Source of the DNA: Streptomyces sp. R44 | Lineage (GTDB): Bacteria; Actinomycetota; Actinomycetes; Streptomycetales; Streptomycetaceae | Assembly (NCBI RefSeq): GCF_041053105.1 | Contig: NZ_CP163444.1 | Location: forward strand, 2,852,001 to 2,916,000 | Direction: 5' to 3' | Length of the DNA stretch: 64,000 nucleotides | Part shown: positions 1 through 64,000 of the stretch, piece after piece | Numbering within the stretch: position 1 is the stretch's first letter | Layout: the number at the start of each line of letters is the position of its first letter | The notes under the pieces: model-generated | Told to the model about the DNA's origin: nothing | Seen by the model: only the letters and a program-made list of their open reading frames with translations | Database searches by the model: none | Translations under genes and position numbers: made by a program

Positions 1-513
1 CCCACCCCGTACCTCGCGCACCGTCTCGACACCGCCGCCGAGCTGTACCGCACGGGCAGGGTCCGGGTCCTCCTCGTCACCGGCGACAACAGCCGGACCG
101 CGTACGACGAGCCGAGCGCCATGCGCGCGTACCTCACCGCGCGCGGGGTGCCGGACGGCCGGATCGTCAGCGACTACGCGGGCTTCGACACCTGGGACTC
201 CTGCGTCCGCGCCCGGAAGGTCTTCGGCGTCGACCGGGCCGTCCTCGTCACCCAGGACTTCCACATCAAGCGGGCCGTCGCGCTGTGCGACCGCGCCGGG
301 GTCGACTCGTACGGGGTCGGCGTCCCCGAACCCCACGACCGCACCTGGTACTACGGCACCACCCGCGAGCTCTTCGCCGCCGGCAAGGCCGCCCTCGACG
401 CCGGGCTCCGCCCCGACCCGCACTTCCTCGGACCGCGCGAGGAGGGCATCGCCAAGGCGCTGGCCTCACCCGACACCGCCCGCCCCGCGGAGGGCATGGC
501 ACCGCGCCCGTAA
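1..513 (+). CDS. DUF218 (YdcF/SanA-like) protein, 5' end outside window
   Basis: The reading frame is open from base 1 to the TAA at 511-513, so the start lies upstream of the window. The visible 170 residues include a LLVTGDNS strand, an EPSAMRAYL helix, a D-Y-A-G-F-D-T-W-D-S segment and an LVTQDFHIKRA strand. These are the hallmarks of the DUF218/ElyC-SanA-YdcF fold. Characterised members are small envelope-associated proteins linked to cell-wall barrier function, but the reaction is unresolved. Any N-terminal membrane anchor would lie outside the window. The tail after about residue 140 is Pro/Ala-rich and probably disordered. The gene is followed 45 bp later by the nitrate reductase gene, which looks like a separate unit. 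Family assignment is firm; function is open. Confidence 0.8.
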   Translation, partial: PTPYLAHRLDTAAELYRTGRVRVLLVTGDNSRTAYDEPSAMRAYLTARGVPDGRIVSDYAGFDTWDSCVRARKVFGVDRAVLVTQDFHIKRAVALCDRAGVDSYGVGVPEPHDRTWYYGTTRELFAAGKAALDAGLRPDPHFLGPREEGIAKALASPDTARPAEGMAPRP

Positions 514-558
514 TACGCCGCGCCGCCCCGCGTAACACGCCGGACGCATCCTGGCGGC

Positions 559-2655
559 ATGCCCGACGCCGCCACCGTGCCCACCCACTGCCCCTACTGC
601 GCCCTGCAGTGCGGCATGTCGCTCCGCCCCACCGGCACCCCGGAGCTGCCCGCCGAGGTGGTCGAGCGGACCGACTTCCCCGTCAACCGGGGCGCCCTGT
701 GCGGCAAGGGCCGCACCGCCCCCTCCGTACTCTCCTCCCGGGTCAGGCTCACCGAGCCCCTGGTCCGACGCCCTGACACGGGGGCCCTGGAGCCCGCGTC
801 CTGGGAGGAGGCACTCGCCGCCGTCGCCGACGGGCTGCGCCGGACCCGCGCCGACCACGGTCCCGATGCCGTGGGGGTCTTCGGCGGCGGCGGCCTCACC
901 AACGAGAAGGCGTACACGCTCGGCAAGTTCGCCCGGCTCGTCCTCGCCACCTCGCAGATCGACTACAACGGACGCTTCTGCATGTCCTCCGCCGCGGCCG
1001 CGCACCAGCGGGCGTTCGGGCTCGACCGAGGGCTCCCCTTCCCCCTGGAGGACATCCCGAGGACCGGCTGCGTCATCCTCGTCGGCTCCAACCTCGCCGA
1101 GACCATGCCGCCCGCCCTGCGCTACCTCACGGAGCTGAAGGAGAACGGCGGGAAGCTGATCGTCGTCGACCCGCGCCGCACCCGCACCGCCGAGCAGGCC
1201 GATCTGCACCTCGCACCCCGCCCCGGGACGGATCTCGCGCTCGCCCTCGGCCTGCTGCACCTGGTGGTCGCCGAGGGGCGGGTGGACGAGGAGTTCGTCG
1301 CCGAGCGCACCGACGGCTGGGAGGCCGCCCGCGCCGGGGCCATGTCCCACTGGCCCGAGCAGGTCGAGCGGATCACGGGCATCCCCGTGCCGCAGCTCCG
1401 CGAGACCGTCGCGATGTTCTGCGACGCCGACAGCGGCATGGTCCTGACCGCCCGCGGACCCGAACAGCAGTCCAAGGGCACCGACACCGTCGGCGCCTGG
1501 ATCAACCTCTGCCTCGCCACCGGGCGGGCCGGCCGGCCGCTCAGCGGCTACGGCTGCCTCACCGGCCAGGGCAACGGCCAGGGCGGCCGCGAGCACGGCC
1601 AGAAGGCCGACCAGCTGCCCGGCTACCGCAAGCTCGACGACCCGGCCGCCCGCGCGCACGTCGCCGGGGTGTGGGGCGTCGCGCCGGAGTCGCTGCCGGG
1701 ACCCGGGCGGAGTGCGTACGAACTCCTCGACGCGCTCGGCGGCGAGGTGAAGGCGCTGCTCCTCATGGGCTCCAACCCGGTGGTCTCCGCGCCGCGCGCC
1801 GCGCACGTCGAGGGACGCCTCCGGTCGCTCGACTTCCTCGCCGTCGCCGACGTGGTGCTCTCCGAGACCGCCGAACTCGCCGACGTCGTCCTGCCCGTGA
1901 CCCAGTGGGCGGAGGAGACGGGGACGATGACCAACCTGGAGGGCCGGGTGCTGCTCCGCCGACGCGCCCTCACCGCGCCCGACGGCGTCCGCAGCGACCT
2001 GGAGGTGCTGCACGGGCTCGCCGGGCTGCTCGGCTGGGAGAAGGGCTTCCCGACCGATCCGGAGGAGGTCTTCGAGGAGCTGCGCCGCGCCTCGGCGGGC
2101 GGCCCCGCCGACTACGCGGGCATCAGCTACCGGCGGATCGAGGAGGAGCGGGGCGTCTTCTGGCCCTGCCCCGAGCCCGGGCACGCGGGGACGCCCCGGC
2201 TGTTCCTGGACCGGTTCGCGACGGCCGACGGGCGCGCCCGGTTCGTGCCGGTGGTGCACCGGGCGGCGGCCGAGGAGACGGACGCCGACTACCCGGTGGT
2301 CCTGACGACCGGCCGGGTGGTGTCCCAGTACCAGTCGGGGGCGCAGACCCGGCGGGTCGAGGAGCTGAACGCCGCCGCGCCCGGCCCCTTCGTGGAGCTG
2401 CACCCGCGGCTCGCCGAACGGCTCGGGGTCGCCGAGGGCGAGCGGATCGCGGTGGTCTCGCGGCGCGGGCGGGCCGTCGCCCCGGCCCGTATCACCGCGT
2501 CGATCCGGCCGGACACGGTCTTCATGCCGTTCCACTGGTACGGGGAGGGGCGGGCGAACACCCTGGTGAACCCGGCCCTCGACCCGGTCTCGCGGATGCC
2601 CGAGTTCAAGGTGTGCGCGGTGCGGCTCGAACCCGTGGAGGCTACGGGCGCATGA
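559..2655 (+). CDS. nasA: Assimilatory nitrate reductase catalytic subunit
   Basis: This 698-residue molybdopterin oxidoreductase reduces nitrate to nitrite in the cytoplasm, the first step of nitrate assimilation. Cys11, Cys14, Cys18 and Cys48 form the N-terminal [4Fe-4S] motif. The probable Mo ligand is Cys141, in N-G-R-F-C-M-S-S. The C-terminal molybdopterin-dinucleotide-binding domain is present (VLTTGRV and FMPFHWYGEGRAN stretches). There is no Tat signal, which fits an assimilatory rather than a periplasmic enzyme. The nitrite reductase genes lie about 11.5 kb downstream on the same strand, separated by unrelated genes, so the pathway is split in two. The 3' end overlaps the convergent CutA-GGCT gene by 14 bp. 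The nasA symbol rests on family and pathway context. Confidence 0.9.
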   Translation: MPDAATVPTHCPYCALQCGMSLRPTGTPELPAEVVERTDFPVNRGALCGKGRTAPSVLSSRVRLTEPLVRRPDTGALEPASWEEALAAVADGLRRTRADHGPDAVGVFGGGGLTNEKAYTLGKFARLVLATSQIDYNGRFCMSSAAAAHQRAFGLDRGLPFPLEDIPRTGCVILVGSNLAETMPPALRYLTELKENGGKLIVVDPRRTRTAEQADLHLAPRPGTDLALALGLLHLVVAEGRVDEEFVAERTDGWEAARAGAMSHWPEQVERITGIPVPQLRETVAMFCDADSGMVLTARGPEQQSKGTDTVGAWINLCLATGRAGRPLSGYGCLTGQGNGQGGREHGQKADQLPGYRKLDDPAARAHVAGVWGVAPESLPGPGRSAYELLDALGGEVKALLLMGSNPVVSAPRAAHVEGRLRSLDFLAVADVVLSETAELADVVLPVTQWAEETGTMTNLEGRVLLRRRALTAPDGVRSDLEVLHGLAGLLGWEKGFPTDPEEVFEELRRASAGGPADYAGISYRRIEEERGVFWPCPEPGHAGTPRLFLDRFATADGRARFVPVVHRAAAEETDADYPVVLTTGRVVSQYQSGAQTRRVEELNAAAPGPFVELHPRLAERLGVAEGERIAVVSRRGRAVAPARITASIRPDTVFMPFHWYGEGRANTLVNPALDPVSRMPEFKVCAVRLEPVEATGA

Positions 2656-3361
2656 ACCAGTCGCCGCTCTCGATGACCGGGCCCAGGGGCGCGTCCGGCG
2701 CCGCCAGGAACACCCAGGCGGAGACCCGCGCCCCGTCCCGTACCCGTACGACGTCCATCGCCACCCGCTCGTAGCCGACGGGCAGCTCCAGGCGGTCGAG
2801 CAGGCCGAACAGGTCGCTGTAGTCGCCGGAGGAGGGCGTGAGCAGGGTGCCGACGACCCGGCCCTCGGCGGCCGGGACGACGTACGGATAGCCCGGTCCG
2901 TCGTGCAGGACGGCCCCGTGCAGCACGGCGTCCGCCTCGGTGCCGATCCGGCCGGCGAGGAACCGGTCGTGGTTGTACGCGCCCGGGCGCAGCGTCCCGT
3001 ACACGAAGAACGGCCGCTCGTCGGGGGCCGGGGTCTCGATCTCCGCGGCTCCGGCGGTCTCCCGCTCGACCCACCGGGCGTACCCCTCGCTGACCCGGGT
3101 CACCCGGGTGGCGAGGATCTCGGGCGTCTCGTAGTCGTGGGCGGCGAGGAGGTGGGCCTCCAGGGCCTGGTAGCGGGCCTCGGTGGTCTTGAACACCACC
3201 TCCCACTCCTCGGCGGTCTCGATGGCTCCGTGCCAGTGGTAGACGGAGGTGACGGGTCCCGAGATCTGCGCGCAGGCGACGAGGCGGGCCTCGACGGCGC
3301 CGCGCGCCAGGGCGTCGGCCTTGGCGCGGGCGTCGGTGGTGGTGCGGACGGTGACGATCAC
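2642..3361 (-). CDS. CutA1 - gamma-glutamylcyclotransferase (AIG2-like) fusion protein
   Basis: This 239-residue protein has two domains. Residues 1 to about 105 match CutA1, the small trimeric protein of divalent-cation tolerance (VACAQI, SVYHWHG and WEVVFKTT segments). After a short acidic linker, residues from about 118 match the GGCT/AIG2 fold, opening with the diagnostic F-V-Y-G-T-L-R-P. GGCT proteins act on gamma-glutamyl compounds, but whether this one is catalytic is not visible. The GTG at 3361 was chosen because it overlaps the TGA of the upstream ABC gene (GTGA, 3358-3361), implying coupled translation, and because CutA homology begins there. The protein may support redox or metal homeostasis alongside the exporter; that is inference. 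Confidence 0.85.
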   Translation of the reverse strand: MIVTVRTTTDARAKADALARGAVEARLVACAQISGPVTSVYHWHGAIETAEEWEVVFKTTEARYQALEAHLLAAHDYETPEILATRVTRVSEGYARWVERETAGAAEIETPAPDERPFFVYGTLRPGAYNHDRFLAGRIGTEADAVLHGAVLHDGPGYPYVVPAAEGRVVGTLLTPSSGDYSDLFGLLDRLELPVGYERVAMDVVRVRDGARVSAWVFLAAPDAPLGPVIESGDWFMRP

Positions 3362-5236
3362 GTCTCCACCGTACGGGCGAACTGGGCGGCGTGCAGCCGG
3401 GCGTAGGCGCCTCCGGTGGCGAGGAGTTCCTCGTGGGTGCCCTGCTCGGCGATCGCGCCCCTGTCCATGACCAGGATGGTGTCGGCGTCGCGGATGGTGG
3501 AGAGCCGGTGGGCGACGACGAAGCTGGTGCGGCCGGCCCGCAGGGAGGTCATGGCCTGCTGGACGAGGCGTTCGGTGCGGGTGTCGACGGAGCTGGTGGC
3601 CTCGTCGAGGACGAGGATCACCGGGTCGGAGAGGAAGGCGCGGGCGAGGGTGACCAGCTGCTTCTCGCCGGCGCTGAGGCCGCCGCCGTCCTCGTCGAGG
3701 ACGGTGTCGTAGCCGTCGGGCAGGGTGCGGACGAAGCGGTCGGCGTGGGCGGCCTTCGCGGCGGCGACGATCCGCTCGCGGGAGACCTCTCCGGGGACTC
3801 CGTAGGCGATGTTGTCGGCGATGGTGCCGCCGAAGAGCCAGGTATCCTGGAGGACCATGCCGGTGGCGGAGCGCAGCTCCTCGCGGGTCATGGCGGCGGT
3901 GTCGACGCCGTCGAGGGTGATCCGGCCGCCGGTGACCTCGTGGAAGCGCATGAGGAGGTTGACCAGGGTCGTCTTGCCGGCGCCGGTGGGGCCGACGATG
4001 GCGACGGTCCGGCCGGGTTCGACGGTGAGCGACAGGTCCTCGATGAGCGGCCTGCCGTCCTCGTAGCGGAAGGCGACCTTCTCGAAGGAGACCCGGCCGC
4101 GGAGTGCGGCGGGCTTCTTCGGCTCGGCCGGTTCCGGGGACTCCTCCTCGGCGTCGAGGAGGTCGAAGACCCGCTCGGCGGAGGCCACTCCGGACTGGAG
4201 GAGGTTGGCCATGGCGGCGACCTGGTTGATGGGGCCGTTGAAGTCGTACGAGTACTGGATGAAGGCCTGCACGTCGCCGACGGTCAGCGTCCCGCTCGCC
4301 ACCCGCAGTCCGCCGACGACGGCGACGACGACGTAGTTGAGGTTGCCGACGAGGGTCAGGGCGGGCTGGATGAAGCCGGAGACGAACTGGGCGCGGAAGC
4401 TCGCCCGGTAGAGCTCCTCGCCGAGCTCGTCGAAGCGGCGCACGGCCTCGGCGCGGCGGCCGAAGGCGACGACCTCGGTGTGGCCGGTGATCATCTCCTC
4501 GACGTGGCTGCCGAGCCGGCCGGTGACGGCCCACTGCTTCACGAACTGCGGCTGGGCGCGCTTGCCGACGAAGGTCGCGACGGCGACCGAGACGGGCACG
4601 GTGGCGAGGGCGACGAGGGCGAGGACCGGGGAGATCCAGAACATCATCACGAGGACCCCGGCCAGCGTGAGCAGGGCGCGCGTCATCTGGCTGAAGGCCT
4701 GCTGGAGGGTCTGGGTGATGTTGTCGATGTCGTTGGTGGTGCGGGAGAGGACCTCGCCGCGGGGCTGTCCGTCGAGGTAGGTGAGGGGCAGCCTGGCGAG
4801 TTTGTGCTGGGCCCGTTCGCGGAGGCGGTGTCCGGCGCGCTGGACGACGGTGGTGGCGATCCGGAGCTGGACCCAGGTGAGGGCGGAGGAGCCGGTGACG
4901 ACGGCGACGGAGAGGGCGAGGATCCGGCCGACGGCGGCGAAGTCGACGCCGGTGGTCCCGCTCGCCCCGGTGATGACGAGGTCGGTGGCGCGGCCGAGGA
5001 GGAGGGGGCCGAGGACGGAGAGGGAGACGGCGGCGGTGCCCGCGGCGAGGACGGCGAGGAGGAGGGCCCGGTCGGGGGCGAGGGTGCGCAGGAGGCGGAG
5101 GCCGGAGGAGCGGAAGGAGAGGGAGCGTTCGAGGGAGGGGGGGCGAGGCCGGGACCGCGCTGGGGGGGGGGGGGGGGCGGTGCGGGCGGGGGTCTTCGCG
5201 GGGCTCGGGGCGCGGGGTGACGGTCGCCGTGCTCAT
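3358..5236 (-). CDS. ABC exporter half-transporter, frame-shifted at a C16 tract
   Basis: This is the second half of a type IV (MsbA/LmrA-like) ABC exporter. From residue 4686 onward one frame encodes the rest of the transmembrane domain and a complete ATPase: Walker A GPTGAGKTT, signature LSAGEKQ, Walker B VILVLDEAT and the H-loop AHRLST. Upstream, the same frame encodes sensible transmembrane sequence back to about 5161, but the only start (ATG at 5236, overlapping the previous stop as ATGA) is in another frame. The two frames meet at a run of 16 C on the coding strand (5162-5177). With 15 C the gene would encode 625 residues, the normal length. Either the assembly has one base too many, or the tract is a slippage site. 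I see no alternative start just below the tract. Confidence 0.85.
5162..5177. repeat. Homopolymer G16/C16 inside the ABC exporter gene
   Basis: Sixteen consecutive G on the + strand (C on the coding strand) lie about 20 codons into the second exporter gene, in a Pro-rich, poorly constrained N-terminal stretch. The tract length decides whether the exporter is in frame: 15 restores it, 16 does not. Such tracts are prone both to polymerase slippage in cells and to sequencing error. Confidence 0.95.
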
Positions 5237-6966
5237 GCGGCTTCCTCCTCGGTGAGCTGGGAGAGGACGATCTCCCGGTAGGTGGGGTTGTCCCGCATGA
5301 GGGACGTGTGGGTGCCGGTGCCGACGGTGCGGCCGTGGTCGAGGACGACGATCCGGTCGGCGTGCCGGATGGTGGAGACGCGCTGGGCGACGATGACGAC
5401 GGTCGCGTCGGCGGTCTCCTCGCGCAGGGCGCCGCGGAGCCGGGCGTCGGTGCGGGGGTCGAGGGCGGAGAAGGAGTCGTCGAAGAGGTAGACGCGGGGG
5501 CGGGCGACGAGCACGCGGGCGATGGCGAGGCGCTGGCGCTGGCCGCCGGAGAAGTTGGTGCCGCCCTGGGAGACGGGGGCGTCGAGGCCGTCGTCGAGCG
5601 CGCGGACGAAGTCGGCGGCCTGGGCGACCTCCAGGGCGTGCCAGAGCTCCTCGTCGGTGGCGTCGGGTCGGCCGTAGCGGAGGTTCGTCGCCACCGTGCC
5701 GGAGAAGAGGTACGGCTTCTGGGGGACGAGTCCGACGGTCCGTGCCATCAGTTCCGGGTCGACCTGCCGGACGTCGACGCCGTCGACGAGGACCTCGCCG
5801 TCGGTGGCGTCGAAGAGCCGGGGCACGAGCCCGAGGAGGGTCGACTTGCCGCTGCCGGTGGAGCCGACGACGGCGGTGGTCTCGCCGGGGCGGGCGACGA
5901 GCCCGATGTCGTGGAGGACGGACTCCTCGGCACCCGGGTAGCGGAAGCCGACGCCGTCGAGGTCGAGGCGGCCGGTGCCCGGGAGGGCCCGGACGGGGTG
6001 GGCGGGCGGGGTGACGGAGGAGCGGGTGTCGAGGACCTCGCGGACGCGCTCGGCGCCGGCTTCGGCGCGCGGCATGTGCATGAGCAGGAAGAGGACCATC
6101 ATCACGGACATGGAGGTCTGGAGGAGGTAGCCGAGGAAGGCGACGAGGCCGCCCGGCTGGAGGGCGCCGGCGTCGATGCGGTGGGCGCCGACGTACACGA
6201 GGGCGACGGTCGTGAGCTGCCAGACGATCAGGACCGTCGGGAACATGAGGGCCTGGAGCCGGCCGGCCTTGAGGCCGACGGTGAGGAGTTCGTCGTTGGC
6301 CTCGGCGAATCGTTCCCGCTCGTGGCGGTCGCGGACGAAGGCGCGGACGACCCGGACGCCCGTGATCTGTTCGCGCAGCACGCGGTTGGCCCGGTCGACG
6401 CGCTCCTGCATGCCGCGGAAGAGGGGCCGCATGCGCAGCACGACGGTGCCGACGGCGCCGGTCATCACGGGCACGAAGGCGAACAGGACGAGCGCGAGCG
6501 GCACGTCCTGGCGCAGGGCCATGACGAGTCCGCCGGCGCAGAGCAGCGGGGCGGCGACCAGCATGGTGAGGACGAGGACGGTGAAGGTCTGGATCTGCTG
6601 GACGTCGTTGGTGGTGCGGGTGATGAGGGAGGCGGCGCCGAAACGGCCGCGCTCGCGGGCGGAGAAGTCCTGGACCCGGCGGAAGACCTCGGAGCGCAGG
6701 TCGCGGGCGGCGCCCATGGCGACCTTGGCGCCGGTGTAGGTGGCGGCGGCGGCCGCGGCGGCCTGGAGGAGGGTGACCGCGATCATCGCGGCGCCGCCGG
6801 AGAGGACGCGGCCGGTGTCGCCGCGCAGGACGCCGTGGTCGATGACGCCGGCGTTGAGGGTGGGCAGGGCGAGGGAGGCGAGGGTCTGGACGAGCTGGAG
6901 GGCGACGAGGAGGACGAGGAGGGTCCGGTACGGCCGGAGGCGGGGGACGAGCAGTCGGAACAGCAT
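5233..6966 (-). CDS. ABC exporter half-transporter, TMD-NBD
   Basis: This 577-residue protein is the first half of a probable heterodimeric ABC exporter. It has an N-terminal six-helix membrane domain starting MLFRLLVPRLRPYR, then an ATPase with Walker A STGSGKST, signature NFSGGQRQR, Walker B VYLFDDSFS and the H-loop AQRVST. The Walker B has Asp where most ATPases carry the catalytic Glu (D-D rather than D-E). The partner gene has the canonical D-E, as in asymmetric heterodimeric exporters. The ATG at 6966 follows a SoxR-like operator and promoter by only about 10 nt of leader. The stop overlaps the partner's start (ATGA). The substrate is unknown; the operator suggests induction by redox-active compounds. 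Confidence 0.9.
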   Translation of the reverse strand: MLFRLLVPRLRPYRTLLVLLVALQLVQTLASLALPTLNAGVIDHGVLRGDTGRVLSGGAAMIAVTLLQAAAAAAATYTGAKVAMGAARDLRSEVFRRVQDFSARERGRFGAASLITRTTNDVQQIQTFTVLVLTMLVAAPLLCAGGLVMALRQDVPLALVLFAFVPVMTGAVGTVVLRMRPLFRGMQERVDRANRVLREQITGVRVVRAFVRDRHERERFAEANDELLTVGLKAGRLQALMFPTVLIVWQLTTVALVYVGAHRIDAGALQPGGLVAFLGYLLQTSMSVMMVLFLLMHMPRAEAGAERVREVLDTRSSVTPPAHPVRALPGTGRLDLDGVGFRYPGAEESVLHDIGLVARPGETTAVVGSTGSGKSTLLGLVPRLFDATDGEVLVDGVDVRQVDPELMARTVGLVPQKPYLFSGTVATNLRYGRPDATDEELWHALEVAQAADFVRALDDGLDAPVSQGGTNFSGGQRQRLAIARVLVARPRVYLFDDSFSALDPRTDARLRGALREETADATVVIVAQRVSTIRHADRIVVLDHGRTVGTGTHTSLMRDNPTYREIVLSQLTEEEAA

Positions 6967-6976
6967 GCCGAGGATC

Positions 6977-7004
6977 GTGATACCTCAAGTTTGGTTGAGG
7001 TCAA
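6977..7004 (-). promoter_or_regulatory. SoxR-like (MerR-family) operator and promoter of the ABC exporter
   Basis: The interval contains ACCTCAAGTTTGGTTGAGGT at 6982-7001, with perfect 7-bp arms. Its core is very close to the SoxR box (CCTCAAG/CTTGAGG). On the - strand a -35 TTGACC (6999-7004) and a -10 TATCAC (6977-6982) flank the dyad, the usual layout for MerR-type activation by DNA distortion. The predicted transcript begins only a few bases before the ATG at 6966. No merR or soxR gene is adjacent, so the regulator would act in trans. Confidence 0.65.
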
Positions 7005-7016
7005 GTGCGGCCCACG

Positions 7017-7148
7017 GGGACCCGCGATCGAAGCCGCGCACGATCCGCCGGGACCCGCGATCGAAGCCGCGCACGGTCCGCCGGGACCCGCGATCGGGGC
7101 CGCGCACGGTCCGCCGGGACCCGCGATCGAGGCCGCGCGCGGCCCGGA
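7017..7148. repeat. Four tandem copies of a 33-bp unit
   Basis: Units start at 7017, 7050, 7083 and 7116 and read gggacccgcgatcg(a/g).. followed by ..gccgcgcacg(g/a)tccgcc. The first three are nearly identical and the fourth diverges at its end. They fill the divergent region between the ABC exporter promoter and the aminotransferase gene. Each copy contains CGCGATCG. No gene was recognised in them. Confidence 0.9.
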
Positions 7149-7198
7149 GGAGAACCCGGCAGAGGCCAAGTGCCGTACGGGCGCCGTACGGTGAAGGC

Positions 7199-7966
7199 AT
7201 GACGACACCTCCCCCGCACATCGAGATCGACGGAACCCCGGCGGCCGATCCGGAGCTCCTCGCGGCCCTCATGAGCGGCTACGGGCACTTCACGGCGATG
7301 CAGGTACGGGACGGGCGCGTGCGGGGCCTCGCACTCCACCTCGACCGGCTCGACCGCTCGACCCGCGAGCTCTTCGACCGGAAGCTGGACGGCGAGCGGG
7401 TGCGCGGGCTCGTCACCGGCGCCCTCGCGAACGCCGGGCGGCGAGACGCCTCGGTCCGGGTGTACGTGTACCCGGGCGTCCGCACCGCGGTGACCGTCGC
7501 CGACCCGGCCCCCGACGGCCCCGGCGCCCCGCAGCGCCTGACGACCGTCGACTACTGGCGGCCCGCGCCGCACATCAAGCACCTGGGCGGCTTCGGGCAG
7601 CGCTTCCACGGCGAGGCGGCCCGCCGGGCGGGCTTCGACGAGGCCCTGCTGACCTCCCCGTACGGCGAGGTGGCCGAGGGCGCGGTCACCAACATCGCCT
7701 TCTGGGACGGCACTTCGGTGGTCTGGCCGTCGGCGCCCTGCCTCGCCGGCATCACCATGGCCCTCCTGGAGCCGCGGCTGCCCTCGGTCCGGCGCCCGGT
7801 CACGCTGGCCGATCTCCCGGGCTTCCGGGCCGCGTTCGTGACCAACTCCCGGACGATCGCGCCCGTGACGGCGATCGACGAGACGGCGTTCGCGGTGGAC
7901 GAGGAGCTGATGGGGCGGGTGTACTCGGCGTACGACTCCGTGGAGCGGGACAGGCTCCAGGGCTAG
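7199..7966 (+). CDS. Aminotransferase class IV (PLP-dependent) family protein
   Basis: This 255-residue protein belongs to the fold-type IV PLP enzymes (branched-chain or D-amino-acid aminotransferase, or aminodeoxychorismate lyase). The probable Schiff-base lysine is Lys127 in H-I-K-H-L-G. The EVAEGAVTNIAFWDG segment matches the conserved E-x-x-x-x-N cofactor-binding region, and P-C-L-A-G-I-T is the typical C-terminal phosphate-site turn. Which reaction it performs cannot be told from sequence; many Streptomyces proteins of this length are annotated only as class IV aminotransferases. The ATG at 7199 was chosen because the family N-terminus begins there and the frame upstream is repeat DNA. 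The next gene starts 21 bp downstream but has no obvious metabolic link. Confidence 0.85.
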   Translation: MTTPPPHIEIDGTPAADPELLAALMSGYGHFTAMQVRDGRVRGLALHLDRLDRSTRELFDRKLDGERVRGLVTGALANAGRRDASVRVYVYPGVRTAVTVADPAPDGPGAPQRLTTVDYWRPAPHIKHLGGFGQRFHGEAARRAGFDEALLTSPYGEVAEGAVTNIAFWDGTSVVWPSAPCLAGITMALLEPRLPSVRRPVTLADLPGFRAAFVTNSRTIAPVTAIDETAFAVDEELMGRVYSAYDSVERDRLQG

Positions 7967-7987
7967 CGGGACGGGGGGATCACCGAG

Positions 7988-9691
7988 ATGGTCGCGAGGT
8001 ACGTCGTCTCGCCGCGCGGGGGCCGCCGGGCCCACCGCGACATCGCGTCGGCGCTCCGCGCGGCGGCCGCACGGGGCCGGGCGGCCCTGATCGAGATCGC
8101 GCCCGGGCGGTACGAGGAGGCGCTCACCGTCCGGGGCGAGGTGCGGCTGGTCGCGGCCGAGGGCCCGGGCTCCGTCCTGGTCGGCCGGACCCGGGGCGCG
8201 GCCCTGGACGCGTTCGGAACGGTCCAGGTCCACGGGCTCGTCCTGGTCGGCCGCGAGGCGGACGTCGTCGGCTGCCACACCGGGACGCTGACGCTGGAGC
8301 ACACGGAGATCCGGGCCCACGGCGGCGTCGCGCTGCACGCCCGGCCGGGCACCTCCGTCACCCTGCGGGACAGTGTGGTCGCGCACGGCCGGACGCTCTT
8401 CTCCGGCGGCGCGGGGCTCGTCGAGCGGTGCCGGTTCACCGATGCCGCGGACAACGCCGTCGCCGTCATCGACGGGGCCCGCGTCTCGGTCCGGGGCAGC
8501 CGGATCGAGGGCAGCCGGATCCACGGCGTGCGGGTCAGCGACGCACAGGCCGAGGTCCTCGGCTGCGAGCTGACCGGCACCGGAAACGCGGCGCTCATGG
8601 CGGACGCCCGGGCTCACCTCACCGTCGCGGACTGCGCGATCACCGCCGTGCACGCGGAGGGGATCATGTTCACCGAGCAGTCCCGGGGCTCCGTCGACAC
8701 CACGCGCGTCACGGACGCCCAGCACGGGATCGCCGCCGCGAACGGGGCGGACCCCCTGGTGCGCGGCTGCGTCCTCACCGACTGCCGGGACACCGGCATC
8801 AACGTCCAGAGCGGGGCCAGGGGCCGCTTCGAGGACTGCGAGGTCCTGAACGCGAGGAACGTCTCGGTGTTCTCGACCAAGGGCGGCGCGCCGGAGGTGC
8901 ACGGCTGTCGCGTCGCGGGAGGGAACGTCGGCATCGCCGTCACCGAGGGGGCGAGGGGACACTTCACGCGCGTCCGGATCCAGGACCTGGCGAACTCCGC
9001 GCTGCGGGTCTGGAACGAGTCCGGAGCCGTGTTCGAGGGCGTCCGGGTGGACCGTTGCACGCTGGGCCTGGACACCAAGGGTGACGGCGGCACGACGGCC
9101 GACCTCTCCGACGTGGTGTTGCGTGACTTCGAGACCGCGGTGACCGCGCTCGGCGAGTCGAGGGTCACGCTCAAGGGCGTGACGGCGGAGCGCGGGGCGG
9201 TGGGCTTCTTCGCGGGCGAGGAGGCACGGGTGCTCGTGCAGGACAGCACCGTAACCGCCGTGAGCATCGGCGGGGCCGTTGCGGCCGGCAAGGGGAGGCT
9301 CTCCGCGAGGAACCTCACCGTGAACGGCTCCGAGGGAACCGGCCTGGCCGGGAGCGAGTCCGGCTACCTGGACGTGGCGAACAGTGAGTTCACCGACTGC
9401 GCGAGCGCGGGCGTCGCCTTCGCCGACCAGAGCTCCGGCCGCCTGGTGGACTGCTCCGTGAACGGGACGGGCGGAGCCGCCGTCCTGCACAACAGCCGCG
9501 TCGAGTTCGTCTCGCTGCGCACAACACTGCCGGTCGTCCGCAGGACCATCCGCACGGTCGACCAGCCCCCGACGGTCGTCAACCAGATCGGTCCGGTGTT
9601 CCACAGGGACGTCCACGGCGCCCAGTTCGCCTGGAACAACGACCACGTCACCCAGAACCAGCAAACCGAAGGAGACGATTCCTCCCGATGA
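7988..9691 (+). CDS. Right-handed parallel beta-helix protein with C-terminal Gln/Asn-rich motif
   Basis: This 567-residue protein is built almost entirely of repeating G-x-x/V-x-V-x-x-C-x-I coils typical of pectate-lyase-like right-handed beta-helices. The coils run from about residue 60 to 510. No signal peptide or membrane segment is visible, so it should be cytoplasmic. After a short linker, residues 535-559 carry GPVF...V...QFAWNN..VTQNQQ. That motif recurs near the start of the next gene's product (17 of 25 positions identical). The stop overlaps the next start (ATGA, 9688-9691), implying coupled synthesis. Polysaccharide-cleaving residues are not evident. A scaffold, sensor or ligand-binding role is more likely than an enzyme, but the function is unknown. 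Confidence 0.85.
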   Translation: MVARYVVSPRGGRRAHRDIASALRAAAARGRAALIEIAPGRYEEALTVRGEVRLVAAEGPGSVLVGRTRGAALDAFGTVQVHGLVLVGREADVVGCHTGTLTLEHTEIRAHGGVALHARPGTSVTLRDSVVAHGRTLFSGGAGLVERCRFTDAADNAVAVIDGARVSVRGSRIEGSRIHGVRVSDAQAEVLGCELTGTGNAALMADARAHLTVADCAITAVHAEGIMFTEQSRGSVDTTRVTDAQHGIAAANGADPLVRGCVLTDCRDTGINVQSGARGRFEDCEVLNARNVSVFSTKGGAPEVHGCRVAGGNVGIAVTEGARGHFTRVRIQDLANSALRVWNESGAVFEGVRVDRCTLGLDTKGDGGTTADLSDVVLRDFETAVTALGESRVTLKGVTAERGAVGFFAGEEARVLVQDSTVTAVSIGGAVAAGKGRLSARNLTVNGSEGTGLAGSESGYLDVANSEFTDCASAGVAFADQSSGRLVDCSVNGTGGAAVLHNSRVEFVSLRTTLPVVRRTIRTVDQPPTVVNQIGPVFHRDVHGAQFAWNNDHVTQNQQTEGDDSSR

Positions 9692-10095
9692 GCGACCAGC
9701 AGAACACCCCGCGCAGCGACGGACCGGTCTTCAACCATGGCGTCTCGCACTCCCAGTTCGCCTGGAACAACGAGACCGTCACGCAGAACCAGCAGAGCAA
9801 CAGCACGGTCGCACCGGGGTACGAGACGCTCGCCGAGCGGGTGAACGAACTCCTCCGGGAGCTCCCCCGGGCCGGCCTCGCCGAGCCGGACCGCCAAGGC
9901 ACCCAGGAGGCGGCCGAGGAGGTCCTGGCGGAGATCACCGGGCCCGAGCCCGTCGAGCCGGGCCGACTGCGCCGCGCGCTCACCACCCTGCGGGGCGCCC
10001 TCGCGCCGGTCGCGACGGGGGTCGCGGCCGGGACGGCGGCGGGGGCGCAGGAGTGGGCCGTGGCGGCGATCGGCGGGCTGACGGGGATCGGGTAG
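9688..10095 (+). CDS. Small protein sharing the QFAWNN..VTQNQ motif, hydrophobic C-terminus
   Basis: This 135-residue protein has no family I can name. Residues 12-36 repeat the Gln/Asn-rich motif found at the C-terminus of the upstream beta-helix protein. Residues about 45-105 look like two amphipathic helices (ETLAERVNELLREL; TQEAAEEVLAEI). The last 40 residues are Ala/Gly-rich and hydrophobic with a single Trp (GVAAGTAAG, AVAAIGGLTGIG) and might insert into or associate with membrane. The start is fixed by the ATGA overlap with the upstream gene and an upstream GGAG. The two-gene arrangement suggests that the products meet through the common motif, as receptor and effector do in amyloid-motif signalling pairs. 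That is a hypothesis. Confidence 0.75.
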   Translation: MSDQQNTPRSDGPVFNHGVSHSQFAWNNETVTQNQQSNSTVAPGYETLAERVNELLRELPRAGLAEPDRQGTQEAAEEVLAEITGPEPVEPGRLRRALTTLRGALAPVATGVAAGTAAGAQEWAVAAIGGLTGIG

Positions 10096-10342
10096 CCCCG
10101 GGTCCCCTCCGGTGCTCACCCGTTCGGCACGGCCCGTCAGCCGGCACCCCGCGACCAGCCCTGACCTGCGAAAAGGTCGGGAATCCAGCCGACACACCGT
10201 ATCGAACGGACCAATCCTGATGCCCCATCAGCAGGCGGGGCGGGCAGCGCGGCTCTTATCTCGGTCTCAGAAGGTCCGGCTCCGGGATGTCCCTCCCGGC
10301 AGGACCAGCCGGCATGACCGCTCGCGCGCCCCGGAGGACCCC

Positions 10343-10900
10343 ATGCGCACCACTGCCCGCCTGTTCACCGGTACCGCGCTGGCGGTCCTCGCGATAGGGG
10401 CGTTCGGCGCCCCCGCGGCGTACGCGAACGACAACCAGGAATGGAACAGCGAGAGCCACGAGTCGAGCGGGAACAGCGGGAAGCACGAGTCGCTGGAGAT
10501 CTTCCCGTCGTCCGCGTCCCCGGGCGAGACCGTCACCGTGAACACGCTCGCCTGTGGCAAGCACGGCCACGGCGTCGGGGACGCGAACTCGCTCGGCGCG
10601 GGCGAGTTCCAACTGAACCCGAGCACGCACAAGGAGGTCGTGGTCGGACAGTTCAAGGTGCCGGAGCACGTCAAGTCCGGCTCCTACTGGATCAGCGTGG
10701 CCTGCGACAACGGCAAGACCGCCCGGGGCGACCTGTGGGTCAAGCACCGGAGTCCCAGCGGCCACGTCCAGACCGGTGTCGGGGGCAGTGTCGGCCCCGA
10801 CACCGCCCAGGTCACGGCAGGCGTGGCGGTGCTGGCCGCGGCTGCCGTCGGCGGGGTCGTGCTCCTGCGTCGCCGGGCGAGCGGCGCGCAGGGCCACTGA
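10343..10900 (+). CDS. Secreted, C-terminally membrane-anchored protein (sortase neighbour)
   Basis: This 185-residue protein begins with a clear Sec signal peptide (MRTTARLFTG..., cleavage after AYA). A polar Ser/Asn/His stretch follows, then a single Ig-like region from about residue 50 to 130. One hydrophobic helix (VAVLAAAAVGGVVLL) ends in RRR. Two cysteines in LACGKHG and VACDNG may form a disulfide. The layout resembles a sorted surface protein, but no LPxTG or LAxTG is present. The ATG at 10343 is preceded by GGAGGA; the longer open frame upstream has no coding character. A class F sortase gene follows after 96 bp, a pairing repeated in many Streptomyces. The function is unknown, probably at the cell surface. 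Confidence 0.8.
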   Translation: MRTTARLFTGTALAVLAIGAFGAPAAYANDNQEWNSESHESSGNSGKHESLEIFPSSASPGETVTVNTLACGKHGHGVGDANSLGAGEFQLNPSTHKEVVVGQFKVPEHVKSGSYWISVACDNGKTARGDLWVKHRSPSGHVQTGVGGSVGPDTAQVTAGVAVLAAAAVGGVVLLRRRASGAQGH

Positions 10901-10996
10901 GACCACCGCCCGTCCTGCCCCCGCCGCGCGCCCGAACACGGCCCGGCGGGGGCAGGGCCACATCCACGAAGCGACCGAGGGAATCAGGGAACCCAG

Positions 10997-11614
10997 GTGA
11001 GCAACAGGACCAAGGGCTGGGTCATAGCCGTGGCCGCCTGCGCCGGACTCTGGCTCGTCCAGAACGGCTCGGAGAACGTCACCCCGCCCGTGCCGTCGGC
11101 CGCGCAGGCCTTCGCCGCCGGGCCGAGCGTGCACACCGACGCCGCCGCCGACCCGCTGCCGCCCTCCGCGCCGGTCCGGCTGCGGATCCCCGAGACCGAC
11201 GTGGACACCCCGATGATGCGGCTCGGCCTCGCGGAGAACGGCGCGCTCGCCGTGCCGCCGGCCGCCGACCGGAACATGGCCGGCTGGTACGGGGACGGCA
11301 CCACGCCCGGTGCCAAGGGCACCGCGATCGTCGCCGGCCACGTCGACAACGCGGAAGGGCCCGCCGTCTTCTACACCCTGGGCGCGCTCAGGAAGGGCCA
11401 CCGGATCGAGGTGGACCGGGAGGACGGGAGGACCGCCGTCTTCACGGTCGACGCGATCGAGGTCTACGACAACAAGAACTTCCCGGACAAGAAGGTGTAC
11501 GCGGAGGCCGACCGGGCCGAGATCCGGGTGATCACCTGCGGCGGCGGCTTCTCGAAGAAGAACGGCTACCAGGGGAACGTGGTCGCCTTCGGCCACCTCA
11601 TCGGGGTCAGGTAG
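10997..11614 (+). CDS. Class F sortase-like transpeptidase
   Basis: This 205-residue protein has an N-terminal membrane segment (WVIAVAACAGLWLVQ), a low-complexity linker, and a sortase beta-barrel from about residue 55. The catalytic His is in IVAGHVDN and the catalytic Cys in IRVITCGGG. The Arg expected 8-12 residues after the Cys is not present: the segment reads NGYQGNVVAFGH, with Gln at the usual Arg place. The start is GTG at 10997. The protein upstream is the natural candidate partner, though it lacks a known sorting motif. It should act on the outer face of the membrane. Sortase fold assignment is firm; catalytic competence is uncertain. Confidence 0.85.
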   Translation: MSNRTKGWVIAVAACAGLWLVQNGSENVTPPVPSAAQAFAAGPSVHTDAAADPLPPSAPVRLRIPETDVDTPMMRLGLAENGALAVPPAADRNMAGWYGDGTTPGAKGTAIVAGHVDNAEGPAVFYTLGALRKGHRIEVDREDGRTAVFTVDAIEVYDNKNFPDKKVYAEADRAEIRVITCGGGFSKKNGYQGNVVAFGHLIGVR

Positions 11615-11620
11615 GACCCC

Positions 11621-12406
11621 TCACGCCCACTGGTCGAAGGCCAGCTTCGCGACCAGCGAGAGCACCACGACGAGCAGCACCCCGCGGACGAACTCGGCGC
11701 CCTTGCTCAGCGCCATCCGCGCCCCGACCGTCCCGCCGACCAGGTTGAAGACGGCCATGACGCCCGCGAGCTGCCAGTACACACTGCCCTGGTACGCGAA
11801 CATCGCGAGCGCGCCCGCGTTGGTGCAGACGTTCACGATCTTCGCGGTGGCGGACGCGGTCACCAGGTCCAGGTGGAGCACGGCGGTCAGCGCGAGGACC
11901 AGGAAGGTGCCCGTGCCCGGCCCGAACAGACCGTCGTAGAAGCCGATCCCGCCGCCGACGACCACGATCGCGGTCATGATCCGCGCCCGGGTCAGCGGCG
12001 CCCGCTCCTCCCCCTCGGTCTTCGCGCCGAAGGAGGGCCGCAGCATCACGAAGGCGGCGACCGCGAGCAGCACCACCATGATCACCGGGCGCAGGACGTC
12101 GCTGCTGATCCCGGCCGCGAAGAACGCGCCGCTCATGGAGCCGGCGAGGGCCGCGAGCCCGATCCGTACCGCCGTCCACACCCGCACGGGCGCCTTGCGG
12201 ACGTAGGTGACGGCCGCCCCGGTGGTGCCGACGATGGCGACGGCCTTGTTGGTGCCGAGGATCTGCGCGGCCGGGACGTGGGGCAGCCCGAGCAGCAGGG
12301 CGGGCAGCAGGAGCAGCCCGCCACCGCCCACCACGGCGTCGATCCAGCCGGCCACGAGCGCGGCGAGGCAGAGCAGGACCAGGGTTGTCAGCGTGATGTC
12401 GGGCAT
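11621..12406 (-). CDS. TauE/SafE family sulfite/organosulfonate exporter-like permease
   Basis: This 261-residue integral membrane protein has the usual eight or so hydrophobic segments and the family's opening AGWIDAVVGGGGLLLLPALL. A second, half-repeat G-G-G-I-G-F-Y-D-G-L-F-G-P-G-T-G-T-F lies near residue 150. The TauE/SafE (DUF81) family moves small anions such as sulfite, sulfoacetate or acetate derivatives, but the substrate cannot be deduced here. It ends 6 bp from the convergent sortase gene. Upstream on the same strand lie a small membrane ORF and the ferric-reductase-like gene, possibly a common unit, with a 37-bp gap to the small ORF. Confidence 0.88.
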   Translation of the reverse strand: MPDITLTTLVLLCLAALVAGWIDAVVGGGGLLLLPALLLGLPHVPAAQILGTNKAVAIVGTTGAAVTYVRKAPVRVWTAVRIGLAALAGSMSGAFFAAGISSDVLRPVIMVVLLAVAAFVMLRPSFGAKTEGEERAPLTRARIMTAIVVVGGGIGFYDGLFGPGTGTFLVLALTAVLHLDLVTASATAKIVNVCTNAGALAMFAYQGSVYWQLAGVMAVFNLVGGTVGARMALSKGAEFVRGVLLVVVLSLVAKLAFDQWA

Positions 12407-12443
12407 GGCCGTGAGCCTAGGGAGGAGATCGTTGCCCCGTCCA

Positions 12444-12632
12444 TCAATCCGCTGATCGTTGAGCTACGTCTGAGCTTGCGGCGCCCGGCTCCCGGTCGGG
12501 GGCGGGCGGGGCCGCCGGGGTGACGACGGCGGTGAGCAGGGTCGCGGCGAGCGCCCCGGCGCCGAGGAGCGCGGCGGCGAGCCGGCGCCGGGCGAGCTCG
12601 GTGGGGCGCGGTGCTCGGTGTCTAGGCGGCAT
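12444..12632 (-). CDS. Small membrane ORF, possible truncated FMN-binding protein
   Basis: This 62-residue open frame starts at ATG 12632, overlapping the end of the ferric-reductase-like gene by 11 bp. It contains one hydrophobic segment (LLGAGALAATLLTAVV) followed by a Pro/Ala-rich tail. In many actinomycetes such a ferric-reductase-like gene is followed by one for a secreted FMN-binding domain protein that starts just like this. Here the frame stops right after the signal-like segment, so it could be a remnant. It may equally be spurious. Confidence 0.35.
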   Translation of the reverse strand: MPPRHRAPRPTELARRRLAAALLGAGALAATLLTAVVTPAAPPAPDREPGAASSDVAQRSAD

Positions 12633-13983
12633 GGTCGAAGTCCTCGCTGTGGATACGGGAGGCCGGCACCCCGGCCCTGAGCAGGGAGGCGGTCGCGGCG
12701 CGGGCCATCGCGGGCGGTCCGCACAGGTACACGTCGTGGGTGGCGAGTTCGGGCACGAGGTGGCGCAACGCGCGGGGCGCGAGGGGGTCGAAGGCGCCGT
12801 CCGAGGGCCCGAGCAGGAAGTGCAGGGCGGCCTGCCGTGCGCGGGCGATGGTCTCCAGCTCGGCGCGCAGCACGAGCCCCGCCTCGTCCGAGGCCCGGTA
12901 GAGGAGGGTCACGTCACCGGGCCCGCCGGGCAGGGTCTCGAACAGGGCGCGGAGCGGGGTGATGCCGACCCCGCCGGCGAGCAGCAGGACCTTGCGGCGG
13001 GTGCGGCGGTGGGCGGTGAGCGCGCCGAAGGGTCCGGAGGCGAGGACACGGGTGCCGGGGCGGAGCCGGCGGATGCGCCGTGTGTGGTCGCCGAGCGCCT
13101 TCACGGTGATCCGCAGGGTGTCGTCGCGGACCGGCGCGGAGAGCGAGAACGGCAGGGCGGTCGCCCAGAGCCCGCGCCGCAGGAACCGCCAGCGGAAGAA
13201 CTGGCCGGGCTCGGCGCGCAGCAGCGCCACTCCCCTGCCGCGGACGAGGACCGACACCACCCCGGGGCCCTCGTCGCGGACCTCGGCGACCCGCAGCTCG
13301 TGGCGGAGGGCGGCGCGGACGGGGACGACGAACCGGTACCAGACGAGGAGGACGGCGACGGTGCCGTGCGCCATCGACCAGAGCCAGCGGGTGAGGAGAC
13401 CGCCGGCGAGGTCGGGTCCGGCGAGCTGGTGGACGAAGCCGAGCGCGGCGGCGAGCAGGGCGCCGAGGTGGACCGCCCGCCAGGTCTCGTGCCGGATGCG
13501 GCGGCGGACGGCCCGGGCGGAGGTGACGCCGACGGCGACGAGGAGGCCGGTGCCGGCGGTGGCGGCGGCGATCGCCCCGTACGCGAGGAGGTCCCCGGTG
13601 GCGGTGACGAGATCGGTACGGGTGTGCACGGCGTAACCGCACAGGGCGAGGAGGGCGTGGGCGCCGATCAGACCGAGGACGTACCGGCCGCCGAGCGCGT
13701 GCCAGCGGGCGAGCCGGTCGGCGCCGACGCCGTGCTCGACGGCCGGGACGCGGGCCATCAGCAGGAGCAGGACGAGGACGCCGTACCCGGCGAGGAGGCC
13801 GGTGAGGTGGGCGCCGGTCGCGAAGAACGCGTCGAGGCGGGCGGAGGGCCTGGCCTGCACGCCCCACAGCAGGGCCACGGCCCCGGCGCCGGCGGCGATC
13901 GCGTTCCGCAGCCGCTCGGGAGGCAGGCGCAGGGCCGTGGGCAGAGGTACGTGGGACGGGGGGTGGCTGGCCTCGATGGTCAC
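12622..13983 (-). CDS. Ferric reductase-like transmembrane / FAD-NAD(P) oxidoreductase
   Basis: This protein of about 453 residues combines a six-helix ferric-reductase-like membrane domain with a C-terminal ferredoxin-NADP-reductase module. In the membrane domain, His residues lie in RWHALGG, GAHALLAL, ETWRAVHLGAL and GFVHQL. The reductase module shows FAD-binding R-x-x-S-like sequence (ALPFSLSAP), nucleotide-binding LLLAGGVGITPLRALFE and a C-terminal YLCGPPAM. Such proteins pass electrons from NAD(P)H through flavin and haem across the membrane; the acceptor is unknown. A GTG at 13983 was preferred because family similarity begins about there; an in-frame ATG lies further upstream at 14076. 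The gene diverges from the nitrite reductase operon. Confidence 0.8.
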   Translation of the reverse strand: MTIEASHPPSHVPLPTALRLPPERLRNAIAAGAGAVALLWGVQARPSARLDAFFATGAHLTGLLAGYGVLVLLLLMARVPAVEHGVGADRLARWHALGGRYVLGLIGAHALLALCGYAVHTRTDLVTATGDLLAYGAIAAATAGTGLLVAVGVTSARAVRRRIRHETWRAVHLGALLAAALGFVHQLAGPDLAGGLLTRWLWSMAHGTVAVLLVWYRFVVPVRAALRHELRVAEVRDEGPGVVSVLVRGRGVALLRAEPGQFFRWRFLRRGLWATALPFSLSAPVRDDTLRITVKALGDHTRRIRRLRPGTRVLASGPFGALTAHRRTRRKVLLLAGGVGITPLRALFETLPGGPGDVTLLYRASDEAGLVLRAELETIARARQAALHFLLGPSDGAFDPLAPRALRHLVPELATHDVYLCGPPAMARAATASLLRAGVPASRIHSEDFDHAA

Positions 13984-14165
13984 GTCCGGCACCCTAGGGC
14001 GGCCCGTATACGGGAACGGCGTCCTTAAGGCGCGCTTGAGCCGAGACTGACCGGGCGTTAATCCGGCGGGCCTCACAGCGCCCGGCCCGACGGACGGAGA
14101 TCAGCGTTCCGTACGGGAAACAGTCGGGATGCCGACGGGTAACACCGGCCCCGCACCCTTCCGGT

Positions 14166-15737
14166 ATGAGTACACGGATCGTGGTGGTCGGGGGCGGAAC
14201 GGCGGGCGCCCGGCTCGCCCAGCGCCTGCCCGTCACCCTCCTCGGCGAGGAACCGCACGCCCCGTACAACAGGGTGCTCCTCGCCGACGTCCTCGCCGGA
14301 CGGTACGCCCCCGAGGTCATCGCCCTGCCCGGGACCCGGGAGCCGGTACGGCTCGGGGTGCGGGCGGTACGCATCGACCGCGCGGCCCGGACGGTCGCCT
14401 GCGCGGACGGCTCGCTCGTCCCGTACGACCGGCTGGTCCTGGCCACGGGCTCCAACCCGGTCCTCCCGCCGCTGCGCGGAGCGCGTGGGGCGGCCCTCCC
14501 GTCCGGGGTCCACCCCTTCCGCACCCTCGACGACTGCCTGGAGCTGCGCGCCGTCGTACGGCCCGGGGTACGGGCCGTGGTCATCGGCGGCGGGCTCCTC
14601 GGCGTCTCGGCCGCGCGGGCCCTCGCGGCGCTCGGCGCCGAGGTCGTCCTGGCGCAGCAGGGCGAGCGCCTGATGGAGCGCCAGCTCGACGAGCAGGCCT
14701 CGGCACTGCTCCGGGAGCACGTCGAGGCCCTCGGGGTCGAGGTGCACACCGAATGCCGGGTCAGCGGCCTGCGGCAGCGGGACGGGACGGTGACGGCGGT
14801 CGAACTCGCCGACGGCTTCGTCCTCGACGCACAGGTCGTGGTCCTGGCGTGCGGGGTCCGGCCCCGGGTGGCCCTGGCGAGGGAGGCGGGCCTGGAGGTC
14901 GCGAGGGGCATCGTGGTCGACGACGCCCTCCGTACCTCGGACCCGTACATCCACGCGATCGGCGACTGCGCGGAGCACGGCGGCCACGTGTACGGCCTGG
15001 CGGGCCCGGCCCTGGAACAGGCGGACGTCCTGGCGGAGGTGCTCCTGGCGGAAACCTCCACCCCCGCGCCCACGCGCACACGGGACGGCGCGCTTGACCC
15101 CGCACCCGCACCCGCACGGGACGGCGCCCGCCCGCCGTGTGGGCAATCGTCCCGCAGGGCGGGACGGGTGGGCACACGGGACGGCGCCCTTGGCGGCGCG
15201 CTCAGCTTCCGCACCGACCGGCACCCCAAGGACGCCGCGCATCCGGTGCGGGTCCAGGCACAGGAGGCGGAGGCACCCGCAAAGGTGCCGTCCGCTGTGC
15301 CCACCCTCCCCCAAGCTCTCGGCTTCGCTCGAGCAGGGGGGACCCCCATCGCCCCGGCGGAACGCATGCCCACAGCAGCGGAAGCTGCGCCCACCGCGGC
15401 GGCCGAAGCGGCGCCCACAGCGGCGGAAGCCGCGCCCACAGCGCGCTACACCGGCACCCGCGCCCTCACCCGTCTCACCCTCGGCGGCCCCGAGCCCCTC
15501 GACCTCGCCGCGTTCGGCGAGACGACTCCCCAGCCCGGCGACGACGTCGTCCAGCTCACCGATGCCACCCGCGCCGCCTACCGCAAGGTCGTCGTCCGCG
15601 GCGACCGCCTCGTCGGCGGCGTCCTCCTCGGCGACCTCGCCGCCGTCGGCGCACTCGCAAGGGCCTGGGAGGGCGACGAGGCCCTGCCCGACGAGGCCCC
15701 CCTGCTCCACCTGCTCACCCACGACGGAGGCTCCTGA
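14166..15737 (+). CDS. FAD-dependent NirB-like oxidoreductase interrupted in frame by repeat DNA
   Basis: This 523-residue protein has an FAD site (VVVGGGTAGARLAQ), an NAD site (VVIGGGLLGVSAAR) and a second FAD motif (IHAIGDCAEHGG), the two-dinucleotide plan of the NirB N-terminus. Residues from about 427 resume with a NirB-like C-terminal domain (YRKVVVRGDRLVGGVLLGD). In between, about residues 297-425 (about 15055-15440) form a low-complexity insert made of dispersed Streptomyces repeats and an A-E-A-A-P-T repeat. The reading frame survives the insert. It is the first gene of the nitrite reductase operon and overlaps nirB (TGATG at 15735-15739). It probably supplies or accepts electrons in nitrite or nitrate reduction; the exact role is inferred. 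Confidence 0.8.
   Translation: MSTRIVVVGGGTAGARLAQRLPVTLLGEEPHAPYNRVLLADVLAGRYAPEVIALPGTREPVRLGVRAVRIDRAARTVACADGSLVPYDRLVLATGSNPVLPPLRGARGAALPSGVHPFRTLDDCLELRAVVRPGVRAVVIGGGLLGVSAARALAALGAEVVLAQQGERLMERQLDEQASALLREHVEALGVEVHTECRVSGLRQRDGTVTAVELADGFVLDAQVVVLACGVRPRVALAREAGLEVARGIVVDDALRTSDPYIHAIGDCAEHGGHVYGLAGPALEQADVLAEVLLAETSTPAPTRTRDGALDPAPAPARDGARPPCGQSSRRAGRVGTRDGALGGALSFRTDRHPKDAAHPVRVQAQEAEAPAKVPSAVPTLPQALGFARAGGTPIAPAERMPTAAEAAPTAAAEAAPTAAEAAPTARYTGTRALTRLTLGGPEPLDLAAFGETTPQPGDDVVQLTDATRAAYRKVVVRGDRLVGGVLLGDLAAVGALARAWEGDEALPDEAPLLHLLTHDGGS
15135..15305. repeat. Dispersed hairpin-ended element, copy 1 (inside a gene)
   Basis: A long imperfect hairpin (15135-15155 pairing with 15159-15179, arms CCGTGTGGGCAATCGTCCCGC and its near complement) begins the element. 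A spacer follows that includes cgccgcgcatccggtgcggg, then the partial arm gtccgctgtgcccaccc near 15288-15305. The same pieces, reverse-complemented, make up the element at 55613-55820. This copy lies in frame inside the FAD oxidoreductase gene. Confidence 0.75.
15304..15350. repeat. Second dispersed palindromic element (CTCCCCCAAGCTC type)
   Basis: The segment runs ctcccccaagctctcggc, ttcg, ctcgagcaggggggaccccc. It has outer CCCCC/GGGGG arms and an inner GCTC..GAGC hairpin capped by TTCG. From memory this sequence is dispersed in many Streptomyces genomes, usually between genes. Here it is translated as part of the FAD oxidoreductase insert. Confidence 0.7.
15373..15446. repeat. Imperfect tandem repeat encoding A-E-A-A-P-T
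   Basis: Three to four degenerate copies of (cc)cacagcggcggaagc(c/t)gcg follow each other and are translated as AAEAAPTA-type repeats. They end the repeat-derived insert of the FAD oxidoreductase, just before its C-terminal domain resumes. Confidence 0.7.
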
Positions 15738-18268
15738 TGACCACCCCCACCATCGTCCTGGTCGGCCACGGAATGGTCGGCCAGCGGTTCCTGGAGGCGC
15801 TCGCCGACCGTGGCGTCACCGAGCGGGCCAGGGTCGTGGTCCTCTGCGAGGAGCCGCGCCCTGCCTACGACCGCGTCCAGCTGACCTCGTACTTCTCCGG
15901 GAAGACGCCCGACGACCTGTCGATGGTCGAGGACGGCTTCATGGAGAAGCACGGCATCGAGCTGTACACGAACGATCCGGCCGAGACGATCGACCGCGCG
16001 GCCCGGACGGTGACCGCCCGCTCCGGGCGGGTCGTCGCGTACGACACGCTCGTCCTCGCCACCGGCTCGTACCCCTTCGTGCCGCCCGTCCCCGGCAAGG
16101 ACGCCACGGGCTGTTTCGTCTACCGCACGATCGAGGACCTCCTCGCGATCGAGGAGTACGCGAAGACGGCGACGACCGGCGCGGTCGTCGGCGGCGGTCT
16201 GCTCGGCCTGGAGGCGGCGGGCGCGCTCAAGGGCCTCGGTCTGGACACGCACGTCGTGGAGTTCGCGCCGCGTCTGATGCCGGTGCAGGTCGACGAGGGC
16301 GGCGGCACGGCCCTGCTGCGGACGATCGAGCGGATGGGCCTGACCGTCCACACGGGGACGGGCACGCAGGAGGTCGTGACGGCGGACGGCGCCGTGACGG
16401 GCATGAAGCTGTCGGACGGTTCCGAACTGGCCACGGACATGGTCGTGTTCTCGGCGGGTGTGCGCCCCCGGGACCAGCTGGGCCGGGACTGCGGTCTGGA
16501 CGTCGGCGAGCGCGGCGGCATCGCCGTGGACGAGCTGTGCCGGACCTCCGACCCGGCGGTCTTCGCGATCGGCGAGTGCGCGCTGGCCTCGGACGGCCGG
16601 GTCTACGGCCTGGTCGCGCCGGGCTACGAGATGGCGCAGACGGCGGCGGCGGCGATCGCCGAGGAGACGGTCGACGGCTTCACCGGGGCCGACATGTCGA
16701 CCAAGCTGAAGCTGCTCGGCGTGGACGTGGCCTCGTTCGGCGACGCGCACGGCACGGCCGAGGGCTGCCTCGACGTCGTGTACTCCGACTCCCGCTCGGG
16801 CGTCTACAAGAAGCTGGTGATCTCCGGCGACGGGGTGCTGCTCGGCGGTGTCCTGGTCGGCGACGCCGAGCAGTACGGGCTGCTGCGCCCGCTCACGGGT
16901 TCCGTGCCGCCGGTCTCCCCCGAGCAGCTGGTGCTCCCGGCGGGCGCGGGCGCCCCGGTCGCGCTCGGCCCGTCCGCGCTGCCGGACGACGCCGTGATCT
17001 GCTCCTGCCACAACGTGACGAAGCACGCGATCGGCCAGTGCACGAGCCTCCCCGAGGTGAAGAAGTGCACCAAGGCCGGTACGGGCTGCGGCAGTTGTGT
17101 GAAGACGATCGAGAAGCTGCTGCCGGCCGCCACCGACAAGGGGCTCTGCGGCTGCTTCTCGTACACCCGGAGCGAGCTGTACGAGATCGCCCGCACCCTG
17201 CGGCTGACCTCCTTCGCCGCGCTGCTCGACTCGCACGGCCGCGAGGAGGCGCGGGGCGGTGAGGGCTGCGAGGTCTGCAAGCCGACCGTCGGCTCCATCC
17301 TGGCCAGCCTAGCCCCGACACTCGGCATCGGCGGCTACATCCTGGACGGCGAGCAGGCCTCCCTCCAGGACACCAACGACCACTTCCTCGCCAACATGCA
17401 GCGCAACGGCTCCTATTCGGTGGTGCCGCGCATCCCCGGCGGCGAGATCACCCCGGACAAGCTGATCGTGATCGGCGAGGTGGCCCGCGACTTCGGGCTC
17501 TACACGAAGATCACCGGCGGTCAGCGGATCGACCTCTTCGGCGCCCGGGTGGACCAGCTGCCCTCGATCTGGACCCGGTTGGTCGACGCCGGCTTCGAGT
17601 CGGGGCACGCGTACGGCAAGGCGCTGCGCACGGTGAAGTCCTGCGTCGGGCAGACCTGGTGCCGCTACGGCGTCCAGGACTCCGTGAAGATGGCGATCCG
17701 CCTTGAGCTGCGCTACCGGGGCCTGCGCGCCCCGCACAAGCTGAAGTCGGCGGTCTCGGGCTGTGCCCGCGAGTGCGCGGAGGCCCAGTCGAAGGACTTC
17801 GGGATCATCGCGACGGCCAACGGCTGGAACCTGTACGTCGGCGGGAACGGCGGCGCGACCCCGCGCCACGCGGACCTGCTGGCGCAGGACCTCTCGGACG
17901 CCGAACTGGTGCGGCTCATCGACCGGTTCCTGATGTTCTACATCCGGACGGCGGACCGCCTGGAGCGGACGTCGACCTGGCTGGAGCGCCTGGAGGGCGG
18001 GCTCGACCACCTCAAGGACGTGGTGGTGCACGACTCGCTCGGGCTCTGCGACGAGCTGGAGGCGCTGATGGCCGCGCACGTCGCCGGCTACCGGGACGAG
18101 TGGGCGGAGACCCTGGACGACCCGGAGCGGCTGCGGCGCTTCGTCTCCTTCGTGAACGCGCCGGGGGCGCCGGACCCGTCGGTCCGGTTCGTGCCGGAGC
18201 GCGACCAGATCAAGCCGGACCTCACGATCCTCACGATCGGAAACCTGGAAGGGGCCACTTCCCGATGA
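15737..18268 (+). CDS. nirB: Assimilatory nitrite reductase [NAD(P)H] large subunit
   Basis: This 843-residue enzyme reduces nitrite to ammonium with NAD(P)H through FAD, Fe-S and sirohaem. The order is FAD/NAD domains (IVLVGHGMVG; VVGGGLLGLEAAG), then a BFD-like [2Fe-2S] cluster domain (ICSCHNVTK...CTKAGTGCGSC). The C-terminal nitrite/sulfite reductase domain carries the [4Fe-4S]-sirohaem cysteines in SCVGQTWC and SGCAREC. The ATG at 15737 shares its A with the stop of the preceding gene and is preceded by GGAGG. It overlaps nirD by ATGA. Length and domain order are normal for the family. It acts in the cytoplasm downstream of nasA. Confidence 0.96.
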   Translation: MTTPTIVLVGHGMVGQRFLEALADRGVTERARVVVLCEEPRPAYDRVQLTSYFSGKTPDDLSMVEDGFMEKHGIELYTNDPAETIDRAARTVTARSGRVVAYDTLVLATGSYPFVPPVPGKDATGCFVYRTIEDLLAIEEYAKTATTGAVVGGGLLGLEAAGALKGLGLDTHVVEFAPRLMPVQVDEGGGTALLRTIERMGLTVHTGTGTQEVVTADGAVTGMKLSDGSELATDMVVFSAGVRPRDQLGRDCGLDVGERGGIAVDELCRTSDPAVFAIGECALASDGRVYGLVAPGYEMAQTAAAAIAEETVDGFTGADMSTKLKLLGVDVASFGDAHGTAEGCLDVVYSDSRSGVYKKLVISGDGVLLGGVLVGDAEQYGLLRPLTGSVPPVSPEQLVLPAGAGAPVALGPSALPDDAVICSCHNVTKHAIGQCTSLPEVKKCTKAGTGCGSCVKTIEKLLPAATDKGLCGCFSYTRSELYEIARTLRLTSFAALLDSHGREEARGGEGCEVCKPTVGSILASLAPTLGIGGYILDGEQASLQDTNDHFLANMQRNGSYSVVPRIPGGEITPDKLIVIGEVARDFGLYTKITGGQRIDLFGARVDQLPSIWTRLVDAGFESGHAYGKALRTVKSCVGQTWCRYGVQDSVKMAIRLELRYRGLRAPHKLKSAVSGCARECAEAQSKDFGIIATANGWNLYVGGNGGATPRHADLLAQDLSDAELVRLIDRFLMFYIRTADRLERTSTWLERLEGGLDHLKDVVVHDSLGLCDELEALMAAHVAGYRDEWAETLDDPERLRRFVSFVNAPGAPDPSVRFVPERDQIKPDLTILTIGNLEGATSR

Positions 18269-18627
18269 CGACGACGCTCGAAACGGCGGGGACGCTCGAA
18301 CTCTCCCTGTCTCCCGACCTGTCCGGCGATTCCTGGATGGCGGTCTGCGAGGAGGCCCGGCTGACGCCCGGCCGGGGCGTGGCGGCGCTGCTGCCGGACG
18401 GCCGGCAGGTGGCGGTCTTCCGGGACCGCTCGGGCCGGACGTACGCGATCGACAACCGCGATCCGTTCACGGGGGCGCAGGTGCTGTCCCGGGGGCTCGT
18501 CGGCTCGGCGGGCGGGCGGCCGTTCGTGGCCTCGCCGCTCCTGAAGCAGCGTTTCGACCTGGAGACGGGCCGGTGCCTGGACGACGACGGGGTCGCGGTG
18601 GCGGTCTATCCGGTGCGCACGAAGTAA
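18265..18627 (+). CDS. nirD: Nitrite reductase small subunit
   Basis: This 120-residue Rieske-fold protein is the small partner of NirB. Typical segments are WMAVCEEARLTPGRGVAALL, VAVFRD, YAIDNRDPFTGAQVLSRG and PLLKQRFDLETGRCLDD. As is usual for NirD, the Cys/His ligands of a true Rieske cluster are absent, so it is probably structural. Its ATG overlaps the nirB stop (ATGA at 18265-18268), implying coupled translation. A TetR operator begins immediately after its TAA. Confidence 0.94.
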   Translation: MTTTLETAGTLELSLSPDLSGDSWMAVCEEARLTPGRGVAALLPDGRQVAVFRDRSGRTYAIDNRDPFTGAQVLSRGLVGSAGGRPFVASPLLKQRFDLETGRCLDDDGVAVAVYPVRTK

Positions 18628-18645
18628 CTTGACCGAGCGTTCCAG
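18628..18645. promoter_or_regulatory. Operator upstream of the TetR gene
   Basis: CTTGACCGAGCGTTCCAG sits between nirD and the tetR-type gene at 18665. Its reverse complement reappears at 19292-19309 with 16 of 18 identical bases, in front of the MFS gene. The sequence is an imperfect dyad (C-T-n-G-A-n-C-G), as expected of a TetR site, so the regulator probably controls itself and the pump. Confidence 0.7.
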
Positions 18646-18664
18646 ATAGTCGTACGGTCTCCTC

Positions 18665-19249
18665 GTGGCCAGGACCAAGGAATTCGATCCGAAGGCCGCG
18701 CTCCAGGCGGCGCTCGAACTGTTCTGGGCGCGCGGCTACGAGGCGACGACGATGTCCGACCTCGTGGAGCACCTCGGCATCGGCCGCGCCAGCATCTACG
18801 CGACCTTCGGCAACAAGCACGAGCTGTACCTGAAGGCGATGGACCGCTACCTGGAGACCCGCGACCCGCGGATCGTCGAGGAGCTGTCCGCGCCGGGCCC
18901 GGCCCTGCCGGCCGTGCGGGCGCTCGTCCGCCGCTTCGCCTCCGAGGCGGCGGCGGACGGGGAGCGGCTGAACGGCTGCTTCGTCACCAATTCGGCGGCG
19001 GAGCTGGGCCCGCACGACACGCTGGTCGCGCGCCGGGTCGAGCTGAGCTGGGAGCAGATCGAGACGCTGCTGTACGGGGCGCTCGTCCGGGCCCGCGCCG
19101 GGGGCGAGCTCCCGGCGGACCGGGACCCGCGGGCCCTGTCCCGGATGCTGCTCGTCCTGCTCCAGGGGATCCGGGTGGTCGGCAAGGTGTCGAGCGAGCC
19201 GGGCCGGGTCACGGACGCGGCGGAGCAGGCACTGGGACTGCTGGACTGA
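18665..19249 (+). CDS. TetR/AcrR family transcriptional regulator
   Basis: This 194-residue regulator has an N-terminal helix-turn-helix (ATTMSDLVEHLGIGRASIYATFGNKHELYLKAMDRY) and a C-terminal ligand-binding domain resembling TetR_C-type proteins (FVTNSAAELG). The start is GTG 18665. An operator-like dyad lies just upstream and a matching one precedes the following MFS gene, so it most likely represses the MFS-SDR unit and itself. A strong hairpin terminator follows its stop. The inducer is unknown. Confidence 0.92.
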   Translation: MARTKEFDPKAALQAALELFWARGYEATTMSDLVEHLGIGRASIYATFGNKHELYLKAMDRYLETRDPRIVEELSAPGPALPAVRALVRRFASEAAADGERLNGCFVTNSAAELGPHDTLVARRVELSWEQIETLLYGALVRARAGGELPADRDPRALSRMLLVLLQGIRVVGKVSSEPGRVTDAAEQALGLLD

Positions 19250-19251
19250 GG

Positions 19252-19280
19252 AAAGGGCGCCCACGGGGGCGCCCTTTCTT
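19252..19280 (+). terminator. Intrinsic terminator after the tetR-type gene
   Basis: AAAGGGCGCCC at 19252-19262 pairs perfectly with GGGCGCCCTTT at 19267-19277 around a 4-nt loop and is followed by CTT. It separates the regulator from the MFS-SDR transcript. Confidence 0.85.
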
Positions 19281-19291
19281 CGGCACTCAAT

Positions 19292-19309
19292 CTGGAACGT
19301 ACGGTCAAG
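19292..19309. promoter_or_regulatory. Operator upstream of the MFS-SDR unit
   Basis: CTGGAACGTACGGTCAAG is the inverted counterpart of the site at 18628-18645 (16 of 18 matches). It lies 20 bp before the MFS start codon, where bound repressor would block transcription. Confidence 0.72.
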
Positions 19310-19329
19310 TTCAATCTCGGGGGGTTCGG

Positions 19330-20685
19330 ATGTCGATGACCACGGTGCGGGGCGCTCGGGAGGCCACCGGCCGCCGGGGTTTCCTGCTCCTCGGAGCCGT
19401 GCAGACGACGCTCGTCTTCACGCTCGCCTCCCTCGCCGTCCCCCTCCCCCGCATCGGCGCCGAGTTCCGGCTCGACCGCGCCGAACTGATCCTGCTGAGC
19501 GCCGCCTACGGGCTGAGCTTCGCCGGACTCCTCCTGCTCGGCGGCCGTCTCGCCGACCGCTCCGGCGGGCGCCGGGTCCTCACGGCCGGGCTCCTGGTCT
19601 TCGGTACCGCCTCCGCCCTCGCGCCGCTGGCCCCCGGGTACGGGACGCTGCTCGCTGCCCGGTTCGGGCAGGGCATGGGCGCGGCGCTCGTCGCGCCGGC
19701 CGCGATGACGGTGCTGCGGGCGCTGTACCCGGAACCCGCCGCGTACGGCAGGGCGATGGCCACCTGGGGCGGCCTCTCGGTGCTCGGCGCGACCGCCGGG
19801 AACCTGCTCTCCGGGGTCATCGCGGCGGCCACCTCCTGGCGCGGCACCTTCGGGGTCCCGATCGCAGTGACGGCGACGGCGCTGGCCCTGGCGCCGCGGC
19901 TGCTGCCGGCCACGCCCCCGCCCGGCGTCCGCCGCCCCCTCGACCTCCCCGGCGCCCTGCTCGCCACCACCGGGATCACGCTCGCCAGTTTCGGGCTCGT
20001 CCTCACCGACGCCCACCCCTGGGGCTCCGCCCCGGTCCTCGTGCCGCTGCTCGCCGGCCTCGTCTTGCTCGCCGCCTTCGGGGCCGTCGAGCGGCGGACC
20101 GCCGACCCTCTCCTGCCCCCGGACTTCCTGCGCGACCGCCGCCGCGCCCTCGGCCTCGCGGCCATCGGTCTCACGGCCGCCGGCACGGCCACGGTCTTCG
20201 TCCTGCTGTCCCTCGCGCTCCAGGAACAGCGCGGCTGGTCCGCGCTGCTCACCTCCGCCGCCTTCGCGCCCTTCGCGGTCGCCCTGCTCGGCGCGGGCCG
20301 GCTCGCGGGCCCGCTGATCGGGCGGTACGGCCCCGGGCCGGTGAGCGCCACCGGGCTCGGCACGGCCGCCGCCGGGCTCGGGCTGCTCGCCGCGACAGGT
20401 TTCGAGACGTCCGTCCCGTACGCGTACGGGCTGCTGCCCGGCCTGGTCCTGCTGCCCGCCGGTGGCGCCCTGTCCTTCGCGGGCGCCGCCGTCCTCGCCA
20501 CCGACGGGGTCCCGGCGCACCGCGCGGGCCTCGCGGGCGGGGTCCTGAACACGGCGATGGAGCTCGGGCCGACCGTGCTCTTCGCCGCCCTGCTCACCCT
20601 CGGCGGCGACGCGGTGTCGCTGGCGGCCGCGGCCGTTCTGTTCACCGCCCTCTCCGCCACCGCGCTCCTCCACCAGAAAGGCTGA
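19330..20685 (+). CDS. MFS drug-efflux-type transporter
   Basis: This 451-residue protein has about 12-14 hydrophobic segments and the MFS signature after the second helix (GGRLADRSGGRRVL). Proton-driven antiporters of this group export hydrophobic drugs or the host's own metabolites; the substrate is not deducible. The ATG at 19330 has GGGGGG just upstream. It is followed 5 bp later by an SDR gene, and both are probably repressed by the upstream TetR protein. The arrangement regulator-pump-reductase suggests detoxification by export plus chemical modification. Confidence 0.9.
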   Translation: MSMTTVRGAREATGRRGFLLLGAVQTTLVFTLASLAVPLPRIGAEFRLDRAELILLSAAYGLSFAGLLLLGGRLADRSGGRRVLTAGLLVFGTASALAPLAPGYGTLLAARFGQGMGAALVAPAAMTVLRALYPEPAAYGRAMATWGGLSVLGATAGNLLSGVIAAATSWRGTFGVPIAVTATALALAPRLLPATPPPGVRRPLDLPGALLATTGITLASFGLVLTDAHPWGSAPVLVPLLAGLVLLAAFGAVERRTADPLLPPDFLRDRRRALGLAAIGLTAAGTATVFVLLSLALQEQRGWSALLTSAAFAPFAVALLGAGRLAGPLIGRYGPGPVSATGLGTAAAGLGLLAATGFETSVPYAYGLLPGLVLLPAGGALSFAGAAVLATDGVPAHRAGLAGGVLNTAMELGPTVLFAALLTLGGDAVSLAAAAVLFTALSATALLHQKG

Positions 20686-20690
20686 CCACC

Positions 20691-21455
20691 ATGTCCGCAC
20701 GCTTCACCGACCGCACCGTCCTCGTCACCGGCGCCGGTTCCGGTCTCGGCCGGGCCATCGCGCTCGCCTTCGCCGCCGAGGGCGCGAAGGTCGTCGCCGC
20801 CGGCCGTACGGCGGAGTCCCTCGACGGGACGGTCGCCCTGATCGGGGCCGCCGGGGGCACCGCCGCCGCGGTGACCGCCGACGTGGCGAGCGCCGAGTCC
20901 ACCCGGGAGCTGGTCCGGCGTGCGGTCGAGCTCTACGGCGGCCTGGACGTGGCCGTGAACAACGCGGGGGTCTTCCGGGGCGGCGGCCACAGCGCCGCCG
21001 ACTTCCCGCTGGAGGACTGGCGGACGCTGCTCGACATCAACGTGACGGGCGTCCTGCACGCCCTGCAGGCCGAGGTCGCCCACATGCGGGCGAACGGCGG
21101 CGGGGCCATCGTGAACATCGCGTCCAACCTGGGCCCGCACGTCCGGATCCCCGGGGTCTTCGGCTACCAGGTCTCCAAGGCGGCGGTCTCGGCGCTCACC
21201 CGGGCCGCGGCCCTGGACCACATCGGCGACGGGGTCCGGATCAACGCGGTCAGCCCCGGCGCGGCGGAGTCCACGATGTCGCTCCAGCCCGGCGAGACCG
21301 AGGCGGAGCGGGAGGTCCGGATGAAGGAGCAGTCGCCCCTCGGCCGCATCTCGTCGGCGGCCGAGGTGGCGGCGGCGGTGCTGTACCTCGCGTCGGACGA
21401 CGCGGGCTCGGCCGTCGGCACGGACCTGGTGATCGACGGCGGCGTCTCGGCCTGA
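20691..21455 (+). CDS. SDR family oxidoreductase
   Basis: This 254-residue classical short-chain dehydrogenase has the cofactor motif TGAGSGLG, NNAG, and the catalytic Tyr-x-x-x-Lys in GYQVSKAAV, with the upstream IVNIAS Ser. A Rossmann fold with Ala-Gly-Arg after the second strand (VVAAGRT) fits NADP(H) preference. The substrate is unknown. It is the last gene of the TetR-controlled MFS-SDR unit and ends 1 bp from the convergent VOC gene. Confidence 0.93.
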   Translation: MSARFTDRTVLVTGAGSGLGRAIALAFAAEGAKVVAAGRTAESLDGTVALIGAAGGTAAAVTADVASAESTRELVRRAVELYGGLDVAVNNAGVFRGGGHSAADFPLEDWRTLLDINVTGVLHALQAEVAHMRANGGGAIVNIASNLGPHVRIPGVFGYQVSKAAVSALTRAAALDHIGDGVRINAVSPGAAESTMSLQPGETEAEREVRMKEQSPLGRISSAAEVAAAVLYLASDDAGSAVGTDLVIDGGVSA

Positions 21456-21456
21456 A

Positions 21457-21876
21457 TCAGCCCTGGCCCTGGACGGCCGCCGGATCCATCCAGAAGACCT
21501 CCCAGTGGTGGCCGTCCAGGTCGGTGAAGGATCGGCCGTACATGAAGTCCATCTCCATCGGCTCCTTCGCCGGACCGCCGCCGGCGGCGAGGGCGCGGTC
21601 GGCCAGCTGGTCGACCTTCTCCCGGCTCTCGGCGCTCAGCGTGACCAGGACCTCGGTGGTCTTGGTCGCGTCGGAGATCTCCTTGCCGGGCGCCATGAAC
21701 GACTGGAACTTGGGCTCTTCGAGGAGCATCGCGAAGATCGTGTCGCTGATGACCACACAGGCCGTGGTCTCGTCGCTGAACTGCGGGTTCGAGGGGAAGC
21801 CCAGCTTCTCGAAGAAGGCCTTGCTGGCGTCGACGTCCTTGACGGGCAGGTTCACGAAGATCATCTGGGGGGCCAT
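21457..21876 (-). CDS. VOC (glyoxalase/bleomycin-resistance-like) family protein
   Basis: This 139-residue protein shows the vicinal-oxygen-chelate fold: MIFVNLPVKDVDASKAFFEKLGF at the N-terminus and DLDGHHWEVFWM at the C-terminus. The sequence resembles lactoylglutathione-lyase-related proteins widespread in actinomycetes (P-M-E-M-D-F-M-Y-G-R-S-F-T). Metal ligands are only partly recognisable and no substrate can be assigned. The ATG at 21876 is preceded by GAGA. The long open frame upstream of this start is a GC artefact over the haemoglobin gene. Confidence 0.88.
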   Translation of the reverse strand: MAPQMIFVNLPVKDVDASKAFFEKLGFPSNPQFSDETTACVVISDTIFAMLLEEPKFQSFMAPGKEISDATKTTEVLVTLSAESREKVDQLADRALAAGGGPAKEPMEMDFMYGRSFTDLDGHHWEVFWMDPAAVQGQG

Positions 21877-21965
21877 GGCGCTCTCGTCTCTCTCGTTCGG
21901 TGCTGTCGAGAGGTAAGACGGGCCTGCCCCTCGGAACTCATCGCTCTCCCGAGGATTCTTTTCGC

Positions 21966-22415
21966 TCAGGCCACGGAGCGCAGTTCGAGGGCCGCCAGCG
22001 GGACGAACCCGCCGCCCGTGCCCCCGGTGGCCGCCCCGGGCCCGGCGAGCCGGCGCAGCATGGCGAGGGCGATCCGCTCGCCCTGCGCCTTGGCCCGCTC
22101 GGCCCGCGGCCCCTGGTGGAGTCCGTCGACGGTGGCGTGCCACAGCTGCACCCAGCGGCCGAAGTGGGCGGCGGTGAGCGGCCGGGCGGAGTGGAGGGCG
22201 GCGTGCGGGGCGAAGGCGTCGCGGCCGTAGTCGGCGGTACGGAAGAGGGCGCGCTCCCAGAAGTCGGCGATGCGCGGCAGGTGGACCTCCAGGTCGGTCC
22301 CGGCGATCTCGGTGAAGAAGGGCCCGATCAGCGGGTCGGCGAAGGCGGCGCCGTAGAAGCGGCGCAGCAGCACGTCGAGGTCGTGGCGGTCGCTGATGTC
22401 CCGGGTGGCACGCAT
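21966..22415 (-). CDS. Truncated haemoglobin (group III-like)
   Basis: This 149-residue protein resembles group III truncated globins: RHDLDVLLRRFYGAAFADPLIGPFF, HLPRIADFWERALF and HFGRWVQLWHATVD are the family's signature blocks. Such proteins bind O2 or NO at a haem and are thought to protect against nitrosative or oxidative stress. The final 25 residues are a Gly/Ala-rich extension. It may be cotranscribed with the VOC gene downstream (89 bp apart). Group assignment is from pattern only. Confidence 0.85.
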   Translation of the reverse strand: MRATRDISDRHDLDVLLRRFYGAAFADPLIGPFFTEIAGTDLEVHLPRIADFWERALFRTADYGRDAFAPHAALHSARPLTAAHFGRWVQLWHATVDGLHQGPRAERAKAQGERIALAMLRRLAGPGAATGGTGGGFVPLAALELRSVA

Positions 22416-22469
22416 GCCCCCAGTCTGCCGACCGCCGACCCCTCCCCCAAGTGCCGAAGGTCCCCGTCC

Positions 22470-23516
22470 TCAGGCGGTCCAGCGGCGGACGGTGTCCGTG
22501 GTGGCGTCGTACGTGAGCCAGGTGCCGTCGCCGAGGGGCCGGACCAGGCCGTCGGCCGGGCCCGAGGGGTAGCGGACGCGCTCGCGTCTCTCCAGCGTGC
22601 GGGCGTCGAGGAGCCAGGTGCCGTGCGCCTCGGGATCGGCGTCGTACGCGACCCGGGTGGTGGCGAGGACGGTGTCGCCGTCGAGGAAGCCGCAGCCGTG
22701 GCCCCACCGGACCTCCTCGTTCTCCGCGAGGACCGTGCCGTCGAGGGCGTGCAGCTGGAGGTCGTTGCCGTTGTGCTCGACCGTGAGGAATCCGGCGTGA
22801 TCGGGGTGGACGTCGAACAGGATGCGGTCGAGGCCGTCGTTCAGCCCGTCGTGGACGGTCAGCTCCCGCCCGTCCCAGCGCCCCCAGTAGACGAGGACGC
22901 CGTCCTGGCCCATGCCGACGCACAGGCCCATGTGCACGCCGTCGGGGTGGGCGAGGTGCCACGAGCCGGAGGCCACGCTGTCCGGCAGGGGCAGCCGGGC
23001 CAGCTCGCGGCCGTCCTCGGCGTCGAGGACGACCCAGCCCTCCAGGTAGTCCTCGGGGTCGTCCCCCGCCTCCAGGACGACGTGCGCCCACACGAACCGG
23101 CCGTCGGCGGAGATGCCGCTGGAGCCGGACTCGCTCCCCGGGCAGACCTGCCGCTCGTCGCCGGTGTGCGGGTGGCCGACGCGCTGGTCCCAGCAGGCGT
23201 GCTCGTACACCCACCGGGTCGTGCCGTCGGCGCGCACCGCCCGCACCGAACGCTGTCCGGAGAAGGCGGCGAAGGCCAGGTCGGGGTGGACCGAGTGGAC
23301 TCCCCCGCCCCAGCCGGGCCACGGCAGCGGGAAGACGACGTCCGGCGCCCGGTCCCCCGCGAACAGCGCCTCCAGTTCGTGCACTTCGAGGTCGGCGCCG
23401 TGCGGCAGCAGGGCCCGGTGCCGGCCTGTGCCCCGCACTTCGAAGGGGCAGCCGTAGACCAGTTCACGTGCTCCGGGGAGCGCGACCGAATCGAGCAGGT
23501 GTGCGTCGACGTCCAT
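22470..23516 (-). CDS. Beta-propeller-like protein of unknown function
   Basis: This 348-residue soluble protein has repeated short blade-like segments: HSVHPDLAFAAFSGQRSVRAV, GISADGRFVWAHV, WVVLDAEDGRELARL, FLTVEHNGNDLQLHALDG and TWLLDARTLERRERV. Together they suggest a WD40/YVTN-type propeller. No signal peptide, catalytic motif or membrane segment is visible. The ATG at 23516 was taken as start. It is divergent from the PhoX-like gene, with about 160 bp between. No function is proposed. Confidence 0.75.
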   Translation of the reverse strand: MDVDAHLLDSVALPGARELVYGCPFEVRGTGRHRALLPHGADLEVHELEALFAGDRAPDVVFPLPWPGWGGGVHSVHPDLAFAAFSGQRSVRAVRADGTTRWVYEHACWDQRVGHPHTGDERQVCPGSESGSSGISADGRFVWAHVVLEAGDDPEDYLEGWVVLDAEDGRELARLPLPDSVASGSWHLAHPDGVHMGLCVGMGQDGVLVYWGRWDGRELTVHDGLNDGLDRILFDVHPDHAGFLTVEHNGNDLQLHALDGTVLAENEEVRWGHGCGFLDGDTVLATTRVAYDADPEAHGTWLLDARTLERRERVRYPSGPADGLVRPLGDGTWLTYDATTDTVRRWTA

Positions 23517-23674
23517 GCCGAGAACCTAGCGTCCCACACCGACAGCGAGCGCCCGCCTCCGCTTCACCGCTCGTTGACGTCCGGTCAATTCCGTACTCCT
23601 AGGTTCCGGAAGCGCGCGACCCCGTCGCCCGACCGGTGCGGCGGGGCGGTTCACACCCTTCTGAGGAGTGAGAC

Positions 23675-24832
23675 GTGGAGCGACGCAGTTTCCTGCGTGG
23701 AGCGGTCATCGGCACCTCGGCCGCCGCCTTCGGCGGCAGCCTGTGGCAGAGCGCGGCCGTCGCCGCCCCCGCCCAGCCCGGCGCCGGCCCCTACGGGGCG
23801 CTCGGCGCGGCGGACGCGAACGGCATCCAGCTGCCGGCCGGGTTCACCAGCCGGGTGATCGCCCGGTCCGGTCAGACCGTGACCGGCACCTCGTACGCCT
23901 GGCACAACGCCCCCGACGGCGGCGCCTGCTTCGCCGACGGCTCGGGCTGGATCTACGTCTCGAACTCGGAGATCAACCCGAGCGGCGGCGCGAGCGCCGT
24001 GAGGTTCGACGCGGCGGGCGCGATCACCGGCGCGTACCGCATCCTCTCCGGCACCCGCCAGAACTGCGCGGGCGGCAAGACGCCGTGGAACACCTGGCTG
24101 TCCTGCGAGGAGGTGTCCCTCGGCTACGTCTACGAGACGAACCCCTGGGGCGGCACCGCCACCCGCCGCGACGCGATGGGCCGGTTCAAGCACGAGGCCG
24201 CGGCCGCGGACCCGGTGCGCCAGGTGGTCTACCTGACCGAGGACGAGACGGACGGCTGCTTCTACCGCTTCGTCCCCACGACCTGGGGCAACCTCTCCTC
24301 CGGCACCCTCCAGGTCCTCACCGCCGGCACCGGCACCTCCGGCACCTTCGGCTGGCAGAACGTGCCGGACCCGGACGGCTCCCCGGCCACCACCCGCACC
24401 CAGGTGTCCGGCGCCAAGCACTTCAACGGCGGCGAGGGCTGCCACTACGCGAACGACACCGTCTGGTTCACCACCAAGGGGGACAACCGGGTCTGGCAGG
24501 TGAACCTGGCCGCCGGGACCTACGAGCTGGCCTACGACGACTCGCTGGTGGTCGGTGGCGGCGCCCCGCTCACCGGCGTGGACAACATCACCGGCTCGTC
24601 CTCCGGCGACCTGTACGTCGCCGAGGACGGCGGCAACATGGAGATCTGTCTCATCACCCCGGACGACGTGGTCACGCAGTTCCTGCGGATCAACGGCCAG
24701 TCCGGCTCCGAGATCACCGGACCGGCCTTCTCCCCCGACGGCACGCGGCTGTACTTCTCCAGCCAGCGCGGCACGAGCGGCAGCTCCTCGGGCGGCATCA
24801 CCTACGAGGTGACGGGCCCGTTCCGCGCGTAG
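23675..24832 (+). CDS. PhoX-like (DUF839) secreted protein with Tat signal
   Basis: This 385-residue protein starts with a twin-arginine signal (MERRSFLRGAVIGTSAAAFGG..., cleavage near AVAA). The mature part is a PhoX/DUF839 beta-propeller, with S-C-E-E in WLSCEE, GRFKHEAAA, YLTEDETDGCFYRF, FNGGEGCHY and LYVAEDGGNMEI. PhoX enzymes are Ca/Fe-dependent alkaline phosphatases. This member is shorter than classical PhoX, so phosphatase activity is likely but unproven. The start is GTG 23675 with GAGGAG upstream. It overlaps the convergent regulator gene by 31 bp. No clear PHO box was seen. Confidence 0.85.
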   Translation: MERRSFLRGAVIGTSAAAFGGSLWQSAAVAAPAQPGAGPYGALGAADANGIQLPAGFTSRVIARSGQTVTGTSYAWHNAPDGGACFADGSGWIYVSNSEINPSGGASAVRFDAAGAITGAYRILSGTRQNCAGGKTPWNTWLSCEEVSLGYVYETNPWGGTATRRDAMGRFKHEAAAADPVRQVVYLTEDETDGCFYRFVPTTWGNLSSGTLQVLTAGTGTSGTFGWQNVPDPDGSPATTRTQVSGAKHFNGGEGCHYANDTVWFTTKGDNRVWQVNLAAGTYELAYDDSLVVGGGAPLTGVDNITGSSSGDLYVAEDGGNMEICLITPDDVVTQFLRINGQSGSEITGPAFSPDGTRLYFSSQRGTSGSSSGGITYEVTGPFRA

Positions 24833-25836
24833 TTACCCGCGTAGCATCGCAGGTCGACCTGCCGTTGGGCGCCGCCGAGCAGGGCGGCGCCCAGCGGCGT
24901 CAGGGTGTGCAGGACGGCGTTGCCGTGGCGGAGGGTCGCGATGAGCCCGGCCTCGCGCAGCACGCCCGCGTGCTGACTGGCCGAGGCCAGCGACACCCCG
25001 GCCCTGCGGGCCAGCTCGCTGGTGGTGCCGCCGTCCCCGATGGCGTGCAGGACGGCCGAGCGGGTCTGGCCGACCAGCTTGGCGAGGGAGGAGCCGCCCG
25101 GCGCGCGGACGGTCGCCGTCTCGCCGTGCGTGACGGGGTAGACGAGGACCGGCGGCAGCTCCGGGTCCCGCAGGACGACCGGGGTCCCCCGGCAGAAGAA
25201 CGAGGGCTGGAGCAGCAGTCCCCGCCCGTCGAGGTGGACGTCCCGGTCGACCGGGTAGTCCGCCTCCAGGACGGGTGCGCGCCAGCGCAGCATCGGCGGC
25301 AGCGAGGCGAGCAGCTCCTCGGCGCCGCCGTCCAGGAGCGCCCGGCCGCGGCGGGCCCGGTCGGCCTCGACGCGGGCCCGGATGTGCGGCCAGTACGGTT
25401 CGATCGCGGCCCGGTGGTAGCTGCGCAGGGCCCCCACGAGCCGGTCGAAGGGCTCCGCGCCGCCGTCGGCGAGGGCGCGCAGCGAGTGCGGCACGGTCCG
25501 GCCGCCGGAGCGGTCGGCGGCGAGCAGCGAGAGCTCGTCGCGGAGCCGGCCGTGTTCGGTGGCGCGGATGGCCTGGAGGCCCTCGTCGAGCCCGTGGACG
25601 CCCTCGGCGGGCGTCAGGAAGTCGGGGAAATAGCCGCGGCTGGGGACGAGCGCGGCGAGGAGCCGGGTCTCACCGCCGAGCCGCATCCGGGCGTCCGTAC
25701 GCCATTCTCCGTAGACGACGGGGCCGCGCCGGTCCCTTAAACGGTGAAAGCTCAGAATCGTTTCCCACAGAACGTCCGGCCGGGCGGCCGTCCGCACCCC
25801 TGCCAAATCGTTCCCTGTGAAATGAATCCGCAGCAT
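24802..25836 (-). CDS. ArsR-like winged-helix transcriptional regulator
   Basis: This 344-residue protein has a long N-terminal domain of unknown type. Near residues 265-330 follows a winged-helix DNA-binding domain of the ArsR kind (AVLHAIGDGGTTSELARRAGVSLASASQHAGVLREAGLI...). Streptomyces carry many such regulators with an alpha/beta sensor domain ahead of the HTH. The ATG at 25836 (MLRIHFTGNDLAG) was preferred over a start 30 bp upstream because family members begin with M-L-R-I-H-F. Targets are not evident. The 3' end overlaps the PhoX-like gene on the other strand. Confidence 0.85.
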   Translation of the reverse strand: MLRIHFTGNDLAGVRTAARPDVLWETILSFHRLRDRRGPVVYGEWRTDARMRLGGETRLLAALVPSRGYFPDFLTPAEGVHGLDEGLQAIRATEHGRLRDELSLLAADRSGGRTVPHSLRALADGGAEPFDRLVGALRSYHRAAIEPYWPHIRARVEADRARRGRALLDGGAEELLASLPPMLRWRAPVLEADYPVDRDVHLDGRGLLLQPSFFCRGTPVVLRDPELPPVLVYPVTHGETATVRAPGGSSLAKLVGQTRSAVLHAIGDGGTTSELARRAGVSLASASQHAGVLREAGLIATLRHGNAVLHTLTPLGAALLGGAQRQVDLRCYAGNYARNGPVTS

Positions 25837-26224
25837 GAAGGTCCCCACCTGTGCACTCGCAACCACCCCCGACGACGAGTATGCACAGCATCACTGCACG
25901 TTACCAGGGTGTTTCAGCCACAGTTGAAAGGCATCGCGGCAATCAGGGGGGAACCGAAAAGCTGTACGGGTCGGGCAGGAAACCTTCAGGACCGAGGTGA
26001 CGTGGTGAAGACCGTGGGGGGCTTTGCCCGTCCGGCGGCGGTCGGCGAGGTTGCGGCTCACCTGCCCGACATCGGTAAAGGGCGCGGCCTCCGGGTGGGG
26101 ATCCGGGGGTCGCGCCCGCCCCGTTCTTTGCGACACGCAAACGTAGAAGTTCAATAGCCAATAATTCAATCGGCCGTAATTGAACATGAACTCACATGTG
26201 CCCGGCAAAGCTCCGCGGGTATAC
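25837..26224. other. Intergenic region with AT-rich operator-like half-sites, no gene recognised
   Basis: No convincing coding sequence is present on either strand; open frames here lack codon-position bias. An AT-rich patch carries GTTCAAT (26149-26155), ATTCAAT (26164-26170) and the inverted ATTGAAC (26179-26185), spaced exactly 15 bp start to start, followed by a CACATGTG palindrome (26193-26200). A strong hairpin with a T-rich tail lies just beyond, so a short + strand transcript is possible. Confidence 0.5.
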
Positions 26225-26270
26225 GACGGGACGGACACCTCCGCACAAAAGGTGTCCGTCCCGTCTCTTT
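26225..26270 (+). terminator. Strong hairpin terminator in the intergenic region
   Basis: A perfect 16-bp stem (26225-26240 with 26250-26265; gacgggacggacacct and its complement) closes a 9-nt loop and is followed by TCTTT on the + strand. No annotated + strand gene ends here, so it may serve an unannotated RNA. It could also back up termination of ppdK on the - strand, where no T-run follows. Confidence 0.75.
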
Positions 26271-26343
26271 GTGAATCCGGAGCCGCCGCCCGTCGGTGAG
26301 GGTCAAGACGTGACCGACGGCGGCCCCGGTGGCTCTGTGTCCG

Positions 26344-26365
26344 CTGCTGAACCGGGGTTCAGCAG
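26344..26365 (-). terminator. Hairpin just after the ppdK stop
   Basis: CTGCTGAACC (26344-26353) pairs perfectly with GGTTCAGCAG (26356-26365) around a 2-nt loop, 3 nt beyond the ppdK stop. There is no T-run, as is common for Streptomyces 3' hairpins; it may stabilise the 3' end. Confidence 0.55.
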
Positions 26366-26368
26366 GGC

Positions 26369-29080
<2,712 letters not shown>

Positions 29081-29301
29081 GGGTCCCGACTCCTCGATGA
29101 CTCGGTTGGCTGCCCTGACGGCGAGGAACATACCCAGATCGAAGGCTTCTGGGGAGGTACGCCTGCCGGTCACACGGTCTTAACCACCCGTCCGCCAGCA
29201 CTTCGAAAGTTACCGAGGCGAAGATTCCGGTTTCACGCCCCGAAGGCCAGTTGACCCAATCCAGCACTTAGTCGCTCACATGAGCGCCCAATCGAGCACT
29301 T

Positions 29302-29320
29302 GCGTTCAAGTCTTGAACGC
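29302..29320. promoter_or_regulatory. Perfect 9-1-9 palindrome upstream of ppdK
   Basis: GCGTTCAAG-T-CTTGAACGC is an uninterrupted inverted repeat centred on one base, about 220 bp before the ppdK start and directly upstream (in ppdK sense) of its long leader. It looks like a protein-binding site; the binder is unknown. It also adjoins the dus terminator. Confidence 0.5.
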
Positions 29321-29322
29321 AA

Positions 29323-29349
29323 AAGGGGTGGCACTCAGTGCCACCCCTT
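29323..29349 (-). terminator. Intrinsic terminator downstream of dus
   Basis: A 12-bp perfect stem (AAGGGGTGGCAC at 29323-29334 with GTGCCACCCCTT at 29338-29349) has a 3-nt loop. On the - strand it is followed by TT and then GCG, so transcription leaving the dus gene should end here before ppdK. The + strand reads CTTCAGTCTTT after it. Confidence 0.8.
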
Positions 29350-29437
29350 CAGTCTTTGCAGCTACCCGTAACCTGCTCATCTGAGCACCACCCCCCTCAA
29401 GGGTGGCGAGGATCACTCCTCCGGAAGGGGCTGAATC

Positions 29438-30574
29438 TCAGCCTCCGGACGTGTCCAGCTCGGCGTCCTCGCTCACTCCGGCGCAGTCGTAGGGGTCCTT
29501 CAACCAGCCGTCCGGCAGGACAACTCGGTTGTTTCCGGACGTACGACCCCGGGGGCCGTCCGCACCCACCGGCCACGGCTGGTCCAGGTCGAGCTCGCTC
29601 AACTGAGCGCGCAGCTCGTCCAGAGAAGAGGTGATCGCGAGCTTCTTGCGCATCTCGGAGCCGACCGCGAAGCCCTTCAGGTACCAGGCCACGTGCTTGC
29701 GGAAGTCGATGACACCGCGTGCCTCGTCACCCAGCCACTCGCCGAGCAGCCGCGCGTGCCGCACCATCGCGTCCGCGACCTCCCGGAGTCCCGGCTGCGC
29801 GTAGGCGCCGGTGCCCTCGAAGCCTGCCACGAGGTCCCCGAAGAGCCACGGGCGGCCCAGGCAGCCCCGGCCCACGACGACGCCGTCGCAGCCCGTCTCC
29901 CGCATCATCCGCAGCGCGTCGTCCGCCGACCAGATGTCGCCGTTGCCGAGCACCGGGATCTCCGGCACGTGCTCCTTGAGCCGCGCGATCGCGTCCCAGT
30001 CGGCCGTGCCGCCGTAGTGCTGGGCGGCGGTCCTGCCGTGCAGGGCGATGGCGGTGACACCCTCCTCGACGGCGATCCGGCCGGCGTCGAGGTAGGTGAT
30101 GTGGTCGTCGTCGATGCCCTTGCGCATCTTCATCGTGACCGGCAGGTCGCCCGCGTTGGTCACGGCCTCGTTGAGGATCGCCCGCAGCAGCGGCCGCTTG
30201 TAGGGCAGGGCCGAGCCGCCGCCCTTCCGGGTCACCTTGGGGACCGGGCAGCCGAAGTTCAGGTCGATGTGGTCGGCGAGGTCCTCGTCGACGATCATCC
30301 GCACGGCCTTGCCGACCGTCACCGGATCCACGCCGTACAGCTGGATCGAGCGCGGCTTCTCCGTCTCGTCGAAACGGATGAGCTGCATCGTCTTCTCGTT
30401 GCGCTCGACCAGGGCGCGCGTCGTGATCATCTCGCTCACGAACAGTCCCTTGCCGCCGCTGAACTCACGGCAGAGGGTACGGAAGGGGGCGTTGGTGATG
30501 CCGGCCATCGGGGCGAGCACCACCGGCGGCTGCACGATGTGCGGCCCGATGGCGAGAGGGGTGAACGCGGTCAT
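29438..30574 (-). CDS. dusB: tRNA-dihydrouridine synthase
   Basis: This 378-residue flavoenzyme reduces uridine to dihydrouridine in tRNA D-loops. The Dus signature is complete: PMAGITNAPFRTLCREFSGG at the FMN site, IDLNFGCPVPKVTRKGGGSAL with the catalytic Cys, LHGRTAAQHYGG, and VLGNGDIWS. The C-terminal helical domain (HVAWYLKGFAVGSEMRKKL) is present. The ATG at 30574 gives the usual family N-terminus; the longer frame upstream overlaps the divergent MFS promoter. The subfamily symbol is tentative. Confidence 0.93.
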   Translation of the reverse strand: MTAFTPLAIGPHIVQPPVVLAPMAGITNAPFRTLCREFSGGKGLFVSEMITTRALVERNEKTMQLIRFDETEKPRSIQLYGVDPVTVGKAVRMIVDEDLADHIDLNFGCPVPKVTRKGGGSALPYKRPLLRAILNEAVTNAGDLPVTMKMRKGIDDDHITYLDAGRIAVEEGVTAIALHGRTAAQHYGGTADWDAIARLKEHVPEIPVLGNGDIWSADDALRMMRETGCDGVVVGRGCLGRPWLFGDLVAGFEGTGAYAQPGLREVADAMVRHARLLGEWLGDEARGVIDFRKHVAWYLKGFAVGSEMRKKLAITSSLDELRAQLSELDLDQPWPVGADGPRGRTSGNNRVVLPDGWLKDPYDCAGVSEDAELDTSGG

Positions 30575-30626
30575 TCGGCCATTGTCCCGCACTGCGGAGT
30601 TTCTTAGACAGCCATACGATCCGCAC

Positions 30627-32081
30627 ATGCCCGAGCTCACACGCGGTCGCCGTCTCGTCGTCCTCGCGATCTGCTGCATGAGCCTGCTCATCGTCAGCCT
30701 GGACAACACCGCGCTGAACGTCGCCCTGCCCGCGATGCGGCGCGATCTCGGCGCCACCGTCGCCGGCATGCAGTGGGTGATCGACGCCTACACGCTGGTC
30801 CTGGCCTCCCTGCTGATGCTCGCGGGCTCCACCGCCGACCGGATCGGCCGCCGCAAGGTCTTCGTCACCGGCCTGGCCGTCTTCGCCCTCGGCTCGCTGC
30901 TCTGCTCCCTCGCGCCGAACCTGGAGGCCCTGATCGCCTTCCGGGCGGTCCAGGCCGTGGGCGGCTCGATGCTGAACCCGGTCGCCATGTCGATCATCAC
31001 GAACACCTTCACGGAACCGGCCGCACGCGCGCGTGCCATCGGCGTCTGGGGCGGGGTCGTCGGCGTCTCCATGGCCGCCGGGCCGCTGGTCGGCGGTGTG
31101 CTGGTCCAGTCGGTCGGCTGGCGGTCGATCTTCTGGGTGAACCTGCCGGTCGCCCTCGTCGCCCTGGTCCTGACCCTGCGGTACGTCCCCGAGTCCCGCG
31201 CGCCCCGCCCCCGGCGCCCCGACCCGGTCGGGCAGCTCCTGGTGACGGCGCTCCTCGGCTCCCTCACGTACGCGATCATCGAGACCGACCCGCTCTTCGC
31301 CGGGATCGCGGCCGTCGCGCTCGCCGGTCTCCTCCTCTACGAGCCCCGCCGCCGCGAGCCGCTCATCGACCTGCGGTTCTTCCGCAGCGCGCCGTTCAGC
31401 GGGGCCACCGTCATCGCGGTCTGCGCCTTCGCCTCGCTCGGCGGCTTCCTGTTCCTGAACACGCTCTACCTCCAGGACGTGCGCGGGCTCTCCCCGCTGT
31501 CCGCCGGGCTCTGGATGCTGCCGATGGCCGGCATGACCTTCGTCTTCGCCCCGCTGTCGGGGCGGCTCACGGCGGCGCGCGGGCCGCGCCTCTCGCTGCT
31601 GCTCGCGGGGACGGCGATGGCGGCGGGGCCGCTGCTCTTCGCGGCCTTCGAGGCCGAGACGAGCGATGCGCTGCTCCTCACCGGGTACGTGGTCTTCGGC
31701 ATCGGCTTCGGCCTGGTGAACGCCCCGATCACGAACACCGCCGTGTCCGGGATGCCCCGCGCGCAGGCCGGGGTGGCGGCCGCGGTGGCCTCGACGAGCC
31801 GCCAGGTCGGGCAGACGCTCGGCGTCGCGGTGATCGGCGCGGTCCTGGCGGCGGGACTCGGCGCCGTGCCGGACGCGGACGCGTTCGTGGCGGCGGCCCG
31901 CCCCGGCTACTGGATCATCACGGGCTGCGGGCTCGCCGTCCTGGTGGTCGGCGCCGTCACCAGCGGCGCGTGGGCTCGGCGCACGGCGGAGCGGACGGCG
32001 CGGTGCCTGGCGCCGGAGGAGGAGCGGGAAGGCGGCAAGGAGGGCGGACCTCAGGCGATGGCCAAGACACCGGCGCCCTGA
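30627..32081 (+). CDS. DHA2-family MFS drug transporter
   Basis: This 484-residue protein has 14 predicted membrane segments. The MFS motif after helix 2 is GSTADRIGRRKVF, helix 1 contains SLDNTALNVALPAM, and helix 5 has WGGVVGVSMAAGPLVGG. These identify an EmrB/QacA-type proton antiporter. The ATG at 30627 starts shortly after CCATACGAT, which resembles a -10, in the divergent region with the dus gene. The last 35 residues are a polar, charged tail. Substrate unknown. Its stop at 32081 is only 8 bp from the 163-bp inverted-repeat element. Confidence 0.9.
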   Translation: MPELTRGRRLVVLAICCMSLLIVSLDNTALNVALPAMRRDLGATVAGMQWVIDAYTLVLASLLMLAGSTADRIGRRKVFVTGLAVFALGSLLCSLAPNLEALIAFRAVQAVGGSMLNPVAMSIITNTFTEPAARARAIGVWGGVVGVSMAAGPLVGGVLVQSVGWRSIFWVNLPVALVALVLTLRYVPESRAPRPRRPDPVGQLLVTALLGSLTYAIIETDPLFAGIAAVALAGLLLYEPRRREPLIDLRFFRSAPFSGATVIAVCAFASLGGFLFLNTLYLQDVRGLSPLSAGLWMLPMAGMTFVFAPLSGRLTAARGPRLSLLLAGTAMAAGPLLFAAFEAETSDALLLTGYVVFGIGFGLVNAPITNTAVSGMPRAQAGVAAAVASTSRQVGQTLGVAVIGAVLAAGLGAVPDADAFVAAARPGYWIITGCGLAVLVVGAVTSGAWARRTAERTARCLAPEEEREGGKEGGPQAMAKTPAP

Positions 32082-32089
32082 GGCGCCTA

Positions 32090-32252
32090 GGGCCTGTCTG
32101 ACAATTCGCGCCGGATCAGGCCGGGCCGTCTGGTGCGTGCGATCGGCGTGCGGCCGGGGCGCCCTCGTAGCGGAGCTACTTGGGCGTTTCGGCCGTGCGG
32201 CGAGCGTGCGTGCCGGACGGCCCGGACCCGGCGGGAATTGTCAGACAGGCCC
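32090..32252. mobile_element. 163-bp MITE-like element with 25-bp terminal inverted repeats
   Basis: The left end (32090-32114, gggcctgtctgacaattc...) and the right end (32228-32252, ...gaattgtcagacaggccc) are inverted repeats matching at 24 of 25 positions. The interior has no gene. I recall the same ends as recurrent in Streptomyces genomes. No clear target-site duplication is visible. The element covers the last codons and stop of the XRE regulator gene. Confidence 0.75.
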
Positions 32253-33120
32253 GAGCCTCCCGTTCCCGGACGATCAGGTCGAGGAGGCGGGCGACGCCGG
32301 CCTGGGTGGCGTCGTCCACGGGGACGTACGTGACGAGGTGGGTCCCGGCGTTCGGGCCGAGCCAGAGGTTGGTGTGCTCGAAGCTGAGCAGCCCCACGCG
32401 GGCGTTGCGGATGACCTTCACGCGGCCGCCGGGGGCGACCACCTCGTGCCGCGCCCACAGCTCCCGGAACTCGGGCGAGGCCTCTTCGAGGCGGCGTACG
32501 AGCTCCTTCCAGGCGGGCTCGGCCAGGTGCTCGGCCATGGCGGCGCGGAGCTTCCCGGCGAGCGCGCGCATGACCTCGGGCAGATCGGTGACCGAGGCCC
32601 GGAAGTCCTCGTTCGTGAAGGCCAGCCAGAGGGAGTTGCGGTCCTCGCGGGGCAGCGCGTCCAGATCGCAGAAGAGCTGCCCGAACGTGCGGTTGTGGGC
32701 GAGGAAGTCGTAGCGGCTGTTCTGGATCGCGGCCGGGACGGGCTCCAGCTGGTCGAGGAGCCGGCGCAGGGTGGGCGTGACGGCGGAGCAGGTCGCCTCG
32801 GGGTGCGGATCGGTCGCCCCGGCGAGCGCGAAGAGATGGGTCCGCTCGGTCGGGTCGAGCAGCAGGGCCCCGGCGAGGGCGTCCAGGACCTGCGGGGAGA
32901 CCTGGATGTCCCGGGCCTGTTCGAGCCAGGTGTACCAGGTGACGCCGACGGCGGAGAGGTGCGCGACCTCCTCGCGGCGCAGTCCTGGGGTGCGGCGGCG
33001 CCGGCCCCGGGGCAGGCCGACCTGCTCGGGGGTGATGCGCTCGCGGCGGGAGCGGAGGAAGGCGGCGAGCTCGTGGCGCCGGATGTCCTGCTCGGGTGCG
33101 CTCAACGCCATGACGGTCAT
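32176..33120 (-). CDS. XRE-type regulator with MmyB-like ligand-binding domain, 3' end inside a repeat element
   Basis: This 314-residue protein has an N-terminal helix-turn-helix (LAAFLRSRRERITPEQVGLP..RRRTPGLRREEVAHLSAVGVTWYTWLEQARDI). The rest matches the MmyB-like domain (NSRYDFLAHNRTFGQLF; FTNEDFRASVTDL; LWARHEVV; GLLSFEHTNLWL). The last 25 or so residues after LDLIVREREA are encoded by the 163-bp repeat element, which supplies the stop codon. The native C-terminus was probably replaced. It is divergent from an MFS pump gene across a short region with palindromes, so it probably represses that pump; the ligand is unknown. Confidence 0.87.
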   Translation of the reverse strand: MTVMALSAPEQDIRRHELAAFLRSRRERITPEQVGLPRGRRRRTPGLRREEVAHLSAVGVTWYTWLEQARDIQVSPQVLDALAGALLLDPTERTHLFALAGATDPHPEATCSAVTPTLRRLLDQLEPVPAAIQNSRYDFLAHNRTFGQLFCDLDALPREDRNSLWLAFTNEDFRASVTDLPEVMRALAGKLRAAMAEHLAEPAWKELVRRLEEASPEFRELWARHEVVAPGGRVKVIRNARVGLLSFEHTNLWLGPNAGTHLVTYVPVDDATQAGVARLLDLIVREREARACLTIPAGSGPSGTHARRTAETPK

Positions 33121-33155
33121 GCCTCCAGGGTGCCGGGGCGGTCAGCCGGTTTCCA

Positions 33156-33195
33156 GGTAGTGCTTCTACCAGGATAAGGACACTCTGGTACCAGG
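33156..33195. promoter_or_regulatory. Operator-like repeats between the XRE regulator and the MFS gene
   Basis: GGTAG-tgctt-CTACC (33156-33170) is an inverted repeat, CTGGTACCAG (33185-33194) is a perfect palindrome, and TACCAGG occurs twice 22 bp apart (33167 and 33189), two helical turns. This suits cooperative binding by the divergent regulator. Confidence 0.6.
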
Positions 33196-33221
33196 CTGAG
33201 CAGAGGCGGAGGCTCGGTCCC

Positions 33222-34658
33222 GTGACTACGACCTCCCCTTCCGTCCGCACCGCGGCCCCGGCCGGCCGCCAGGCCCCGGCGCTCGGCGCCCTCGGGCTGT
33301 TCACCGTGCTGCTCGGGGCCGCGCTCCCCCTCATCGACTTCTTCATCGTCAACGTCGCCCTGCCGTCCATCGACCACGACCTGGCCGCGGGCCCGGCGCT
33401 CCTCGAACTGGTCGTCGCCGGGTACGGCCTGGCGTACTCCGTGCTGCTCGTCCTCGGCGGGCGGCTCGGCGACCTCTTCGGCCGCCGCCGGCTCTTCCTC
33501 GCCGGCATGGCCGCCTTCGGCCTCACCTCGCTCGCCTGCGGGCTCGCCCCGGACGCCTGGACGCTGGTCGCGGCCCGGGTGGCGCAGGGCGCGGCGGCGG
33601 CGCTGATGCTGCCGCAGGTGCTCGCGACCATCCACTCCTCGACCGAGGGGGCGCGCCGGGCGAAGGCTCTGAGCCTGTACGGGGCGACCGCCGGTCTCGC
33701 GATGGCGGGCGGCCAGATCCTGGGCGGGGTGCTCGTGACCGCCGACATCGCGGGCTCCGGCTGGCGCTCGGTGTTCCTGGTGAACGTGCCGGTGGCGGTG
33801 GCGGGCCTGGCGCTCGCCGTCCGTACCGTGCCGGAGACCCGCTCGGACCGGCCCGCGCCGGTGGACGTGCCGGGGACGCTGCTCCTCGCGCTCGCGCTGC
33901 TGACCCTGCTCGCGCCGCTGACGGAGGGCCGGGCGGCGGGCTGGCCGCTGTGGACCTGGGTGTCGCTCGCGGTGTTCCCGTTCGCGGCCGGGGCCTTCTG
34001 GTGGGTGGAGCGGCGGGCGGACCGCCGGGGCGCGGTGCCGCTGGTCCCGCCGAGCCTGCTGGCCCTGGTCCCGCTGCGGCGCGGGCTCGCGGTGGTGCTG
34101 CCGCTCTCGCTGGGTTTCAGCGGCTTCATGTTCGTGATCGCGGTGGCGCTCCAGCAGGGGCTGCAGATGGGCGCGGTGGCCTCGGGCCTGGCGCTCGTGC
34201 CGATGGCGCTCGCGTTCTTCGGTGCCTCGCTGGCGGGGCCGCGTCTGGTGCGGCGTTGGGGCACCCGGGTCGTGCCGGTGGGGGCCCTGCTCCAGGGGCT
34301 CGGCATCGCCGCGATCGTCTGGTCGGTGGCGCGGGACTGGCAGGGGCTGTCCGTCGGGGACCTGGTGCCGGGGATGGCGGTGGCGGGTCTCGGTCAGGGG
34401 CTTCAGCTGCCGGTGCTGTTCCGGGTGGTGCTCTCGGAGGTGCCGTCGGAGCGGGCGGGCGTGGGCAGCGGGGTCATGGTGACCACGCAGCAGTCGGCGC
34501 TGACGCTGGGCGTGGCGACGCTGGGTTCGCTCTTCCTGTCGCTGGCCGCCTCGCCGGCCGACATGGGCGGGGCGCTGCGGACGACGCTCCTGGTCCAGCT
34601 GGGTGTGGTGGCGCTGACGCTGCTGCTGAGCCTGCGCCTCCCCCGCACGGTGAAGTAG
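33222..34658 (+). CDS. DHA2-family MFS transporter
   Basis: This 478-residue protein has about 14 hydrophobic segments. It carries the QacA/EmrB pattern PLIDFFIVNVALPSIDHDL in helix 1, GGRLGDLFGRRRLF after helix 2 and GATAGLAMAGGQILGG in helix 5. It starts at GTG 33222 with GGAGG upstream and is divergent from the XRE/MmyB regulator, whose likely operator separates the two. It is probably an efflux pump for a hydrophobic compound. It is about as long as, but clearly different in sequence from, the MFS protein at 30627. Confidence 0.9.
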   Translation: MTTTSPSVRTAAPAGRQAPALGALGLFTVLLGAALPLIDFFIVNVALPSIDHDLAAGPALLELVVAGYGLAYSVLLVLGGRLGDLFGRRRLFLAGMAAFGLTSLACGLAPDAWTLVAARVAQGAAAALMLPQVLATIHSSTEGARRAKALSLYGATAGLAMAGGQILGGVLVTADIAGSGWRSVFLVNVPVAVAGLALAVRTVPETRSDRPAPVDVPGTLLLALALLTLLAPLTEGRAAGWPLWTWVSLAVFPFAAGAFWWVERRADRRGAVPLVPPSLLALVPLRRGLAVVLPLSLGFSGFMFVIAVALQQGLQMGAVASGLALVPMALAFFGASLAGPRLVRRWGTRVVPVGALLQGLGIAAIVWSVARDWQGLSVGDLVPGMAVAGLGQGLQLPVLFRVVLSEVPSERAGVGSGVMVTTQQSALTLGVATLGSLFLSLAASPADMGGALRTTLLVQLGVVALTLLLSLRLPRTVK

Positions 34659-34678
34659 CCGAAACCTGAGGGATGGAC

Positions 34679-34716
34679 TGACAGATATTGAAATCTGTCA
34701 TCGCTCATGCCATAGT
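34679..34716 (+). promoter_or_regulatory. TetR-type operator overlapping a leaderless promoter
   Basis: TGACAGAT (34679-34686) and ATCTGTCA (34693-34700) form a perfect 8-bp dyad with 6-bp spacer. The spacer contains a -35 TTGAAA (34688-34693). A -10 CATAGT lies 17 bp later (34711-34716), placing the start of transcription at about 34723, the A of the ATG. The downstream TetR gene is the likely binder. Confidence 0.68.
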
Positions 34717-34722
34717 CGTTCC

Positions 34723-35778
34723 ATGACCACCACACCGAAGACCTCCGCATCGAAGAAGACCGTCCCCACCCGTCCGCTCGGCGCCACCGGCCCCGTCGTC
34801 TCCGCGCTCGGCCTCGGCTGCATGGGCATGTCCGCCCTGTACGGCGAGAGCGACCGGGCCGAGTCGATCGCGACGATCCACGCGGCCCTGGACGCCGGCG
34901 TCACCCTGCTCGACACGGGCGACTTCTACGGGATGGGCCACAACGAGCTGCTCATCGACGAGGCGCTGCGGACGGCGCCCGCCGGCGCCCGCGAGCAGGC
35001 GCTGACCAGCGTGAAGTTCGGCGCCCTGCGCACGGTCGAGGGCGGCTTCACCGGCTACGACGGCCGCCCGGCCGCCGTGAAGAACTTCGCGGCGTACTCG
35101 CTCCAGCGCCTCGGCACGGACCACATCGACATCTACCGGATCGCCCGCGTCGACCCGGACGTGCCGATCGAGGAGACCGTCGGCGCCATCGCCGAGCTGG
35201 TCGAGGCGGGCCACGTGCGGCACATCGGCCTCTCCGAGGTCGGCGCGGACACCCTGCGCCGGGCGGCGGCCGTGGCCCCGATCGCGGACCTCCAGATCGA
35301 GTACTCCCTCGTCTCCCGCGGCATCGAGGAGAAGATCCTCCCCACCGCGCGCGAGCTGGGCATCGGCGTCACGGCGTACGGAGTCCTCTCCCGGGGCCTG
35401 ATCAGCGGCCACTTCACCCGGGACCGGGAGCTCGGCCCCGGCGACTTCCGCGGGATGTCCCCGCGCTTCCAGGGCGAGAACCTCGACCGCAACCTGGACC
35501 TGGTGGACCGCCTGCGCGCGGTCGCCGAGGCCAAGGGCGTCACGGTCGCCCAGACGGCGATCGCCTGGGTCCTCGCCCAAGGGCCTCGTCACGGCGCCGA
35601 CATCGTGCCCCTGGTCGGCGCCCGCCGCCGGGACCGTCTCGCCGAGGCGCTCGGCGCCCTGGACGTCACGCTCGAAGCCGCCGACCTGGCCGCGATCGAG
35701 GAGGCCGTACCGGCGGGCGCGGCGTCCGGCGACCGCTACCCGGAGGCCCAGATGGCCCACCTGGACAGCGAGCACTGA
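34723..35778 (+). CDS. Aldo/keto reductase
   Basis: This 351-residue NADPH-dependent oxidoreductase of the AKR superfamily shows GLGCMGMSALYG, the catalytic Asp-Tyr region LLDTGDFYGMGHNELLIDEAL, VRHIGLSEVGADTLRRA and IQIEYSLVSR-like strands. It most resembles the pyridoxal reductase/AKR13-type proteins common in actinomycetes. Substrate not assigned. A dyad overlapping its promoter and a tetR-type gene 17 bp downstream suggest inducible control. The transcript is predicted to be leaderless, since no Shine-Dalgarno fits between promoter and ATG. Confidence 0.92.
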   Translation: MTTTPKTSASKKTVPTRPLGATGPVVSALGLGCMGMSALYGESDRAESIATIHAALDAGVTLLDTGDFYGMGHNELLIDEALRTAPAGAREQALTSVKFGALRTVEGGFTGYDGRPAAVKNFAAYSLQRLGTDHIDIYRIARVDPDVPIEETVGAIAELVEAGHVRHIGLSEVGADTLRRAAAVAPIADLQIEYSLVSRGIEEKILPTARELGIGVTAYGVLSRGLISGHFTRDRELGPGDFRGMSPRFQGENLDRNLDLVDRLRAVAEAKGVTVAQTAIAWVLAQGPRHGADIVPLVGARRRDRLAEALGALDVTLEAADLAAIEEAVPAGAASGDRYPEAQMAHLDSEH

Positions 35779-35795
35779 CGGGTAATGTCCCTTCC

Positions 35796-36386
35796 ATGGC
35801 CACCACCGAGACCCTGACCGCAGAGCGCATCCTCGAAGCCACCGAGGAGGTGCTGCGGCGCTACGGCCCCGCGAAGGCGACCGTCGTCGACGTGGCCCGG
35901 GTCCTCGGCGTCAGCCACGGCAGCGTCTACCGCCACTTCCGCACGAAGGCGGCGCTGCGCGAGGCCGTCACCGAGCGGTGGCTGGAGCGGACGATCGTGG
36001 CCCTCGGGCCGTACGTGGAGGCCGGGGGCCCGGCGGACGAGCGGCTGACCGGCTGGCTCACGGCCCTGTTCTCGCTCAAGCGCAAGAAGGCGGGCGGCGA
36101 CCCGGAGCTGATGGCCACCTTCCAGGTGCTGATCGGTGAGAACAGCGCGGTCGTCGACCGGCACGAGGAGCACCTCGTCGAGCAGATCGCCCGCATCCTG
36201 GAGGACGGTCACCGGGAGGGTCTGTTCGCGGCGCCGGAGCGGGACTTCGCCGCCACGGCCCGCGCGGTGTTCCACGCCACGGACCGCTTCCACAACCCGG
36301 CGCACGCCGCCGAGTGGTCGGCCCCGGACGTCGAGTCCGCGTTCACGGCGGTCGTCTCCCTGGTGCAGCGGGCGCTGCGGCCCTGA
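35796..36386 (+). CDS. TetR/AcrR family transcriptional regulator
   Basis: This 196-residue protein has an N-terminal helix-turn-helix AERILEATEEVLRRYGPAKATVVDVARVLGVSHGSVYRHFRTKAALREAV, followed by a helical ligand-binding domain with IGENSAVVDRHEEHLVEQIARIL. It lies 17 bp after the aldo/keto reductase gene, almost certainly in one transcript. The dyad at 34679-34700 is a good candidate for its operator, giving autoregulation of the pair. The ligand is unknown. Confidence 0.92.
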   Translation: MATTETLTAERILEATEEVLRRYGPAKATVVDVARVLGVSHGSVYRHFRTKAALREAVTERWLERTIVALGPYVEAGGPADERLTGWLTALFSLKRKKAGGDPELMATFQVLIGENSAVVDRHEEHLVEQIARILEDGHREGLFAAPERDFAATARAVFHATDRFHNPAHAAEWSAPDVESAFTAVVSLVQRALRP

Positions 36387-36493
36387 GCCGTCTCACCATT
36401 TGAAGATCATTTGGCTTGGAATTTCCCCTTCCCTGTCCGGTACATGACTACCGTTCTCCCGCACCGCGACCGTCAGCACTCCCAGGGGGAACC

Positions 36494-37192
36494 ATGTCCG
36501 CACCCGCCAAACCCGCGCGCTCAGGCGGGGCCTCCGCGATCGGCTGGGTCCTCACCATCGGCCTGAACGTCGTCGCGCCGATCCTCACGTACAACACGCT
36601 CACCGAGGACCACGGCTGGTCCGAGTTCTCCGCGCTGCTCCTGAGCAGCGCGTGGCCGGTCCTCGACACCGCGATCATGGCGGCCTGGCGCCGCAAGATC
36701 GACGAGTTCGCCATGGTCACCCTGGTGTTCCTGGTGATCACCGCCGTGGTCTCGCTGGTCGGCGCGCACACCGCCCGCGCGCTGCTGATCAAGGACTCCT
36801 CGGTGACGGGCCTGTTCGGCCTGCTCTGCCTGGGGACGCTGCTCGCCCCGCGCCCGCTGATGTTCTACTTCGGCCGCAAGTTCGCGACGGACGGCACCCC
36901 GGAGTCCACGGCCTGGTGGAACGGCATGTGGCAGTTCGAGGGCTTCCGCTCCACCATGCGCACGATGACGCTGGTGTGGGGCGTGGCGTACGTGGCCGAG
37001 GCGCTGGTCCGGATCGCCCTCGCGTACGCGCTGCCGACGAAGACCATGGTCACGCTCAGCCCGATCATGATCTACGGCGTCCTCGGCGCCCTCGGCGTGT
37101 GGACGGCCTGGTTCGGCAAGCGCCGCGCGGCGGAGGGGGCCCGGCGCCAGGCCGAGGCCGAGGCGGCGGCCGCCGCCGCCGCGACCGCCTGA
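36494..37192 (+). CDS. VC0807-like integral membrane protein
   Basis: This 232-residue membrane protein has about six hydrophobic segments (IGWVLTIGLNVVAPILTYNTL; FSALLLSSAWPVLDTAIMAAW; MVTLVFLVITAVVSLVG; and others). It carries the short motif RPLMFYFGRKFATDG seen in VC0807-type proteins, with W-W-N following. It ends in a charged, Ala-rich helix (RRQAEAEAAAAAAATA). Function unknown. The ATG at 36494 follows GGGGGAA. It is preceded by a relatively AT-rich 100-bp region that probably holds its promoter and ends at a strong terminator shared with glyS. Confidence 0.78.
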   Translation: MSAPAKPARSGGASAIGWVLTIGLNVVAPILTYNTLTEDHGWSEFSALLLSSAWPVLDTAIMAAWRRKIDEFAMVTLVFLVITAVVSLVGAHTARALLIKDSSVTGLFGLLCLGTLLAPRPLMFYFGRKFATDGTPESTAWWNGMWQFEGFRSTMRTMTLVWGVAYVAEALVRIALAYALPTKTMVTLSPIMIYGVLGALGVWTAWFGKRRAAEGARRQAEAEAAAAAAATA

Positions 37193-37201
37193 CGACAGGG
37201 G

Positions 37202-37237
37202 AAAGCCCCCGGTTCCGTCCTCGGAACCGGGGGCTTT
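37202..37237. terminator. Bidirectional terminator between a membrane-protein gene and glyS
   Basis: A perfect 15-bp stem, AAAGCCCCCGGTTCC (37202-37216) with GGAACCGGGGGCTTT (37223-37237), has a 6-nt loop. It lies between convergent genes and carries A/T runs on both sides, so it can stop transcription in both directions. Confidence 0.9.
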
Positions 37238-37256
37238 GCCGTGTCTGCGATCAGAT

Positions 37257-38636
37257 TCAGCAGCCGATGAGGCGGCTGGCCAGGTAGCCCTGGATCTGGT
37301 CGAGGGAGACGCGCTCCTGCTTCATGGTGTCGCGCTCGCGCACGGTGACCGCGTTGTCGTCGAGGGTGTCGAAGTCGACGGTGACGCAGTACGGGGTGCC
37401 GATCTCGTCCTGACGGCGGTAGCGGCGGCCGATGGCGCCGGCGTCGTCGAACTCGATGTTCCAGTTCTGGCGCAGGTCCGCCGCGAGGCCCTTGGCCTTC
37501 GGGGAGAGCTGCGGGTTGCGGGAGAGCGGGAGGACCGCGACCTTGACCGGGGCCAGGCGGTGGTCGAGGCGCAGCACGGTGCGCTTCTCCATGACGCCCT
37601 TGGCGTTCGGGGCCTCGTCCTCGATGTACGCGTCGAGCAGGAAGGCGAGCATCGTGCGGCCGACACCGGCCGCGGGCTCGATGACGAACGGCGTGTAGCG
37701 CTCGCCGGACTCCTGGTCCAGGTACGTGAGGTTGGCGCCGGAGGCCTTGGAGTGGGCGCTCAGGTCGTAGTCGGTGCGGTTGGCGACGCCTTCCAGCTCG
37801 CCCCACTCGCTGCCGCCGAAGGAGAAGCGGTACTCGATGTCGGCGGTGCGCTTCGAGTAGTGGGAGAGCTTCTCCGCCGGGTGCTCGAACCAGCGCATGT
37901 TCTCCTCACGGAGACCCAGGCCTGTGTACCAGTTCCAGCGCTGCTCCATCCAGTACTCCTGCCACTGCTCGTCCTCGCCCGGCTTGACGAAGAACTCCAT
38001 CTCCATCTGCTCGAACTCGCGCGTGCGGAAGATGAAGTTGCCCGGAGTGATCTCGTTCCGGAAGGACTTGCCCATCTGCGCGATGCCGAACGGGGGCTTC
38101 TTGCGCGAGGTGGTCTGCACCTGGGCGAAGTTGGTGAAGATGCCCTGGGCGGTCTCGGGGCGCAGGTACGCGACGGAGCCGGTGTCCTGGGTCGGGCCGA
38201 GGTGCGTGGAGAGCAGGCCGGAGAACTGCTTGGGCTCGGTGAAGGTGCCCTTGTTGCCACAGTTGGGGCAGTTGAGGTCGGTGAGGCTCTCGGGGAGACG
38301 GCCGTGCTTCTCCTCGTACGCCTCCTCCAGGTGGTCGGCGCGGAAGCGCTTGTGGCAGGAGGTGCACTCGGTCAGCGGGTCGGTGAAGGTGGCGACGTGG
38401 CCGGAGGCCTCCCAGACCTCGGTGGCCAGGATGACCGACGAGTCGATGCCTACGACGTCCTCGCGCGCGGTGACCATGTAACGCCACCACTGGCGCTTGA
38501 TGTTCTCCTTCAGCTCGACACCCAGCGGCCCGTAGTCCCAGGCGGCACGCTGGCCGCCGTAGATCTCGCTGCACGGGTAGACGAAGCCACGGCGCTTGCT
38601 CAGGCTGACGATGGTGTCGATCTTGTCGGCGGCCAC
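37257..38636 (-). CDS. glyS: Glycyl-tRNA synthetase (class II, alpha2 type)
   Basis: This 459-residue enzyme charges tRNA-Gly. It begins [35 protein letters not shown], typical of the homodimeric bacterial form. It has the class II motif 2 [25 protein letters not shown], an inserted zinc-like region (CTSCHKRF and LNCPNCG), motif 3 [17 protein letters not shown], and the anticodon-binding domain ([10 protein letters not shown]). GTG 38636 gives the usual N-terminus (MAADKID-like) with GAAGAG upstream. It is divergent from the zinc uptake operon. Confidence 0.95.
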
Positions 38637-38754
38637 GGTGCTCTCTTCATTACGACGACGAAGTGCGAATGCCACAGGTTACCGGCGCGCACGCCCCCCG
38701 TATCAAATCGGTTCCCCCGCGGAGCCCGGGTGGCCCGGAACACAGGAAGGGCAA

Positions 38755-38792
38755 TTGACAACCGTTTCCAACTTTGTTGAAAATGAGTGTCA
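38755..38792 (+). promoter_or_regulatory. Zur box and promoter of the zinc uptake operon
   Basis: The dyad TGAAAATGAGTGTCA (38778-38792) fits a 7-1-7 Zur box with 5 of 7 symmetric pairs. A -35 TTGACA lies at 38755-38760 and a -10-like GAAAAT at 38779-38784, so Zur would cover the -10 and start site. The predicted start of transcription coincides with the ATG at 38792, suggesting a leaderless message. Confidence 0.72.
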
Positions 38793-39748
38793 TGAACGTA
38801 CGTCGCCTCATACCCAGCACCGCCCTCGCCGGAGCCGTCGCGCTCGGCATCGTCTCCCTCTCCGCCTGCTCCGGAACCTCCGACGCCGCGGACAAGGGAA
38901 GCGAGGGCAAGCTGGACGTGGTGGCGTCCTTCTACCCCATGCAGTACCTGGCCGAGCAGATAGGCGGCGGCCACGTCGCCGTCGACACGCTCACCAAGCC
39001 CGGCGTCGAACCCCACGACCTGGAGCTCAAGCCGAAGCAGATCGGCGAGCTCGGCGAGGCCGACGTCATCCTCTACCTCAAGGGCATCCAGCCCGCCGTC
39101 GACGACGCCATCGCCCAGGCCGGCGTGAAGAACACCGTCGACGCCGCGACCCTCACGAAGCTGGAAGAGCACGGCACCGAGGTCGGCCACGACCACGGCC
39201 ACGCCGAGGAGCACGAGGGCGAGGCCGGCGCCGACCCCCACATCTGGCTCGACCCCGTGAAGTACGCCGAGGTCGCCAAGGGCGTCGGCAGCGCCCTGGA
39301 GAAGGCGGACCCGGACCACGCCGCCGACTACCGGAAGAACACCGAAGCCCTGGTGAAGAAGCTCGGCGACCTGAACACCGAGTTCGAGACCGGCCTGAAG
39401 AACACCGCCACCAGGACCTTCATCACCACCCACTCCGCCTTCGGCTACCTCGCCGAGCGGTACGGCCTGGAGCAGGAGGGCATCACCGGCATCGACCCCG
39501 AGTCCGAGCCGAGCCCCGCCCGCGTCAAGGAACTCCACGACATCGCGGAGAAGGACAAGGTCTCCACCGTCTTCTTCGAGACCCTCGCGAGCGACAAGAC
39601 CGCGAAGACCCTCGCCGGCGACACCGGTCTGAAGACCGACGTGCTCGACCCGCTGGAGGGAATCACCAAGCAGTCCAAGGGCGATGACTACATCGAGGTC
39701 ATGCGGTCCAACCTGGCCGCCCTGAAGACCGCGCTCGGCGCCAAGTAG
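38792..39748 (+). CDS. znuA: Zinc ABC transporter substrate-binding lipoprotein
   Basis: This protein of about 318 residues has a lipoprotein signal with lipobox L-S-A-C (residues near 24-28) and a cluster A-I solute-binding fold. Metal-binding His residues are expected in GVEPHDLELKP, ADPHIWLDP and TTHSAFGYLAERYG, with an Asp/Glu near ITGIDPESEPS. A His/Glu-rich loop (GHDHGHAEEHEGE) is typical of zinc-specific ZnuA. It captures Zn2+ outside the membrane for ZnuB and ZnuC. The ATG at 38792 was chosen for the signal-peptide start; an in-frame ATG at 38783 is also possible. A Zur box overlaps the start. Confidence 0.93.
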   Translation: MNVRRLIPSTALAGAVALGIVSLSACSGTSDAADKGSEGKLDVVASFYPMQYLAEQIGGGHVAVDTLTKPGVEPHDLELKPKQIGELGEADVILYLKGIQPAVDDAIAQAGVKNTVDAATLTKLEEHGTEVGHDHGHAEEHEGEAGADPHIWLDPVKYAEVAKGVGSALEKADPDHAADYRKNTEALVKKLGDLNTEFETGLKNTATRTFITTHSAFGYLAERYGLEQEGITGIDPESEPSPARVKELHDIAEKDKVSTVFFETLASDKTAKTLAGDTGLKTDVLDPLEGITKQSKGDDYIEVMRSNLAALKTALGAK

Positions 39749-39760
39749 GAGGCCCCACTC

Positions 39761-40528
39761 GTGAGCGACGACCAGTCCGTCATCTCCGTCCGCGGCGCCA
39801 CGGCGACCCTCGGCGCACGCCCCGTCCTGCGGGGTGTCGACCTCACCGTCCGCCGCGGCGAGGTCGTCGCCCTGCTCGGCGCCAACGGCTCCGGCAAGTC
39901 CACCGCCGTCCGCGCGATCATCGGCCAGGTCCCGCTGACCGGCGGCACGATCGAGCTGTTCGGCACCGAGCGGAAGCGGTTCCGTGACTGGGCCCGCGTC
40001 GGCTACGTCCCGCAGCGCACGACCGCCGCCGGCGGCGTCCCCGCCACCATCCGCGAGGTCGTCTCCTCCGGCCGGCTCTCCCGCCGGAGGTTCGGCTGGC
40101 TCACCAAGGCCGACAAGGCCGCCGTCGAGCGGGCCATCGACCTCGTCGGCCTCGCCGACCGCGCCAAGGACTCCGTCTCCGCGCTCTCCGGCGGCCAGCA
40201 CCAGCGGGTCCTCATCGCCCGCGCGCTCGCCTCCGAGCCCGAACTCCTGATCATGGACGAGCCGATGGCCGGCGTGGACCTCGCCAGCCAGGAGATCCTC
40301 GCCGCGACCCTGCGCGAGCAGGTCGCCGGCGGGACCTCGGTCCTCCTCGTCCTGCACGAGCTGGGCCCCCTGGAGCCGCTCATCGACCGCGCGGTCGTCC
40401 TGCGCGACGGCTGCGTCGTCCATGACGGCCCGCCGCCCGAGGCCCTCGGCCAGCACGCCCTGCCCGGCCACGATCACGTACATCCGCACGCGGCCGGCGA
40501 GCCGCTCCGCACGGGACTGCTGACCTGA
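39761..40528 (+). CDS. znuC: Zinc ABC transporter ATP-binding protein
   Basis: This 255-residue ATPase shows Walker A LLGANGSGKSTAVRA, signature ALSGGQHQRVLIARAL, Walker B LLIMDEPMAG and an H-loop (LVLHELG). The His/Pro-containing C-terminus (GHDHVHPHAAG) may bind metal. It starts at GTG 39761, 12 bp after znuA, with AGGAGG upstream, and ends 1 bp before znuB. It energises Zn2+ import. Confidence 0.94.
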   Translation: MSDDQSVISVRGATATLGARPVLRGVDLTVRRGEVVALLGANGSGKSTAVRAIIGQVPLTGGTIELFGTERKRFRDWARVGYVPQRTTAAGGVPATIREVVSSGRLSRRRFGWLTKADKAAVERAIDLVGLADRAKDSVSALSGGQHQRVLIARALASEPELLIMDEPMAGVDLASQEILAATLREQVAGGTSVLLVLHELGPLEPLIDRAVVLRDGCVVHDGPPPEALGQHALPGHDHVHPHAAGEPLRTGLLT

Positions 40529-40529
40529 C

Positions 40530-41423
40530 ATGGAATTCCTCGACGACGCCTTCATGCAGCGGGCCCTGCTCGCCGCCCTGCTCATCGGCATCACCGCGCC
40601 CGCCGTCGGCGTCTACCTCGTCCAGCGGCGCCAGGCGCTCATGGGCGACGGCATCGGCCACGTCGCCATGACCGGTGTCGGCCTCGGCTTCCTGATGTCG
40701 GCCAACCCCGTCTGGATGGCGACCCTCGTCGCCGTCGTCGGCTCGGTCGTCATGGAGCTGATCCGGGCGTACGGCAAGACCCGCGGCGACATGGCGCTCG
40801 CGCTGCTCTTCTACGGCGGCATGGCCGGCGGCGTCATGCTGATCAACCTCTCGGACACCGGCTCCAACGCGAACCTGACCTCGTACCTCTTCGGCTCGCT
40901 CACCACCGTCTCGCCCGAGGACATCACCGCGATCAGCATCCTGGCCGCCTTCGTGGTCCTGGTCACGGTCGGCCTGCGCCGGCAGCTCTTCGCCGTCAGC
41001 CAGGACGAGGAGTTCGCCCGGGTCACCGGCCTGCCGGTGCGCGCCCTGAACCTGCTGATCGCCGTCACGGCCGCGGTGACCGTCACCGTCGCCATGCGGG
41101 TCGTCGGCCTGCTCCTGGTCAGCGCGCTGATGGTGGTCCCGGTCGCGGCCGCCCAGTCGCTGTCCCGCTCCTTCCGCACGACCTTCGCGCTCGCGGTCCT
41201 CATCGGCGTCACCGTCACCCTGTCCGGCACGGTCACCACGTACTACGTGGACGCCCCGCCCGGCGCGACGATCGTCCTGTACGCGATCGCCGTCTTCATC
41301 CTCCTGACCCTGCTCGCCACCCCGCTCGCCAAGCGGCGGGCCCGGGCGGCGGAAGCGGCCACGAGGGACTGCGACGCGCAGGTTCCGGCCACCCGGCGGC
41401 CGACGGACGACGTGAAGGTCTGA
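40530..41423 (+). CDS. znuB: Zinc ABC transporter permease
   Basis: This 297-residue membrane protein of the ABC-3 family has about eight segments, beginning FMQRALLAALLIGITAPAVGVYLVQRRQALMGDGIGHVAMTGVGLG, the characteristic ZnuB N-terminus. The cytoplasmic loop QDEEFARVTGLPVRALN is the expected contact with the ATPase. It is the third gene of znuACB. The tail after residue 275 is polar. A short inverted repeat (CCGGGA..TCCCGG near 41426-41441) follows but does not clearly separate it from zur. Confidence 0.94.
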   Translation: MEFLDDAFMQRALLAALLIGITAPAVGVYLVQRRQALMGDGIGHVAMTGVGLGFLMSANPVWMATLVAVVGSVVMELIRAYGKTRGDMALALLFYGGMAGGVMLINLSDTGSNANLTSYLFGSLTTVSPEDITAISILAAFVVLVTVGLRRQLFAVSQDEEFARVTGLPVRALNLLIAVTAAVTVTVAMRVVGLLLVSALMVVPVAAAQSLSRSFRTTFALAVLIGVTVTLSGTVTTYYVDAPPGATIVLYAIAVFILLTLLATPLAKRRARAAEAATRDCDAQVPATRRPTDDVKV

Positions 41424-41495
41424 TCCGGGACTGATCCCGGGGGTACGGGGGGCTGGCAGAATGGCGGGGGCAGACAAGCATCCAAGGAGGCCCCC

Positions 41496-41906
41496 GTGGC
41501 GACGGCAGGACCCCCCGTACGCGGCCGCTCGACCAAGCAGCGGGCCGCCGTGTCGGCGGCACTGAACGAGGTGGACGAGTTCCGCAGCGCCCAGGAGCTG
41601 CACGACATGCTCAAGCACCGCGGCGACTCCGTCGGCCTCACCACCGTCTACCGCACGCTCCAGTCCCTCGCGGACGCGGGCGAGGTCGACGCGCTGCGCA
41701 CCAGCGACGGCGAGACGGTCTACCGGCGCTGCTCGACCGGCGACCACCACCACCATCTCGTCTGCCGCGTCTGCGGCAAGGCCGTGGAGGTGGAGGGCCC
41801 GATGGTGGAGCAGTGGGCCGAGACGATCGCGTCGGAGCACGGCTTCGTGAACGTGGCGCACACCGTGGAGATCTTCGGCACCTGCGCGGAGTGCGCCGGG
41901 AAGTGA
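41496..41906 (+). CDS. zur: Zinc-responsive Fur-family repressor
   Basis: This 136-residue Fur-family regulator begins with a winged helix (TKQRAAVSAALNEVDEFRSAQELHDMLKHRGDSVGLTTVYRTLQSLADAGEVDALR). It has the metal-binding HHHHLVCRVCGKAVEVEGP segment and a C-terminal CAECAGK, forming the structural CxxC pairs. Zn-loaded Zur represses zinc uptake genes; the site over the znuA promoter is the obvious target. GTG 41496 follows AAGGAGG. Gene order znuA-znuC-znuB-zur matches what I recall from S. coelicolor. Confidence 0.95.
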   Translation: MATAGPPVRGRSTKQRAAVSAALNEVDEFRSAQELHDMLKHRGDSVGLTTVYRTLQSLADAGEVDALRTSDGETVYRRCSTGDHHHHLVCRVCGKAVEVEGPMVEQWAETIASEHGFVNVAHTVEIFGTCAECAGK

Positions 41907-41915
41907 CCTGACAGA

Positions 41916-41955
41916 CGAAGGGCCCGCACCGGACGGATTCGGTGCGGGCCCTTCG
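41916..41955. terminator. Bidirectional terminator between zur and the YcxB-like gene
   Basis: A perfect 16-bp stem (CGAAGGGCCCGCACCG at 41916-41931 with 41940-41955) with an 8-nt loop lies between convergent genes. Confidence 0.88.
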
Positions 41956-41963
41956 CGTACCCG

Positions 41964-42470
41964 TCACAGACGGGTGAGGTTCCGGTCCAGGACCTCGCGG
42001 AGCCGGTCGACGTCGGCCGGGTCGGTGACACCGCGCTTGGGCAGGGCGGCGACGCCGGCCCGGCCCTTGTCGCCGGAGAACAGCACGAACTGCGTCGCCG
42101 TCTCGACATAGCGGGGCGTCAGCTGCCAGCGGGCCACGACGTCACTGTCCCGGGTCGTCCAGTGGACCCCGTCCTCGTCGATCCGGGCCCGGTGCTCCCC
42201 CTGCCGCTCGATCATCGCGTACATCAGCCGGGCCGTGAGCCAGAGCGTCAGCGGCCTGAGGACGGCCGTGAGCAGCCCGAGCCCACCCAGCAGGACCGCG
42301 CCCCCGACGTCCGGCTCGCCGGGCCCGGTCAGCAGCAGGGCCGCGGCCAGGAACGCGAGCACGGTGCCGGCGGGCAGCAGCCACCGCAGCACCCGGAACG
42401 CGCCGTGCCGCAGCTGCACCCGCACCGCGTCGGTGATGTCCTCACGCGTCGGCGTGTACACCAGCTCCAT
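41964..42470 (-). CDS. YcxB-like membrane protein
   Basis: This 168-residue protein has two hydrophobic hairpin helices (FRVLRWLLPAGTVLAFLAAALLL; GGAVLLGGLGLLTAVLRPLTLWL). A C-terminal YcxB-type domain follows (HRARIDEDGVHWTTRDSDVVARWQLTPRYVETATQFVLFSGDKGRAGVAALPKRGV). The start MELVYTPTREDITDAVR is the common family opening. Function unknown. It follows uppS on the same strand by 19 bp and may be cotranscribed with it. Confidence 0.78.
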   Translation of the reverse strand: MELVYTPTREDITDAVRVQLRHGAFRVLRWLLPAGTVLAFLAAALLLTGPGEPDVGGAVLLGGLGLLTAVLRPLTLWLTARLMYAMIERQGEHRARIDEDGVHWTTRDSDVVARWQLTPRYVETATQFVLFSGDKGRAGVAALPKRGVTDPADVDRLREVLDRNLTRL

Positions 42471-42489
42471 CACGTACCCCCCAGCCCGG

Positions 42490-43314
42490 TCAGGCCTTGT
42501 CGAGGACCGCGAGGTCCGCCGGGTCGACACCGCCGAAGCGGCGGTCGCGCTGGGCGTACTCGACACAGGCCCGCCACAGGTCGCGGCGGTCGAAGTCGGG
42601 CCACAGCACGTCCTGGAAGACCATCTCGGCGTACGCGCTCTGCCAGATCAGGTAGTTGGAGGTGCGCTGCTCGCCGCTGGGCCGCAGGAACAGGTCCACG
42701 TCCGGCATGTCCGGGTAGTAGAGGTACTTCTGGATGGTCTTCTCGGTGATCTTCGCCGGGTCGAGCTTTCCGGCCTTCACGTCCTCGGCGAGCGCCTGCG
42801 CCGCGTCGGTGAGCTCGGCGCGGCCGCCGTAGTTCATGCAGAAGTACAGCGTGAGCTTCGTGTTGTCCTTGGTCTGCTCCTGGGCGACCTGGAGCTCCTT
42901 GGCGACGGACTTCCACAGCTTCGGCATCCGGCCGACCCAGCGCACCCGGATGCCGAGGGCGTCGAGCTGGTCGCGGGTCTTGCGGATGAAGTCGCGGTTG
43001 AAGTTCATGAGGAAGCGGACCTCCTCGGGCGACCGCTTCCAGTTCTCGGTGGAGAAGGCGTACAGCGAGATCGCCCCCACGCCCATCTCGATGGCGCCCT
43101 GGAGCACGTCGAGCACCTGCTCGGCGCCGACCTTGTGCCCCTCGGTGCGCGGCAGGCCGCGCTCCTTCGCCCAGCGGCCGTTGCCGTCCATGACGATCGC
43201 GACGTGCTGCGGCACCAGCTCGGTCTGAAGCTTCGGCGGGCGGGCACCGGACGGGTGCGGCTCGGGGGTGCTGTACTCCCGACGCTGGCGCCCGAGGAGT
43301 CGTGCGATGGCCAT
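42490..43314 (-). CDS. uppS: Isoprenyl (undecaprenyl) diphosphate synthase
   Basis: This 274-residue cis-prenyltransferase makes the polyprenyl diphosphate carrier for peptidoglycan and other cell-wall sugars. Diagnostic blocks are [29 protein letters not shown] with the catalytic Asp, [30 protein letters not shown], and [24 protein letters not shown] near the C-terminus. Length and motifs are normal. A second homologue with a different chain length may exist elsewhere, as in other actinomycetes. Confidence 0.94.
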
Positions 43315-43391
43315 GGCGATGAATCTCCTAAGAGGTGTTGCCGTACTTCACGCGTAGTCGAGTTTCCCACGGCGGGAGGCCCGCTCTTGGT

Positions 43392-44876
43392 CTAGTCGTC
43401 CCTGGTGTAGGTCAGACGTTCGACCTGGCCGGGCTCGAATTCGTTCGGGACCTGCTTGCCGTTGACGACGAGCCGGACGGCGTGGGCGTTGCCGAGGACC
43501 AGCGCGATCTGGTTCTTGTCCGTGAAGGTCTTGGTCTCGCCGACGTCCAGGATTCCTTCGTACAGCAGGGTGCCGTCCTGACCCTTCGCCGAGACCCAGC
43601 TCTTCCCGCCCTCCACGGTCCCGGTCAGGACGACGGTGACCCGGTCCTTGGGAGCGGCGCTCACCTGGGAAGGGGCGGGCGTGGACGGCGGGGAGGAGGC
43701 CTGCGGGGACTCGGTGGCGGTGGAGGGGCCGGAGGTGGTGACGGAGGGGCCGGCGCCCTTGTCGTCCTCGTCCCCCAGCTGCGTGTAGGCGAGGAGACCA
43801 CCCCCGAGGGCGGCCAGGACGGCGACGATCACGGAGGTGATCGCACGGGGTCTGCGCGAGGCGGCGGGCGGGGCGGGCCGCGCCGGGCCGGGGGTGGTGA
43901 GCACGCGGGTGTCGGCGTCGGGCACGGGGGCCGGGGCCGGGTCCGACACCGGGTCCGGGGCCGGGACCAGGTCCGACACCGGGTCCGGGCTCGGGTCCGG
44001 TACGGGGTCCAGGCGCGGGTCCGGTACGGAGCCGAGGCGCGGATCCGGTACCGCGTCCAGGCGCGGATCCGGTGCGGGGTCCGGGGTCGGTCCGAGCGCC
44101 GTCAGGAGTGCCTCGGGCGTGGGGCGGGCGGCCGGGTCCTTGGACAGGCAGGCGGCGACCAGCGGTCGCAGCTCCTCCGGCACCGCGGACAGATCCGCGG
44201 GCTCGTGCACCGACCGGTACATCAGCCCCATCGGCGTCCCGGTGCCGAACGCCCGGCCTCCGGCCGCCGCGACGAGCACCGCCCCGAGCGCGAACACATC
44301 GGCGGCACCGCCGACCTCCTCGCCCTGCGCCTGCTCGGGCGCCAGGTATCCGGGAGTGCCGAAGGCCGCCCCGGTGGCGGTGAGCCGGGTGGACTCCACA
44401 GCCCGCGCGATGCCGAAGTCGAGGACCCGTGGGCCGTCCTCGGCCATGATGATGTTCCCCGGCTTCAGATCCCGGTGGACGAGCCCGCACGCGTGGACGG
44501 CCTGGAGCGCCTCGGCCAGCGCCGCCCCGAGAGCCCTCAACCGCCTGTCGTCCATGGGCCCTTCGCGCTCGACGAGCTCAGCGAGCGTGGGCCCGGGGAC
44601 GTACGCGGTGGCCAGCCACGGCACCTTCGCGTCGGGGTCGGCGTCCACGACGGGGGCCGTGTGGAAACCGCCGACCCTGCGGGCGGCCTCGACCTCCGCG
44701 CGGAACCGCCGACGGAAGTGCGGGTCGGCCGCGAGCTCGGGGCGGGCCACCTTGACCGCGACGGCCCGGCCGCCCGGCGACCGGGCGAGGTAGACCGTCC
44801 CCATGCCGCCGGCGCCCAGCTCCTGCTCGACGTCGTAGACACCGATCCGCCGCGGCAGGTCCGCGCCGTTCTCCAT
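43392..44876 (-). CDS. Membrane Ser/Thr protein kinase with RodZ-like (DUF4115) extracellular domain
   Basis: This 494-residue Hanks-type kinase has a glycine loop at 21-26 (GAGGMG), Lys42, catalytic H134-R-D136 and D153-F-G. The C-lobe motifs GTPGYLAPEQ and SKDPAARPTPEALL are intact. A Pro/Asp repeat linker (about 262-322) leads to one membrane helix (about 346-365). The outer part is a Ser/Pro-rich spacer plus an about 80-residue beta domain (VTVVLTGTVEGGKSWVSAK...LTYT) resembling the C-terminal domain of RodZ, instead of PASTA repeats. The ATG at 44876 has GGGGAG eight bases upstream. It may sense the cell wall or septum; targets unknown. Confidence 0.9.
   Translation of the reverse strand: MENGADLPRRIGVYDVEQELGAGGMGTVYLARSPGGRAVAVKVARPELAADPHFRRRFRAEVEAARRVGGFHTAPVVDADPDAKVPWLATAYVPGPTLAELVEREGPMDDRRLRALGAALAEALQAVHACGLVHRDLKPGNIIMAEDGPRVLDFGIARAVESTRLTATGAAFGTPGYLAPEQAQGEEVGGAADVFALGAVLVAAAGGRAFGTGTPMGLMYRSVHEPADLSAVPEELRPLVAACLSKDPAARPTPEALLTALGPTPDPAPDPRLDAVPDPRLGSVPDPRLDPVPDPSPDPVSDLVPAPDPVSDPAPAPVPDADTRVLTTPGPARPAPPAASRRPRAITSVIVAVLAALGGGLLAYTQLGDEDDKGAGPSVTTSGPSTATESPQASSPPSTPAPSQVSAAPKDRVTVVLTGTVEGGKSWVSAKGQDGTLLYEGILDVGETKTFTDKNQIALVLGNAHAVRLVVNGKQVPNEFEPGQVERLTYTRDD
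43918..44095. repeat. Degenerate tandem repeat encoding the kinase P-D linker
   Basis: Repeats of ggatccggtacc/gggtccggggccg type follow each other and are translated as P-D-P-R-L-D-x-V and P-D-P-V-S-D units on the - strand. The copy number could vary between strains without affecting the frame, because most units are multiples of three. Confidence 0.7.
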
Positions 44877-44989
44877 CGCCCGCACTCCCCCCCTGCGCAC
44901 GGTCGTCCGTGCGTGACGCCGCCGGATGCACCCCGACCGGTCTCCGGTCCCTCGTGTCCGTCGAGCAGCGTAGACGAGGACGCCGTCCG

Positions 44990-45739
44990 TCAGCTCTTCT
45001 CCACGTACCGCAGGGAGCGCAGGCCGCGCTCCAGGTGCCAGTGCAGATAGGCGGACACGAGTCCGCTGCCCTCCCTGACGTGCCGCGGCTCGCACGCGTC
45101 CGCCGTCGCCCAGTCGCCGGTGAGCAGCGCGCTGAGCAGGCCGATGGCCTCCGCGGAGGGTACGACGCTTCCGGGCACCCGGCAGTCGCCGCATATGACC
45201 CCGCCCGCCGCGACCGAGAAGAACCGGTTCGGACCGTGGAGTCCGCATTTCGCGCAGTCCTCGAAGCTGGGCGCGTAGCCGTTCACGGCGAGGGAGCGGA
45301 GGAGGAAGGCGTCGAGGATGAGGTGCGGCGCGTGCTCGCCCCGGGCGAGCGTCCGCAGCCCGCCGACGAGCAGCAGGTACTGCTGCACGGCGGGCTCGCC
45401 CTCGTGGTCGGTGAACCGTTCCGCCGTCTCCAGCATCGCGGTGCCTGCGGTGTACCGGGCGTAGTCGGTGACGATCCCGCCGCCGTACGCGGCGATGGTC
45501 TCGCTCTGGGTGCAGAGCGGCAGCCCGCGTCCGACCAGCTCACTCCCCCGGGCGAAGAACTGCACGTCCACGTGCGAAAAGGGTTCGAGGCGCGCCCCGA
45601 ACTTCGACTTCGTCCGGCGTACGCCCCGCGCGACGGCGCGTACGCGGCCGTGACCGCGCGTGAGGATCGTGATGATGCGGTCCGCTTCACCCAGCTTCTG
45701 GGTGCGCAGCACGATGCCGTCGTCGCGGAACAGACTCAT
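44990..45739 (-). CDS. recO: DNA repair protein RecO
   Basis: This 249-residue protein has an OB-fold N-terminus (LFRDDGIVLRTQKLGEADRIITILTRGHGRVRAVARGVRRTKSKFGARLEPFSHVDVQF). The C-terminal helical domain has a zinc knuckle, CAKCG...CGDC. RecO loads RecA onto SSB-coated single-stranded DNA with RecR. The ATG at 45739 matches the family start MSLFRDDGIVLR. It is divergent from the AhpD-like gene with the ECF41 promoter. Confidence 0.94.
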   Translation of the reverse strand: MSLFRDDGIVLRTQKLGEADRIITILTRGHGRVRAVARGVRRTKSKFGARLEPFSHVDVQFFARGSELVGRGLPLCTQSETIAAYGGGIVTDYARYTAGTAMLETAERFTDHEGEPAVQQYLLLVGGLRTLARGEHAPHLILDAFLLRSLAVNGYAPSFEDCAKCGLHGPNRFFSVAAGGVICGDCRVPGSVVPSAEAIGLLSALLTGDWATADACEPRHVREGSGLVSAYLHWHLERGLRSLRYVEKS

Positions 45740-45811
45740 GCGCCCATTCTCCCGTACGGCGCCGGAGGAGAGGACGCATGGCCCCAGGGAGACGCAGGTC
45801 ACATTCACCGG

Positions 45812-45838
45812 TGTCACAGGCGGCGGGGCTACCTCGTC
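45812..45838 (+). promoter_or_regulatory. ECF41-type promoter
   Basis: TGTCACA at 45812-45818 and CGTC at 45835-45838 are separated by exactly 16 bp, the published ECF41 consensus as I know it. It lies 44 bp before the AhpD-like gene, the usual ECF41 target, with the sigma gene itself immediately downstream. Confidence 0.85.
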
Positions 45839-45881
45839 TCGGGGGTGTAACCAGCCAGCGCCCCACACCGAGGAGCACCCC

Positions 45882-46355
45882 ATGGACGCCCGACTGAACG
45901 TCTTCACCAACCCCACCGTCGGCAAGGCCCTGAAGCACCTCATGGCGCTGGGCGGGCAGATCAAGCAGTCGACGGTTCCTGCGCCGGTCCAGGAGCTGGT
46001 CGCGCTGCGCGTGAGCCAGATCAACGGCTGCGCCGCCTGCATCGACATGCACACCAAGGACGCGGCCCACGCCGGCGAGACCCCGGTGCGGCTCAACCTG
46101 GTGGCGGCCTGGCGCGAGGCGACCGTCTACACCGAGGCCGAGCGCGCCGCGCTCGAACTCGCCGAGGAGGGGACCCGGGTCGCCGACGGGGCCGGCGGCG
46201 TCAGTGACGAGGTCTGGGCGCGGGCGGCCCTCCACTACGACGAGGAGCAGCTCATGGCCCTCGTCCTCCACATCGCCTTCATGAACATGGCGAACCGCCT
46301 GAACGCGATCACCCGGCAGCCGGCGGGCGACTACGTGCCCGGCCAGTTCCACTGA
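45882..46355 (+). CDS. Carboxymuconolactone decarboxylase / AhpD-like protein
   Basis: This 157-residue all-helical protein carries the AhpD-type redox motif C-A-A-C-I-D-M-H in VSQINGCAACIDMHTKDA. Related proteins are alkylhydroperoxidase-like, using the two Cys and the His. In ECF41 loci such a gene (also called COE for carboxymuconolactone decarboxylase, oxidoreductase or epimerase) is the main target of the sigma factor. The promoter at 45812-45838 fits this. The substrate is unknown. The start ATG 45882 has GAGGAG upstream. Confidence 0.92.
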   Translation: MDARLNVFTNPTVGKALKHLMALGGQIKQSTVPAPVQELVALRVSQINGCAACIDMHTKDAAHAGETPVRLNLVAAWREATVYTEAERAALELAEEGTRVADGAGGVSDEVWARAALHYDEEQLMALVLHIAFMNMANRLNAITRQPAGDYVPGQFH

Positions 46356-46414
46356 CAGGCGCCGCCCACCTGGATGATCATGAAGCGTCATCGGTACGGG
46401 GAGAGGAAGCCGTC

Positions 46415-47344
46415 ATGAGCATGAGCAAGGTCGAGGAGTTCGAGGAACTGCGCCCGCTGCTGTTCTCGATCGCCTACCGGATCCTCGGCAGCGTCAGCGA
46501 GGCCGAGGACGCCGTCCAGGAGACCTGGCTGCGCTTCGACGGCTCCTCGACCCGGCCCGACTCGGCCAAGGCCTTCCTGTCGGCCACGGTCACCCGGCTC
46601 TCGATCGACGTCCTGCGCTCCGCGCGGGTCCGGCGCGAGGAGTACGTCGGCCCCTGGTTCCCCGAGCCGCTGCTCAGCGATCCGTACGAGGACCCGGCGC
46701 GCGCGGTGGAGCTGGCCGACTCGGTCTCCATGGCGGCGCTGCTGCTCCTCGAAAGGCTCAGCCCGCTGGAACGGGCCGTCTTCCTCCTGCGGGAGGTCTT
46801 CGCCTTCGACTTCCAGGACGTCGCCGAGGCCGTGGGCCGTTCGGAGGCGGCCTGCCGGCAGCTGCTGGTACGGGCCAGGCGGCACATGCACGACGGGCGT
46901 CCCCGGTTCGCGGCCGACCGACAGGAACGCCAGGAACTGGCCACCCGCTTCTTCGACGCCCTCAAGGACGGTGACGTCGGCGGGCTCCAGGACCTCCTGG
47001 CCGCCGATGTCCAGCTCGTCGGCGACGGCGGCGGCAAGGCCCCGAACCTCGCCCGGACCATCATGGGCGCGGAGAAGGTGGCACGGCTCCTGGGCACGGT
47101 CTTCCCCACCCTCTTCGACCTCGACGTCACCTGCGAGCCGCGCGAGGTCAACGGCCAGCCGGGCGCGGTCTACCGCGACCGCGACGGCCGGATCCTCCAG
47201 GTCTTCGTCCTCGACGTCCTGGACGGCCGGATCCAGGCGATCCGCTCGATCCTCAACCCCGACAAGCTCGGCCACCTCGGCCCGGTGGCCGACGCGTGGG
47301 CCTTCAACCGCGAGGTGCAGCAGGCCCGCCGCCGCACCCGCTGA
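46415..47344 (+). CDS. sigJ: ECF41 RNA polymerase sigma factor (SigJ-like)
   Basis: This 309-residue sigma factor has ECF region 2 (LRPLLFSIAYRILGSVSEAEDAVQETWLRF), region 4 (SPLERAVFLLREVFAFDFQDVAEAVGRSEAACRQLLVRARRHM), and a SnoaL-like C-terminal extension. The two ECF41 marks are the WFPEP linker (W-L-P-E-P in most members) and the D-G-G-G-K motif. The extension acts in cis to modulate activity, in place of a classical anti-sigma factor. The gene sits 59 bp after the AhpD-like target and probably shares its transcript. Confidence 0.92.
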   Translation: MSMSKVEEFEELRPLLFSIAYRILGSVSEAEDAVQETWLRFDGSSTRPDSAKAFLSATVTRLSIDVLRSARVRREEYVGPWFPEPLLSDPYEDPARAVELADSVSMAALLLLERLSPLERAVFLLREVFAFDFQDVAEAVGRSEAACRQLLVRARRHMHDGRPRFAADRQERQELATRFFDALKDGDVGGLQDLLAADVQLVGDGGGKAPNLARTIMGAEKVARLLGTVFPTLFDLDVTCEPREVNGQPGAVYRDRDGRILQVFVLDVLDGRIQAIRSILNPDKLGHLGPVADAWAFNREVQQARRRTR

Positions 47345-47366
47345 CGGTGCTCGGGGACACCGTCAG
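47341..47366. terminator. Bidirectional hairpin between sigJ and the subtilase gene
   Basis: CTGACGGTG (47341-47349) pairs with CACCGTCAG (47358-47366) around an 8-nt loop. The sigJ stop codon (47342-47344) is inside the left arm. No T-run follows; the genes are convergent. Confidence 0.6.
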
Positions 47367-47381
47367 CGGGTGGGCGGGTGC

Positions 47382-48680
47382 TCAGTAGCCGCCGGCGTGG
47401 ACGAGGTACCCGTAGTAGCGCCCGGTGACGGGCGAGTTCGGGTCACCCGCGAAGCCGTACGAGGCGGGCCGGGCCGCCGCGTGACCGCGGAGCTCGGCGG
47501 CCACACCGGCCGGGGACGGGTCCGCGCACTGGCCGCTGGCGAGGCACAGCGCGGCCGTGCCTGCCACGTGCGGCGAGGCCATCGAGGTACCGGAGTAGAC
47601 GACGGTGGTGCCGTGGTTGCGGGTGGACCGGATGCAGACGCCCGGACCGGCGATGGTGTGGGCGGCGTCCGCGGTGCTCACGGCGAAGTTGGAGAAGTCG
47701 GCCGCGGCATCGTCCGTACCGACCCGGCAGGTCGAGGCGGCGCCGCCGCCCGGCTGCCCGTTGAAGTCGCCCATCGCGGTCACGGTGAGGACCTCGTCGA
47801 AGGCGGCGGGGGTGTGGCCGGCCAGGTCGTTGCCGTCGTTTCCGGCCGCCACGACCATGGTGACGCCGACGTCGTTGACCACGTGGCAGATCGCCTGGTG
47901 CTCCGGGTCGTTGTTGGTGAAGCCGCAGTTGCCGTCGTCGGCGCCGTCGCCGCCGAGGCTCATGTTCGCGACCTTGATGCCGAGCCCGGCGGCGTTGTTC
48001 GCCAGCCAGTCGAGGCCGCAGAGGATGTTGGCGGTGGAGCCCCGGCCGCTGGCGCCGAGCACCCTCACCGAGTACAGCCGGGCGCCGGGCACGACCCCGA
48101 CCACGTCGTCGCCGTTGTCCCGGGCGGCGACGGTACCGGCCACATGGGTGCCGTGGCCGTTGAAGTCCCGGTAGGCGTTCGGCCGCGAGGGGTCCATGCA
48201 GTTGAACCCGCCGGCCACGTTGAGATCACGGTGGCCCGTGTCGATCCCGGTGTCGAGGATCGCCACCGCGGTGTCCACCGTGCCGGACCCGTTCCCGGAG
48301 AGCGCGCTGCTCACATCGGCGTCGATCCGGTTCACGCCGGTCGGCAGCACCTGCTGGGTGGCCTGGACGGGCCGGTCGGGGGCCACCGCCCTGACGTTCG
48401 GGTCCGCCCGCAGTGCGGCCACCTGGGACTCCGGCACCACCGCCGAGTACCCGACCAGCGCGTGCTGGTAGCGAAAGCCCGCCCGCACCCCGTGGTCCCG
48501 CCCGTGGCCCCGCACGACCGCGTCGAGCCGGTCGCGGGCCGAGTCCTTGAGGAGGACGACGTACCGCCCTTCCGGCTCGGCGGCGTCCCCCTCCGTCGCC
48601 TCGGCCCCCGTGAGTCCCCCCGTCAGCAACGCGCCTGCGGCCGCGCACACCGCGGCCAGCCGGTACGCCGGTCTCGCCAT
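47382..48680 (-). CDS. Secreted S8 family serine peptidase (subtilase)
   Basis: This 432-residue protease has a Sec signal peptide (MARPAYRLAAVCAAAGALLTGGLTGAEA), an I9-type propeptide (GRYVVLLKDSARDRLDAVVRGHG...SQVAALRADPNVRAV), and a mature subtilase domain. The triad is Asp in AVAILDTGID, His in NGHGTHVAGT, and Ser in VVYSGTSMASPHVAGTAAL. It is a compact single-domain enzyme without C-terminal add-ons. It should be processed and active outside the cell. A second in-frame ATG at 48689 is an alternative start. Confidence 0.92.
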   Translation of the reverse strand: MARPAYRLAAVCAAAGALLTGGLTGAEATEGDAAEPEGRYVVLLKDSARDRLDAVVRGHGRDHGVRAGFRYQHALVGYSAVVPESQVAALRADPNVRAVAPDRPVQATQQVLPTGVNRIDADVSSALSGNGSGTVDTAVAILDTGIDTGHRDLNVAGGFNCMDPSRPNAYRDFNGHGTHVAGTVAARDNGDDVVGVVPGARLYSVRVLGASGRGSTANILCGLDWLANNAAGLGIKVANMSLGGDGADDGNCGFTNNDPEHQAICHVVNDVGVTMVVAAGNDGNDLAGHTPAAFDEVLTVTAMGDFNGQPGGGAASTCRVGTDDAAADFSNFAVSTADAAHTIAGPGVCIRSTRNHGTTVVYSGTSMASPHVAGTAALCLASGQCADPSPAGVAAELRGHAAARPASYGFAGDPNSPVTGRYYGYLVHAGGY

Positions 48681-48801
48681 GCCGAACACCTCGTTTCCTT
48701 TCGTGGTCAACGAACTCGAACGGGTTCGCGGGGACCACGTAACCGGGGCGGCGAGGCGCGTGCAGCGCGGGCGCGGCGGATGGACTAACAGGTGCGAGCC
48801 G

Positions 48802-49017
48802 TCAGGGCACCTCGCCCCGGCTGCGGGCGTTGACGTGCGCCGTCGCCGCGCTGAGCCGCTCGGCCGAGGTCGCCTCGCGGACCCCGTCCGGCTCCACGTC
48901 CCACTCCCGCCCGCCTCCCAGCGGACGCACCTGTACATAGGGGCCCTCGTGCCCCATGACCCTCCCGACCCGTCCGGTACGGATCTCGACGACGTACGAC
49001 CCGATGGGCAGCGTCAC
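48802..49017 (-). CDS. Small hypothetical protein of a WhiJ-like locus
   Basis: This 71-residue protein (V-T-L-P-I-G-S-Y-V-V-E-I-R-T-G-R-V-G-R-V-M-G...) has an SH3-like beta pattern followed by a short helix. It starts at GTG 49017, which overlaps the stop of the gene above it (GTGA at 49014-49017). Similar small proteins often accompany XRE-DUF5753 regulators in Streptomyces (recollection). Function unknown. Confidence 0.65.
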   Translation of the reverse strand: MTLPIGSYVVEIRTGRVGRVMGHEGPYVQVRPLGGGREWDVEPDGVREATSAERLSAATAHVNARSRGEVP

Positions 49018-49235
49018 GATCGACTCTCCTCCCTCGGCAGTACGGCGGCGGCGAGGAGCCGGGCCGTTTCCACCGTGCAGCATCCCAATTCCACGAGCGG
49101 CCGCGGCGGGTCGGCCGCGAGGGTGACGACGTCGAGCCCGAGCGAGGGGAGCGTGATTCCCGCCCTCGCGAGGGCCTCGCGCAATTCCGCCACTGCCTCT
49201 TGTGCGGTTCCGACTGCCCCCGTGGTCGCCTTCAT
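49014..49235 (-). CDS. Small hypothetical protein of a WhiJ-like locus
   Basis: This protein of about 73 residues (from ATG 49235; an in-frame ATG upstream at 49274 would give 86) contains an amphipathic helix (AVGTAQEAVAELREALARAGI). A short beta/helix region with two adjacent Cys follows (LVELGCCTVETARLLAAAVL). It is divergent from the XRE-DUF5753 gene and translationally coupled to the 71-residue gene. It probably belongs to the same regulatory module. Function unknown. Confidence 0.65.
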   Translation of the reverse strand: MKATTGAVGTAQEAVAELREALARAGITLPSLGLDVVTLAADPPRPLVELGCCTVETARLLAAAVLPREESRS

Positions 49236-49367
49236 GATGTCTTCCTTCACCAACGTATGCCTTTCTGAATCCATTTCCCGCTTCGCCTCTCCAGGGTGGG
49301 GGCAGATCCGTAGAATCGGCAGACGCGCTGCCCGTACAACTGCGGGGTAGGGTTGGGGAGTTAATCC

Positions 49368-50183
49368 ATGGCCAAGAGCAAGCAGCAGGATGCGTGGGAG
49401 TTCTTCGGTGAGCTCCTGAAGGAACGCCGGGAGGCTGCGGGGTTCACGCAGAGCGAGCTGGGCAGACGGGTGTTCGTATCCGGGGCGTACATCGGCCTGT
49501 TCGAGCAGGGAATTCGAAAGCCGCAGTTGGATGTGGCGGTGCGAATCGACGAGGTCCTACAAACCGGCGGTATTTTCGAACGTACGTGGCGCAGACTCAT
49601 CGACAAGTCGCCGTACGCGTCCTATTTCAGCGAGGTGGCGGAGCTGGAGAGGGTGGCGACGAAGATCTGCGAGTTCGCGCCGACGGTGGTGCCGGGGTTG
49701 TTGCAGACGGCGGAGTACGCCCGAGCGGTGACGGTGGCGACACACCCGTTCGCCACGGAAGAGTTCATCGAGGAGAAGGTCACCGCACGGATCGACAGGG
49801 CGGCGATCCTCAGGGGCACTACAAGGCCCGAGTATTGGGTCGTGCTGCACGAGAACGCGGCGCTCACCCCGGTGGGCGGCCCGTCGGTGATGGCGGCGAC
49901 GTTGGACCACATCACGAAGCTCATCCGCGAGCGGTTGGTCCTGGTGACCGTGATCCCCCGCGCGGTCGGCGCGCACTCCGTCATGGAGGGCTCGCTCCGG
50001 CTGATGGAGTTCGAGGACCAGCCGCCAACGGCCTATACAGAGACCGCGTTTTCGGGGACGCTCCTCGACGATCCGGCGGTGGTGAAGCAGGCACAGCGCG
50101 CCTACGATCTGCTCAGGGTCGCCACCTTGTCGCCGGAGGCGTCCCTGGCCCTGATCGAATCGGCGGCGGAGGACTACAGATAA
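49368..50183 (+). CDS. XRE helix-turn-helix regulator with DUF5753 (WhiJ-like)
   Basis: This 271-residue protein has an N-terminal HTH (FGELLKERREAAGFTQSELGRRVFVSGAYIGLFEQGIRKPQLDVAVRIDEVL) and a DUF5753 domain (EFAPTVVPGLLQTAEYARAV..., VLHENAALTPVGGPSVMAATLDHI..., LRLMEFEDQPPTAYTETAFSGTLLDDPAVV). Streptomyces have many such genes, each next to a DUF397 gene. WhiJ controls development, and some pairs have been reported to behave as toxin-antitoxin modules. The stop overlaps the DUF397 start (TAATG). The gene region is less GC-rich than its neighbours. Confidence 0.92.
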   Translation: MAKSKQQDAWEFFGELLKERREAAGFTQSELGRRVFVSGAYIGLFEQGIRKPQLDVAVRIDEVLQTGGIFERTWRRLIDKSPYASYFSEVAELERVATKICEFAPTVVPGLLQTAEYARAVTVATHPFATEEFIEEKVTARIDRAAILRGTTRPEYWVVLHENAALTPVGGPSVMAATLDHITKLIRERLVLVTVIPRAVGAHSVMEGSLRLMEFEDQPPTAYTETAFSGTLLDDPAVVKQAQRAYDLLRVATLSPEASLALIESAAEDYR

Positions 50184-50389
50184 TGCGCCAGTACGACGTG
50201 AACAACGCCCAGTGGTTCAAGAGCTCCTACAGCAACGGCGACGGGGGCAACTGCGTCGAGGTCACGTACGACGTCGCCGGCGTCGTCCCCGTCCGGGACA
50301 GCAAGGTCACCGACGGTCCCGTCCTGGTCGTGCCGGCCGCCGCCTGGGCGTCCTTCGTCGCCGCGGTCCACAAGGGCGGCGTCGCCTGA
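50183..50389 (+). CDS. DUF397 domain protein
   Basis: This 68-residue protein contains the full DUF397 pattern: WFKSSYSNGDGGNCVEVTYD, VPVRDSKVTDGPVLVVPAAAWASFVAAV. It partners the upstream XRE-DUF5753 protein; the regulator is thought to bind or neutralise it. The ATG at 50183 shares its A with the previous stop, so translation is coupled. The biochemical activity of DUF397 is unsettled. Confidence 0.92.
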   Translation: MRQYDVNNAQWFKSSYSNGDGGNCVEVTYDVAGVVPVRDSKVTDGPVLVVPAAAWASFVAAVHKGGVA

Positions 50390-50494
50390 CAGGAGGCGGC
50401 CGGCGGAATGGCGCTCCGCCGCGCGCGGTCGCAGCATGGAAGGAGGAGAACCGGTTCCCTTCCATGCCCCACACACATCGCCGTGGGAGTCACC

Positions 50495-51406
50495 ATGCCC
50501 ATGCTGCTGATCAAGGGATCCTTCCATCTTTCGGGCCATACGGCCCCCGACGGGGACACCGTCCCCTTCATCCCGGACTACGTGGGCGAGTGGAAGCTCG
50601 TCCGGGGCTGCGAGAAGCCGCAGCCGGCGCGGGACGGGCACGTCGACGTCCGGCTCGAAGGCATCGACGCACTGGAGACGCACTACGAGGGGAACTACGG
50701 GGACGAGAAGCGCCAGCCGGCCAAGTTCGGCGACGCGGCCACGGACGCGCTGCTGACTTTCCTCGGCTTCCGCGACATCCGGCGCACCCCCGACCCCCAC
50801 CACCCGCACGACATGATCTCCGCGACCCCGGAATCGGTCCCGGGCTTCATCCTCACCAACGGCGCCGACGTCTTCGGCCGCTGCGTGGCGTTCGCCTGCC
50901 CGGGGGACCCGCCGGGGGCGAGCGGCTACGAGCTGGACGTGTCGGCGAGGCTCGTGAAGGAGAGGACGGCCAACTACCACCTGCTCGCCCAGGGTCTGGC
51001 GTATCCGACGTTCTACCAGGGGCTGCCTCCCGTGCTGCGCGACGCGCTGGCCGACGGCAAGGTGGAGGCGCAGGCGGGGATCGGTGTGGGCATCTGGAGC
51101 ATCGTGGCCGACGCCCTGGGCGACGTGACCGTCACCGGGGCGAAGATCGCCGGGATGCAGTCGATCACCGATGACGTGGTGATCCTCCCCAAGCTCTTCC
51201 GCCGCCTGAAGGAGTACTTCTCGCTCGGCCACACCACGCTCGACGCCTTCCCCGCCTATCTGGCCGGGGCCGCGGACAAGTTCCTCGACCTGACGCAGGA
51301 CAGGCCGAAGGAGCAGATCGGGCTTCACCGGATCGTCCAGATCACCGACACCCACACCGTGAGGATGACGCTCCCTTCGGAGCTGATCCTCTTCAAGCCG
51401 AAGTGA
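50495..51406 (+). CDS. Staphylococcal-nuclease-like (SNase) domain protein
   Basis: The N-terminal half of this 303-residue protein resembles a thermonuclease fold: LLIKGSFHLSG, PDGDTVPFIPD, VDVRLEGIDALETHYEG (Arg and Glu as in the SNase active site), then QPAKFGDAATDALLTFLGF. The remaining 150 residues (NYHLLAQGLAYPTFYQGLPPVLRDAL..., DDVVILPKLFRRLKEYF...) are not recognised but recur in actinobacterial proteins annotated as nuclease. No signal peptide is seen. The ATG at 50495 has GGGAG upstream. Catalytic activity is uncertain because the third active-site Arg is not obvious. Confidence 0.7.
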   Translation: MPMLLIKGSFHLSGHTAPDGDTVPFIPDYVGEWKLVRGCEKPQPARDGHVDVRLEGIDALETHYEGNYGDEKRQPAKFGDAATDALLTFLGFRDIRRTPDPHHPHDMISATPESVPGFILTNGADVFGRCVAFACPGDPPGASGYELDVSARLVKERTANYHLLAQGLAYPTFYQGLPPVLRDALADGKVEAQAGIGVGIWSIVADALGDVTVTGAKIAGMQSITDDVVILPKLFRRLKEYFSLGHTTLDAFPAYLAGAADKFLDLTQDRPKEQIGLHRIVQITDTHTVRMTLPSELILFKPK

Positions 51407-51467
51407 GCCGTCGCGAGCCGTCCGGGCCCCTCCCGCGAACCGGGCTCCCGCCCCTACCATCCCCTCC

Positions 51468-52301
51468 ATGTCGATCACCCCGTCCACACCCGTCGTCCAG
51501 GGCTCCAAGAAGGCCTCCCTCCAACTCCAGGGCGACGCGCTGCTCCTGAGCCGGCCTCACGAGGAGGCGCGCATCCCGCTCGCGGCGGTCGAGCGGATCC
51601 GTACCGAGAAGCGGACGCTCACCGTGGAGCTGACGGCCCCGGCGGGGACCACGCGGTACGTGCACCGGATCAGCGGGGTGAGCGAGGCGGCGGCCGCGAT
51701 GTTCGCCGAGACCGTGAACGGCACCCTGCCCGGGACGCCCGGACGGGACACGGCGGCCGACGGGACCGCCCTCGTCGAGACCCGCGAGCTCCCCCTGAGC
51801 CGGCGGGCGAGGAAGCTGCGCCGCATCAAGTGGCTGTCGGCCGGCGCTTTCGGTCTGCTCGTCCTCTCGTACGGGCTCGTCGCCGCCGCGGGGGAACCGG
51901 TCGCCGCACTCGTCCTCATCCCCGGAGGACTCGTCCTGGTCGGGGCGCTCGCCCTCGGCGCGAACGCGCTGGCCAACTGGTACCGCGAGTGGCGCCTGAT
52001 CCGGCACGGCATCACGACCTTCGCCGCCGAGGTCCCGGAGAGGCCCGGGATGTACCTGTACACGGACCCGGCCGGGCTGATCCGCAACGTGTTCACCCTG
52101 GCGGGCGGCATGGCCGTCAAGGTCAGCTACGACCCGAACGACCCGGGGAACGTCGTCCTCCCGAGGATCGCCCTCTTCCGGCGCGGGGAGCTCGCACTCG
52201 GCCTGTTCCTCACCGTCCTCGCGCTCCCCGGCCTGGTCGGCACGGTCGCGTGGGCCGTCATGGGGTTCCTGCACCCCGAGTCGATCGCCGACTCCTTCTA
52301 G
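51468..52301 (+). CDS. Hypothetical membrane protein
   Basis: This 277-residue protein begins with a PH-like beta domain (LQLQGDALLLSRPHEEARIPLAAVERIRTEKRTLTVELTAPAG) of about 85 residues. Two membrane helices follow (SAGAFGLLVLSYGLVAAAG; ALVLIPGGLVLVGALALGANAL), then a soluble part and a final membrane helix (LALGLFLTVLALPGLVGTVAWAVMGF). The middle part (GITTFAAEVPE..., VKVSYDPNDPGNVVLP) resembles DUF3592-type domains. Function unknown. Confidence 0.75.
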   Translation: MSITPSTPVVQGSKKASLQLQGDALLLSRPHEEARIPLAAVERIRTEKRTLTVELTAPAGTTRYVHRISGVSEAAAAMFAETVNGTLPGTPGRDTAADGTALVETRELPLSRRARKLRRIKWLSAGAFGLLVLSYGLVAAAGEPVAALVLIPGGLVLVGALALGANALANWYREWRLIRHGITTFAAEVPERPGMYLYTDPAGLIRNVFTLAGGMAVKVSYDPNDPGNVVLPRIALFRRGELALGLFLTVLALPGLVGTVAWAVMGFLHPESIADSF

Positions 52302-52306
52302 GCCTG

Positions 52307-52342
52307 CTTATGGAAGTCATAAGTTCACCTTATGAGGCCATA
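52307..52342. promoter_or_regulatory. Phased CTTATG/CATAAG operator-like array
   Basis: CTTATG (52307-52312), CATAAG (52318-52323), CTTATG (52329-52334) and an imperfect CCATAG (52338-52343) alternate with 4-5 bp spacers. They form two overlapping perfect dyads, CTTATG-n5-CATAAG and CATAAG-n5-CTTATG, with an 11-bp period. The half-site repetition is one per helical turn on the same DNA face. The binder is unknown. Confidence 0.6.
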
Positions 52343-52373
52343 GACCGGGGGCGGGTACCGGTCCGCGCGAGGA

Positions 52374-52392
52374 GTTATTTAGGGTGACCTAA
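52374..52392. promoter_or_regulatory. Iron-box-like site upstream of fprA
   Basis: The 19-bp segment gttatttagggtgacctaa contains the dyad TTAGG-GTGA-CCTAA (52379-52392) and matches the actinobacterial DtxR/IdeR/DmdR consensus at 13 of 19 positions. It lies 45 bp before the fprA ATG, so iron-dependent repression is plausible. Confidence 0.5.
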
Positions 52393-52437
52393 GTGTCGGC
52401 GGCTTCGCCGCCACGTCGCTTGCGAAGGGAACCAGTC

Positions 52438-53808
52438 ATGCCCCGCCCCCTCCGGGTCGCGATCGTCGGCGCCGGCCCCGCCGGAATCTACGCCGCCGAT
52501 GCGCTGCTGAAGTCCGAGGCCGCCGCCGAGCCGGGCGTGTCGATCGACCTCTTCGAGCGGATGCCCGCGCCCTTCGGCCTCATCCGCTACGGCGTCGCCC
52601 CCGACCACCCGCGCATCAAGGGCATCATCACCGCCCTCCACCAGGTCCTCGACAAGCCGCAGGTCCGCCTCTTCGGCAACGTCGACTACGGCACCGACGT
52701 CCACCTCGACGACCTGCGCGCCTTCTACGACGCGGTGATCTTCTCGACCGGCGCCATGGCCGACCGCGAGCTGAAGATCCCCGGCGTGGAGCTCGACGGC
52801 TCGTACGGCGCCGCCGACTTCGCCTCCTGGTACGACGGTCACCCGGACGTGCCGCGCACCTGGCCGCTGAAGGCCGAGAAGGTCGCCGTCCTCGGCGTCG
52901 GCAACGTGGCCCTCGACATCGCGCGCATCCTCGCCAAGACGGCGGACGAGCTGCTTCCCACCGAGATCCCGGCGAACGTCCACGACGGCCTCAAGGCCAA
53001 CAAGGCCGTCGAGATCCACGTCTTCGGCCGTCGCGGCCCGGCGCAGGCGAAGTTCAGCCCCATGGAGCTGCGGGAGCTCGACCACTCGCCGAACATCGAG
53101 GTCATCGTCAACCCCGAGGACATCGACTACGACGAGGGCTCGATCGCCGAGCGCCGCAAGAACAAGCAGACCGACATGGTCGCCAAGACCCTGGAGAACT
53201 GGGCGATCCGCGACGCCGGCGACCGCCCGCACAAGCTCTTCCTGCACTTCTTCGAGTCCCCCGTCGAGATCCTCGGCGAGGACGGCCAGGTCGTCGGCCT
53301 GCGCACCGAGCGCACCGAGCTGGACGGCACGGGCAACGTGAAGGGCACCGGCGCCACCACCGACTGGGACGTCCAGGCGGTCTACCGCGCGGTCGGCTAC
53401 CTCTCCGACGAGCTGCCCAAGCTCCCCTGGGACGCGGTCTCCGGAACCGTCCCGGACGAGGGCGGCCGCGTGATCGAGGAGACCGGCGAGCACCTGGCCT
53501 CCACGTACTGCACCGGCTGGATCCGCCGCGGCCCCGTCGGCCTCATCGGCCACACCAAGGGCGACGCCAACGAGACCGTCGCGAACCTCCTGGACGACTT
53601 CGCGAACGGGCGCCTGCTCACGCCGGAGACCCCGGAGGAGGACGCGGTCGTGTCCTTCCTGGAGGGCAAGGGCATCACGTACACGACGTGGGAGGGCTGG
53701 TACGCCCTCGACGCCGCCGAGAAGGCGCTCGGCGAGCCGCAGGGCCGCGAGCGCGTGAAGATCGTCGAGCGCGAGGACATGCTGCGCGCGAGCGGCGCGA
53801 TCAAGTAG
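52438..53808 (+). CDS. fprA: NADPH-ferredoxin reductase FprA-like (adrenodoxin reductase family)
   Basis: This 456-residue flavoenzyme transfers electrons from NADPH to ferredoxin. The FAD motif VAIVGAGPAGIYAADALLK, the adrenodoxin reductase signature FGLIRYGVAPDHPRIKGI, the NADPH site VAVLGVGNVALDIARIL, and the C-terminal FAD contact GWIRRGPVGLIGHTKGDANETV are all present. Length is normal. An iron-box-like dyad and an unrelated phased operator lie in the 137 bp upstream. The electron acceptor (a cytochrome P450 ferredoxin or another) is not visible here. Confidence 0.93.
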   Translation: MPRPLRVAIVGAGPAGIYAADALLKSEAAAEPGVSIDLFERMPAPFGLIRYGVAPDHPRIKGIITALHQVLDKPQVRLFGNVDYGTDVHLDDLRAFYDAVIFSTGAMADRELKIPGVELDGSYGAADFASWYDGHPDVPRTWPLKAEKVAVLGVGNVALDIARILAKTADELLPTEIPANVHDGLKANKAVEIHVFGRRGPAQAKFSPMELRELDHSPNIEVIVNPEDIDYDEGSIAERRKNKQTDMVAKTLENWAIRDAGDRPHKLFLHFFESPVEILGEDGQVVGLRTERTELDGTGNVKGTGATTDWDVQAVYRAVGYLSDELPKLPWDAVSGTVPDEGGRVIEETGEHLASTYCTGWIRRGPVGLIGHTKGDANETVANLLDDFANGRLLTPETPEEDAVVSFLEGKGITYTTWEGWYALDAAEKALGEPQGRERVKIVEREDMLRASGAIK

Positions 53809-53871
53809 CCGTCGCGGGGCCCTCACCCCCTCCCGGTCCTACTCTGGAAGGACCCGGAAGAGGTGAGGGCC

Positions 53872-55578
53872 ATGTCCGCACCCACGATCGACCGGATCGA
53901 GCGGGCCAGGACCGCGGCGGCCCGTGAGTCCTGGACCGAGGCGTACGGGCTGCTGCACGCCCACGACGAGCACCCCACGCGCGCGCTGAGCGCCGACGAC
54001 CTGACGATCCTGGCCGACGCCGCCTGGTGGTCGGGCCATGTGGACGAGTCCGTCGCGGCCCGGCTGCGGGCCCACGCGGCGTACGTGGCGGGCGGCGACC
54101 ACCGGGGCGCCGGGCTTGCCTCGTGGTGGCTGTCGTACGAGTACGAGGGCCTCGGGCGGCCCGCGGCGGCGGCCGGCTGGCTGCACCGGGCCCACCACCA
54201 TCTGGACGACCAACCGCCCTGCCCCGAGCAGTGCTTCCTCGCGTGGACCGACGCGGAGGAGGCGGCGGCCCGCGGCGACCACGCGGCCGCGCTCGCGGCG
54301 GCCCGCCGCATGACCCGGCTCGCCCTCCGCTCCGGCAGCCCGGACCTCCTCGCCCTCAGCCGCCAGGCTGAGGCCTCCGTCCACCTCGCCAACGGCCGGC
54401 GCGCCGAGGCGCTGGCCCTCCTCGACGACGCGATGTGCGCGGTGACCGCCGGCGAACTGAGCGGCATGTTCACGGGCTGGCTGTACTGCCTGGCGATCAC
54501 CCAGTGCATGGACGCGGCGGACTTCGCCCGCGCGGTGGAGTGGACGAACGCGGCGATGGAATGGTGCGAACCGCCGTGGGCGGGCCACGCTTCGGACACC
54601 GAGCCCGCCGCGACCCCCATCACCGTCCCCTCCGGCGAGAACCCCTTCCGGGGAGTGTGCCGGGCGCACCGGGTCGAGGTGCTCGACCTCCTCGGGGCGT
54701 GGGCGCTCGCCGAGGCGGAGGCCCGGCTCGCGTGCCGTGAGGTGCCCGTGGACTGCCTGGAGTCGGCGGCCGCGGCCTACTACGCCGCCGGGGACGTCCA
54801 GCGGCGCCAGGGCCGCCTGGAGGAGGCCGCCGCCTCGTACGCGCACGCCCATGAACTCGGCAGGATCCCGCAGCCGGGCCTCGCGCTGCTGCGGCTCGCG
54901 CAGGGCCGTGCCGCCGCGGCCGTGGCGGGCGTCGACCTCGCCCTCGCCTGCCAGAGCGACCCCGCCCACGACCTCCTCGGCCGGGCCCGGCTGCTCGCCG
55001 CCCGGAGCGAGGTGGCCCTCGCCGTCCGCGACGTGCCCGGGGCCGCGGGCGCGGCGGCGGAGCTGGAGGTCCTGGCCGGGGACGTACCGCTGCTCCGGGC
55101 GATGGCCGACACGGCGCGGGGTGCGGTGGCCCTGGCGGAGGCACGTCCCGAGCCCGCGCTGCGGCTGCTGCGGCGGGCGCTCGCCGGGTGGCTGGAGCTG
55201 CGGGTGCCGTACGAGGCGGCCCAGGTGCGGATGCTGCTCGCGGCGGCCGACCGGGCGGTGGGCGACGAGGAGGCGGCCCGCCTGGAGCTGAGCGCGGCGC
55301 GAGCGGTGTTCGAACGGCTCGGGGCGGTGCCGGACGCGCGGCGGGCGGCGGCACTGCTGACCGGCGGGGCCCGGCGGCGCCTCCCGGGCGGGCTGACGGC
55401 CCGCGAGGCGGAGGTCCTGCGCCTCGTCGCCTCGGGCGGCACGAACAAGGACATCGCGCAGGCGCTGGTGATCAGCGAGCACACGGTGGCGCGGCACCTG
55501 AACAACATCTTCGCGAAGCTGGGCGTCGGCTCCCGAGCAGCAGCCACGTCCTACGCCTACGCCCACGACCTGCTGTGA
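53872..55578 (+). CDS. LuxR-type regulator with TPR-like helical repeats
   Basis: This protein of about 568 residues has an N-terminal region of TPR-like helical pairs (WTEAYGLLHAHDEH..., AAGWLHRAHHHLDD..., RAEALALLDDAM..., LEEAAASYAHAHELG...). A C-terminal LuxR/FixJ DNA-binding domain follows: LTAREAEVLRLVASGGTNKDIAQALVISEHTVARHLNNIFAKLGVGSRAAATSYA. There is no N-terminal ATPase. The ATG at 53872 was preferred over GTG 53863, having a GAGG nearby. It is followed, after a 340-bp repeat-filled gap, by a BBE-type oxidase that it probably controls. Confidence 0.9.
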   Translation: MSAPTIDRIERARTAAARESWTEAYGLLHAHDEHPTRALSADDLTILADAAWWSGHVDESVAARLRAHAAYVAGGDHRGAGLASWWLSYEYEGLGRPAAAAGWLHRAHHHLDDQPPCPEQCFLAWTDAEEAAARGDHAAALAAARRMTRLALRSGSPDLLALSRQAEASVHLANGRRAEALALLDDAMCAVTAGELSGMFTGWLYCLAITQCMDAADFARAVEWTNAAMEWCEPPWAGHASDTEPAATPITVPSGENPFRGVCRAHRVEVLDLLGAWALAEAEARLACREVPVDCLESAAAAYYAAGDVQRRQGRLEEAAASYAHAHELGRIPQPGLALLRLAQGRAAAAVAGVDLALACQSDPAHDLLGRARLLAARSEVALAVRDVPGAAGAAAELEVLAGDVPLLRAMADTARGAVALAEARPEPALRLLRRALAGWLELRVPYEAAQVRMLLAAADRAVGDEEAARLELSAARAVFERLGAVPDARRAAALLTGGARRRLPGGLTAREAEVLRLVASGGTNKDIAQALVISEHTVARHLNNIFAKLGVGSRAAATSYAYAHDLL

Positions 55579-55612
55579 CCCACCCCCGTTGTGGGCGCTC
55601 GCACCGCCGGGC

Positions 55613-55820
55613 CCGTTGTGGGCAATCGTTCCGCTGGGGCGGAACGGGTGGGCACAACGGACCCGCGCCTTGCCGGCGCCAGAGGCTCCCGCGCCTGAAC
55701 CCGCACCGGATGCGCGGCGCACCGGTGGTGCGGGCCAGGGCGCGGAACGCGGAGGCGCCGCGGGAGGGCGCCGTCCCGTGTGCCCACCCGTCCCGCCCAG
55801 CGGGACGATTGCCCACACGG
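55613..55820. repeat. Dispersed 208-bp hairpin-ended element, copy 2
   Basis: Two long imperfect hairpins in opposite orientation bound the element: 55613-55660 (arms CCGTTGTGGGCAATCGTTCC / GGAACGGGTGGGCACAACGG) and 55776-55820. Compared with copy 1 the arms differ by paired changes that keep the stems. The spacer contains cccgcaccggatgcgcggcg, the complement of the spacer in copy 1 (15135-15305). There is no gene inside. It occupies most of the gap between the LuxR-type and oxidase genes; a G9 run borders it (55819-55827). Confidence 0.78.
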
Positions 55821-55918
55821 GGGGGGGCGCGTGGGCCGGATCGCCCATGCCGCGGGCGGCCCACCCATGGGTCGTTCCGGCGATGCGGCCCGGAGGGGCG
55901 TCCCGCTACACCGGACCC

Positions 55919-57289
55919 ATGACCACCACAACCACCCCCCTGGACACACTCCGCCGCACCGTGCGCGGTGCCGTCGTCGCCCCCGGCGACCCCTCCTACG
56001 ACACCTCCCGCCGGGTCTACAACGCCCTCCACGACCGCCGCCCCGCCGTCGTCGTCCACGCCGTGGACGCCGGTGACGTGATCGCGGCGGTGCGGTACGC
56101 CCGGGAGCACGCGCTCCCGCCGGCCGTGCGCGGTGGCTCCCACGCCGTCGCCGGTTTCGGGACCGTCGACGACGGCCTGGTCGTCGACCTGTCCCGGATG
56201 CGCGGCGTACGGGTCGACCCCGAGGCCCGGACCGCCCGGGCCGAGGGCGGTGCCACCTGGGGCGACTTCAACCACGCCACCCACGCCTTCGGGCTCGCCA
56301 CCACCGGCGGGGTCGTCTCCACGACCGGCGTCGGCGGGCTGACGCTCGGCGGCGGCATGGGGCACCTGGCCCGCCGCTGCGGCCTGAGCTGCGACAACCT
56401 GGTCGCCGCGGACGTGGTGACCGCCGACGCCACCCTCGTCTCCTGTGACGCGGAGCGGCACCCCGACCTGTACTGGGCGCTCCGCGGCGGCGGCGGGAAC
56501 TTCGGGGTCGTCACCTCCCTCGCCTACCGGCTGCACCCGGTCGACACGATCTACGGCGGCATCACCTGCTACGCGCTCGACGGCGACGTCGCCCGCGCCT
56601 GGCGGGACCTGAACGCCACCGCGCCGGTCGAGCTGAACGTGATCCTCGTGATCGCGCTCGGCCCGGAGGAACCGTTCCTGCCGGAGCGCTGGCACGGGCG
56701 GCCGATCTGCGCCGCGTTCACCTGCTTCAGCGGCCCGCCGGAGGAGGACGAGAAGGTCCTCGCCCGCCTGGACGGCCTCGGCCCGGTCATCGGCCGGTTC
56801 ATGGACCGGATGCCGTACCCGGTGATCAACACCCTCTTCGACGAGCAACTGCCGCCGGGCCTCTACCACTACTGGAAGGGCAACTTCAGCCGCGAGCTCA
56901 CCGACGGCGCGATCGACGCCCACATGGAGTTCGGCGCGACGATGCCGTCGATGGAGTCGGACACCGCGATCTTCCCGATCGACGGGGCGTGCCACGACGT
57001 GGGCCCGGAAGAGACCGCGTTCGCCTACCGGGACGCCTTCTTCTCGCACTCCTTCGGCGGCACCTGGACCGACCCGGCGGACTCGGAGCACAACATCGCC
57101 TGGACCCGCGCCTACGACCGGGCACTGCGCCCGCACACCCAGGAGGGCGGGTACGTGAACTTCATGGACACCGACGACCAGGACCGGGTGCGGGTCAACT
57201 ACCGCCAGAACTACGAGCGGCTGCGTACGGTCAAGCGCCGCTACGACCCCGACAACGTGTTCCGGCTGAACCAGAACATCGTCCCGTAG
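55919..57289 (+). CDS. FAD-dependent oxidase of the berberine-bridge-enzyme family
   Basis: This 456-residue flavin oxidoreductase has a PCMH FAD-binding domain and a C-terminal BBE module (YVNFMDTDDQDRVRVNYRQNYERLRTVKRRYDPDNVFRLNQNI). His75 (RGGSHAVAGF) and Cys158 (CGLSCDNL) are the two residues used for bicovalent FAD attachment. A PDLYWALRGGGGNFGVVTSL segment confirms the family. These enzymes oxidise sugars, alkaloids or polyketides with O2. The substrate is unknown. No signal peptide is seen. No clear ribosome-binding site precedes ATG 55919; a -10-like CTACAC is 7-12 bp upstream, so a leaderless message is possible. Confidence 0.9.
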   Translation: MTTTTTPLDTLRRTVRGAVVAPGDPSYDTSRRVYNALHDRRPAVVVHAVDAGDVIAAVRYAREHALPPAVRGGSHAVAGFGTVDDGLVVDLSRMRGVRVDPEARTARAEGGATWGDFNHATHAFGLATTGGVVSTTGVGGLTLGGGMGHLARRCGLSCDNLVAADVVTADATLVSCDAERHPDLYWALRGGGGNFGVVTSLAYRLHPVDTIYGGITCYALDGDVARAWRDLNATAPVELNVILVIALGPEEPFLPERWHGRPICAAFTCFSGPPEEDEKVLARLDGLGPVIGRFMDRMPYPVINTLFDEQLPPGLYHYWKGNFSRELTDGAIDAHMEFGATMPSMESDTAIFPIDGACHDVGPEETAFAYRDAFFSHSFGGTWTDPADSEHNIAWTRAYDRALRPHTQEGGYVNFMDTDDQDRVRVNYRQNYERLRTVKRRYDPDNVFRLNQNIVP

Positions 57290-57333
57290 CCGGCCGTCAG
57301 GGGCCGAGGACGAGGGCTCCGATCGAGAGGGGT

Positions 57334-58026
57334 CTACGGGACCGTGCGGGCCGTCGCGAGGAGGCGGACCGTGTCCTCGGGGGCCAGCGCGAGCGCGTTG
57401 CCGACGGTTCCGAGGACCTCGGTCTCGGCCGGCGTGTAGGCGCCGTCCGCGAGCGCGATCCGGGCGGCCTGGACCAGGATCGACTCCCGCCCGGCGGGCG
57501 CCAGGTGCGGGGTGAGCGGCTCCAGGGCCTCGTGGAGCTCGATCGACAGGAGCGTGCCCTCGGGGTTCACCTCGGGCATGAAGCGCCCGGTGTCCGCCTC
57601 CAGGGCCTCGACGAGGTCGACGAGCTGGACGGCCGTGCACTCGGCGAAGCCGGCGGACCGGACCGCGGTGACGGCCCGGTCCAGGACCTCGCGGGACTCG
57701 GTGCCGCCGGCCGCGAGGACGGCCAGGGCGACGGTGTGCACGGCGTCCCGCAGCATCGCGGAGAAGCGGCTCGTCGTCGGGTGGTCGAGCACCTCCGTAC
57801 CGAAGTGCGTGTGACAGGCCGCGCACTCGACGACGGGGCCGGTACAGCCCCGGGGCAGGACGGGGACGCCCAGGACGGCGAACCTGCGGCGGCCGGTGCG
57901 CCGTCGGTAGTTGCGGTCGCCCCCGCACTCCTCGCAGAAGAACTCGCCGTCTCCGACGGTGTTCCAGGAGGTGCGGATTCCGCAGACGGTCACCTTCCCA
58001 CCACGTGAATTCCGGGCAGACCGCAC
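57334..58026 (-). CDS. TerB-family protein with N-terminal zinc-ribbon-like motif
   Basis: This protein of about 230 residues has a treble-clef or zinc-ribbon start: GDGEFFCEECGGDRNYRRRTGRRRFAVLGVPVLPRG and VECAACHTHFGTE. An all-helical TerB domain follows (FSAMLRDAVHTVALAVLAAGG..., ESILVQAARIALADGAYTPAETEVLGTVGNAL). TerB proteins are linked to tellurite resistance and membrane stress complexes. The start is uncertain: GTG 58026 has GGAGG at good spacing, but GTG 58032 and a further GTG downstream are possible. Confidence 0.85.
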   Translation of the reverse strand: MRSARNSRGGKVTVCGIRTSWNTVGDGEFFCEECGGDRNYRRRTGRRRFAVLGVPVLPRGCTGPVVECAACHTHFGTEVLDHPTTSRFSAMLRDAVHTVALAVLAAGGTESREVLDRAVTAVRSAGFAECTAVQLVDLVEALEADTGRFMPEVNPEGTLLSIELHEALEPLTPHLAPAGRESILVQAARIALADGAYTPAETEVLGTVGNALALAPEDTVRLLATARTVP

Positions 58027-58157
58027 ACGCACCTCCTCAACGGCCCGGCTGCACTGCCGGCGTTGGCGTGATGTTAGCCACATCCTTGATGTGGCGTCAG
58101 CACCCCGTCAGGACTTCACCGCGGACTTGGCCGAGACACGTCACCGCTCTCCCATGA

Positions 58158-59462
58158 TCAGGAAGCGCGGCGGCGGCGCTTCGCGAAGGCCAGGAAGCCT
58201 CCGCCGACGGCGACGGCGGCCACGGCGGCGGCGATGGCACCCGGGCCGATGGCCGAACCGGTCGTCGCGAGATCACCCTCCGGGGTGGCGGACGGGGCCG
58301 GGGCGGGCGCGGTGGTGGCCTCACCCGGAGTCGTCGGAGAGCCCGGGGTGGACGGGGTGGACGGGGACGCGGAGGGGGTCCCGGTGCCGTCCGGGGTGGT
58401 CGGCGTGCCCTCGGTCGCCGGGGTGGTGGGCGCCGGGGTGGCGGTCGGCTTCGGCGTCTCGGGGGTGACGACGGGGCCGGGGGTGGTCACCTCGGGGAGG
58501 CAGCCGGTGAAGTTCATCTGGTGGGTCTCGGCGCCGGGGATCGTGTCCAGCGACTCGGCGATGACGGAGCCGTTGATGTGGCCGGGGCCGTAGGCGCCCC
58601 GGCCGCCCATGGTGACGGCGGCGTCGGGCGCGAGGATCGTGCCGGGCCAGGCGGCGTAGTTCTTCTTGACGGTCGCGGCCTGCGGGAAGTTCCACAGCAG
58701 CTTGGAGCGGATGCTCTTGTGGGCTTCGGTGTGCTGGTCGTAGTCGTCCTGGACGTACGCGCCGCCGTCCGAGATCCAGACGCCGGAGGTCGGCTTGGCC
58801 TGCATGTCGTACGAGGTGCCGATGACGTTCACGAGGGTGGAGGAGCCCGCCGGGACCTTGAGGTAGATCTCGCCGGCCTTCTCCAGGTCGGCGCTGCTCA
58901 CGGCGAAGACGTTCAGCCTGGCGTCGGTGCCGGTGAGGTAGAGGCCCCGCCCGTCGACGGCCGCCTCGCCGTTGGGCCGCACGGCCGCCCAGCCGGCGGA
59001 CAGCCTGCGCAGTTCGGTGAACTCCTTGCCGAAGTCGATCGGGGAGGGTCCGGTCGCGACCTTGTCGCCGTCGACGTCGAAGCCGGTGCCCCGGGAGTTG
59101 TCGACGACCTTGCCGGCGATGCCGGATCCCTTGACGAGGACCACGCCGTTGGCCTTGAGGGTGCCGCCGACGACGAGGCTGTGCCCGCCGGGCAGCTGGG
59201 CGAGGTCGGCGTCGGAGAGGCGGGAGCCGACGGAGAAGCCGGACGTGCCCGGCTCGCCGAAGGTGGCGTCGCCGCCGACGGCGACCGCGCCTTCGGAGTC
59301 CGCGTGGCGGACGGAGTCCTTCTCGACGAACTCGGCGTACAGACCGGCCGTGCCGAGCGGATGCGACACGCACTCCGTGGTGGTGGCGGAGGCGGCGGGG
59401 GCCCAGCTGAGGGCGGCACCGGTCACCGCGAGGACGGCGGCCACGGCAGCGGTCGTGCGCAT
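58158..59462 (-). CDS. Choice-of-anchor-A surface protein with LAxTG sorting signal
   Basis: This 434-residue protein has a signal peptide (cleaved after ASA), then a choice-of-anchor-A domain (AVAVGGDATFG...SLVVGGTLKANGVVLVKG...STLVNVIGTSYD...ILAPDAAVTMGGRGAYGPGHINGSVIAESL). A Thr/Pro-rich stalk (about 310-395) leads to the sorting signal L398-A-T-T-G402, a hydrophobic helix and KRRRR. LAxTG is the signal of class E sortases (SrtE) in Streptomyces, so the protein should be linked to peptidoglycan. No sortase E gene is adjacent. Function unknown, perhaps adhesion or matrix. Confidence 0.9.
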   Translation of the reverse strand: MRTTAAVAAVLAVTGAALSWAPAASATTTECVSHPLGTAGLYAEFVEKDSVRHADSEGAVAVGGDATFGEPGTSGFSVGSRLSDADLAQLPGGHSLVVGGTLKANGVVLVKGSGIAGKVVDNSRGTGFDVDGDKVATGPSPIDFGKEFTELRRLSAGWAAVRPNGEAAVDGRGLYLTGTDARLNVFAVSSADLEKAGEIYLKVPAGSSTLVNVIGTSYDMQAKPTSGVWISDGGAYVQDDYDQHTEAHKSIRSKLLWNFPQAATVKKNYAAWPGTILAPDAAVTMGGRGAYGPGHINGSVIAESLDTIPGAETHQMNFTGCLPEVTTPGPVVTPETPKPTATPAPTTPATEGTPTTPDGTGTPSASPSTPSTPGSPTTPGEATTAPAPAPSATPEGDLATTGSAIGPGAIAAAVAAVAVGGGFLAFAKRRRRAS

Positions 59463-59649
59463 ACGAAACTCCAGGTCAGGGAGTACGGAGAGGGGAGGCG
59501 TGGGGGGTCCCGAGGGGGATGGTCCGTACCATCCGTCAGACCGTGATGTGCCGTCAACTCACCCCATATGGCGCTGATTCCGACATGACCGGGCGATCTT
59601 CCTTAAGTGAACCTGAAGCGACGTGAAACTATGACGCGGCTCACACGTG
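59463..59649. other. Gap between the anchored surface protein gene and the leuA terminator
   Basis: The 187 bp upstream of the surface protein gene should hold its promoter, but I saw no clear motif. No other gene was recognised. Confidence 0.5.
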
Positions 59650-59692
59650 CCGCTGCCCCGCACCCTCCGGGAGGAAGGGTGCGGGGCAGCGG
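59650..59692 (-). terminator. Terminator hairpin after leuA
   Basis: A perfect 17-bp stem (CCGCTGCCCCGCACCCT at 59650-59666 with 59676-59692) with a 9-nt loop lies 19 nt beyond the leuA stop. No U-run follows on the - strand. Confidence 0.78.
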
Positions 59693-59711
59693 ACGGCGGG
59701 GTGGAGCGGGG

Positions 59712-61618
<1,907 letters not shown>

Positions 61619-61777
61619 GATGTGCGTCACCATAGCCCAGGTCCGGGAGAGCCGGACGTCCTGTTTCAGTATGCGGGACGGCGTCCGCGTCAAGGGCGAA
61701 AGGTGACCCATCACTCCATTTCGCCAATCATCGTCGCTACTCGTGACACCGGCGGTACGCAGTGCCACATTGCCTTC

Positions 61778-62824
61778 ATGACCTCCCACCCGCCTGTCTT
61801 CTGCTCGATCGTCCCGCCCCACGTCCTGGAGCGGCTGGCCCGGTCGGCCGATCCGGCCGTCGCCGAGGCCGCCCGCCGCACCCTCGCGGTGGACCTCACC
61901 CAGCGCGCCACCCGCACCGAGCGGACCGCGCCCGCCCCGTCGGAGAGCAGCACCGGAAAGCCCAGGCGCACGATCTACGACGCCAAGAACGGCACCCGGC
62001 TCCCTGGCCACCAGGTGCTCGACGAGGGAGAGCCGCCGGTCACCGACGGCACGGCCAACCGCGCCTACGCCGGCCTCGGCGCCACCTTCGACCTCTTCCT
62101 GAACGCCTTCGGCCACGACTCGATCGACGGCGCCGGGCTGCCGCTCCGCGCCACCATCCACTTCGACGAGAAGTACGACAACGCCTTCTGGAACGGCGAG
62201 CAGATGGTGTTCGGCGACGGGGACGGCGAGCTCTTCCTCGACTTCACGATCCCGGTCGACGTCATCGGCCACGAACTGGCCCACGGCTTCACCCAGTACT
62301 CGGCGAACCTCGCGTACTACGGCCAGTCGGGGGCGCTCAACGAGCACGTCTCGGACGTCTTCGGCTCGCTCGTGAAGCAGTACGCCCTCGGCCAGAGCGC
62401 GGAGCAGGCCGACTGGCTCATCGGCGCCGGGCTGCTGGGCCCCGCCGTCGACGAGGGAACGGCCCTGCGGTCCATGAAGGCCCCCGGCACCGCGTACGAC
62501 GACGACGTCCTCGGCAAGGACCCGCAGCCCGCGCACATGGACCACTACGTGCGCACCAGCTCCGACAACGGCGGCGTGCACATCAACTCCGGCATCCCCA
62601 ACCACGCCTTCTACCTGCTCGCCACCGAGCTCGGCGGCAACGCCTGGGAGCGTCCCGGCCGGATCTGGTACGCGACGATGACCGGCGGTGCGCTGACCGA
62701 GGAGATCCGGTTCGACGAGTTCGCGCGGGCGACGGTGACGACGGCGCGGGACCTCTACGGCGACGGGGACGTGGTCGAGGCCGTGAAGCGCGCCTGGGCG
62801 GGGGTCGGTGTGACGGCCTCGTGA
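61778..62824 (+). CDS. M4 family metallopeptidase (protealysin/thermolysin-like)
   Basis: This 348-residue zinc peptidase has H-E-L-A-H in VDVIGHELAHGFTQYSA, the downstream Glu in GALNEHVSDVFGSL, and the catalytic His region DNGGVHINSGIPNHAFYLLA. The N-terminus (MTSHPPVFCSIVPPHVLERLARSADPAVAEAARRTL) is the short protealysin-type propeptide with the P-P-H motif, not a Sec signal. It is therefore made without an obvious export signal. The next gene encodes an emfourin inhibitor, the usual partner. It may act on intracellular or secreted targets; unknown. Confidence 0.94.
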   Translation: MTSHPPVFCSIVPPHVLERLARSADPAVAEAARRTLAVDLTQRATRTERTAPAPSESSTGKPRRTIYDAKNGTRLPGHQVLDEGEPPVTDGTANRAYAGLGATFDLFLNAFGHDSIDGAGLPLRATIHFDEKYDNAFWNGEQMVFGDGDGELFLDFTIPVDVIGHELAHGFTQYSANLAYYGQSGALNEHVSDVFGSLVKQYALGQSAEQADWLIGAGLLGPAVDEGTALRSMKAPGTAYDDDVLGKDPQPAHMDHYVRTSSDNGGVHINSGIPNHAFYLLATELGGNAWERPGRIWYATMTGGALTEEIRFDEFARATVTTARDLYGDGDVVEAVKRAWAGVGVTAS

Positions 62825-62853
62825 GCCGGCCGGTTCTGCGGTAGACAGGGCCC

Positions 62854-63105
62854 ATGCGGATTCGAGTGCGGCGCACGGGTGGTTTCGCGGGCATCGAGCG
62901 GTCGGCGGAGGTGGAGGTCTCGGGACCCGAATGGGAGTCCCTGACCTCCACCGTCCTCGCGGAGGGCGACGGTGACGCCCGGGGCGTGCCGGACGGCTTC
63001 TCGTACGAGATCACCGTCGACGGCCGCACGCTCCGCTGCGGCGACCCCCACCTCACGGACGCCCAGAGGACCCTCGTGACGAGGGTCCTCAAGGAAGGGG
63101 CGTAG
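62854..63105 (+). CDS. Emfourin-like protealysin inhibitor
   Basis: This 83-residue protein resembles emfourin, the slow-tight inhibitor of protealysin-like M4 proteases: MRIRVRRTGGFAGIERSAEVE, then VPDGFSYEITVDG and HLTDAQRTLVTRVL. It follows the M4 gene after 29 bp on the same strand, probably in one transcript, and likely keeps the peptidase in check in the cytoplasm. Assignment rests on pattern and on the M4 neighbour. Confidence 0.88.
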   Translation: MRIRVRRTGGFAGIERSAEVEVSGPEWESLTSTVLAEGDGDARGVPDGFSYEITVDGRTLRCGDPHLTDAQRTLVTRVLKEGA

Positions 63106-63108
63106 GCC

Positions 63109-64000
63109 CTAGCGGGCGCCTCGGCGCCAGAATCTGTTCTCCTTCGGCGGCCTGACCTTCAGGGACCAGTCGCCCTCGGCGCTGCGGACCTGCACGAGCA
63201 GGGGCCCCTCGGGCAGCGGACGCGTGTCCCTGGGGAGCCTGCTCGCGGCCGTGGCGAGCAGGTGGTCGCGGCCGCCCGGCTCGTGGCCCCGCACGCTGAA
63301 GTAGGCGTGGCCGAGTCTCGTGTGGAGCCGGGAGGCGAGCAGGGCGGCGGGACCCGTGTACAGCAGGACGTCGCCGCCCCGCCCCTCGGCGGCGCCGTCC
63401 AGGACCTCCACGGCGCTCACCGGACGGAGGGCGACCGTCCACTCCCGGTCGTAGCCGCTCACGCGCAGGCGCAGCGGGCGCTTGCCGTCGTACCGCAGCA
63501 GCCCACGGCCCTCGTGGTCCTTCAGGGTCGTGCTCGCGAGCAGGACGTCGCCCTCGCCCTTCTCGTCGAGGGTCCGCACGGAGAAGTAGCCGTCGCCCCT
63601 CCGGGTCGTGTCGACGACGAGGTAACCGGCCGGGATCGGCACGTCGACGGTGATGACGGCCTTGCCCTTGCCGCTGCGGAAGAACTCCGGGAAGTCCTCG
63701 CCGAAGAGCTCGACGTCCGACCGGGGGCCGAGTCGCGGGGGCCGCTGGACGGGGACCCGTGCCGGTGTCCGCACAGCGGCGGCCTCGTCCTCCCGGACCT
63801 TCGCAAGGAGCTCCTCGGGGATGGCCTCCGGCCCCGGCGGGACGTCCTCGTGGACCGGCTCGTCCTCGGGGGCCGGCTCCGGATCCCCGCCCACGATGCC
63901 GAAGTCCTCGGCGAGGCCGACGAGGCCGGAGGCGTACCCCTGGCCGACCGCGCGGAACTTCCACCCGCCGTCACGCCGGTAGAACTCGCCGAGGAGGAAC
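63109..64000 (-). CDS. TerD-domain protein, 5' end outside window
   Basis: The reading frame is open to the window end. The first visible residues (FLLGEFYRRDGGWKFRAVGQGYASGLVGLAEDFGI) are the C-terminus of a TerD domain. An acidic Pro/Glu-rich linker follows, then about 180 residues with two similar beta-rich blocks (AVITVDVPIPAGYLVVDTTRRGDGYFSVRTLDEKGEGDVLLAST and GPAALLASRLHTRLGHAYFSVRGHEPGG). The C-terminal region is not recognised. TerD proteins bind Ca2+ and are linked to tellurite and stress responses. It is convergent with the emfourin gene (3-bp gap). Confidence 0.85.
   Translation of the reverse strand, partial: FLLGEFYRRDGGWKFRAVGQGYASGLVGLAEDFGIVGGDPEPAPEDEPVHEDVPPGPEAIPEELLAKVREDEAAAVRTPARVPVQRPPRLGPRSDVELFGEDFPEFFRSGKGKAVITVDVPIPAGYLVVDTTRRGDGYFSVRTLDEKGEGDVLLASTTLKDHEGRGLLRYDGKRPLRLRVSGYDREWTVALRPVSAVEVLDGAAEGRGGDVLLYTGPAALLASRLHTRLGHAYFSVRGHEPGGRDHLLATAASRLPRDTRPLPEGPLLVQVRSAEGDWSLKVRPPKENRFWRRGAR

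What the first reader, a model, noticed from the sequence alone, without database searches (positions are those of the whole stretch)
7988..10095. Two-gene beta-helix / small-protein system linked by a shared Gln/Asn-rich motif
A cytoplasmic 567-residue beta-helix protein ends, and its translationally coupled 135-residue partner begins, with the same 25-residue motif (17 identical: GPVF...V...QFAWNN..VTQNQQ; residues 535-559 and 12-36). Shared motifs at the ends of adjacent proteins are the mark of bacterial amyloid signalling pairs (BASS/RHIM-like), where a receptor templates an effector. The partner's Ala/Gly-rich C-terminus could attack membranes. A sensor-effector, possibly defence or cell-death, system is conceivable. 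The motif duplication and ATGA coupling are seen; the mechanism is inferred.
Basis: partly seen in the sequence, partly recalled or inferred. Interest (0 to 1): 0.72.

Follow-up and report, generated by a model that had tools for sequence, protein, structure and literature searches.

The report
Two-gene pair sharing co-evolving terminal motif
Two overlapping Streptomyces-type genes make proteins that end and begin with the same short motif, and the two copies change together in evolution; the same layout recurs with unrelated proteins and different motifs, which suggests a signalling plug like those built on amyloid in immune pathways, but without the usual receptor.

Summary
A 567-aa cytosolic beta-helix protein ends with, and its 4-nt-overlapping 135-aa partner begins with, the same 25-residue motif (17/25 identical; local score 94, against a maximum of 51 in 278 other adjacent pairs of this genome). 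A profile built from partner motifs alone finds the motif in 120 of 120 listed beta-helix orthologues. All 49 loci read (45 distinct) keep the pair, 44 with a start codon at the 4-nt overlap. The two copies co-vary beyond the rest of the proteins (partial r 0.48, p 0.0005); the adjoining linker does not, and codons show no overall gene conversion.

The layout recurs. DUF6232 membrane proteins end with, and the next gene begins with, a shared but different motif in 60 of 72 loci. Two of nine such partners scanned carry EAD1, an adaptor of bacterial conflict systems. The window's genome holds at least three such pairs, each motif resembling only its own partner's.

Most likely: sensor-to-adaptor wiring by homotypic, probably beta-arch/amyloid-like, motif assembly. 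It is NLR-independent and works like BASS, but fails BASS's definition (no NLR; motif positions swapped). Amyloid, immunity and cell death are untested; membrane attack by this partner is not supported.

The parts
7988..9691 (+). Gene 1: 567-aa right-handed beta-helix protein (putative sensor/scaffold)
   Evidence: Pfam Beta_helix 3e-35 and NosD 8.8e-16; AlphaFold2 mean pLDDT 91.6
7988..9547 (+). Beta-helix body, residues 1-520
   Evidence: pLDDT 87-99 in blocks of ten residues up to 520
9548..9688 (+). C-terminal tail, residues 521-567, predicted disordered
   Evidence: pLDDT under 50 over 522-534, 540-546 and 548-567
9590..9664 (+). Motif copy 1, residues 535-559 of the beta-helix protein
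   Evidence: found in 120 of 120 listed orthologues
9688..9691 (+). ATGA overlap of stop and start codons (translational coupling inferred)
   Evidence: a start codon at the same place in 44 of 49 loci, 40 of 45 distinct
9688..10095 (+). Gene 2: 135-aa partner (putative adaptor/effector)
   Evidence: 120 relatives listed; weak DUF5955 match below cut-off
9721..9795 (+). Motif copy 2, residues 12-36 of the partner
   Evidence: 120 of 120 listed relatives
9823..10089 (+). Predicted four-helix domain, residues 46-134
   Evidence: AlphaFold2 helices 46-62, 66-83, 91-110, 118-134, block pLDDT 63-85

Best explanation
The two genes form a sensor-adaptor module. The cytosolic beta-helix protein presents the motif on a flexible C-terminal tail; the small protein presents the matching motif on a flexible N-terminal tail, followed by a four-helix domain. 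When the beta-helix protein is triggered (ligand unknown), its motif templates homotypic assembly of the partner's motif, probably as a beta-arch/amyloid-like stack, which clusters the four-helix domains and passes the signal to further partners or makes them active. It is one instance of a broader class in which other upstream proteins (DUF6232 membrane proteins) are wired by private, co-evolving motifs to a small downstream helical or EAD1 protein. Shown by sequence: conserved pairing, overlap, co-variation, specificity by similarity, recurrence with other proteins. Inferred: direct binding, beta-arch/amyloid state, direction of signalling, and a role in immunity or cell death.
For: Motif in 120/120 beta-helix and 120/120 partner relatives listed, using a profile of partner motifs only. 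Pair kept at 49/49 loci (45 distinct), 34 of them fetched by the beta-helix alone, and the beta-helix and the paired motif occur in the same 8 of 121 genus genomes. Several distinct genomic contexts. Motif-motif partial Mantel r 0.48, p 0.0005; linker control r 0.005, p 0.45; holds after removing outliers or close relatives. Codon identity within pairs no higher than across pairs, 0.740 against 0.746. Both motif regions predicted disordered next to folded domains. DUF6232 replication: 60/72 loci share a motif with the next gene, partial r 0.60. Own-genome matrix: own 94/76/73, cross 16-23. EAD1 in 2 of 9 DUF6232-type partners scanned, E 5.4e-12 and 1.3e-15.
Against: No experiment shows amyloid or even binding. 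The window motif does not resemble the one BASS3 peptide compared. The within-pair excess in the beta-helix set is modest (identity 0.579 own against 0.542 cross), and relatedness is only partly controlled. No EAD, NLR, TIR or protease family was found in this pair. Neighbouring genes were not scanned for defence families; by eye none looked like one. The helical domain has no informative fold match. Motif-helix proteins also occur without a matched neighbour, and 12 of 72 DUF6232 loci lack a clear match.
Confidence: 0.55

Rival explanations
1. The motif is an ordinary stoichiometric docking element (for example strand pairing, or capping of the open end of the beta-helix by the partner's motif) that holds a constitutive complex; there is no polymerisation and no immune role.
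For: Explains pairing, overlap and co-variation equally well. The beta-helix has an end next to the motif tail.
Against: The same motif in both partners favours homotypic stacking over lock-and-key docking; the anatomy recurs with DUF6232, which is no beta-helix, and with EAD1 partners.
Confidence: 0.27
2. The shared terminus is a common address tag that brings both proteins to a third structure (compartment or scaffold); the partners do not contact each other through it.
For: Terminal position and a disordered context would suit a tag.
Against: Motifs differ between the three pairs known in this genome and resemble only their own partner's; the window's motif profile has no other hit in this genome.
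Confidence: 0.08
3. Toxin-antitoxin-like pair: the small protein is a membrane-active toxin held by the beta-helix protein through the motif.
For: Small overlapping partner with an Ala/Gly-rich end; weak resemblance of its helical part to the C-terminal part of PADLOC candidate PDC-M14B; 34 of 60 DUF6232 partners have a 19-residue window above 1.6.
Against: Weak hydrophobicity of this partner and its relatives; a large beta-helix is an unusual antitoxin; EAD1 in the same position in two related pairs points to an adaptor.
Confidence: 0.06
4. The repeat is a by-product of a DNA duplication or gene conversion across the gene boundary, without function.
For: Both copies lie about 130 nt apart; at L057 a run of identical codons could be a local conversion.
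Against: Found in all listed relatives; no excess of codon identity within pairs; protein-level co-variation with a clean linker control.
Confidence: 0.03

Closest known systems
BASS: NLR-associated bacterial amyloid signalling sequences (BASS1-10, Bell/NLR pairs; PMC7889193, PMC8086366, passages read)
   Same: Short (about 20-40 aa) motif shared by the products of adjacent or overlapping genes, linking a large protein to a small helical one, mainly in filamentous bacteria.
   Different: No NLR and no identified Bell domain (no Bell profile was run). The motif is at the C-terminus of the upstream large protein and the N-terminus of the downstream small one; in BASS it is at the NLR N-terminus and the effector C-terminus. 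The window motif does not resemble the single BASS3 peptide compared. Four of 63 DUF6232 pairs carry, in both partners, a Q-hydrophobic-G-x-x-N core like that peptide's.
Effector-associated domains and membrane-associated two-gene conflict systems (EADs, EACC1; PMC7159879, passages read)
   Same: Adjacent genes joined by homotypic modules; EAD1 fills the partner slot in L147 and L148; a membrane component precedes a variable partner.
   Different: The linker here is a short, predicted disordered motif, not a folded EAD. DUF6232 has two hydrophobic segments by hydropathy, EACC1 one TM helix as described; DUF6232 is not named in that paper.
DUF5955 (PF19380) and PADLOC PDC-M14B, resembling the partner's helical part
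   Same: Weak profile similarity to the helical region (21.9 bits; 17.8 bits).
   Different: Below the Pfam cut-off; only about a third of PDC-M14B is covered. What either does is not known to me.

Membership tests
BASS (NLR-associated amyloid signalling pair) | Short motif shared by products of adjacent or overlapping genes | tested here: met
BASS (NLR-associated amyloid signalling pair) | One partner is an NLR/STAND NTPase | tested here: not met
   Pfam finds only Beta_helix and NosD in the large protein and no NTPase in the small one
BASS (NLR-associated amyloid signalling pair) | Motif at the receptor N-terminus and the effector C-terminus | tested here: not met
   Order reversed: large protein 535-559 of 567, small protein 12-36 of 135
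BASS (NLR-associated amyloid signalling pair) | Effector-side Bell, TIR or CHAT domain | tested here: inconclusive
   No TIR or CHAT listed for the partner; no Bell profile at hand, four-helix model only
BASS (NLR-associated amyloid signalling pair) | Motif matches a BASS1-10 profile | not tested
   Profiles not held; one BASS3 peptide scored 23 and 17
BASS (NLR-associated amyloid signalling pair) | Motif forms amyloid and templates the partner | not testable with these tools
   needs peptides and fibril assays
DUF5955 (PF19380) | Score over the gathering cut-off (27.1 bits) | tested here: not met
   21.9 bits, E 2.4e-4; 22.3 bits in the genome search
EAD1 (PF19955) | EAD1 domain in the window's partner | tested here: not met
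   Not listed at E <= 1 for the window's partner; present in partners at L147 and L148
PADLOC PDC-M14B | Full-length profile match | tested here: not met
   Only profile positions 162-254 of 267, 17.8 bits, E 4.6e-4
Matched-terminal-motif pairs (class described here) | Upstream C-terminus and downstream N-terminus share a motif well above background, at or near an overlap | tested here: met
   window pair 94 against a maximum of 51; DUF6232 60 of 72 loci

The most novel reading that the evidence does not exclude
Multicellular actinobacteria carry an NLR-independent family of two-gene signalling modules in which interchangeable sensors (cytosolic beta-helix, DUF6232 membrane protein and possibly more) are wired to small helical or EAD1 adaptors by private, co-evolving beta-arch 'barcodes'; several insulated amyloid-type channels run side by side in one cell.
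Probability: 0.45. Interest if true: 0.9.

Novelty: new variant of a known kind. Interest (0 to 1): 0.75.

Why it matters
A 2021 review (PMC7889193, passages read) asks outright whether signalling amyloids exist in fungi and bacteria in pathways that do not depend on NLRs, and says the searches used so far are biased to NLR/executor architectures. These pairs are a concrete, testable yes-candidate with dozens of natural motif variants, at least three in this one genome, so that specificity and re-wiring can be tested directly. They also suggest a possible role for two families of unknown function, DUF6232 and DUF5955-like proteins, neither named in any held paper.

Tried and rejected
Homologues in phages: none at E <= 0.01 (tblastn); viral contigs: none confirmed for partner or beta-helix, so no phage-borne decoy was found. 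Plasmids: 7 records hold a match to the partner, none covering 80% of it; in the three regions opened (of 7) the match lies inside one annotated protein each, two hypothetical and one DUF1508 (annotation only).

Shared motif for the unpaired motif-helix proteins: in the 11 such loci given to besides L124, no neighbour scored above 38 except at L065 and L068 (45 and 48), and those neighbours look like motif-helix proteins themselves. In one search (11 relatives of the L124 partner) L134 had no matched upstream gene and my script took a wrong ORF for L131.

My wish to sort DUF6232 motifs into clean classes failed: single linkage put 59 of 63 in one cluster and 4 alone, so the variants named in the report were picked by eye from a continuum. 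In that set cross-pair scores within the cluster are high (mean 51) against own 76.5; between clusters the mean is 23 but the maximum 59. Only the four singletons and the own-genome matrix show sharp specificity. The motif segments in that Mantel test were cut from each pair's own alignment, a mild circularity. The twelve DUF6232 loci below score 55 are L229, L212, L228, L189 (weak match), L207, L144 (C-terminal motif but no matching downstream ORF found) and L142, L145, L149, L150, L203, L214 (no match; some frames look odd and were not examined). My first regular-expression script for pair extraction worked for three loci only and was replaced; a first script to read minus-strand motif loci printed nothing. 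For L105 the motif window was set by hand after the script misplaced it.

Literature: no held paper has DUF6232, DUF5955 or PF19380 or PDC-M14; none has amyloid signaling + beta-helix + actinobacteria. Subscription papers, including the original BASS paper (J Mol Biol 2020), were not read.

Full report
What is there. Gene 1 (7988-9691) encodes 567 residues; gene 2 (9688-10095) encodes 135; they overlap by ATGA. Pfam sees a right-handed beta-helix in gene 1 (3e-35) and only a sub-threshold DUF5955 match in gene 2. AlphaFold2 with family alignments gives a confident beta-helix over residues 1-520 and a disordered tail over 522-567 that holds the motif; gene 2 has a disordered N-terminus 1-38 that holds the motif, then four helices 46-134 at moderate confidence (mean pLDDT 66.8 overall).

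Is the shared motif real? The two copies (535-559 and 12-36) are identical at 17 of 25 positions. The C-terminus/N-terminus local score is 94; 278 other adjacent pairs from 400 kb of the same genome, called with my own gene caller, have mean 24, SD 6, maximum 51. A motif profile finds only these two places in the whole genome at E <= 10.

Conservation and pairing. A profile made from 24 partner motifs, with the beta-helix copy left out, finds the motif at the C-terminal end of all 120 listed beta-helix orthologues (120 of the 194 found were listed) and in the N-terminal part of all 120 listed partners (120 of 200 found). Among 121 genomes of the genus, the motif occurs in 13: in 8 as the adjacent pair and in 5 as a single copy; the beta-helix family occurs in the same 8. 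Among 147 genomes of the order, 14 have the motif, 11 of them with the pair and 3 with a single copy only; three of the 11 also have a further single copy. Of 49 loci read in detail, 34 were fetched by the beta-helix alone and 14 by the motif, plus the window. All 49 have the partner directly downstream, and 44 have a start codon at the 4-nt overlap; four loci repeat the same genomes, leaving 45 distinct, 40 of them with the overlap. In 15 loci with 15.6-20 kb of surroundings, the pair sits in three recurrent neighbourhoods (5, 6 and 2 loci) and two single ones, so it has moved or been reshuffled as a unit, in a minority of Streptomyces.

Co-variation. Across the 45 distinct loci, distances between beta-helix motifs and partner motifs correlate after regressing out distances of the beta-helix body and of the helical domain: partial Mantel r 0.48, p 0.0005. 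The 26 residues before the beta-helix motif do not (r 0.005, p 0.45). The signal stays without L057 and L105 (r 0.38), without six divergent loci (r 0.31, p 0.001) and in 28 loci with body distance over 0.2 (r 0.45). Own motifs are slightly but significantly more alike than cross pairs (0.579 against 0.542, simple permutation p 0.0002, not corrected for relatedness). Telling cases: L057 (VHNSQIAWGNE in both) and L105 (IAVGNE in both, where most others have AWNN or AWGN). At shared residues, codon identity within pairs equals that across pairs (0.740, 0.746; p 0.72), which argues against overall gene conversion; L057 has a run of identical codons and may be a local exception. Relatedness is only partly controlled by these tests.

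The same anatomy with other proteins. In the window's own genome, two further pairs were found while checking helical-domain relatives: a DUF6232 (PF19744) protein, with two hydrophobic segments by hydropathy, ending ...NYYFGDAVNIYGGSGNTGVSK and overlapped by 4 nt by a 112-aa protein starting ...HHYYGDAVNINGGQGHTGI; and another DUF6232 protein ending ...YNIGSMRDFYNASGPGSVGRMGSDRSR with a partner starting ...FHITNMRDFYQASGEGAVGRIE at a 17-nt overlap. I then read every DUF6232 locus that three searches reported at E <= 1e-5: 72 loci, of which 60 share a motif with the next gene at score >= 55 (shuffled maxima 24-52 over all loci), 46 of the 60 at a 4-nt overlap and 7 at a 1-nt overlap. Motif sequences vary widely between loci but match within pairs: for example GDHIQQYGSGSIGKAEHTGSG, GDVFAGDKFTGRGYNVNKSGRG, VGDRVMQIGDGNIGKV, YNGPVFHQNGAQNTGI. 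Partial Mantel for 63 loci (score >= 40) is r 0.60, p 0.0005 (the segments were cut from each pair's own alignment, a mild circularity). In this genome the three C-terminal motifs score 94, 76 and 73 against their own partners and 16-23 against the others, so the three systems look insulated at sequence level.

Link to conflict systems. In two DUF6232 pairs of another actinobacterial family the downstream partner, after its motif, carries EAD1 (E 5.4e-12 and 1.3e-15; 2 of the 9 DUF6232-type partners I scanned with Pfam), an adaptor described as recruiting effectors in conflict systems of multicellular bacteria (PMC7159879, passages). The helical part of the window's partner is possibly a distant relative of that in the DUF6232 partners (HHalign probability 90, 46 columns, shallow query alignment). 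Its weak resemblance to the PADLOC candidate PDC-M14B, and that of a related unpaired protein to AbiTi (E 0.0019), is only a lead; six proteins of the DUF6232 systems had no PADLOC hit at 0.1. Four of 63 DUF6232 pairs have a Q-hydrophobic-G-x-x-N core in both partners (L147, L202, L219, L222), as in the Frankia BASS3 peptide shown to aggregate in PMC8086366 (passages). Compared with that peptide as a whole, few pairs exceed the maximum of 100 shuffles, and then slightly (among the 14 best listed: L147 36 against 31, L202 32 against 28, L228 32 against 30, L186 27 against 26); L222 and L219 do not, and the window's motifs score only 23 and 17 (no shuffles run). So the resemblance is suggestive only.

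How it most likely works. Both motifs sit on predicted disordered tails beside folded domains, are the same rather than complementary, co-evolve, and in this genome resemble only their own partner's. The simplest reading is homotypic recognition: the upstream protein (beta-helix or membrane DUF6232) senses something and its tail nucleates stacking of the partner's motif, clustering the helical or EAD1 domain to pass the signal on. The beta-arch/amyloid form is inferred from analogy with BASS, not shown. A plain stoichiometric dock is the main rival. That the product of gene 2 attacks membranes is not supported (weak hydrophobicity in the window; 4 of 120 relatives above 1.6), although 34 of 60 DUF6232 partners do have a 19-residue window above 1.6.

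Placement. It works like BASS but fails two defining features, NLR partner and motif order. It is therefore a new variant of the amyloid-signalling kind at most, and the amyloid part needs the bench. No held paper mentions DUF6232 or DUF5955; [quoted passage not shown] Papers: PMC12261475 (first of six parts, and passages), PMC8086366 (passages), PMC7889193 (passages), PMC7159879 (passages), PMC8195603 (passages) and PMC3710099 (passages); PMC12881547 searched without a passage found. The original BASS paper was not read. RHIM and EAD consensus patterns used as leads were recalled before being tested.

Noticed in passing
G000:C1:1220941-1222200 (L002, L003): An 845-aa open frame in the same genome joins a related beta-helix to what looks like a CbxX/SpoVK-type AAA ATPase (by eye); this may be why some beta-helix orthologues are named 'stage V sporulation protein K' in databases.
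   Followed up: no
L124 4992-5950 (-) and L135 1495-2440 (-), own genome: Two DUF6232 pairs with matched terminal motifs unlike each other and unlike the window's.
   Followed up: yes
L059 8701-11082 (-), L060 8701-10881 (-): ORFs of 793 and 726 aa end with the motif plus the helical domain, without a matched neighbour; L059 also hits AbiTi weakly.
   Followed up: partly
L061, L063, L064, L122: Motif plus helical domain (cut short in L063) behind a conserved N-terminal stretch of the kind NKQGIRRMMREIQREMDKHPV; L122 is from another actinobacterial family; no matched neighbour found.
   Followed up: partly
L065-L068, L062: L065-L068: short proteins with a GPQFxG...SQxAIGN motif variant plus a helical domain; at L065 and L068 the upstream ORF looks like another motif-helix protein, and L062 resembles the latter.
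   Followed up: partly
L144, L207: DUF6232 genes that keep the C-terminal motif but have no matching downstream ORF in the DNA read; possibly decayed pairs.
   Followed up: no
L172 4725-5351 (Nocardia plasmid pPE-7): A plasmid protein annotated as DUF1508 contains a match to the partner over query residues 22-88.
   Followed up: no
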